Shown here one piece after another: positions 1-32,936 of a DNA stretch of 32,936 nucleotides. Each line of letters begins with the position of its first letter. The stretch's first letter is position 1. A program made the position numbers and the translations under genes. The stretch is from Candidatus Jettenia ecosi (lineage in GTDB: Bacteria; Planctomycetota; Brocadiia; Brocadiales; Brocadiaceae), in the NCBI GenBank assembly GCA_005524015.1, contig SULG01000033.1:1-32936 (forward strand), given 5' to 3'. Below the pieces are notes generated by a model, which was given only the letters and a program-made list of their open reading frames with translations, made no database searches and was not told the origin of the DNA.

Positions 1-1
1 T

Positions 2-153
2 AGAAAAAGGAGAGACATGTGAGTGTTGAGAAAAGGGGAAATACGGGTATTTCTTTCGTTTCGGAAAGAGAATTAACAATTCCTGTATTTTCCCTTTGAT
101 AAAGCTTCCCAAGCCCTTCCTTTTCTAAACACTCACATGTCTCTCCTTTTTCT
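2..153. repeat. Inverted-repeat element with 26-bp perfect terminal arms
   Basis: Bases 2-27 are the exact reverse complement of bases 128-153. Just inside them a second, imperfect pair (about 30-50 against 90-105) extends the symmetry. The interior of about 100 bp has no convincing gene. This is the layout of a MITE or a long hairpin. The left end lies at the window edge, so a target duplication cannot be judged. Confidence 0.7.
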
Positions 154-295
154 CAGTCATTCACACGTCTCCCTCTTTTTTAAATCATGCACGCGTTTCC
201 CCCTTTTTTAAAGGGGGATTAAGATGCTTCAGTCGCTCATCCTGCACAATGATATAATACTACCTTTTTGGACAGCCCTTATCCATAACACCCTT

Positions 296-416
296 TATGA
301 TTACCTTAATGAAGTGACAACTAAGGGTTTTAGCATATAATCCAGATAGAAACCCTGAAGTAAGTAGACAGTAAGGGCAGGTTTCAAACCTGCCCCTACC
401 CATAAAAAATGAAATC
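296..416 (+). repeat. Duplicated 3' end of the tolC-like gene plus downstream sequence
   Basis: This stretch matches 2644-2697 (the last 13 codons of the tolC-like gene and its stop region) followed directly by 2868-2934, with a few substitutions and small gaps. The 170 bp at 2698-2867 are absent here, so this copy is the unoccupied version of the MITE site there. It may be a relic of a second tolC-like gene or a segmental copy. No complete gene is present in 1-859. Confidence 0.75.
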
Positions 417-611
417 AATACGATCCAACAGTATTTTGAGTAACTACAATCGAAGAATATTATAGCATGGATCTGTCTAAAGACGATAATATCTTTTTAG
501 ACATCCGATTACCGCCCCATTTGAATATACGATTATATTTGAATGTTACTAAAAACATCCATCTTTTACTTGAATTAACAGGGATCATAGAAACATATAG
601 ACAAATAATGT

Positions 612-736
612 AATAGTTCACCGCAGAGGGCGTGGAGAACACAGAGAAATAAAGGAAAGATAGAAATTTTGTATAATACTTCTGCTTATACCTCTCTTAC
701 ATTCTCAGCGACCTCTGCCTTCTCTGCGATAGGCTG
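612..736. repeat. Imperfect palindromic repeat
   Basis: A left arm around 619-650 (motif CGCAGAG, then AGAACACAGAG) is mirrored imperfectly by a right arm around 700-736 (CTCTGCCTTCTCTGCGAT). No coding potential is evident. It is one of many dispersed hairpins in the intergenic DNA of this window. Confidence 0.4.
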
Positions 737-765
737 AACTGTTACCAAATAATAGCGTAAAATAC

Positions 766-795
766 TTGACATATCTCTTATCAGTCTATTAGATA
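766..795 (+). promoter_or_regulatory. Candidate promoter for the metal lipoprotein/tolC pair
   Basis: TTGACA (766-771) is a perfect -35 hexamer, followed after 18 bp by TAGATA (790-795), a weak -10. The start codon at 860 lies about 65 bp downstream. A strong -35 with a long spacer and poor -10 would suit an activated promoter such as those of MerR-type metal regulators, but no clear dyad operator is visible. Confidence 0.4.
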
Positions 796-859
796 CAGTA
801 TGCTGTTTCATTTCATAATTTTTGAGCAATAATTTCCCATCCTGTAAAAGGAGACAACA

Positions 860-1192
860 ATGATAGGGCGGATACTAGCAATCATTCTGGGTATGATACC
901 GTTGACAAGCTGTGCTAACCAGATATATGAATTACCTCTTACTGTCAATGACCCAGCTAATCCAAATGCCCCGGAAGCACCTTTTTCTCCACCGCTTAAC
1001 CGATTTCACGGAGAAATACCTGTCAAAGCTAATCAACAGATTACTGAACCGGCGCCGCAAACAACATCTGCAATTTTTACCTGTCCCATGCACCCTGAAA
1101 TAGTACAATCGGAACAGAGTGTATGTCCAAAGTGTGGGATGAGATTAATTCCCAAAGATCAGAAAGAGAGTAATCCAAAAGAAAAACCATGA
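860..1192 (+). CDS. Lipoprotein with heavy-metal-binding (HMBD-type) zinc-ribbon-like motif
   Basis: A 110-residue protein with an N-terminal hydrophobic segment and lipobox LTSC (Cys18), so a predicted lipoprotein. Residues 30-70 are Pro-rich and look like a flexible linker. The C-terminus carries C75-P-M-H-P and C89-P-K-C92-G-M, the signature of the heavy-metal-binding domain usually found at the N-terminus of CusB/CopA-type copper efflux proteins. Here the domain stands alone on a lipid anchor. A good ribosome binding site (AAAGGAG) precedes the ATG. The gene overlaps the following tolC-like gene by 4 bp (ATGA), so the two are translationally coupled. Likely role: binding Cu or a similar metal at the membrane for efflux. 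The metal identity is inferred. Confidence 0.8.
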   Translation: MIGRILAIILGMIPLTSCANQIYELPLTVNDPANPNAPEAPFSPPLNRFHGEIPVKANQQITEPAPQTTSAIFTCPMHPEIVQSEQSVCPKCGMRLIPKDQKESNPKEKP

Positions 1193-2682
1193 AGAACAGA
1201 CCGGCAGGCATAGTAATAATAGTAATAATCATGACAGGTAGTATCGTATTTACCGGATGTGCTTCTGTACCTCAAGACGCTGGATTTTCGGATGTCCAGA
1301 ATATTGCCAGGCAACGTACCGGTCACCAGGTAGAATGGAATCGCAGTACACCTGAAGATGGAAAAGTAACTGAATCAATCCATTCTATGCTCCAGCAGGA
1401 ACTAACTCTGGACGAGGCCGTGCAAATCTCGTTACTCAATAACCGGCCATTACAGGCAATGTATGAGGAACTAGGCATAGCTCAGGCTGATGTTGTTCAA
1501 GCAGGTTTACTGAGAAACCCCATCTTTGGGGCCAGCTTCCGGTTTCCGGATAGACCTGCAGATGGCCATCGTGGCACAAATACTGAATTCTCTGTAGTCC
1601 AAGATTTTCTTGATTTGCTGGTGATTCCGTTACGAAAAAAGATAGCAGCAACACAGCTTGAGCAAACAAAGCTGCATGTTGGTAATGCAATACTGGACCT
1701 TGCCTCGGAGGTACGATCGGCTTACTATACCCTGCAAGCAGACAAACAAATATTGGAAATGCGCCTTACCGTGGCCCAGGCTACGGAAGCTGCCGCTGAG
1801 CTTGCTTCCCGGCAGCACGAGGCCGGTACGTTAAGCATGCTGGATCTCATGAATCAACAAGGGTTCCATGCACAGGCAAAGCTTGATGTGGCACAAACAG
1901 ATATCCGGATTATCACCGGTCGGGAACGTCTCAATCGTCTCATGGGGCTTTGGGGCATGGATACAACCTGGAATATCCCTCATAGATTACTGGAATTGCC
2001 GGAAAACGAGATCATGCCGGATCAATTTGAATCCAAAGCCATATCGCAACGATTGGACCTCGCTGCGTTGCGTAAAGAGGTGGAGACCATCGCTTATGCA
2101 CTATCATTGACGCGCAGATATCGATACTTTTATGTATTCGAGGTTGGTGTTGATACGGAACACGATGTCGCTGATGATGTAAATTTCACAGGACCCAATG
2201 TAACCATTGAACTTCCGATCTTTAACCAACGCCAAGCCGAAATCGCCCGCTTAGAGGCCCACTTACGGCAGAAGCAGCAACAACTCTCTTCCTTAGCCAT
2301 TGATATACGCTCGGAGGTCAGGGCGCTTCGTGACCAGCTTTTGGCCGCTCGCAATAGAGTCAAATACTATCATGATAGTATTCTTCCCCTTCGTCAACGT
2401 ATTGTAGAGGAATCGCAGCTTTATTATAACGGTATGCTTATCGGCGTATATGAGTTACTCCTGGCCAAGCAAAATCAGATTAATGCCGGTCGTGAGTACA
2501 TTGAAGCGCTGCGAGACTATTGGATTATCCGATCAGAACTTGAACGCGCCGTGGGAGGAAATCTTACCGGTACAAGAAAAACTGCCCAGACGCCTTCTCA
2601 ATCGACAGAACAAATAACTCCCCAGGCGCCCGAATCATTCAAGTATGATTACCTTAATGAAGTTGACAACTCAGGGTTTTAG
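1189..2682 (+). CDS. TolC-family outer membrane efflux lipoprotein (CusC-like)
   Basis: 497 residues with a signal segment at about 8-23 and lipobox FTGC (Cys24). The rest shows the two long coiled-coil helical repeats typical of outer membrane efflux factors (about 75-270 and 290-460), including LRNP in the first repeat and a Gln/Glu/Arg-rich helix at 345-390. Length is normal for the family. It would form the outer-membrane duct of an RND or ABC exporter. The coupled HMBD lipoprotein upstream suggests a metal substrate. No CusA or CusB gene follows; the next gene is pirin, 430 bp on, with a MITE between, so partner subunits must be elsewhere or lost. The C-terminal tail (about 465-497) is Gln/Pro-rich and low complexity. 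Confidence 0.85.
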   Translation: MKNRPAGIVIIVIIMTGSIVFTGCASVPQDAGFSDVQNIARQRTGHQVEWNRSTPEDGKVTESIHSMLQQELTLDEAVQISLLNNRPLQAMYEELGIAQADVVQAGLLRNPIFGASFRFPDRPADGHRGTNTEFSVVQDFLDLLVIPLRKKIAATQLEQTKLHVGNAILDLASEVRSAYYTLQADKQILEMRLTVAQATEAAAELASRQHEAGTLSMLDLMNQQGFHAQAKLDVAQTDIRIITGRERLNRLMGLWGMDTTWNIPHRLLELPENEIMPDQFESKAISQRLDLAALRKEVETIAYALSLTRRYRYFYVFEVGVDTEHDVADDVNFTGPNVTIELPIFNQRQAEIARLEAHLRQKQQQLSSLAIDIRSEVRALRDQLLAARNRVKYYHDSILPLRQRIVEESQLYYNGMLIGVYELLLAKQNQINAGREYIEALRDYWIIRSELERAVGGNLTGTRKTAQTPSQSTEQITPQAPESFKYDYLNEVDNSGF

Positions 2683-2697
2683 CATATAATCCAGATA

Positions 2698-2867
2698 TAC
2701 ACAGCGTCATTAATCAGATACGAATCTCCGTTTTCACGGGGACAAGTATGTCATTCCCGCGGAAGCGGGAATCCAGAAAAATACTGGATTCCGGGTCAAG
2801 CCCGGAATGACAGAGGCTTGTCCTAGAATGTAGTTATCGGGGAGTTGTAAACTTATGTCGCTATGTA
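2698..2867. mobile_element. MITE copy 1 (TA target duplication, 15-bp imperfect terminal repeats)
   Basis: Ends are TACACAGCGTCATTA and, reverse-complemented, TACATAGCGACATAA (12 of 15 match). TA dinucleotides at 2696-2697 and 2868-2869 flank the element. The paralogous site at 347-348 has a single TA and no insert, which defines the boundaries. The inside contains two hairpins (a CCGCGGAAGCGG type and a CCGGGTCAAGCCCGG type). A second copy lies at 6664-6811; this one has 22 extra bases. TA duplication is typical of IS630/Tc1-mariner transposition. Confidence 0.8.
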
Positions 2868-3055
2868 TAGAAACCCTGAAGCAGACAGTAGGAGCAGGTT
2901 TCAAACCTTGCCCCTACCCATAAAAAATGAAATCGATGCAGGACAAGGTTTTAGCCTCGTCTCTCACAGTATAAACATGCAGGGGGAATATAGCACCCCA
3001 AAGAGTTGCCCTGAGGAATTGAAATTTCTATACATTATATGAGGATATATATGAG

Positions 3056-3085
3056 GATATGAGGATTTTGTAAAAATCTCATATC
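3056..3085 (+). promoter_or_regulatory. Stable hairpin in the pirin 5' leader
   Basis: GATATGAG (3056-3063) pairs with CTCATATC (3078-3085). After one bulged G, ATTTT pairs with AAAAT, leaving a GTA loop. The 13-bp stem ends 12-13 bases before the ribosome binding site AAGGAG. No U-tract follows, so it is not a standard terminator. The left arm belongs to three short tandem copies of an ATATGAGGAT-like unit. A role in mRNA stability or translational control is possible but unproven. Confidence 0.4.
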
Positions 3086-3109
3086 AGGATTCAGCTAAGG
3101 AGAAATACA

Positions 3110-4024
3110 ATGGCTGAAACGAGAAAGATCCACAAAGTCTTGAAAAGTAAACCTACAATCGAAGGGGCTGGCGTCCATCTTGAACGGGCGTTCGGACATA
3201 GCCAGGTTCCGATGTTTGATCCTTTTTTGCTGCTGGACGACTTTCGTTCAGACAATCCGATGCACTATAGTAAGGGCTTCCCATGGCACCCGCATCGCGG
3301 AATTGAGACAATCACCTATGTTCTCCGTGGAGATGTAGAACACGGCGACAGCATGGGAAATAAGGGCATTATATCCTCTGGTGATGTACAATGGATGACC
3401 GCCGGAAACGGGATCATACATCAGGAAATGCCCAAAGGAGACCCTGATGGTCTGATGTTCGGATTTCAACTTTGGGCTAATCTCCCCAAATCCCATAAAA
3501 TGACGGAGCCTCGCTACCAGGATGTGAAAAGTAATCAAATCCCGGAAGCAGTGCTGGAGAACGGCACAAAAATCAGGATTATATGCGGAAAGGTGAATGG
3601 TAAGCAAGGACCTGTCCGGGACATCATTATCGATCCGGAATACATCGATGTAACAGTTCCTGCCCGGTCGGAATTCATCCATCCCACCAGGCACGGCCAC
3701 ACCGTTTTCGCATATGTCATCGAGGGTAAGGGGTACTTTTGCAAAGAGAAGAATCCGTTTTCTTATGAAATTGAAGGAGCCAACTATTTTGATATTCAGA
3801 GAGACCCCTTTATAAGTAATAAAACCCTCGTCCTATTTGATGATGGCGATCAGATAATGGTCTCAACAGAAGACGATGCTATCAGGTTCCTGCTCATATC
3901 GGGTAAGCCTATTGCTGAACCGGTTGCATGGTACGGCCCTATTGTAATGAATACGGAAGATGAACTACGGATTGCCTTTGAAGAGTATTCCCATGGCACA
4001 TTCATCAGGCACAAGAGAGCTTAA
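3110..4024 (+). CDS. Pirin family protein
   Basis: 304 residues, with an N-terminal cupin (about 20-130) and a C-terminal cupin (about 170-290). The metal-binding set of pirins is complete: H60 and H62 in the HPHRG motif, H104 and E106 in the HQE segment. Bacterial pirins are iron-binding proteins; some act as quercetinases or redox-linked regulators, but the substrate cannot be read from sequence. The start is supported by AAGGAG 9 bases upstream. It stands alone between two repeat-rich spacers, so there is no operon context. Family assignment is firm, biochemical role open. Confidence 0.92.
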   Translation: MAETRKIHKVLKSKPTIEGAGVHLERAFGHSQVPMFDPFLLLDDFRSDNPMHYSKGFPWHPHRGIETITYVLRGDVEHGDSMGNKGIISSGDVQWMTAGNGIIHQEMPKGDPDGLMFGFQLWANLPKSHKMTEPRYQDVKSNQIPEAVLENGTKIRIICGKVNGKQGPVRDIIIDPEYIDVTVPARSEFIHPTRHGHTVFAYVIEGKGYFCKEKNPFSYEIEGANYFDIQRDPFISNKTLVLFDDGDQIMVSTEDDAIRFLLISGKPIAEPVAWYGPIVMNTEDELRIAFEEYSHGTFIRHKRA

Positions 4025-4040
4025 ACCTCTATCGGTACTA

Positions 4041-4110
4041 AGAGCCTATCCGAAAACTTCCTTTGAAACACATTCTTTCTGTGGCTTATAGAGGTTTCCG
4101 GATAGGCTCT
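4041..4110. repeat. Inverted repeat after the pirin gene
   Basis: AGAGCCTATCCGAAAAC (4041-4057) and GTTTCCGGATAGGCTCT (4094-4110) are inverted with one mismatch, around a 36-bp centre. Lying 17 bp after the pirin stop, it may end transcription by forming a hairpin, but it lacks a U-tract and looks like another small palindromic element. Confidence 0.6.
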
Positions 4111-4314
4111 AAGACAAAAACTAAGCACCTAATCATAAATTTTTGCACAATTTTTCAGCGTGTTTTACATGAGATTTTGTATTGAGAGCCAAAAACCTTC
4201 AGAATAGGTATCTGACAACAAATCTTTGTATCGTTTTCATTATGAGCGAAACACATTTTCTTTACTTCCTTATGCAGGAAGCTTCGGAATCTTCCTCTTG
4301 TTCCATCTTTCCAT

Positions 4315-4343
4315 CTTGTTCCCAAACAGAGTTTGGGAACAAG
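4315..4343. repeat. Perfect 13-bp hairpin
   Basis: CTTGTTCCCAAAC and GTTTGGGAACAAG are perfectly complementary around an AGA loop. The half-sequence CATCTTGTTCCCAAACTC recurs near 8093, so the unit is dispersed. Within 4025-5074 I see only repeats and no gene. Confidence 0.6.
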
Positions 4344-4383
4344 CCGGGTAACATTTCACCCCTATGGGGTTATTTTCCAAAAA

Positions 4384-4539
4384 CTATAGTAATCCAAAAA
4401 ATGAAACCGAACACAATGAGCCAGGATTTGATTCCATGAGCACGGACAAACCCTGTTCCTGCCCAAGACATACAGGGACAGGGTTTGTCCGTGCCACCCT
4501 ATCATGATACTGTCCGGTTTCATCCTTTGCATACTATAA
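4384..4539. repeat. Palindromic element with ATGAAACCG-type ends and a nested hairpin
   Basis: The left end (CTATAGTA, then ATGAAACCGAACA) is mirrored at the right end (TGTCCGGTTTCATCC, then TACTATA). The centre holds a second, perfect 17-bp inverted repeat (4440-4456 against 4478-4494, GCACGGACAAACCCTGT). The same terminal sequence occurs at 8240-8270 and, inverted, at about 10420-10440. This is the most complete copy of that family in the window. Confidence 0.65.
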
Positions 4540-4638
4540 AGTGTTACGAGTTCAAAAAACTATGGTGTTACGAGTTATGGTATATCCTGATTTCCTATTT
4601 AAGAATCTCAATAAAATATCTGGTTTCCCGACACAGAT

Positions 4639-4681
4639 CCACCCCCTGAATCCCCCTCACGGAGGGGGATTCAGGGGGTGG
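4639..4681. repeat. GC-rich perfect hairpin
   Basis: CCACCCCCTGAATCCCCCT is followed after a short loop by its reverse complement. Related C-run palindromes occur at 11880-11957 and 12040-12110. No coding function. Confidence 0.6.
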
Positions 4682-4755
4682 CACAACACGTTTGAATTTC
4701 CTATACATATAACATGTACGTAGGGCAACTCTTTCGGGTTGCCTGGCAAGGCTAA

Positions 4756-4875
4756 ACAGGCTGTCCGAGAATGCAATTACCACCTGCAACATATGCTATA
4801 TGTTGCGTCTATTGCAATAGTTAATCAATATATAGTACGGATTTGATCCGTAAAAACAATTCTCGGGCAGCCTGT
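4756..4875. mobile_element. 120-bp palindromic element, copy 1
   Basis: Ends are ACAGGCTGTCCGAGAAT and its near-perfect inverse (one mismatch). Inside are two further hairpins (a GCAACATAT/ATATGTTGC stem and a TACGGAT/ATCCGTA stem). It differs from the copy at 6496-6615 by only two substitutions and has no reading frame. Immediate flanks 4743-4755 and 4876-4888 are inverted copies of each other (CTGGCAAGGCTAA and TTAGCCTTGCCAT) but unrelated to the flanks of copy 2, so the element sits in the centre of an older palindrome. Confidence 0.8.
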
Positions 4876-5074
4876 TTAGCCTTGCCATACATCGACTCCG
4901 TTTTTTCATGAGGAAAGATCGTAAGATTTTACATCTCTCCTGCTAAAGATAGCCTCATGTATGATTTATGTAAATACCGAATGAGAGAACCATGATCAGG
5001 AGTGTTTCTCTTTAAGTTATCTCTTGAAACGAGTCATATCGCCAACTTTTTGAAAGATAAAGAAAGGAGTTCAG

Positions 5075-5641
5075 ATGAATACAGAGAAAATGGTTACTAT
5101 TTTAGGTTTTGCGGGGAGCTTACGGAAAGAATCCTACAATAAATCGATCTTACAGGCTGCCCTGGAGTTTCTTCCGGAAGATGCAAAACTTGAAATCTTC
5201 GATCTTGAAGGGATTCCCCTATTTAGCCAGGACATGGAAAATCAATTCCCGGATAAGGTCAAGCAATTCAAGGCAAAAATCAGGGCTGCCGATGCTATTC
5301 TTATTGCTTCGCCGGAATATAATTACTCAATACCAGGCGTCCTGAAAAACGCAATTGACTGCGCTTCCAGGCCATATGGAGATAATGCCTTCGATGGAAA
5401 ACCGGTAGCGGTAATGGGCGCTTCTATCGGAATGACGGGAACGGTAAGGGCACAATATCATCTCAGGCAGAGCTTCGTTTTCCTCAACATGTATCCCATA
5501 AATCAGCCGGAGGTTATGGTACCGTTTGCTCATGAAAAAATTGACAAAAACGGAAAGGTGACCGATCAAAAAACAAAAGAAAAAATTAAGGAGCTCATTG
5601 AAAGTCTAGTAGCCTGGACGAAGAGACTTAAACAGAGTTGA
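5075..5641 (+). CDS. NADPH-dependent FMN reductase family protein
   Basis: 188 residues with a flavodoxin-like fold. The phosphate-binding loop is GFAGSLRKESYNKSIL (about 11-26). The flavin-contacting segment SPEYNYSIPGVLKNAID lies at about 80-96, and a GMTG loop follows near 118. This matches the ChrR/ArsH/NAD(P)H:quinone reductase group. It likely reduces FMN, quinones or oxyanions with NAD(P)H in the cytoplasm. Start supported by AAAGGAG 8 bases upstream. It lies 180 bp before the selenoprotein candidate on the same strand, which may mean shared redox or stress physiology, but a hairpin separates them and an operon is not shown. Confidence 0.88.
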   Translation: MNTEKMVTILGFAGSLRKESYNKSILQAALEFLPEDAKLEIFDLEGIPLFSQDMENQFPDKVKQFKAKIRAADAILIASPEYNYSIPGVLKNAIDCASRPYGDNAFDGKPVAVMGASIGMTGTVRAQYHLRQSFVFLNMYPINQPEVMVPFAHEKIDKNGKVTDQKTKEKIKELIESLVAWTKRLKQS

Positions 5642-5657
5642 TTAAGGATCCAGTTCT

Positions 5658-5691
5658 CAATGGTGGATTAAACGAAGTGAATCCACCATTG
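5658..5691. repeat. Perfect 12-bp hairpin between reductase and selenoprotein candidate
   Basis: CAATGGTGGATT and AATCCACCATTG pair perfectly around a 10-base loop, followed by CATCTTTTC. It could act as a weak terminator for the reductase gene. The GGTGGATT/AATCCACC core recurs at about 7587, 10684, 13537, 25410 and 26800, so it is a dispersed hairpin family. Confidence 0.55.
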
Positions 5692-5822
5692 CATCTTTTC
5701 AGACAGTCTCTAAGGTTACTTCCGTGAAAATCGATAAGATACTTTATCAAATGGTTTCTGAGATCATTCGGTTCTTGCAGGATTTACTCATTAATAACTT
5801 TACTATTTAAGGAGGCATTACT

Positions 5823-6392
5823 ATGGAAAATAAAATTACGTGGGAATCGCAGATGGATGCTGCTCTATCAAAAGCACAGTCTGAGAAAAAACCGGTGTTA
5901 CTCGATTTTTTTAATCCGGGCTGAATCGGCTGTCAACAGATGGATGCGGTCTCGTATCCTGAGAAAAGAGTTAATGAATTCATTACCAATTCTTTCATTC
6001 CACTACGTGTACGCTCTGATGCTCAACCCATTGCTACTAATTTTAACTTGAAATGGACCCCAACCCATATAGTCCTTGATACTGAAGGTAAGGAACATCA
6101 CAGGACAATAGGTTTTCTTTCTCCCGAAGAGCTAATTCCTTCATTATTACTGGGGATAGCAAAGGTACATTTTGATTTGAGTGAATTTAAGGAAGCGATT
6201 TCAAAATTGGAAAAGGTTTTATCAGATTTCCCTGAAAGCGGTTCGGCGCCGGAAGCAATGTATTTAAGAGGTGTGTGTTTATACAAAAGCACGAATAACT
6301 CAAAGGGACTTAAGGATGCTTACGAACAACTCCAAAACACGTATCCAGAGAGCGAGTGGACAAAGCGGGCATCTCCCTACCGACTTTTATAA
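5823..6392 (+). CDS. Thioredoxin-like protein with C-terminal TPR, probable selenoprotein (UxxC; in-frame TGA at 5922-5924)
   Basis: Read through one TGA, this is a 189-residue protein. It opens with MENKITWESQ, then KPVLLDFFNPG, then TGA (codon 34), then IGCQQMD with C37. The TGA falls exactly where thioredoxin-like proteins have the first Cys of CxxC, giving U-I-G-C. The fold continues with P80 (WTPTH, the cis-Pro position) and a beta-strand IVLDTEG. Residues about 108-182 form a TPR-like helical hairpin set (KVHFDLSEFKEAISKLEKVL). The frame is open for 155 codons after the TGA. AAGGAGG (5809-5815) lies 7 bases before the ATG. A SECIS-like hairpin follows the TGA at the right distance (5942-5959). 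No signal peptide is seen, so it is probably a cytoplasmic thiol/selenol oxidoreductase. The alternative is a pseudogene in which TGC/TGT became TGA; its intact remainder and the hairpin argue against that. No sel genes are in the window. Confidence 0.8.
5942..5959 (+). promoter_or_regulatory. Bacterial SECIS-like hairpin
   Basis: GGATGC (5942-5947) pairs with GTATCC (5954-5959): six pairs including one G-U, closing the six-base loop GGTCTC. The loop starts 23 bases after the TGA, inside the 16-37-base spacing known for bacterial SECIS elements, and has G at both of its first two positions as the consensus requires. The loop resembles the GGUCU core of the E. coli fdhF SECIS. All bases also code (M40-P46), as expected for a bacterial SECIS. 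Confidence 0.75.
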
Positions 6393-6495
6393 TTGTGCAT
6401 CCTGTGATTGTAAATTAGGCTATCTTCGGCAGTAGAAACAGGTTTAAAATCTGCCCCTACTCATGAAAAAATAGAGGAATGTAGGGCAAACCTTT

Positions 6496-6615
6496 ACAGG
6501 CTGTCCGAGAATGCAATTACCACCTGCAACATATGCTATATGTTGCGTCTATTGCAATAGTTCATCAATATATAGTACGGATTTGATCCGTAAAAACAAT
6601 TCTCGGACAGCCTGT
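6496..6615. mobile_element. 120-bp palindromic element, copy 2
   Basis: Nearly identical to 4756-4875 (two substitutions), with a perfect 17-bp terminal inverted repeat. Its flanks are a different palindrome: TAGGGCAAACCTTT on the left and AAAGGTTTGCCCTA on the right. Recent duplication of a non-coding mobile unit is the simplest reading. No gene is present between 6393 and 6870. Confidence 0.8.
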
Positions 6616-6663
6616 AAAGGTTTGCCCTACAGAATTAAATTTCTTATACATTGAATTAAGCTA
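6614..6663. other. Spacer between two mobile elements
   Basis: Only 48 bp separate the 120-bp element from MITE copy 2. They contain the end of the older palindrome (AAAGGTTTGCCCTAC) and a TTTCTTATACATTGAATTAA motif, a variant of TTTCCTATACATTAAAT that ends many repeat clusters in this window. Confidence 0.4.
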
Positions 6664-6811
6664 TACACAGCGTCATTAATCAGATACGAATATGTCATTA
6701 CCGCGGAAGCGGGAATCCAGAAAAATATTGGATTCCGGGTCAAGCCCGGAATGACAGACGCTTGTCCTCGAATGTAGTTATCGGGGAGTTGTAAACTTAT
6801 GTCGCTATGTA
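6664..6811. mobile_element. MITE copy 2 (TA-flanked)
   Basis: 148 bp, near identical to 2698-2867 but lacking the 22-base segment found there. It begins TACACAGCG, ends CGCTATGTA, and has TA on both sides (6662-6663, 6812-6813). It ends 59 bp before the hydrolase start codon and supplies much of that gene's leader. An ATG inside it at 6799 is in frame with the hydrolase but belongs to the repeat. Confidence 0.8.
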
Positions 6812-6870
6812 TATTTCATGCCACTCTGAAGAAATATCAAAACCCTAAACCAAACGTAAAGGAGCTACCT

Positions 6871-7503
6871 ATGAATACAAAATACACTTACCACCGCCTC
6901 TCTAAGGACAACGCTGCCGTTCTGCTTATTGACCATCAATCCGGCCTCGTCAACCTTGTGCAGGACTATTCGCCAGCCGATTTCAAGAACAACGTCCTCG
7001 CTCTGGCCGACCTCGCCAAGTATTTCAAGCTGCCGACCATCCTGACGACCAGCTTTGAGGAAGGTCCCAACGGCCCAATCATGCCAGAACTTAAGGAAAT
7101 CCACCCGGAAGCCGATTACATTCCGCGTCCCGGCCAAATCAATGCCTGGGATAATGAGGACTTCGTGAAAGCGGTCAAGGCCACCGGTCGCAAGCAGTTA
7201 CTTATCGCCGGCGTTCTGACCGAAGTTTGCGTGGCCTTCCCCGCTCTCTCTGCGTTGGAGGAAGGCTTCGAGGTCTTCGTTGTCACCGATGCTTCCGGCA
7301 CATTCAACGAGGTCACGCGCCACGCCGCTTGGACGCGCATGGTTGCTGCGGGCGCGCAATTGATGAACTGGATAGCTGTTGCCAGCGAATTGCATCGTGA
7401 CTGGCGTAAAGACATTGAGGGACTTGGCAAACTGCTATCCAGCCACTTGCCTGCTTACAGAAACCTGATTACGAGCTACTTGGCAAAGAAACCTGTGGCC
7501 TAA
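6871..7503 (+). CDS. Isochorismatase/cysteine hydrolase family protein (YcaC-like)
   Basis: 210 residues from the ATG at 6871, chosen because AAAGGAG lies 7 bases upstream and the in-frame ATG at 6799 is inside the MITE. The alpha/beta hydrolase-like fold of this family is clear: D21 in LLIDHQSG, a PRPGQINAWDN segment at 85-95 and the nucleophile C120 in GVLTEVCVAF. YcaC-type proteins are oligomeric cysteine hydrolases of uncertain substrate. The coding sequence is visibly richer in G+C, with many GCC/CTC/GTC codons, than all its neighbours. Together with mobile elements just upstream this suggests recent horizontal transfer. Nothing in the context points to a substrate. Confidence 0.88.
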   Translation: MNTKYTYHRLSKDNAAVLLIDHQSGLVNLVQDYSPADFKNNVLALADLAKYFKLPTILTTSFEEGPNGPIMPELKEIHPEADYIPRPGQINAWDNEDFVKAVKATGRKQLLIAGVLTEVCVAFPALSALEEGFEVFVVTDASGTFNEVTRHAAWTRMVAAGAQLMNWIAVASELHRDWRKDIEGLGKLLSSHLPAYRNLITSYLAKKPVA

Positions 7504-8235
7504 CCCATAGACGCCGTATCCTGGTGATGGATTCAGCGCAAAAGACAGCGCTTTAATCTACCCTACTCATATAGAATTACCGGTAGGGCGGATTAAGCAG
7601 AGCGAATCCACCATAGCATCTTCACCATATATGCATTAAGCTAAGAATGAATAGAATTGAAAATACCAGGATTTTCTCTTGAGGAAGAAAGGATCAGGGG
7701 ATGTGTAAACGGTGGAGAATAACAAAACCACCCGTAATCCGCCTTGATCCCCCTTTAAAAAAGAGGAAAATCCCTCGTTCCCCCCCCCTTTTCTCGCTTA
7801 TCATTATCCACATCTTTCTCTTTCGTACACCCTATATTCCATAAGAAGTAAGCGATAGTGGGCAGATATTCTCGTTCCAACGCTCTGCGTTGGAATGTAT
7901 AACCAGACGCTCTGTGTCATATTTCACAAACTGGTCTATTTTTCAGATGATATAACGGCTGTAATCAAAAGAATTTATTTATCAGCATCTTATAAGTACC
8001 AGATCACAAATTTTTGTACATGTGTTTATCGGGGAAAGACATTTTTTCCGTATCAAGCTCAGTACAATTGACGTGTAAGCATCTTGCCGGGAGCATCTTG
8101 TTCCCAAACTCTTCCCCATTTATTAGATATGCCCATTATCCTCTTTAAAAAAGGGGGAAAGAAGGATAAGTTTAGAAAAGGGGGATCAAAGGGGATTACA
8201 GGTGATTTGTTATTATTCACCGTTTACACATGTTA
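7504..8235. other. Gene-poor spacer with short hairpins
   Basis: No gene is supported here. It contains a GGCGGATTAAGCAGAGCGAATCC hairpin-type repeat near 7590, C-run/G-run repeats near 7745 and 8140 (CCCCCTTTAAAAAA and inverse), and a CGTTCCAACGCTCTGCGTTGGAA hairpin near 7875. All match families seen elsewhere in the window. Confidence 0.5.
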
Positions 8236-8330
8236 TAGTACTTCAATGATGAAACCGAACATATCCTCAACAGGGGAAAGGCTACCCCGCTTGCCCAATG
8301 GTCATTGCGAGGGTATTTGTCCGAAGCAAT
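8236..8330. repeat. Repeat end overlapping the histidine-kinase start
   Basis: From TTATAGTA through ATGAAACCGAACA, AACAGGGGAAAGGCTA, GCTTGCCCAATGG and CATTGCGAGG, this matches the reverse complement of about 10375-10445. It runs into the first codons of the kinase gene, so the start region of that gene is repeat DNA. Confidence 0.7.
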
Positions 8331-9375
8331 CGTCAAAACAGTTCGAGTACCGCTTATAGCGCTCGATAGTAACCTCCGAGTAAAAACAGCAAACAGGTCG
8401 TTCTATGAAACCTTCAAGGTAAGGCCAAAAGAGACAGAGAATAAATTACTCTACGATTTAGGGAATAGACAATGGGATATCCCAAAGCTGCGCACACTCC
8501 TTGGGGAAATTCTTCCACATAAAAATATGTTTGAGGACTTTGTTGTAGAGCATGACTTTGAAACAATTGGACAAAAAATCATGATTCTCAACGCCCGAAT
8601 ATTGCAACAAGGACCGGAAAAGAAGCCACTTATTCTTCTTTCTATTGAAGATATTACTGAACGGAAGAAAGCAGAGGAAGAACGGAGATGGCTTGAACGG
8701 CAAAAAGATGAATTTATTGGTATTGCCTCGCATGAATTAAAAACCCCTGTTACCAGTATCAAAGCGTATACACAAATACTTCAGCATAGATTCCAAAAGG
8801 CCGGAGATATGAAATCAGCCGAGATGGTAGGAAAGATGGATGCACAGATTGACAAACTTACCAGTCTTATTGGTGATTTGCTTGATGTTACCAAAATTGA
8901 GGGTGGAAAATTACAGTATCATGAAGGACCCTTTGATTTTAATGAGCTTATTGGAGAAATTGTTGAAGAAATGCAGAGGCTAACAACTAAGCATACCTTA
9001 GTACAACAGCTTACAAAATCACGGACAATCACTGGAGACCGTGACCGCATAGGACAAGTCATTACCAATTTTCTCTCAAATGCTATTAAGTACTCTCTGC
9101 ATGCGGATACCATCATAATAAAAACAAAAACGGATAAAGAAGGTGTTACCCTCTGTGTACAGGATTTTGGGTGTGGCATCTCAAAATCTGATCAAGAGAA
9201 ATTATTTAAACGATTTTCCCGGATTATTGCTTCTGATCAAAAAGCCTACCCCGGAATGGGATTAGGGCTTTACATCACTTCAGAAATAATCAAGCGTCAT
9301 AACGGCAAAATTTGGGTTGAGTCTGAAAAGGGAAAAGGTTCTACTTTTTGCTTTTCGTTACCACTCAAACAGTGA
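8305..9375 (+). CDS. PAS-domain sensor histidine kinase, probably 5'-truncated
   Basis: 356 residues if translation starts at TTG 8305. Order: PAS (about 10-120, ending SIEDITERKKAEEE), HisKA with phospho-accepting H143 (SHELKTP), and HATPase with N box (NFLSNAIKYS), G1 (DFGCGIS) and G2 (GMGLGLYIT). There are no membrane segments, so it is cytoplasmic. The PAS part resembles the C-terminal half of large CheB/CheR-PAS-kinase fusions, which suggests this is a tail cut off from such a gene. Supporting this, the first codons lie in a dispersed repeat, the start is a TTG, and no ribosome binding site is adjacent. The catalytic core is complete. A receiver-only regulator follows 40 bp downstream and is its likely partner. 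Confidence 0.85.
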   Translation: MRGYLSEAIVKTVRVPLIALDSNLRVKTANRSFYETFKVRPKETENKLLYDLGNRQWDIPKLRTLLGEILPHKNMFEDFVVEHDFETIGQKIMILNARILQQGPEKKPLILLSIEDITERKKAEEERRWLERQKDEFIGIASHELKTPVTSIKAYTQILQHRFQKAGDMKSAEMVGKMDAQIDKLTSLIGDLLDVTKIEGGKLQYHEGPFDFNELIGEIVEEMQRLTTKHTLVQQLTKSRTITGDRDRIGQVITNFLSNAIKYSLHADTIIIKTKTDKEGVTLCVQDFGCGISKSDQEKLFKRFSRIIASDQKAYPGMGLGLYITSEIIKRHNGKIWVESEKGKGSTFCFSLPLKQ

Positions 9376-9415
9376 AAACTTTAAGCAACACAAGAATACC
9401 GGGAGGAGAGAAAAT

Positions 9416-9781
9416 ATGATTAGCAGAAAGAAAAAAATCATCCTTGCAGAGGATAACCTGGCCATTGTTGATGCATTGACTATCATGCTCGAAGAATTCG
9501 GTTATGAAGTTATACCAATAGTTGATGGCAATACGGTTAAGGACAAACTAAAAGAAAAGCCTGACTTAGTTCTGTTTGATCTCTGGATGCCAGGATGGAA
9601 CGGCAGAGATGCATGCAGACACTTAAAAAGCAATGAAGATACGAAAGATATTCCGGTTATTATCATTTCAGCAGACAGGGATATAGCTCAGCTTGCAAAA
9701 GAAGCAGGTACGGATGATTTTATTGCAAAACCATTTCAAATAGAAGATTTGTTGGCAAAAGTAGAAAAATACCTTGATTAG
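9416..9781 (+). CDS. Single-domain response regulator (CheY-like receiver)
   Basis: 121 residues, one receiver domain and no output domain. Acidic pocket E12/D13, phospho-acceptor D55 (VLFDLWMPG), switch S85 (IIISAD) and K105 (AKPF) are all present. The ATG at 9416 is preceded by GGGAGGAG with 5-8 bp spacing, so the in-frame upstream extension is not needed. It probably receives phosphate from the histidine kinase immediately upstream and acts by protein-protein contact, as CheY or DivK types do. The pair lies between inverted copies of a repeat. Confidence 0.92.
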   Translation: MISRKKKIILAEDNLAIVDALTIMLEEFGYEVIPIVDGNTVKDKLKEKPDLVLFDLWMPGWNGRDACRHLKSNEDTKDIPVIIISADRDIAQLAKEAGTDDFIAKPFQIEDLLAKVEKYLD

Positions 9782-9946
9782 AACAAAAGAGGAAACAAGC
9801 CAATACAACATCCCTAAGCCGGCCTTCTCCATCTGATCCAGTTAGAATACGGCGCAAAACCGAGGTAGGGGCGCACCTTGTGTTCGCCCTGGTTATATGG
9901 GAAAACACATCAGTTTTGGATTTGCATAATCTCCAGTAGTTCTTCC

Positions 9947-10080
9947 TGTCATTCCCGAACGTCTTTATCGGGAATCCAGCATAGAGAAAAAACAGGAAGG
10001 GTACTGGATTCCCGATAAACTTGTCCTCGCGAAACTAGTCCTCATGAAAATGGGGAGCGGGGAAGCATTTGGGAATGACA
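9947..10080. repeat. Palindromic repeat (TCATTCCCGAA type), copy 1
   Basis: GTCATTCCCGAACGTCTTTATCGGGAATCCAGCA is followed by an inverted partner ending in GGGAATGACAG. A related copy lies at 10448-10530 and a partial one near 13575. The spacer 9782-10759 contains no gene that I can support. Confidence 0.5.
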
Positions 10081-10274
10081 GAAAACACGTGGGGATAATA
10101 CTCCTCTTGCGGGTTCAATTTTGTAAATTGAACCCATATATTTTGCATGGTCGATAGCTCATAGCGTTCTCATGGTTAAACACATAAGGAAATATTCCAA
10201 ATTGAGGGTTCAGGTTATAAACCTGAACCCGCCCAGGGTTGTATGCAAATGTAAGGAATATACGAAATCCTTAA

Positions 10275-10440
10275 ACACGTCATTGCGAGGGGTTTTCCCG
10301 AAGCAATATCTTCTGAAACATGCAAAGGATTGCTTCGGTAGAGACGCAAGATTTTGCGTCTCTACCCTCGCAATGACCATTGGGCAAGCGGGATAGCCTT
10401 TCCCCTGTTGAGGATATGTTCGGTTTCATCCTTGGAATAC
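10275..10440. repeat. Composite inverted repeat with a nested 28-bp hairpin
   Basis: The left arm (GTCATTGCGAGG, then CCCGAAGCAAT) is mirrored by ATTGCTTCGG and CCTCGCAATGAC. The right arm is interrupted by a separate perfect hairpin, 10338-10365 (GTAGAGACGCAA, then TTGCGTCTCTAC). That hairpin recurs in the other orientation at about 12118-12144. The right portion (10372-10440) is the inverted copy of 8236-8314. Confidence 0.65.
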
Positions 10441-10447
10441 TATATGT

Positions 10448-10530
10448 CATTATGTCATTCCCGAATGTCTTTATCGGGAATCCAGCATGGGGGAGAAAAC
10501 AGGAAAGGATACTGGATTTCCACTCTCCGT
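10448..10530. repeat. Palindromic repeat (TCATTCCCGAA type), copy 2
   Basis: GTCATTCCCGAATGTCTTTATCGGGAATCCAGCA, then a degenerate partner ending GATACTGGATTTCC. It lacks the right-hand end seen in copy 1. Confidence 0.5.
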
Positions 10531-10759
10531 TTCTGCTTCTCCGGAATTTGTCATTACTGTCCCATCCATTATAGAAGATAAACAGCAACTATTTCATTTC
10601 CCCATAATAGGTTCTTTAAAGATAGAAAATTTGACAAATAATACATTTCCCATATAATTGAAATTAAACGTTAAGAACTGTTTTGGTGGATTCGCACCGC
10701 TTAATCCACCCTACAGATTATTTTGAATTAAAAAATAAAATTTTAAGAGGAAAGATACT

Positions 10760-11797
10760 ATGAAGCCTCTTTTTCAAACTATATCAACAGATGAGATCAA
10801 GCCTGATGGTTCGCAGATATCTGAAGTCTCTCCTCCGGCAGATGGAGAACTTCTTGACGCATATTCAAAGGCCGTTGTCGGTGCGTCAGAGACGGTCATC
10901 CCATCAGTGGTGAATATTAATGTTCGTCAGTTGTTAAATGGCCGGCAGGCAGTGCATCCGCGTATGTCACAGCAGATGGTTGGCAGTGGGTCGGGGTTCA
11001 TTTTTACACCGGATGGTTTTATTCTTACGAACAGTCATGTCGTACATAATGCCAGTCAAATTGAAGTAGCGCTCTCGGATGGCCGCCGCTTTTCTGCAGA
11101 GATGATCGGTGATGACCCTGATACAGATTTAGCAATTATCAGAATACAAGCCCCGGATCTGGCATATGCGCATTTAGGTGATTCCCAGTCTATTCGCGTA
11201 GGCCAACTTGTAGTTGCCATTGGTAATCCCTATGGCTTCCAATGCACCGTCACTGCTGGCGTGGTAAGTGCACTTGGACGCTCACTCCGGTCGCGTTCAG
11301 GAAGGTTGATAGATAGTATTATCCAAACCGATGCGGCACTGAATCCAGGTAATTCAGGTGGTCCACTCATTAATTCCCGTGGGGAAGTAATTGGAGTTAA
11401 TACTGCTATCATCCAGGGCGCGCAAGGTCTCTGTTTTGCTATCGCAGCTGACACAGTAAAATTTGTTGCAACACGGCTTATCAAGGATGGAAGAATCCGC
11501 CGTGGCTACATTGGCGTAGCAGGGCAAAATGTCTTCCTCCATCGCCGCCTGGTACTCTTCCATAATTTAGCCACAGAGAGCGGTGTGCTCGTCATTGCTA
11601 TCGAGAAGAATAGCCCTGCACAAAAAGCAGGTTTGCTTGAAGGAGATGTAATCATAGGCATTGATAATCAACCGATCAGGAGTATAGATGATCTGCACAA
11701 ACAGCTTACCGAACATCGGATTGGCGTGAAGTCGTCACTTACCATTATCCGGCATTCCGATAAGCTTATTCTCGAAATTATCTCGGAGGAATCTTAA
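10760..11797 (+). CDS. HtrA/DegP-like trypsin-type serine protease with one PDZ domain, no signal peptide
   Basis: 345 residues. Protease domain about 35-235 with the complete catalytic triad H93 (TNSHVV), D123 (DTDLAII) and S199 (GNSGGPL); one PDZ domain at about 255-340 (IEKNSPAQKAGLLEGDVI). Start supported by AAGAGGAAAG. The N-terminus has no signal peptide or membrane segment, unlike classical DegP/DegS and unlike the second HtrA-type protein in this window (13864-15261), so a cytoplasmic location is predicted. Its job is probably protein quality control or a regulated cleavage. A terminator hairpin follows, so it is monocistronic. Confidence 0.9.
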   Translation: MKPLFQTISTDEIKPDGSQISEVSPPADGELLDAYSKAVVGASETVIPSVVNINVRQLLNGRQAVHPRMSQQMVGSGSGFIFTPDGFILTNSHVVHNASQIEVALSDGRRFSAEMIGDDPDTDLAIIRIQAPDLAYAHLGDSQSIRVGQLVVAIGNPYGFQCTVTAGVVSALGRSLRSRSGRLIDSIIQTDAALNPGNSGGPLINSRGEVIGVNTAIIQGAQGLCFAIAADTVKFVATRLIKDGRIRRGYIGVAGQNVFLHRRLVLFHNLATESGVLVIAIEKNSPAQKAGLLEGDVIIGIDNQPIRSIDDLHKQLTEHRIGVKSSLTIIRHSDKLILEIISEES

Positions 11798-11802
11798 ATT
11801 AA

Positions 11803-11825
11803 GCTGCCTTTGGCAGCGACTTTTT
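11803..11825 (+). terminator. Intrinsic terminator after the HtrA-like gene
   Basis: GCTGCC-TTT-GGCAGC forms a 6-bp GC-rich stem with a 3-base loop, followed by GAC and five T, six bases after the stop codon. Confidence 0.65.
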
Positions 11826-11878
11826 GAATATACGGAAAATATCGGTTAAAAATAACCTCCTGACCCTCTTTACTAACA

Positions 11879-12145
11879 GAGACAACCCCCTAGCCCCCTT
11901 TCTTAAGGGGGATTTCTTCAAGTCCCCCTTAGAAAAGGGGGATTCAGGGGGTTGTTTCGTATGCTATGATACAAACTTTGAAATTCCTAAACATTAAATT
12001 AGGTTGGGTTTTAAAAGACAAAGCCCAGCGACTTTTTACCCACCCCTAAATCCGCTCCCAGGAGGGGATTTTTTTATTCCCCTCTTGGGAGAGGTCAGGG
12101 GTGGGTTCATTCTCCTGTGGAGACGCAAAATCTTGCGTCTCTACA
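11879..12145. repeat. Cluster of C-run palindromes and a 26-bp hairpin
   Basis: Three units: CAACCCCCTAGCCCCCTTT mirrored by GGGGGTTG (11886-11956); CCCACCCCTAAATCC mirrored by AGGGGTGGG (about 12039-12105), whose TTAAATTAGGTTG leader also precedes the similar palindrome at 18050-18180; and GGAGACGCAA/TTGCGTCTC (about 12118-12144), an inverted copy of the hairpin at 10338-10365. No gene between 11798 and 12228. Confidence 0.55.
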
Positions 12146-12228
12146 ATTGAGGTAGGGGTGTGTTAACGCATTATGAAAAACTTTGAAATCCCTATACATC
12201 TTTTAATTATTACCAAGGAGAAATTACC

Positions 12229-13497
12229 ATGATTACCCGACGCAAAATGATGCTTTCTAGCGCCGCTGCACTATTAACCGGTAGCGCCTCACTATTACTA
12301 GGACGTAAGCAGCTCACGGCTACAGATACACCGGATACAATTCCCACCAAACCTTCTCAAAAAGGCCTGTCCTACATCCCCGTAGTTACGCCCAATGGAA
12401 GCACACTTCCCTGGAAATGGGACAATGGGGTGAAGGTCTTTCATGTAACCGCTGAACCAGTCAAGCGGGAGTTTGCGCCTGGAATGATCGTCAATTGCTG
12501 GGGATATAACGGACAAACGCCAGGCCCTACGATTGAAGCGGTGGAAGGCGACCGTGTACGCATATTCGTTACAAATAAGCTTGAGGAGCATACGACTATT
12601 CACTGGCACGGCGTACTTCTGCCCAACGGGATGGATGGTGTTGGCGGATTAAACCAAAGACAAATTAAGCCTGGTGAGACATACGTTTACGAATTTACCC
12701 TTCGTCAGCATGGTACACAGATGTACCATCCGCATGCGGACGAGATGGTGCAAATGGCAATGGGAATGGAGGGATTTTTTATCATACACCCAAAGGAGCC
12801 AGAGCATCCAGGGATTGACCGGGACTTCTGCATATTTCTCCAGGAATGGTTTGTTGAGCCGGGGACAAGTACCCCAAATCCCAATATCATGACCGATTTC
12901 AACCTCTTCACATTCAACAGTCGCATATTCCCCGGTACAGCGCCTTTGGTAGTCCGTCTCGGAGAACGTGTTCGCATCAGATTCGCAAATTTAAGTATGG
13001 ATTCTCACCCAATCCATTTACATGGTTATAAATTCATGATTACTGGTACGGACGGTGGTAAAATTCCCCTATCGGCACAATGGCCTGAAACCTCGGTTGA
13101 TGTTCCTCCAGGCACTACACGTGATATAGAATTTGTTGCCGATGCGCCAGGAGATTGGGCTTTTCATTGCCACAAGAATCATCATGTCATGAATGCCATG
13201 AGCCATGATATACCAAACATGATAGGAGTGAAACAAAAAGGGGTTGAAGAAAAGGTGCAAAATCTGCTGCCTGATTATATGGGTATGGGAGAGAGTGGAA
13301 TGGCAGAAATGGCTGACATGAATATGCCGATTCCAAGAAACACCATTCCCATGATGACGGGAAAGGGGCCGTTTGGTAATATTGAGATGGGTGGCATGTT
13401 TACGATAGTAAAAGTACGTGAGAATATTACCAGGTATGAGGATCCAGGTTGGTACCAGCATCCAAAAGGAACAGTAGCGTGGAAAGTAAATACATAA
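12229..13497 (+). CDS. Multicopper oxidase, Tat-exported, with Met-rich C-terminal extension
   Basis: 422 residues. The N-terminus MITRRKMMLSSAAALLTG has twin arginines, so Tat export of a folded, copper-loaded protein is expected. Four copper-ligand motifs: H125-W-H127-G, H167-P-H169, H260-P-I-H263-L-H265-G and H313-C314-H315 to H319 to M324, which fits HCHxxxHxxxxM of a type 1 site with axial Met. After the last motif there is about 100 residues of tail containing a Met-rich stretch (about 345-375, patterns like GMGES, MAEMADMNM, PMMTG). Met-rich segments in CueO-type enzymes bind cuprous ion, so cuprous oxidase activity is plausible, while phenol or nitrite substrates cannot be excluded. 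RBS AAGGAGA supports the start. Confidence 0.9.
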   Translation: MITRRKMMLSSAAALLTGSASLLLGRKQLTATDTPDTIPTKPSQKGLSYIPVVTPNGSTLPWKWDNGVKVFHVTAEPVKREFAPGMIVNCWGYNGQTPGPTIEAVEGDRVRIFVTNKLEEHTTIHWHGVLLPNGMDGVGGLNQRQIKPGETYVYEFTLRQHGTQMYHPHADEMVQMAMGMEGFFIIHPKEPEHPGIDRDFCIFLQEWFVEPGTSTPNPNIMTDFNLFTFNSRIFPGTAPLVVRLGERVRIRFANLSMDSHPIHLHGYKFMITGTDGGKIPLSAQWPETSVDVPPGTTRDIEFVADAPGDWAFHCHKNHHVMNAMSHDIPNMIGVKQKGVEEKVQNLLPDYMGMGESGMAEMADMNMPIPRNTIPMMTGKGPFGNIEMGGMFTIVKVRENITRYEDPGWYQHPKGTVAWKVNT

Positions 13498-13672
13498 CCA
13501 AAGAGAAAGTCTTGTTCATGCCTGGGATTTATCCCTTTGGTGGATTTGCTTCGTTTAATCCACCCTACTCACTGTTTCTTCCCTATGCTGGATTCCCGAT
13601 AAAGGCATTTGAGAATGGCAGGAAGAACCACCGTAGGTTATGCGCAGTTATTCAAAATACTGTTGGATTATA

Positions 13673-13765
13673 GTGGGGGCGAACCTTGTGTTCGCCCATC
13701 CTTTAGCAAATCATAAAATCTCTGTACTTTCCTACAGGCAGGGCGAACACAAGGTTCGCCCCTAC
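13673..13765. repeat. Inverted repeat (GGGCGAACCTTGTGTTCGCCC type), copy 1
   Basis: GGGGCGAACCTTGTGTTCGCCC faces its reverse complement across a loop of about 43 bp. The arm is itself partly palindromic (GGGCGAA/TTCGCCC). Copy 2 at 17958-18048 has the same arms but an unrelated loop; a single arm lies near 9866. The spacer 13498-13863 otherwise holds only a TGGATTTGCTTCGTTTAATCCA hairpin and a partial TCATTCCC-type repeat. Confidence 0.7.
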
Positions 13766-13863
13766 TTCGATTTTGTGCCATATTCTGACTGGCAGAGTTT
13801 GCCATTGCCAACCAAAACGGGCTAAGCAATTCTCATTTTGATGCAATTGCCCTGCTATCTGGA

Positions 13864-15261
13864 TTAACGGACCTTTATTCTGGCGTAACCCTGATGTTCA
13901 CCAAATTTATCCGACCAGACCATACCAATCTCCCAGATGTCTCCCTTTTTCATGGCTTTCAGCAAGGCACCCAATTCTTCTACATCGTTAATTCGATACT
14001 GGCCAACATAGATAAGCACCTGACCAGCCTCAATTCCAATACTTGCAGCCGGACTATTCTTTTGTACATCAGTAATGAGCACACCGCTCTTAACCCACCA
14101 TAAATTTAATTGCTTTGCAAGTTGAGGGGTTAAATCTTGTACATACAGACCCAACTTCTCAAGCGCATGCTTCTCTATAGGCAGAAGTGGCGCCTTTTCC
14201 AGGGTAATATCTACCTTGAATTCACGTCCGCCACGATTAATGTTGATATAGAGTTTATCTCCTACATTCTTTTTAAGTATATATTTTTCAAAATCAAGAA
14301 TGTTTAGGATCTCTTTGGAATCTATTTTTGTGATATAATCCCCGGTTTTGATGTGTGCCTTATATGCAGGGCTCTTAGGTTCAACGGATGAAACCACTAT
14401 CCCCTTTGAAGTATCAGCTTGTTCTTCTACCTGTACCCCAAACCATATTTTATTGAGCTCCCGGAAATTGAAGAGTTTGACAAGGGTTTCCCTTACCTTA
14501 TCAACAGGAATAGCGAACCCGATACCTTGTGCCTGATTTACGATTGCAGCATTAATACCGATAAGCTCTCCATCTATATTAATGAGAGGCCCCCCGCTAT
14601 TTCCCGGATTAATCAACGCATCCGTTTGGATAAGACCATCGTACTTGATTTCTCCATATTCACTATTAAAGGTAATGGTACGGTTTTTTGCACTGAGCAC
14701 CCCGGTGGTAACTGAGTTTTCTAAGCCAAAGGGGTTCCCTAACGCCACAACGGTTTCACCAATCATAAGATCCTTGGATGTACCCATTTTTACATGAGGA
14801 AGCGGTGTGGGTGAATTTATTTTTAATACGGCGATATCGCTGATCGGATCAGAACTAATCATGGTAGCTTCAAAATCCTGCCCGTTTGATAATCTCACCT
14901 TGATTTTAGACGCACGACTTACCACATGTTCATTGGTAACAATGTAGCCGTCTTCATCAATGATGACACCGGAACCCAACGGTCTTTCTACCATTTGTTT
15001 TTGGCTTTGGCCAAAAAATTCATTGAAATATTGCTCAAAAAATTCACTCCTCGATCCAAAATACGGATCTACATGCCTTTGAGCAATAAGCCTCTCGGTT
15101 CTGATATTGGCAACAGCCGGCCCTATCTTCTCAACTGCCATAACGACTGGTGTCTTGCGATTCGAGTTGAAAGAAGATTCAAAGGCAGGCACCTTATCAT
15201 ATGTCAGAAGAATATAAACGAGACAAATACATAATGGTAGAAAGATAAGTATTTTTTTCAT
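13864..15261 (-). CDS. Periplasmic Do/DegP-type serine protease with two PDZ domains
   Basis: 465 residues from the ATG at 15261, chosen because GAGATGAGG lies 9 bases upstream; two in-frame ATG codons at 15288 and 15285 are alternatives. The N-terminal hydrophobic segment (ILIFLPLCICLVYILLTY) is a signal peptide or anchor, placing the enzyme in the periplasm. Protease domain with H in TNEHVV, D in ISDIAVL and S in GNSGGPL; PDZ1 at about 270-350 and PDZ2 at about 370-460. It follows the DUF4340 protein gene by 42 bp on the same strand and is the last gene of the ABC/GldG/DUF4340 cluster, so it may be co-transcribed with it. Length and architecture are those of DegQ/DegP. Confidence 0.92.
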   Translation of the reverse strand: MKKILIFLPLCICLVYILLTYDKVPAFESSFNSNRKTPVVMAVEKIGPAVANIRTERLIAQRHVDPYFGSRSEFFEQYFNEFFGQSQKQMVERPLGSGVIIDEDGYIVTNEHVVSRASKIKVRLSNGQDFEATMISSDPISDIAVLKINSPTPLPHVKMGTSKDLMIGETVVALGNPFGLENSVTTGVLSAKNRTITFNSEYGEIKYDGLIQTDALINPGNSGGPLINIDGELIGINAAIVNQAQGIGFAIPVDKVRETLVKLFNFRELNKIWFGVQVEEQADTSKGIVVSSVEPKSPAYKAHIKTGDYITKIDSKEILNILDFEKYILKKNVGDKLYININRGGREFKVDITLEKAPLLPIEKHALEKLGLYVQDLTPQLAKQLNLWWVKSGVLITDVQKNSPAASIGIEAGQVLIYVGQYRINDVEELGALLKAMKKGDIWEIGMVWSDKFGEHQGYARIKVR

Positions 15262-15303
15262 CTGAAAATACCTCATCTCCTTCATCATTTATAAAGAAAA
15301 ATT

Positions 15304-17748
15304 TTAATGAATTCCTCCATGAGGAGAGCTATATGGTCTTCCATGTCCATGTGGACTGGCGCCCACAGGTTTTTCCTCAGGAATGATTTTTGCCGCTTCC
15401 ATAGATGCCTCATCCGCAGTCTCATGAATAACCGTGGTAAAATCCTCTTCTTTTTTTATGAGTTTAGCCACCAGATCATTAGGAACCACATAAATATAGT
15501 CTGAATCTTTACTCTTCATGTAATACCCATAAGCATCCTTCTTCTTACCAACCAAAAGCACAGCATCACTGTCTCCTAAACCAATCGTGATAGTCAACTG
15601 AGGTTTATCCAGAGAAAATGGTTTCAGGCTTGCCGTTTTATATTGCTCAATATAGCTACCTTTTAACTCCGAAAGGTTGCGAATGTAGTAATCTACTTCT
15701 CTTCCCTGTACATCCTTCTGCTCATTTTTCAACTTCCAGACATTGTTTGTTTTTTCTAGCTGAATAGCTTTGTCAGCGTAGTTAATAGTAAGCTTTTCTG
15801 CTGCTATCCTCTCGAAATTGAGTATTTTGGTAGGTACCAGTTCTGCATCAAAATTTCTAATTTTTGGCCAGGAAAGTTCGAATACAAGGTCGCTATCGCT
15901 AAACATGCCGTATGAGCTTACCTTGTCATCCTCCGTAACCTTCTTACCAACGAGCAGAGTTCTTGTCTCTATAGTTTTTTCTGCAGACTCTTTTTCCTTC
16001 GTTGCAAGCTGAGATTTTTCATCCATCTTTTTATCTGCCTCTTGAGGCATTGGTTCTGTAATCTTTTCATATGTCACGGAAACCTTGAGTTTGGGCTTAT
16101 CCAATCCAAAATTCTTCAGATCTTTCGGCGCCTTTATGACGTGCTTTTCTGCTTTTAAAAAGGAAAGATCCCAGATAATCTGATTAACTGCTTCCGTGTC
16201 TGCTGCCGTCTGTATAGGTTGAGAAAGTTCCCATACAACCTGACCTTCTGCATCCTTCTTGTTCGTTACATCGCAAACAAAGGTACGATTCGGTTTTTCA
16301 ATTACCAATTTTTTAACAAGATCCTTGTTAAAATCACTTACGAGTCTATCACGGAATGATAATAATGCATCTTCTATTTTATCGTAAAATTCTGCTGTAG
16401 GAACGGTATACACCGGTTCTTCTCCAACACGCTTCACGTAACATTTGTCACCTTCAGGCAGCTTTTTACCAACATAAAACTTGGCTAACTCCTTGTCTTC
16501 TTCTTTGGTAACAGAAATCTCAAAGACAGGATTTTTCAGACCGTACGGGGATAAATCAGCCGGTTTATCCGAAATAAAATCCTCAATTTCCAATGTCTTA
16601 ATTTTCTCAATAAAATTCTTAACCGTATCCTGGTCTGCGTAAAGGTTAACGGGCTTTATAAATACCCAATCTAAATCCAGGGATTTTTCAATGGCAATTA
16701 CATCAGAAGCTGTCTTGATCTCCAGTTTATTTATACCATACGTTCCGATGGAATCAAACCTGACAACCTTTTTATCTCTCAAGTCATTCGGCTTCCTGCT
16801 CAAATCTGCAAGTATGATATCTTTCAGGAAAAAGATGGTCGGCTCATCCATGCGTTTTGCATAGACCTTATTATCTAATAAATGGCCAAAGGAGACAGAT
16901 TGCGTAACGTCTTTTTCATTGATTGTGACCACATAACGTGGGTTATCCAGACCATATTTAGCCAAGTCAGTTGAATCTTCGGTAATAAAATCGGCACTTT
17001 CAATCTGTAAATTTTTGAGTTTACCAATAATATCTTTAATCTTCTCCAAATCCGCAAGGTCGCTAACCGGTTCAACAACCCGCCAGAAACTGCCCTTCTT
17101 ATTACAAACAATATTCGATTCGTTCGTTTTAATCTGTAAATTATCTACAGCTTCCTTATCAAAGGAAAACACCCATTTACTTCTTAAATCGAGAATATTC
17201 TTGCTAACCTTGTCACCAATAGACCCCGGCACGACAACAACTTCATCGCTGGTATCAAGCTTAAGGTATACATTGTCACCTGCAGCAAGTTTTTGGCCTA
17301 TAAACACCGTATATTTATCCTTTGGCCCGGTTACCTGTATCTTATCGCGTTTTGCCGGAATACCTGTATACATGATAAGGGAGGTCTTCGGAACATCTAA
17401 CCCATAATCTTTAAGATCAAACGGCTTGTCTCCTTCATCCTTGAAGGAACCTACCTTATTCATAAACTCAAACTCGGAAAGTATGCTATTTATTTCGGAG
17501 TTGTCTGCCCGGAGTTTCAAAGGCTCAACGATATGCCAGTAGTCATCTTCAGTCTTCTCCAAAAGAATCTTGCCACTCTCGTTATTTAATTCGATCTTTT
17601 TAATCATAGACGACTTGAAATCAGGAATCACCTTCTTTTGCAGTCTTTCCCATTCCTCCTGAGGTAGTTGTTTCTTCTCATACAGGAAGATATACGAGAT
17701 ACCAATAACTGCGACAACTAAAAGGATAATGGTTGTTTTAAGTTTCAT
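15304..17748 (-). CDS. DUF4340-type repeat protein, membrane-anchored, partner of GldG-like ABC system
   Basis: 814 residues. One N-terminal membrane anchor (about 5-24), then at least four tandem units of the DUF4340 type, each with a VEPV/KPVN-like strand, a YGLD/FGLD P turn (DYGLDVP, KYGLDNP, PYGLKNP, NFGLDKP) and a VGKK/IGQK strand. An insertion rich in Lys, Glu and Met lies at about 560-590. The C-terminus ends in a His/Gly/Pro-rich tail (ASPHGHGRPYSSPHGGIH). DUF4340 proteins are commonly encoded beside GldG-like ABC components; their function is unknown, though a periplasmic role in the export complex is likely. Here it lies 486 bp downstream of the gldG-like gene, with palindromic repeats between. 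Confidence 0.82.
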   Translation of the reverse strand: MKLKTTIILLVVAVIGISYIFLYEKKQLPQEEWERLQKKVIPDFKSSMIKKIELNNESGKILLEKTEDDYWHIVEPLKLRADNSEINSILSEFEFMNKVGSFKDEGDKPFDLKDYGLDVPKTSLIMYTGIPAKRDKIQVTGPKDKYTVFIGQKLAAGDNVYLKLDTSDEVVVVPGSIGDKVSKNILDLRSKWVFSFDKEAVDNLQIKTNESNIVCNKKGSFWRVVEPVSDLADLEKIKDIIGKLKNLQIESADFITEDSTDLAKYGLDNPRYVVTINEKDVTQSVSFGHLLDNKVYAKRMDEPTIFFLKDIILADLSRKPNDLRDKKVVRFDSIGTYGINKLEIKTASDVIAIEKSLDLDWVFIKPVNLYADQDTVKNFIEKIKTLEIEDFISDKPADLSPYGLKNPVFEISVTKEEDKELAKFYVGKKLPEGDKCYVKRVGEEPVYTVPTAEFYDKIEDALLSFRDRLVSDFNKDLVKKLVIEKPNRTFVCDVTNKKDAEGQVVWELSQPIQTAADTEAVNQIIWDLSFLKAEKHVIKAPKDLKNFGLDKPKLKVSVTYEKITEPMPQEADKKMDEKSQLATKEKESAEKTIETRTLLVGKKVTEDDKVSSYGMFSDSDLVFELSWPKIRNFDAELVPTKILNFERIAAEKLTINYADKAIQLEKTNNVWKLKNEQKDVQGREVDYYIRNLSELKGSYIEQYKTASLKPFSLDKPQLTITIGLGDSDAVLLVGKKKDAYGYYMKSKDSDYIYVVPNDLVAKLIKKEEDFTTVIHETADEASMEAAKIIPEEKPVGASPHGHGRPYSSPHGGIH

Positions 17749-18234
17749 AGCTTAATACTTTCCTCCGACGTAGAATAAATATCGTGAAATTGAAACACTA
17801 ATAAATCTCCATTGTTCTGTTTATAATATGTATCAACGAGACGCTTCACCTCATTCAGAATAACAATCATTGTCATTTCTGACAGTAAGATGGCAAAGAA
17901 TCTCAACGGTAAAGTTCCTTAAAATAGGCCGTTCGGTGACTTTTTTATAACACCGGCGTAGGGGCGAACCTTGTGTTCTCCCTTGTCCTGTATGATTCAA
18001 AACGTTTATATGTGTTTCCATTTGGGCGAACACAAGGTTCGCCCCTACAACAAAACATTGAATTTCCTATACATTAAATCAGGTTGTGTTTTAAAATCAG
18101 GTTGTGTTTTAAAGGCGCAACCCAACAACTTTTCTTTTTACCCACCCCTCTGCTCTCCCTGGAGGGGATTAAGGGGTGGGTTCATTCATTGCTGAGTGAA
18201 AAAAAATTGAATTTCTTACACATTAAAATATAAA
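17749..18234. other. Repeat-filled spacer between the gldG-like and DUF4340 genes
   Basis: The 486 bp contain an inverted repeat 17958-18048 (GTAGGGGCGAACC arms, copy 2 of the 13673-13765 family). Then come two tandem TCAGGTTGTGTTTTAAA units and a CCCACCCCTCTGC/AAGGGGTGGG palindrome (about 18144-18180) related to 12039-12105. No gene is supported. These insertions probably split a once continuous operon. Confidence 0.6.
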
Positions 18235-19935
18235 TTATCGGCGCCTCTTCCACCAGACAACACTACCAACAACAATAGGTATAAGGGGGATTCCGGCAAT
18301 TGATACCCAGAATATAACCTTCATCTGGATTGGATTAATCGTTGCCTTACGGAAATCCGGCGGCTTGGCAGAAATGCCTAATTGTGTTTCTTTCTTAGCC
18401 AGCCAGTTAACAGAATTACGGAACAGATCCATATTTCCCGGGTTTTCAACATATTCATTCGAGGCAAAATTCGTATCTCCAAAGACAACCAGTCGCGCGC
18501 CCTGTGGCTTAGCATTCGGATCGTTTGCCATTTGAGGATGTGATTGGGTTACGGCTTTCGGCAATTCTTTAACCTGGGAGGCAATTGCCAGAGAAACCGG
18601 ACCTTGCACATCAGTATCTATGTTGTACTCAGGTTTTTTCTGCCGTAAATCTGCAACATCAATCTCACCCCACGACCCTTCTGGCGCACGCATAAGCACA
18701 ACAGCCTGATACGGCATTTGGTCATTCGCGGGCGCTGCATCAACAACACATGAGCCGAAAAGAATCGTATTATAACTCTTCAGATCATCAGTAATGATAT
18801 GTTCTGCATATTCATCCTTACCGATATAGATTTCTGCAACGGTTTGAATACCAAAAAGAGGCATATTGACTTTGTTATATACAACAACATTATCACGCAC
18901 AGCAACGCCATATTCTGCCAAAAGGGTTTTAAACCCTGTGGGAGTATTTGGGTCAATACCAGGCTCTAACATAAGCAGGAGTTTACCCCTGCCCTCAAGA
19001 TAATTACGGATAATATTTAATTCCTCTGTCAGATAGGCCTTAGTTGGTCCTGCAACGATCAGCACATCGCAGTCATCCGGAATTTTTTTTGTGGTCAGAA
19101 TGTCGAGTGGGGCTATACGGCAATTATCACGTTTCAGAGCATTTGCAATCCCGGAAATTCCTGCACGGTCATAATCTTCAAAATGTCGTTCTCCGTGTCC
19201 TGTAACAAAGTAAACCGCCGTTTGCTTCTCCTGGGTAATATTCAGAATGGCTTCAGTAAAGGATTCCTCTCCTTTAAACTTAAACGGATATTGTCTTTCT
19301 ATAACCTCATTTTGTGGTACATGTTTACTGTACTCACCGCATTCAAATACTACGGTATTCATTTGAAGATCATCAATCTTCAGGCGTTTTGCCAATTCTT
19401 CAACTTTGGTGCGATTTCTTAAAGGATCAACGCTTTCTACCTTAATTTTATCTGAATGGTAAGCATACTCTTTCAGGATATCTACAATTTGTTCATAAAA
19501 CATCTCACCGGGATTAAAGAGGGTGGTAACAACAATAGGTTTATCAAGATTTTTCAGTATATTCTTCGTTTTTGGCGAGAGAGAATATTTGCCGGTAAGG
19601 GTGAGATCGAAACGCTCATAATGCCGGTTATTTAAAAACCCAACAACCGCAAAGATGCAAGCAGCAAAGATTGACATGACGGCAACGTTGGTACCAACGA
19701 GCGCTTTTCTCTTAGACGCCTCAGTGGAGAACCATTTGTTTCTGATAGCCGTAGCGATGCTAAACCCAATGATAACACCTCCGCCAATACCCATGGGTAT
19801 GAGAGAGGACAATCCCCAGGCATTCAGGATTCTCGATATACCAAAACCTGCTACGACGGCAATAATACCTGCCAGTATAATATATCCACTAAACTGATTA
19901 AACCAATCATCCCTTTTTTTGTTCAAAGTCCTCAT
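18235..19935 (-). CDS. GldG-like ABC transport auxiliary protein
   Basis: 566 residues from the ATG at 19935. This start overlaps the permease stop by ATGA and has AGGAG 6 bases upstream; an in-frame extension upstream would lie wholly inside the permease gene. N-terminal membrane segments occur at about 16-35, 41-60 and 75-95. A large extracytoplasmic domain of the GldG/ABC-auxiliary type follows (about 100-510), with LTGKYSLSPKTKNILKNL, VTGHGERH and GAR-LVVFGDTNFASN. One C-terminal membrane segment (about 535-560) ends in WWKRRR. GldG works with GldA and GldF in gliding bacteria, but homologous triads are widespread outside gliders, so gliding should not be assumed. Confidence 0.88.
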   Translation of the reverse strand: MRTLNKKRDDWFNQFSGYIILAGIIAVVAGFGISRILNAWGLSSLIPMGIGGGVIIGFSIATAIRNKWFSTEASKRKALVGTNVAVMSIFAACIFAVVGFLNNRHYERFDLTLTGKYSLSPKTKNILKNLDKPIVVTTLFNPGEMFYEQIVDILKEYAYHSDKIKVESVDPLRNRTKVEELAKRLKIDDLQMNTVVFECGEYSKHVPQNEVIERQYPFKFKGEESFTEAILNITQEKQTAVYFVTGHGERHFEDYDRAGISGIANALKRDNCRIAPLDILTTKKIPDDCDVLIVAGPTKAYLTEELNIIRNYLEGRGKLLLMLEPGIDPNTPTGFKTLLAEYGVAVRDNVVVYNKVNMPLFGIQTVAEIYIGKDEYAEHIITDDLKSYNTILFGSCVVDAAPANDQMPYQAVVLMRAPEGSWGEIDVADLRQKKPEYNIDTDVQGPVSLAIASQVKELPKAVTQSHPQMANDPNAKPQGARLVVFGDTNFASNEYVENPGNMDLFRNSVNWLAKKETQLGISAKPPDFRKATINPIQMKVIFWVSIAGIPLIPIVVGSVVWWKRRR

Positions 19936-20642
19936 CTCCATCTCCTGCTTTCGACAATACGTACAACAATAAATATGAGTAAAGCGGTAAAGCTGACATA
20001 ATAAACTACATCCCTGGTATCTACGATTCCTTTTGTAAACGTATCCCAATGATCATAGGTACCGATGTATCTCAAACCATCATAAAACCATCCCTCACTT
20101 CCGGAACTTGCCAGGCCAATGACCAGCAGTATAAGGAGCGCAACAATCCCTATAACGGCTGCAACAATCTGGTTTTTCGTAATAGCAGATACCAGCAGTC
20201 CGATAGATATAAAAAGTCCACCCATTAGGATCAGCCCAATGTAGCTGGCAATAATTGCACCATAATCAGGGGAGCCTACCCATGCCAGGAATATGATGTA
20301 AAAAGCGGTTGGGGCAATCATGATATTGTAGAGCGCCCAGGCTGATAAGAACTTTCCAAATACTACCTCAAAATCAGTAATAGGAGCTGTCATCAGAGGC
20401 TCAATAGTCCCTGTCTTGTTTTCTTCGGCTAATAATCTCATCGTGATAACAGGTGTCAGGATGGAAAGAATAAATTGTGTATAGGCGAAGCTGTATCGCA
20501 GCGTAGTTTCCTGCGTTATTCCAAGCATAATGGAAAAGAAATAACCAGAAAAGATCGTAAACACTGCAATTACAACGTATGCAATCGGCGATAGGAAGTA
20601 GGAATTAATCTCCCTTTGAAATATAGTACCTACACTTGTCAT
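19932..20642 (-). CDS. ABC-2 type permease, GldF-like
   Basis: 236 residues with six predicted membrane helices. The N-terminal REINSYFLSPIAYV and the LLAEENKTGTIEPLMTAPI region are characteristic of GldF/NosY-like ABC-2 permeases. Its ATG follows the ATPase stop with no gap, and its stop overlaps the gldG-like start by 4 bp, so the three genes are tightly coupled. The complex would sit in the inner membrane; its substrate is unknown. Confidence 0.9.
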   Translation of the reverse strand: MTSVGTIFQREINSYFLSPIAYVVIAVFTIFSGYFFSIMLGITQETTLRYSFAYTQFILSILTPVITMRLLAEENKTGTIEPLMTAPITDFEVVFGKFLSAWALYNIMIAPTAFYIIFLAWVGSPDYGAIIASYIGLILMGGLFISIGLLVSAITKNQIVAAVIGIVALLILLVIGLASSGSEGWFYDGLRYIGTYDHWDTFTKGIVDTRDVVYYVSFTALLIFIVVRIVESRRWR

Positions 20643-21587
20643 TTATAACGTTACCTCCTGTTCTTGCGTAGTAATCTGATGAAATATCTCTTCTAATGTA
20701 ATGGAAGCCTGTTTCATTTCGCGAATAATTCCGCCATTCTTCACGACCGATGAAAAGACATCTTCACGAACATCCACACCCTTTTCTGCCTCCAGTGTAT
20801 AATGATTAATAGCGCCATTGCCTTGCCATATAACCTTTTTTACCCCTTGTACTTCCGAAAAGGCATTTTTAATTTTTTCTCCATTTCCACGAATTTCTAA
20901 CGTAATATTGTTCCCGGCTCTTAGTTGGATAGCCAGGTTTGAGGGTGTATCCATAGCAACGATTTTACCCTTATTAATAATAATAACGCGGCCACAAAGC
21001 ATTTCAACTTCAGGAAGGATATGGGTAGAGAGTAAGATGGTATGTTTTTCACCTAATTCTTTTATCAGTTGCCTGACCTGCCGAATTTGATTCGGGTCAA
21101 GTCCAATTGTTGGTTCATCAAGGATCAGGATCTTTGGATCGTGAACAAGAGTATCAGCCAAACCGACCCTCTGGCGGTAACCTTTGGAAAGAGTTCCAAT
21201 AATCTGATTTTGCACATCGATAATCCTGCATTTTTCAATCGATTCATCAATCTTTTTCTTCCGTTCACGGTACGGCACCTTCTTCAGTTTTGCGCGAAAC
21301 GAAAGATACTCTTTCACCCGCATTTCAGGATACAAGGGCACATTTTCCGGCAAATATCCTATTTGCCTGCGCACCTGAACCGAATCCCGAAAGACATCGT
21401 AACCTTCAACCGTAACAGTTCCCGACGTCGCTGGCATATAGCAGGTCAATATGCGCATGGTTGTTGTCTTCCCTGCTCCGTTAGGTCCCAAGAGACCTAA
21501 AATCTCACCCTGGTTGACTTCAAATGAGATGTCGTCTACTGCATACACGTTTGCATAACGCTTTGCCAAATGGTCAACTTTAATCAT
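20643..21587 (-). CDS. ABC transporter ATP-binding protein, GldA-like
   Basis: 314 residues. Walker A GPNGAGKTTT, signature LSKGYRQRV, Walker B LILDEPTIGLDP and the H-loop STH are all intact. A C-terminal regulatory extension (about 220-314) is typical of GldA/CcmA/NodI-type ATPases. First gene of the ATPase-permease-GldG set. The 355 bp upstream (21588-21942) contain no gene; a possible promoter on the minus strand (TTGAAA at 21647-21642 and TATAGG at 21622-21617, 19-bp spacer) is weak. The ribosome binding site AAGGGAG is rather far (12 bases) from the ATG. Confidence 0.92.
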   Translation of the reverse strand: MIKVDHLAKRYANVYAVDDISFEVNQGEILGLLGPNGAGKTTTMRILTCYMPATSGTVTVEGYDVFRDSVQVRRQIGYLPENVPLYPEMRVKEYLSFRAKLKKVPYRERKKKIDESIEKCRIIDVQNQIIGTLSKGYRQRVGLADTLVHDPKILILDEPTIGLDPNQIRQVRQLIKELGEKHTILLSTHILPEVEMLCGRVIIINKGKIVAMDTPSNLAIQLRAGNNITLEIRGNGEKIKNAFSEVQGVKKVIWQGNGAINHYTLEAEKGVDVREDVFSSVVKNGGIIREMKQASITLEEIFHQITTQEQEVTL

Positions 21588-21942
21588 AATTACAAAATTC
21601 TCCCTTGTTTTAGTATCCTATAAAAACTTTTTCTCAGTAATTTTCAATCAGTCCTTTACTATAAATATTTATGAGATATTTGGTTTATGGAATTACCACC
21701 TTATGAATTACAACGAGGAAACATACACATATTTTATGTTAATGAATTTAAAATAGGGAATTAAACTTCTGTGTATTGTGGTGTAATAGTTTGGGCAGGT
21801 AAATTTATGATGTATTCTAAACAGATTAGGATTTTTTCCTAACTACAATACCACGTATTTGTGTAATTTATCCCCTCGCATAATAAATTGTTTAGAAGAA
21901 ACGACACATGATACTACTTTTATTGTTGTAGTGTAGTTACCA
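21588..21942. other. Gene-free AT-rich spacer
   Basis: 355 bp between the ABC operon and rpoZ. Unlike most spacers here it shows no strong palindromic repeat. It probably carries the ABC operon promoter and the 3' end of the rpoZ transcript. Confidence 0.4.
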
Positions 21943-22209
21943 TCAAACTTCTGATTTCTCAGGAGTTCCTAAGAGTTTTTCAATCTTCTTTTGTTCTGAA
22001 ACCTGAGGTGGCGGCGCGCCCCCTTCGTTGAGCCTAATCTTTCCTTGCATCAATTCTAAAAACGCAATCTGCACAGGATCATCGATATTTGTTTCAATTA
22101 ATATCGGAGCTTTTTTTACAATTTGCCTCGACCGGCTTATAATCAATGCGGTAAGCCGTAACGAACCACCGACCTGTTTCGCTAAATTATCAATATATTT
22201 ATAGTTCAC
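21943..22209 (-). CDS. rpoZ: DNA-directed RNA polymerase omega subunit
   Basis: 88 residues. The segment VGGSLRLTALIISRSRQIVKKAP matches the conserved omega motif (normally R-F-x-L-T-x-x-x-x-x-R-x-x-x-L/I), followed by an acidic segment and IAFLELMQGKI. The start is GTG at 22209, preceded by AAAGGTG. It is divergent from cysK across a 244-bp AT-rich spacer with long A/T runs. Omega aids RNA polymerase assembly. Assignment rests on the N-terminal motif; the C-terminal part is variable in the family. Confidence 0.82.
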   Translation of the reverse strand: MNYKYIDNLAKQVGGSLRLTALIISRSRQIVKKAPILIETNIDDPVQIAFLELMQGKIRLNEGGAPPPQVSEQKKIEKLLGTPEKSEV

Positions 22210-22453
22210 AATAACACCTTTAATAAGATATATGTTCCAAAAAATATATACAATTGTAAATTTTTTTTACCTCTTAGCACAGACAACAATATTACCTAAA
22301 ACCATATATACTATAGACAATTTTTTTTTGTCAAGGAAAAACAAGGCGCTAAAAATCTCTTGAGAAATAACCTCTGACTAGGTATCATAGTTGCTTTGTA
22401 TCCTTAATTAATTAAGACATTTGCTTTACAGAGAATTTAATTAAGAGGAATAT

Positions 22454-23383
22454 ATGGCAAAAATATATGAAGACATCACCAAAACAATTGGCAATACACC
22501 CTTGGTCAGATTAAACAATATTACTAAGGGATTGGAATCAACGGTTGTAGCTAAATTGGAATCATTCAACCCTATGGCCAGTGTAAAAGACCGTATCGGG
22601 ATTGCTATGCTAGAAGCAGCAGAAAAAGCAGGGCTCCTTAAGAAGGATACAATTATCATAGAACCTACTTCGGGCAATACGGGTATAGCTTTAGCCTTCG
22701 TAGCCGCTGCAAGAGGCTATAAGCTGATTTTAACCATGCCGGATACCATGAGTATAGAGCGGCGGTCGGTACTGAAGGCATTTGGCGCGGAAATAGTGTT
22801 AACGCCAGGAGCTGAGGGGATGAAGGGCGCTGTCAGTAAGGCAGAAGAATTGGTAAAAGATACCCCGAACTCTTTTATGCCGCAGCAATTTAAAAATCCG
22901 GCTAACCCGGAAATTCACAGAAAGACAACAGCGGAAGAAATATGGAATGATACTGATGGCAAGATTGATATCTTTGTGGGTGGTGTAGGGACAGGTGGAA
23001 CAATTACCGGGGTCGGAGAGATTATTAAGAAACGGAAACCTTCATTGAAAGTAATCGCCGTCGAACCTACTGATTCAGCAGTGCTCTCGGGCGGAAAGCC
23101 AGGCCCGCATAAAATTCAGGGGCTTGGCGCAGGGTTTATACCTGAAATCCTCGACAGAAAAGTAATCGATGAAATTATCACGGTCAAAAACGAGGAGGCA
23201 TTTGCTCTGGCCCGTCAACTCGCACGAGAGGAAGGAATTTTAGTAGGTATCTCTTCCGGAGCCGCCGCCCATGCAGCATTACAGGTAGCAGCAAGACCTG
23301 AAAATAAAGGAAAACTAATGGTTGTCGTGTTTCCTGACACCGGTGAGAGATATTTATCTACCGTTTTGTTCAAGGAATTTTAA
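22454..23383 (+). CDS. cysK: Cysteine synthase A (O-acetylserine sulfhydrylase)
   Basis: 309 residues, full length. The PLP lysine is K45 in SVKDR, the substrate loop is PTSGNTG (about 70-77), and the phosphate-binding [11 protein letters not shown] lies at about 176-186; the C-terminal [10 protein letters not shown] and [11 protein letters not shown] are also canonical. It makes cysteine from O-acetylserine and sulfide. RBS AAGAGGA. Its stop overlaps the cysE start (TAATG), so the two steps of cysteine synthesis are translationally coupled. Confidence 0.96.
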
Positions 23384-24117
23384 TGTTCAATCGCATGAGA
23401 GAGGACATTAATGCTGCCTTCCAAAATGATCCGGCCGCAAGAAGCAAGCTTGAAGTAGTTTTATGCTACCCAGGTGTGCATGCCTTATGGCTGTATCGAA
23501 TATCGCATTATCTTTGGAAAAAAAAATGGATTGTATTATCCCGTTTTATCTCCCATATCAGCAGATTCTTAACAGGAGTTGAAATACACCCGGCCGCTAC
23601 AATCGGACACGGTGTATTTATCGATCACGGTATGGGTGTGGTTATTGGTGAAACTGCAGTAGTTGGAGATGGATGTCTTATCTATAAAGGAGTTGTCCTC
23701 GGAGGTACAACTACGGAAAGGACAAAAAGACATCCGGAACTGGGGAAAAAAGTTATCGTAGGCTCAAATGCGTGTATATTGGGCAATATAACGGTGGGAG
23801 ATCATGTACGTATCGGATCAGGCTCTGTTGTTGTTAAAAATGTGCCACCATATGCAACTGTGGTTGGAGTGCCAGGGAGAATTATTGAACAGAAAAAGAA
23901 AGAACATGATGCAGCATTAGACCATGGACAATTGCCAGACCCTATCGCCGAGGCGCTTAAAATCGTACTGGTTGAAAACCGCAAGCTCAAAGAGCGGATA
24001 AAAAAACTGGAAGAAAATTTACATATTTCGACAAAAGAAGACGATTACGTTTCTGAAACAGAATCAAAACTGATGACTATATTTATGAAAAATTATAAAG
24101 ATGGGGAAGGAATATAA
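23383..24117 (+). CDS. cysE: Serine O-acetyltransferase (EpsC/CysE type)
   Basis: 244 residues. The short N-terminal helical domain ([19 protein letters not shown]) is followed by a left-handed beta-helix of hexapeptide repeats (about 65-165) with the catalytic H-x-G-D-like segments [14 protein letters not shown] and GGTT. A C-terminal helix (about 195-225, [15 protein letters not shown]) probably forms a coiled coil and goes beyond the usual EpsC length. It acetylates serine for CysK. The gene overlaps cysK by 1 bp. Confidence 0.94.
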
Positions 24118-24176
24118 TATGCTACCCGTTCAATCTTGATAATTCTGTAACAAAAAATTACGATAAGGATATGCCT

Positions 24177-24413
24177 ATGTCAATCAAAGGATATGTAGAT
24201 TATAAACGGCGGGAATTCTGTAATGATATAAAATGTTCAGTGCAAATGGACCTGAATGCACAAAAGGAAGGTTCTTCTGAATATGAAAAGATCAGAGATC
24301 TTTGTAAAACACATTGCAAATATACCACCTATCAGTTTCATCATTGGCTGATCGGAAAAGGATATTTAATTGTGAGACCTGAAAAGTCACATAAAAATTG
24401 TTCACACTGTTAA
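24177..24413 (+). CDS. Small Cys-rich protein of unknown function
   Basis: 78 residues from ATG 24177, chosen because AAGGAT lies 6 bases before it; ATG 24171 would abut that site. Six or more Cys occur in pairs: C15 and C20 (CNDIKC), then CKTHC, then a C-terminal NCSHC, with HH in YQFHHW. This spacing suggests a Zn or Fe-S site. No signal peptide or membrane segment. The gene lies 59 bp after cysE and 16 bp before the aldolase gene, on the same strand, so it is probably co-transcribed with them. I do not recognise a characterised family, although the sequence looks well structured and conserved rather than random. Confidence 0.75.
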   Translation: MSIKGYVDYKRREFCNDIKCSVQMDLNAQKEGSSEYEKIRDLCKTHCKYTTYQFHHWLIGKGYLIVRPEKSHKNCSHC

Positions 24414-24429
24414 AGGGAGGAATGAAACA

Positions 24430-25224
24430 ATGCCTTGGGGAATGAAGAATCGTTTATCTCAACTTATAAAACCAAACGGCCGATGTATGTTTTTACCAAT
24501 TGACCATGGATATTTCCAGGGTCCCACTACTAACCTGGAAAAGCCGGGCAATACTATTCAACCCATTCTTGAATATAGCGATGCCCTTTTTTGTACCCGC
24601 GGGGTATTACGTTCGTGCATAGATCCGGTAAATAGCAAACCCATTATCCTTAGAGTTTCCGGATGCACAAGTATGGTTGGTGAAGACCTGGCGAACGAAA
24701 GTCTTACCACTTCCATAGAAGAGGCTGTTCGTTTAAACGCCTCTGGTTTAGGTATTTCCGTCTTTATCGGCAGTAAATATGAACACCAAACCCTGTTAAA
24801 TCTATCAACATTAGTAAACGAAGCGGAAAGGTATGGTATTCCCGTAATGGCAGTTACGGCTGTTGGAAGGGAAATGGAAAAACGTGACGCCCGTTACCTC
24901 GCGCTCTGTTGCCGTATTGCAGCAGAATTGGGCGCCCGGGTCGTAAAAACTTACTGGTGCGAGAATTTTGAAAAAGTCACGAATGGATGCCCTGTTCCTG
25001 TCGTCATGGCAGGTGGACCGAAGGTAAACTCAGACCTTGAGGTATTTGAGTTTGTTCATGATGGAATGCAAAAGGGAGCTATTGGTGTAAATTTAGGAAG
25101 GAATATCTGGCAAAATGAGCACCCCGTAGCCATGATCAAGGCTTTACGCGCTATCATCCACGAGGATGCAACGGCGAAACAAGCAAATGACATCTTTAAC
25201 GCAGAGAAGAATAAAAAGAAATAG
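24430..25224 (+). CDS. DhnA/LsrF-type class I aldolase family protein
   Basis: 264 residues, a TIM-barrel of the DhnA-like fructose-bisphosphate aldolase / LsrF / archaeal-type ADH-synthase group. Characteristic parts are FLPIDHGYFQGP (about 20-31), the Schiff-base Lys K173 in ARVVKTYWCENF, PVVMAGGPK and the phosphate site GAIGVNLGRNIWQ. RBS GGGAGGA. Possible substrates are sugar phosphates or the LsrF thiolase substrate; the ADH-synthase branch makes an aromatic precursor. Sequence alone does not decide. It is the last gene of the cysK-cysE-small-protein run, and no lsr genes are nearby. Confidence 0.82.
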   Translation: MPWGMKNRLSQLIKPNGRCMFLPIDHGYFQGPTTNLEKPGNTIQPILEYSDALFCTRGVLRSCIDPVNSKPIILRVSGCTSMVGEDLANESLTTSIEEAVRLNASGLGISVFIGSKYEHQTLLNLSTLVNEAERYGIPVMAVTAVGREMEKRDARYLALCCRIAAELGARVVKTYWCENFEKVTNGCPVPVVMAGGPKVNSDLEVFEFVHDGMQKGAIGVNLGRNIWQNEHPVAMIKALRAIIHEDATAKQANDIFNAEKNKKK

Positions 25225-25690
25225 TGAATATCTTATAGAGTATGGGAAAGTCTGGTAAGTGTCACTGGATAGTGTTGGTTAAGATGTTGTTTACTGATAC
25301 TGCTCATGGTGTCGATGTAAGGGGAAGGTTTAACCTTGCCAGGCAACCCTGAAGGGTTGCCCTACGGTGAGATTCCTATACATCAAGTTATGAGTAGGAT
25401 GAATTAAGGCGTTGGTTTTTACGCCGAATCCACCACTACTATTTCCAGAAAAGGCGGATTCGCTATCGCTTAATCCGCCCTACCGTAAACCCGTTTAATT
25501 AACATGAAAAACAGAGTGATGTAGGGCAAGGCTTTAGCCCATATGCATCAAGCTAACATGGGTAAACGGTGGAGAATAACCACCCATAATCCCCCTTAGT
25601 CCCCCTTTAAAAAAGGGGGAAATGGTGAATACTTTAAAAGAGGGGGAAATATACGAGTGTTTTAGAAAAGCTTTTCTAAAGGGAAACACT
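25225..25690. other. Repeat-rich spacer before the alcohol dehydrogenase
   Basis: Contains AAGGTTTAACCTTGCC and GGCAACCCTGAAGGGTTGCC hairpins (25325-25363), the 104-bp direct repeat copy at 25390-25493, a GGCAAGGCTTTAGCC unit near 25522 and a CCCCCTTTAAAAAAGGGGG palindrome near 25600. In-frame codons upstream of ATG 25691 lie in that palindrome and are not part of the gene. Confidence 0.55.
25390..25493. repeat. 104-bp direct repeat, copy 1
   Basis: Runs from TATGAGTAGG to AACCCG. It contains a GAATTAAGGCG/CGCCGAATCC stem and a GGCGGATT/AATCCGCC stem. Copy 2 (26787-26891) is nearly identical and in the same orientation, so the pair brackets the alcohol dehydrogenase gene. Confidence 0.75.
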
Positions 25691-26716
25691 ATGCGCGTAG
25701 CAATGTATTACAACAACAGAGATGTTCGGATTGAAGAGATGCAAACCCCTCACATTGGACCGGGTGAATTATTAGTGAAGGTAATAGCCAGTGGTATTTG
25801 CGGAAGTGACGTAATGGAATGGTACCGTATTAAAAAGGCGCCTCTCGTACTGGGGCATGAGATTGCCGGTGAAGTAGTGTCCGTTGGAGAAGGAGTGAAG
25901 CGTTATAAAGTAGGTGATCGGGTAACCGTAGCCCATCATGTCCCCTGCAATACGTGCCATTACTGCCTGAATGGCCATTATTCGGTATGTGATACCTTGC
26001 GCACTACAAATTTTTATCCTGGTGGTTTTTCCGAATATATTCGTATTCCGCACATTAATGTTGACCGGGGTACCTTTGTTTTGCCGGATAAAGTTTCTTT
26101 TGAGGAAGGAACCTTTGTTGAGCCTTTAGCCTGTACCCTCCTTGGACAAAAGAAAGCAAATTTACGCCCGGGACAAAGTATGCTTGTTATCGGCAGCGGC
26201 ATATCCGGACTCCTTCACATTCAATCAGCACGCGCGCTGGGGGCTGGACGAATTTTTGCAGTTGATATTACTGAATATCGTTTAAAAATGGCGCAACAAT
26301 CCGGTGCTGACCATGTAATTCACGCAAAGGAAGATGTTCCCGCCTATCTGCGTAAAACCAATCATGGACGCCTGGCTGACCTGGTTGTCGTATGTACAGG
26401 GGCCACTGCAGCTATAGGGCAGGCATTAAACTCTGTGGAACGGGGCGGGACGATTCTTTTTTTCGCCCCAACAGAACCGAATGTCTTAACTCCTGTAAAC
26501 CTTTGGGACCTCTGGCGCAATTGTAACTCTCTTGCCATGTCTTATGCTGGGCCACCGGATGATATGGCTACAGCCATTGAACTAATCCGTGCAGGCAGGG
26601 TAGCAGTACGAGACTTAATTACTCATAAGCTAGGTCTTTCCGAAACGGCTACAGGCTTTAAACTGGTTGCCGAGGCAAAGGATTCCATAAAAGTCATTAT
26701 AGAACCTCATGCATGA
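25691..26716 (+). CDS. Zinc-dependent medium-chain alcohol/polyol dehydrogenase
   Basis: 341 residues from ATG 25691, the usual family length. Catalytic zinc motif GICGSD (about 36-41) and GHEIAGEV (about 61-68); structural zinc cluster with four Cys in CNTCHYC and VC (about 90-104); Rossmann loop GSGISGLLHIQSARALGA (about 165-182). It resembles sorbitol/threonine dehydrogenases that oxidise secondary alcohols with NAD(P). Substrate unknown. The aldolase gene lies upstream on the same strand, but 466 bp of repeats separate them. Confidence 0.88.
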   Translation: MRVAMYYNNRDVRIEEMQTPHIGPGELLVKVIASGICGSDVMEWYRIKKAPLVLGHEIAGEVVSVGEGVKRYKVGDRVTVAHHVPCNTCHYCLNGHYSVCDTLRTTNFYPGGFSEYIRIPHINVDRGTFVLPDKVSFEEGTFVEPLACTLLGQKKANLRPGQSMLVIGSGISGLLHIQSARALGAGRIFAVDITEYRLKMAQQSGADHVIHAKEDVPAYLRKTNHGRLADLVVVCTGATAAIGQALNSVERGGTILFFAPTEPNVLTPVNLWDLWRNCNSLAMSYAGPPDDMATAIELIRAGRVAVRDLITHKLGLSETATGFKLVAEAKDSIKVIIEPHA

Positions 26717-26786
26717 TCAGAAAAAGGGTAGATTCGTCTCGCTTAATCCATCCTACATCTTAATATGTTAAAATATGGTAACAAGG

Positions 26787-26891
26787 TATGAGTAGGGTGG
26801 ATTAAGGCGTTGGTTTTTACGCCGAATCCACCACTGCTATTTCCAGAAAAGGCGGATTCGCTATCGCTTAATCCGCCCTACCATAAACCCG
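26787..26891. repeat. 104-bp direct repeat, copy 2
   Basis: Same sequence as 25390-25493 with a few substitutions (for example AGGGTGG for AGGATGA), same orientation, 70 bp after the dehydrogenase stop. The rest of 26717-27023 shows no gene. Confidence 0.75.
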
Positions 26892-27023
26892 CTTCATGAA
26901 AATAAAAATTCCTATACAATTGAATTAGTTTGTTTTCCTTTAGATTGAGAACTTATAACTCAATCTGTAATAGACTCCGTGTGTTTTTTCCATGATTATT
27001 TACTTTCTTCACGACAAAAGTTG

Positions 27024-27572
27024 CTAGTTAGATCTTGGTACAGAATCCTTAAATAGCTTATCTTTCAAGGCTTTTAATGGTATCTTCAACTTCACAACAA
27101 CCTTACCTTCTGTGCATTTTATATATTTTACGGTAAGATATGATAAATAACGACTATTTACAATCTTGTTATCCTTAAGCGCAGGGATTTTATTTAAGTG
27201 GCAAGTAAGTAATCTTGTCTTTTCTGCATCTTTATCAAACTTCAGGAATGGAAATTTCAAGTGAATGAGATTCAGAAACGGTTTGTAATAAAACGGTTTA
27301 AGATTAAGTACTTTAAATGTTACCGATCTTGTATTTTCATTGAATTCACATGAATCGTAGTTAAGCACAGCTTCAATATTTGATACGTTTAGTATGAAAT
27401 ATCCATTGAGCAATTTAATTGACTGAACTTGTGTAAAGTCTTTCATGCACTTATTGAGGAAATTCTCGCTTAAACGGAATTCTCCCTTTATGAGACCCTT
27501 TATAGTGTCACGTAATGATCTACTCTTTTCCCCTAATTTATATTTCTTAAAATCCATAATTTGCCGGCTCAC
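27024..27572 (-). CDS. Hypothetical protein
   Basis: 182 residues if started at GTG 27572, or 177 from the in-frame ATG at 27557; neither has a clear ribosome binding site. It is basic and Lys-rich, with no signal peptide or membrane segment and no recognised motif. Alternating hydrophobic residues (SIKLLNGYFILNVSNIEAVLNYD, VTFKVLNLKPFYYKPFLNLI) suggest a beta-rich fold with amphipathic helices at both ends. It is single and convergent with the dehydrogenase gene. Coding potential is supported by length and regular composition only. Confidence 0.55.
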   Translation of the reverse strand: MSRQIMDFKKYKLGEKSRSLRDTIKGLIKGEFRLSENFLNKCMKDFTQVQSIKLLNGYFILNVSNIEAVLNYDSCEFNENTRSVTFKVLNLKPFYYKPFLNLIHLKFPFLKFDKDAEKTRLLTCHLNKIPALKDNKIVNSRYLSYLTVKYIKCTEGKVVVKLKIPLKALKDKLFKDSVPRSN

Positions 27573-27930
27573 GCTTATTCATATAATCTTCTTTTATACA
27601 TCCACACGAAATATCATATATAACTTACTCAAAGACAAGGCTAAAGGAATTATCTCTCTTCTTCATCATTTTCATCCATTACTTTTATAATCCTTTATTT
27701 GCTGATACTTGTCAAACACAAATTTTACAAACTTCTTCATACTTTTTTTCATATCTCTTTCATTCACAATGATTACTGATTACTGTTATCTCATATGTAA
27801 GTCTACACAAAGATATATGGCGGGTATAAAAAGCTTGCAAAAGGATGTGTTATACATTGTAACATGCAGTATTTTCGTAAGCCTTATAGCAATAATAACA
27901 TACACTATACAACATTTTCTCATGTCGTAC
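27573..27930. other. AT-rich spacer with candidate left attachment repeat
   Basis: 358 bp between the hypothetical gene and the recombinase 3' end. A TTG-started frame across it would encode hydrophobic residues, but I do not accept it as a gene. It contains the 15-bp direct repeat at 27848-27862. Confidence 0.4.
27848..27862. other. Candidate attachment-site repeat, left
   Basis: TGTTATACATTGTAA occurs identically at 30773-30787. It is 68 bp from the 3' end of the tyrosine recombinase gene, and the two copies bracket the recombinase-containing region. AT-rich, so chance cannot be excluded. Confidence 0.4.
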
Positions 27931-29043
27931 TTATGCCGTACCTTTTTTAGCGGCTAGGGGTAATATCTTCTCTTTACCAATATCTAGGATATGATCTGTT
28001 ATTCTCTCTATAGCATTTCTCTTTGCATCTAGCTGTTTATGGTTATACCTCATGGTCATGCTAACATCTGAATGGCCTAATAACTCTTTTGTGGTAACAA
28101 TGTCTGATCCTGTATCGCTGGAAATTGAGGCAAAGCAATGTCTCAGGCTATGGAATGAGAAGTTATCAATCCCGATACTCTTAAATAGTTTGTTGAAACG
28201 CTGGCTATATGATGCTGCAACTAGCCTGGTAATAACTCTATCCTCAAAGATAGTGCCGCTGTTTCGTTGATAACTTTGGAATTCTTCTGCCAGAAAGCTT
28301 GAAAGTGGAATAGTAACAAGCCTACCTGTTTTACTCTGGATGAAAGTTATTAAGCCTTTAACAAAATCAATATCAGACCACTTCAAACGTAGCACCTCAC
28401 CTAGACGCATGCCGATAAAGAGACTGGTTAACACTATTAAGCGATCTTTACCCGTTAGCTTATTAAAGAGCAATCCAACTTCTGATTCTGACAATATTCT
28501 ATCTTTTGATTGCGTTATCTTAAATCGCTTTACCTCTCTACATGGATTCCTATCTAGAAGACCTGCCTTGATTGCAGTATTAAGGATATGGGTAAGAATA
28601 ATAACGTCCTGATTAATACTGGATTCCTTAACACCATCTAGCTTTTTACGGTCAATCCTGTATTTTTCAATGATAAATGGTGTTATTTTATCAAGCCGAA
28701 TTTCTCTCAGATGCCGAATAAAAGCATTTACCGCCCTTCGCTTTGATACAATAGTATTCTCTCTGGCTGTCTTGTGTAACTCCAGGTATGTCTTTGAATA
28801 CTCTACTAAGGTAGGAATGTGTTTCTTCTTGGGCAGATTCAATTGACCTCTCTCACGATCTGAGATAAAGAGTGCAAGTCTCTTTTCTGCATCTGACTTG
28901 TTCCGTATATCCCCGAAGGTAAGCGATTGCCATTCCTTATTATCGTCAAAGAACTCAATACACCATGTGCCACAGGTCTTGTATTCACCATTTGCCCTCT
29001 TTTGGCCGATCACCTGGACAATAGCTCTTGCCTGGCCTGCCAT
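27931..29043 (-). CDS. Tyrosine recombinase / phage-type integrase
   Basis: 370 residues. An N-terminal arm-binding-like domain (about 1-75) is followed by a SAM-like core-binding domain (about 75-170), where a VEYSKTYLELHK-type segment is seen. The catalytic domain (about 180-345) has R in GMRLGEVL, HSLRH (His and Arg), H in LLGHSDVS and the nucleophile Tyr in MTMRYNHK. All catalytic residues are present, so it may be active. No clear ribosome binding site precedes ATG 29043. It is the only integrase in the window and defines the element between the 15-bp repeats. Confidence 0.9.
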   Translation of the reverse strand: MAGQARAIVQVIGQKRANGEYKTCGTWCIEFFDDNKEWQSLTFGDIRNKSDAEKRLALFISDRERGQLNLPKKKHIPTLVEYSKTYLELHKTARENTIVSKRRAVNAFIRHLREIRLDKITPFIIEKYRIDRKKLDGVKESSINQDVIILTHILNTAIKAGLLDRNPCREVKRFKITQSKDRILSESEVGLLFNKLTGKDRLIVLTSLFIGMRLGEVLRLKWSDIDFVKGLITFIQSKTGRLVTIPLSSFLAEEFQSYQRNSGTIFEDRVITRLVAASYSQRFNKLFKSIGIDNFSFHSLRHCFASISSDTGSDIVTTKELLGHSDVSMTMRYNHKQLDAKRNAIERITDHILDIGKEKILPLAAKKGTA

Positions 29044-29142
29044 TGCAAGGAATAGCTTTACATTGCTGGAAATACTTTCGATACCTTACTGCCAATTGTA
29101 ACACCGTCCTTTCTGTTTATTCCTGTATCATTGATTTGATTA

Positions 29143-29287
29143 TTACTCTTGATTGGTGGTAACTTCTGTTTTATTACAAGCCTCTAAATCACTAAATAAT
29201 GGCATTCCATATATGAACAGTTCAAGGTCTTTTAAGAAGCTACTTGAAATATAGCTCATCTTTAATCAATAAATCTTTATCTGCCAT
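29143..29287 (-). pseudogene. Possible decayed small gene between structured RNA and recombinase
   Basis: After AAAGGGG, ATG 29287 opens MADKDLLIKDELYFK and stops (29240). A shifted frame then continues from ATG 29259 (MSYISSSFLKDLEL, then FIYGMPLFSDLEA) to a stop at 29143. A single frameshift would join them into one protein of about 49 residues in the position of an excisionase or regulator. Each piece is very short, so this is tentative. Confidence 0.25.
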
Positions 29288-29299
29288 AACATCCCCTTT

Positions 29300-29431
29300 C
29301 AAACAAAAAGGCAACTAGCTATGAGTGGTCAGGTCTCACAGCCGTTGCCCTTTACTGCCTACTTTCGTAGACATATATCCAATAGCGTCCTGACCACGCT
29401 AAGCATATCAATGCTGTACGTACTATCGTAC
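29300..29431 (-). ncRNA. Structured RNA candidate with kissing loops and terminator
   Basis: Read on the minus strand there are five hairpins in series. They are GTAC-GATA-GTAC (29431-29420), AGCAT-TGAT-ATGCT (29415-29402), AGCG-TGGTCAGGA-CGCT (29400-29384), TGTCTAC-GAAA-GTAGGCA (29373-29356, one G-U, GNRA loop), and GGCAAC closing on GTTGCC (29349-29310) with inner stem TGAG/CTCA and apical loop ACCTGACCA. Eight bases of the third loop (TGGTCAGG) pair perfectly with the last loop (CCTGACCA). The last hairpin is followed by TTTTTGTTT. The GNRA loop, the G-U pair and the U-tract all favour the minus strand. A short reading frame with AAAGGGG follows, so it could be a leader with a conditional terminator or a free RNA. 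No known class was recognised. Confidence 0.5.
29310..29349 (-). terminator. Terminator hairpin at the 3' end of the structured RNA
   Basis: GGCAAC (29349-29344) pairs with GTTGCC (29315-29310), enclosing the TGAG/CTCA stem, and is followed by five T, G and three T (29309-29301). Its apical loop is complementary to the loop at 29388-29396, so loop-loop pairing could influence whether it forms. Confidence 0.5.
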
Positions 29432-29484
29432 TTCTCGTAATAATTCAAGGATATTCTTGGTATATTCCTATCTTTCTTTATCTT

Positions 29485-29513
29485 TTGCTATTTATTTGTA
29501 TCTGGTGTATAAT
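29485..29513 (+). promoter_or_regulatory. Near-consensus sigma70-type promoter, possibly giving a leaderless mRNA
   Basis: TTGCTA (29485-29490), a 17-bp spacer, and a perfect TATAAT (29508-29513). The next start codon, ATG 29526, is only 12 bases after the -10 and has no ribosome binding site. Transcription would start within a few bases of that ATG. Confidence 0.6.
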
Positions 29514-29525
29514 ATCCCTACCAAT

Positions 29526-29711
29526 ATGACTAAGAAACAAAGAGAAGATATTGCCAAGTTTCTATACGATATGGTTAAACTCACCTATACGGGTTTTATC
29601 ATAGGTGGTATCATATCGCCTAAAGGTTTTAATTTGTCTCACATTGTTTTAGGGTTAAGTATATCTATATCATTTTTTGTTGTTGGATACTGGATTAGTA
29701 AAAAGGAGTAA
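29526..29711 (+). CDS. Small membrane protein (DUF6722-like)
   Basis: 61 residues starting MTKKQREDIAKFLYD, with two membrane segments (about 18-35 and 38-57) and a WISKKE end. The N-terminal KKQREDIAKFLYDxxKL pattern matches, from memory, a short protein family often carried by integrative elements (DUF6722); the function is unknown. ATG 29526 is preferred because the promoter at 29485-29513 excludes longer starts. It is followed after 6 bp by another small membrane protein gene. Confidence 0.65.
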   Translation: MTKKQREDIAKFLYDMVKLTYTGFIIGGIISPKGFNLSHIVLGLSISISFFVVGYWISKKE

Positions 29712-29717
29712 AGGAAC

Positions 29718-29819
29718 ATGGATTCTTTAAGCATATTTTTAATTCTTGTCCTCGCTAGTATCTGGATAGGCTTTGGTATTGCCTATTACCAGGAACGAAA
29801 GAAAAAGCATACTCATTAG
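29718..29819 (+). CDS. 33-residue single-pass membrane peptide
   Basis: MDSLSIFLILVLASIW, then GFGIAYYQERKKKHTH: one membrane helix (about 4-23) and a basic tail, so a cytoplasmic C-terminus. AAAGGA lies 4 bases before the ATG, and AAAAGGAG overlaps the end of the preceding gene, indicating coupled translation. A terminator follows directly. Size and topology recall toxin or regulatory peptides, but no function can be assigned. Confidence 0.6.
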   Translation: MDSLSIFLILVLASIWIGFGIAYYQERKKKHTH

Positions 29820-29822
29820 AAT

Positions 29823-29866
29823 CTGAGGTAACTATGTTTTTGTCTTGCGCAGTTACCTTAGTTTTT
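29823..29866 (+). terminator. Intrinsic terminator of the two-gene small-protein operon
   Basis: CTGAGGTAAC (29823-29832) pairs with GTTACCTTAG (29852-29861): ten pairs including one G-U, followed by five T. Confidence 0.75.
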
Positions 29867-29988
29867 AGTATACCTGTATAGACCAATACATCCCGAAGCA
29901 TGCTAGCCGTATAAGCCCGAAAGATACATACCACCAAATGAAATCGTAATATTGCATTAAATAAACTCCTGAAGTTTTGGTAAAAATA

Positions 29989-30130
29989 CTACTTCCCGCA
30001 ATCTTTCAACTTTTGAAAAAGTGGAAAATCTTGGGAAGTAGAATACTTCCCACAGCCACAAGGCTTTCCAGTCATTTTTCGTTTCTACTTCTCTACTTCC
30101 CAGCATATGTGTAGAAGTAGAAAAAGTAGA
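29989..30130. repeat. Cluster of TACTTCCC motifs and a palindrome
   Basis: TACTTCCC occurs near 29989, 30044 and 30094, with its inverse GGGAAGTA at 30033. GGGAAGTA-GAA-TACTTCCC (30033-30051) is a perfect 8-bp dyad. AGAAGTAGAAAAAGTAGAAA follows at about 30111-30130. Such spacing could be protein-binding sites, but no regulator is identified. No gene in 29867-30135. Confidence 0.45.
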
Positions 30131-30135
30131 AATCG

Positions 30136-30486
30136 CTATAATCCATTGAATAAGCTCCTTGAGTTAACCTCTGGTTGAAAGTTACAGTATAAGACCCCTA
30201 CCGTCTTTGGCTTCTCTTCTCCTGCATCTGCCTTGCGGCTTCCCTTGAAGCTCTCGAAGGTGTATTTATGCCACCCTTGATATAAACGGTCATATAAGCC
30301 ATTCTGGTAGTGTGTGACCATAACATGGCCTTTTAGCATGTTTGCAAGGGCTTGGTGGTCATCGTGCGTAAAGTTTTCCTTCCCATAATACCCTTCTGCA
30401 TTCAAATATGGTGGATCACAGAAGAATAACGTGCCTTTAGAATCATACCGCTGTGCCGCTTGCTCAATGCTAGTATAACGTTTCAC
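30136..30486 (-). pseudogene. DNA adenine methylase (Dam-like), N-terminally truncated
   Basis: 116 residues corresponding to the C-terminal half of phage-type Dam methylases: catalytic DPPY (LFFCDPPYLNAEGYY) near residue 25, then HDDHQALANMLKGHVMVTHYQN and a C-terminal YCNFQPE. The SAM-binding F-x-G-x-G region and the target-recognition domain that should precede DPPY are missing. Just upstream (30501-30680, same strand) is a transposase remnant, so an insertion or deletion removed the 5' part. Unlikely to be active. Confidence 0.8.
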
Positions 30487-30500
30487 TAAAACATAGACGA

Positions 30501-30680
30501 TTAATTCATTGAAAATTCAAATTTACGCCATCGGTATACCACGGGTTGCTCATTGATCTCCTGGACGCCTGGCATTATTCTTTTTTTCAGTTCTTCCCAT
30601 GATGACACTCTTATATGACGAAGAAACTGGAGAATAAAAGAATAAACATTATGCTTTAATATTCCAAAAACAGATAAGAA
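30501..30680 (-). pseudogene. C-terminal remnant of an IS630-type transposase
   Basis: A 59-codon open stretch with no start encodes FLRHIRVSSWEELKKRI, then GVQEINEQPVVYRW and RKFEF, resembling the extreme C-terminus of IS630-family DDE transposases (FLRHIRV, ELKxRI, EIN, PVVxRW). The catalytic part is absent. It ends 15 bp from the truncated Dam gene and explains that gene's missing 5' end. IS630 elements use TA targets, as do the MITEs at 2698 and 6664. Confidence 0.55.
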
Positions 30681-30772
30681 TTAAATTCCCTTGAAAGCCT
30701 TGAGATTACTGATAGAATAAGAAAAACAGAAACAAACAACAAAATACTAAAAGACAGGCAAAAAGGCTATTA

Positions 30773-30787
30773 TGTTATACATTGTAA
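30773..30787. other. Candidate attachment-site repeat, right
   Basis: Exact 15-bp copy of 27848-27862 in the same orientation. It is immediately followed by a perfect 9-bp dyad, TACGGTTAT-CAAT-ATAACCGTA (30788-30809). Confidence 0.4.
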
Positions 30788-30809
30788 TACGGTTATCAAT
30801 ATAACCGTA
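30788..30809. promoter_or_regulatory. Perfect 9-bp dyad upstream of rubredoxin
   Basis: TACGGTTAT and ATAACCGTA flank CAAT. It could be an operator for the rubredoxin gene about 90 bp downstream or part of a recombination site; the sequence does not decide. Confidence 0.4.
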
Positions 30810-30896
30810 CTGTATTAACTATGTGTAGAGAACAATGTCCTTGACCGGTACAACATAGTAAAATCCCAAATTCAAATGATACAGAAAATAAAAAAT

Positions 30897-31058
30897 ATGT
30901 CAAAAGCAGAATGCATAATATGCCGTTACACCTATGACCCGAAAAGGGGAGATCCAAAGAAGGAAATCAAGTCCGGAACAGAATTTGAGGATTTACCAGC
31001 GGACTGGGCATGCCCAATCTGTGAATTAAAGAAAGATTTATTTGATAAGCTTGAATAA
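30897..31058 (+). CDS. Rubredoxin
   Basis: 53 residues from ATG 30897, the usual size; an in-frame ATG at 30876 would add seven residues. Neither has a clear ribosome binding site. Iron ligands are C-I-I-C near the N-terminus ([11 protein letters not shown]) and C-P-I-C near the C-terminus ([13 protein letters not shown]); the [14 protein letters not shown] stretch is characteristic. It is a cytoplasmic one-electron carrier, often for oxygen or peroxide detoxification. The central segment is normal. The second motif has Glu where most rubredoxins have Gly after the last Cys. Confidence 0.9.
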
Positions 31059-31121
31059 TTCTGTTTACAATACAACGTTTTAAAATCCTTAAAGTCTACT
31101 ATTGCCAGAGGAAATACTATT

Positions 31122-32330
31122 ATGGAAAAATATGCTTCAGATAATTCTATAAATTATGTGAAGGAATATATGCAAAATGAGGAAAATGAGATCGTTGAAC
31201 TCGCCGTTAAATTAATCAATAAAAGAACCGAAAATCCTCCCGGGAATGAAATCCTCGCTGTTGAAGTTGTTGAGGATTTTTTTAAATCATTACAAATCCC
31301 ATATACCATTTTTGAAAAGGTAAAACACCGGGCAAACATCATTGGATACATAGGTCGTAAGGAAATCACATCGTCTATCCCTACTTTACTTGTTGCATGT
31401 CATTTAGATGTTGTGCCAGCCGGCGATGATTGGAAGAAGGATCCCTTTGAAGCATGGGTAGAAAACGGACGAATCTACGGCAGAGGAGCCTCTGATAATA
31501 AAGGACAGATGGCCGCCATGATGGCTGTTGCACGATTTCTTAAAGAGGACGAATCTAAACTGAAAGGCCAATTCTTATTGATCGGCGTTGCTGATGAAGA
31601 ACGAGGTTCCACGTTAGGACTGGAATATTTATTGAACGAATGTGGCATTAGTGCAGACTTTGCTATCATTCCCGATGTCGCACATAATATGCAGATAATC
31701 GATGTAACGGAAAAAGGCACGTTGTTTTTAGAGATCGCCTCCCATGGTAAGCAGGCGCATGGTTCAAGACCAGAGATGGGAATAAATGCGATATGGAACA
31801 TGATCATCCTGCTCGATAGAATAAAACAATTAAAGTTCAGACAAACCTCGCATCCACTCCACTCTCCACCTACTTTGAATCTTGGCTCTATCCATAGTGG
31901 AACAGCGCCCAATATCGTACCTGCTCTCTGTAAAGTACAACTGGATATTCGCTATTTACCCGGCGATTCATCAGACACTATTGTGAACGATATAAAAAAT
32001 ATTATGAAGGAAGTTGAGGCGCTATGCCCTGCACGATTTGATGTAAAAATCATTTCTGATCAACCTCCCACTGCTGTCCCCACCGATAATTTACTCGTGG
32101 AATTAATCTCAAAACATGCGCAATCCATTTTAGGTACTCGTCCACAACCAAAAGGATTATCTGGCGCTACGGTAACAAAACAGCTTATCCAAAAAGGTAT
32201 AATAGCTGTTGGATTTGGCCCCGGCGATGTGGCCGAAGCACATGCCACAAATGAATCAATTGATATTAAAGAATTGGTTGACTTTGCAAAAATTATGGCC
32301 TTAATTTCCCTTGATATATTGGCTCAATAA
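31122..32330 (+). CDS. M20-family metallopeptidase (ArgE/DapE/dipeptidase type)
   Basis: 402 residues. Metal-binding residues are complete: H in ACHLDVVPAGD, the bridging D in GRGASDNKG, the general base and ligand in DEERGS, D in IIPDVAH and the C-terminal H in AEAHATNES. A lid/dimerisation domain spans about 200-310. The family includes ArgE, DapE and several dipeptidases; length and motifs do not separate them. Probably an intracellular peptidase or deacylase. It is 63 bp after the rubredoxin gene, likely the same transcriptional direction but unrelated in function. Confidence 0.88.
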   Translation: MEKYASDNSINYVKEYMQNEENEIVELAVKLINKRTENPPGNEILAVEVVEDFFKSLQIPYTIFEKVKHRANIIGYIGRKEITSSIPTLLVACHLDVVPAGDDWKKDPFEAWVENGRIYGRGASDNKGQMAAMMAVARFLKEDESKLKGQFLLIGVADEERGSTLGLEYLLNECGISADFAIIPDVAHNMQIIDVTEKGTLFLEIASHGKQAHGSRPEMGINAIWNMIILLDRIKQLKFRQTSHPLHSPPTLNLGSIHSGTAPNIVPALCKVQLDIRYLPGDSSDTIVNDIKNIMKEVEALCPARFDVKIISDQPPTAVPTDNLLVELISKHAQSILGTRPQPKGLSGATVTKQLIQKGIIAVGFGPGDVAEAHATNESIDIKELVDFAKIMALISLDILAQ

Positions 32331-32346
32331 GATTATCAGATACCTC

Positions 32347-32936
32347 GTGAATGTAAGAACAAGATATTGTTACATCATAATTTGTTTTATGATACTGGGT
32401 AGTTGCGTAACTATTGAAGCAAACGATAGTTCTCAGCTCAAAGAGCAGGAAATTACCCTGAAGAACGCTTCTCTTGTCGTTACGTATGAAATCTGGGGAT
32501 GTATTCGTAAACAAGGGATTAAGGAGGATGCTACAGATCTGATACAGCATGAAGACGGGCAATTTATCCGTATCGATGAAATCAAAAACACAGAAGACAG
32601 GAATGATCGGAATGAGCTGTATATAGCTTTCCGGGCACAGGAGGTTAACGGATTGCCTGGCTCTTATACATTGAGATTGGGAATTAAACATCGGGACCCA
32701 TTAATACACGGATATCTTTTTATCGATCAGGCAAGACTCATAGAAAGAAACAAAAGTTATCTTTTTGAACTTAAGGCTAAAGCTATTGGCCAAATTGAAG
32801 CTGGTCTTCTTTATGGCAGACAACCACAGTTGAAAACCGGCCTTTTCTCATGCCCGGAGGCTGAGCTATTCGAGCCTTATACAGTAACATTTTTAAAGAC
32901 GCATGAGATTAAGCAATCTTTGAAAATTGAATCTAT
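32347..32936 (+). CDS. Lipoprotein of unknown function (partial, runs off the window)
   Basis: The frame from GTG 32347 stays open to the last base (196 codons). It starts VNVRTRYCYIIICFMILGSC: a short basic start, a hydrophobic core and lipobox LGSC (Cys20), so a predicted lipoprotein. The mature part shows beta-strand-like alternation (ITLKNASLVVTYEIWG, NELYIAFRAQEVNG, GSYTLRLGIKHRDP) and no known motif. A TTG at 32311, inside the peptidase gene, is an alternative start. No clear ribosome binding site, spacing 16 bp from the peptidase stop. Confidence 0.6.
   Translation, partial: MNVRTRYCYIIICFMILGSCVTIEANDSSQLKEQEITLKNASLVVTYEIWGCIRKQGIKEDATDLIQHEDGQFIRIDEIKNTEDRNDRNELYIAFRAQEVNGLPGSYTLRLGIKHRDPLIHGYLFIDQARLIERNKSYLFELKAKAIGQIEAGLLYGRQPQLKTGLFSCPEAELFEPYTVTFLKTHEIKQSLKIES

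Follow-up and report, generated by a model that had tools for sequence, protein, structure and literature searches.

A probable selenoprotein with a thioredoxin-like UxxC domain and a TPR extension in an anammox bacterium of the Brocadiaceae

The selenoproteins predicted by Zhang et al. in 2006 (PMC1794560) include a 'thiol:disulfide interchange protein' in Geobacter metallireducens, G. uraniireducens and Syntrophus aciditrophicus, and reviews published in 2022 and 2026 list the same family under PF13098, with a UxxC motif and WP_011366075.1 as representative (PMC9312934, PMC13188914). A second point of reference is CnoX (YbbN) of Escherichia coli, a fusion of thioredoxin and TPR domains that carries an SXXC motif and does not catalyse the reduction of insulin (PMC8129009). 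The gene analysed here lies in a stretch of 32,936 nucleotides from Candidatus Jettenia ecosi (contig SULG01000033.1, hereafter the window), part of a 3.86 Mb assembly from an anammox bacterium of the Brocadiaceae. To judge from titles and abstracts in the selenoprotein and anammox literature, PMC4807772 included, the gene has apparently not been described.

The reading frame and its in-frame TGA

The gene occupies positions 5823–6392 of the window on the plus strand. Direct translation gives 189 codons followed by TAA, with a sole internal stop, TGA, at codon 34 (5922–5924), and its assignment as a thioredoxin-like UxxC protein with a TPR part draws on the translation with TGA read as U, on Pfam and on full-length homologues. 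The residues around the TGA are NPG-U-IGC, so that Sec34 would have Cys37 (TGT, 5931–5933) as its resolving partner. A ribosome binding site, AAGGAGG, can be read directly at 5809–5815, 7 nt before the ATG, and 155 open codons follow the TGA. The original prediction had described a lone TGA in an otherwise intact frame of this length, behind a clean ribosome binding site and with this many codons beyond it, and re-translation and counting agree on each point. It had also expected automatic annotation to miss the start of the gene, and calling with table 11 does yield only a 150-aa fragment, 5940–6392. A promoter scan found no plus-strand site upstream of the gene, and an Rfam search of the window returned no match.

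The TGA is conserved far beyond this genome. Among 130 aligned homologous sequences from Brocadiales, Desulfobacterota, Geobacteraceae, Nitrospirota and others, the codon is TGA in 126 and TGC in four; in a tree of 136 rows it is TGA in 121 and a Cys codon in 15 (9 TGC, 6 TGT). A survey of 98 related genomes gave 12 Brocadiaceae homologues that reach codon 34 (75–93% identity), and all 12 have one internal stop, the TGA. The column therefore holds TGA or Cys in relatives, as the original prediction had proposed to check. Random stops elsewhere in relatives, which it had named as the mark of a pseudogene, amount to one extra TAA in one MAG (L031), the lone case among full-length relatives. A scan of named genomes recovered 212 relatives, of which the best 80 belong to Desulfobacterota, Geobacteraceae, Nitrospirota and a few others; the TGA homologues of Geobacteraceae are 53–58% identical to the window protein and that of a Syntrophus sp. 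MAG 63%. Viral contigs held no relative, and plasmids gave no match. In close pairs, dN/dS is 0.01–0.19 before the TGA and 0.05–0.26 after it, and likewise low in the TPR part, which indicates that the portion past the TGA is translated and useful.

A SECIS-like hairpin and the selenocysteine machinery

The predicted hairpin of bacterial SECIS type spans 5942–5959 on the plus strand and begins 18 nt beyond the TGA. Read directly, its stem consists of 6 bp between GGATGC (5942–5947) and GTATCC (5954–5959), closed by the loop GGTCTC (5948–5953). Spacing and loop G were both part of the original prediction and are borne out here, with the addition of covariation among homologues. The G at the second loop position is invariant, and standard pairs fill 99.0% of the cells of the stem over 87 distinct sequences, compared with 19–62% when the stem is slid by 1–3 columns. 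Compensatory, double-sided changes affect 17 cells where shuffles lead one to expect 3.1, and none of 500 shuffles scored as high. Some of this compensation is silent, since Asp41 (GAT) pairs with Tyr45 as TAT and Gly41 (GGT) mostly with Tyr45 as TAC. Fold energy was rejected as evidence for a SECIS element: the single hairpin sequence is thermodynamically ordinary (z −0.64, with 50 of 200 shuffles folding equally well), so the case rests on comparison and conservation.

The hairpin also encodes the peptide MDAVSYP, and codon-level constraint on this peptide inflates the apparent conservation of the stem. Two observations argue against such constraint as the whole cause. One concerns synonymous sites: codon 44 ends in G, a base paired within the stem, in 79 of 79 cases, and four-fold sites outside the hairpin region have a mean entropy of 1.75 bits. 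The other is a comparison with Cys-form relatives within the Geobacteraceae, where all six stem pairs are present in 18 of 19 TGA genes, whereas the 13 Cys-form genes have only 2–4 of the six left. The latter form one clade with 100/100 support (loci L203–L216) and so reflect one evolutionary event, not 13 independent samples. Their genomes retain selA, which rules out the Cys form as a plain result of lost Sec decoding; the hairpin most simply decayed because the gene no longer needed it. This reversion from Sec to Cys, together with the decay of the hairpin, offers a clean natural control for bacterial SECIS function.

All four genes of the selenocysteine machinery, for which the original prediction had recommended a search, are present in the Jettenia genome. 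The selA and selB genes adjoin each other on contig C16, a tRNA-Sec gene (selC) with anticodon TCA lies on C85, and selD is on C26 (L055:1501-2427). This selD is a selenoprotein gene too: its active-site sequence, CGGUAGK, contains an in-frame TGA. Across 62 Brocadiales genomes, selA or selB was found in 29 of the 32 with the TGA form and in 7 of the 30 without it (Fisher p 7e-8, uncorrected for kinship). The three TGA-bearing genomes with neither gene above cut-off (G007, G015 and G047) are all fragmented MAGs, in one of which (G015) a partial selA is present. Both selA and selB are absent above cut-off from the two Cys-form Brocadiales genomes (G048 and G061). In several Geobacteraceae (L217/G117 and others) the gene lies ~4–9 kb from selA, which is not so in the Jettenia genome.

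These data bear directly on two other accounts of the TGA. A pseudogene or a sequencing error, leaving the 150-aa downstream fragment or nothing as the product, would explain why a stop interrupts the frame and why standard calling opens an ORF at 5940. We consider this vanishingly improbable and rejected it, because the same TGA occurs in more than 120 homologous sequences together with a paired hairpin that is lost in the Cys forms; moreover, purifying selection is similarly strong on either side of the TGA, random stops do not accumulate in relatives, and a start at the internal ATG at 5940 would drop the active site. Readthrough of UGA occurs in general, and the codon might in principle be read as Trp or another near-cognate residue, or act as a regulatory stop. 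This too is very unlikely, given that relatives without the TGA always have Cys in its place, that the SECIS-type hairpin is kept only alongside TGA, and that the genome holds the full Sec machinery. Insertion of selenocysteine, by comparison, is supported as far as sequence allows by the conserved TGA, the covarying hairpin and its decay in Cys forms, the machinery and the pattern of selection, and the gene almost certainly makes a Sec-containing thioredoxin-like protein.

Domain structure, proposed action and genomic context

The thioredoxin-like and TPR parts of the original prediction are both matched by Pfam families above their cut-offs, namely PF13098 (Thioredoxin_2; E=1.9e-10, 41.4 bits against a cut-off of 27), PF13899 (Thioredoxin_7; E=1.7e-9) and PF13174 (TPR_6; E=6.3e-9); the DsbH-like Pfam family is likewise above cut-off. 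In the AlphaFold2 model of the whole protein (mean pLDDT 97.1), a thioredoxin-like domain of DsbD-gamma/DsbH-like type, encoded by 5823–6140, has Foldseek and VIA matches to DsbD-gamma. It is followed by a short TPR domain (6141–6389), whose helices begin at residue 101 and run to the C-terminus, and VIA matches of this C-terminal part include BamD and other TPR chains at Z 13. The cis-Pro that had been predicted is supplied by W78-T79-P80 (Pro80 codon, 6060–6062). Both Cys37 and cis-Pro80 are invariant among homologues, which fits a redox UxxC site. No N-terminal signal sequence is apparent in the window protein.

With a high degree of confidence, we read the locus as an intact Sec gene, most likely for a cytoplasmic UxxC-TPR thiol/selenol oxidoreductase. 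From comparison with homologues, SelB and tRNA-Sec would decode the UGA at codon 34 as Sec, guided by the hairpin downstream. Fold and motif suggest that Sec34 would then attack a disulfide or an oxidised thiol of a client, that Cys37 would resolve the selenenylsulfide, and that the TPR domain may bind the client or a partner. The protein is most likely a cytoplasmic selenol/thiol reductase with a partner-binding TPR.

A related proposal is that the protein is a selenium analogue of the chaperedoxin CnoX/YbbN: with its TPR it would act as a holdase on stressed proteins, and with its thioredoxin domain it would guard their cysteines. Foldseek ranks YbbN of E. coli (3qou) first (E 2e-7), a protein that is also a thioredoxin-TPR fusion (PMC8129009), and the pirin and isochorismatase-family hydrolase genes found beside the gene in Brocadiaceae loosely suit a stress or redox context. 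We nevertheless regard the analogy as doubtful. The Foldseek agreement is poor over the whole length (TMq 0.43, rmsd 12), a sequence profile search at E 0.01 did not find YbbN, and the TPR comprises ~80 residues here compared with two five-helix subdomains in CnoX, while the catalytic position that is kept as Sec or Cys in this family lies in an SXXC motif in E. coli CnoX. A selenol/thiol reductase remains the preferred reading.

Three genes on the plus strand surround the locus. The pirin gene (3110–4024; Pfam Pirin and Pirin_C) recurs next to it in Brocadiaceae and the isochorismatase-family hydrolase gene (6799–7503; Pfam E=2.6e-23) adjoins it in many Brocadiaceae, the conservation of both being confined almost solely to this family; an NADPH-dependent FMN reductase gene (5075–5641; Pfam FMN_red, E=1.6e-46) is adjacent in two same-genus genomes only. 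With no neighbour shared by more than 10 of the 73 other loci, the surroundings of the gene provide no general hint at its function. Elsewhere in the window, an intergenic repeat of 147 nt is present in two copies that are 93% alike (4745–4891 and 6480–6632), of which the copy at 6480–6632 is flanked by 33-nt exact inverted arms (TGTAGGGCAAACCTTTACAGGCTGTCCGAGAAT) and resembles a MITE or a mobile hairpin. Several further intergenic repeat families occur in the window, along with a minus-strand gene (27931–29043) for a phage-type integrase and an ORF (30136–30486) that by eye resembles a fragment of a DNA methylase and has no Pfam match.

The Jettenia genome has three Sec paralogues in all, the window gene included. 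The other two, L060 (contig C12:30965-31510) and L061 (contig C31:32115-32657), are also UxxC-TPR proteins with ~39% identity to the window protein. They have N-terminal hydrophobic stretches, which the window protein does not, and may be exported. Some related genomes carry a tandem pair of such paralogue genes (L032, L034). A separate observation concerns long proteins (>600 aa) of genome G077 (L071 and L075). They begin with a peroxiredoxin-like region, have a TGA within a thioredoxin-like UxxC stretch in the middle and end in a part rich in repeats, possibly another selenoprotein architecture. In the tree, the Brocadiaceae orthologues of the window gene form one clade (100/97) within the diversity of Desulfobacterota and separate from the Brocadiales paralogues. 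This nesting suggests a transfer into Brocadiaceae, likely from Desulfobacterota, in a tree where some deep forks are weak and the donor MAGs loosely named.

Relation to known families

Four NCBIfam models, NF041382, NF041383, NF041199 and NF045694, gave 17–43 bits on the window protein against cut-offs of 275–805. Its likeness to these thioredoxin-like selenoprotein models (VPGUxxT types 1 and 2, Trx7/PDZ and TsoB) covers the thioredoxin-like part and is far under the cut-offs. Although this is a large family, with 212 relatives recovered by a single scan, the window protein is above the cut-off of no NCBIfam model. Anammox Brocadiaceae have several Sec thioredoxin-like proteins that ordinary gene calling truncates, and with this truncation the active site is lost from annotation and from proteomic databases.

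Among proteins of solved structure, the DsbD gamma domain (1uc7, 2fwe) is similar in fold and sequence to the N-terminal domain of the window protein. Unlike DsbD, the latter is free-standing, without transmembrane or periplasmic alpha domains, and it differs from the gamma domain in having Sec for the first Cys, an appended TPR and no apparent signal sequence. Of the solved proteins that share its domain order, a thioredoxin fold followed by a C-terminal TPR, CnoX/YbbN comes closest, whereas the window protein has a much smaller TPR, another domain arrangement and UxxC in place of SXXC.

The closest relationship is with the family predicted in 2006. Both have PF13098, which is the best Pfam match of the window protein, and a UxxC motif (here U34-I-G-C37), and the taxa of the 2006 prediction compare with TGA homologues found here in many Geobacteraceae and in one Syntrophus sp. 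MAG. Since domain, motif and occurrence in Geobacteraceae and Syntrophus are shared, the two are very probably the same family. The claim of a new selenoprotein therefore holds for a new member and not for a new family, which was very probably predicted already in 2006 (PMC1794560, PMC13188914). We find it improbable that the TPR-fused DsbD-gamma-like selenoproteins instead differ from the 2006 family and constitute a distinct, unnamed one with its own function, whether as a selenium-based chaperedoxin or a partner-specific reductase; such a family would have a wide distribution that spans anaerobic Desulfobacterota, Geobacteraceae, Nitrospirota and anammox bacteria, the anammox copy having been acquired from Desulfobacterota beside the host's own exported Sec paralogues. 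The passages that describe the 2006 family in the published accounts make no mention of a TPR fusion, which the window protein has. The present comparison extends that family to anammox bacteria, with three Sec paralogues in the Jettenia genome, and adds the TPR fusion, a likely acquisition from Desulfobacterota and, in the Geobacteraceae, a natural control for the change from Sec to Cys.
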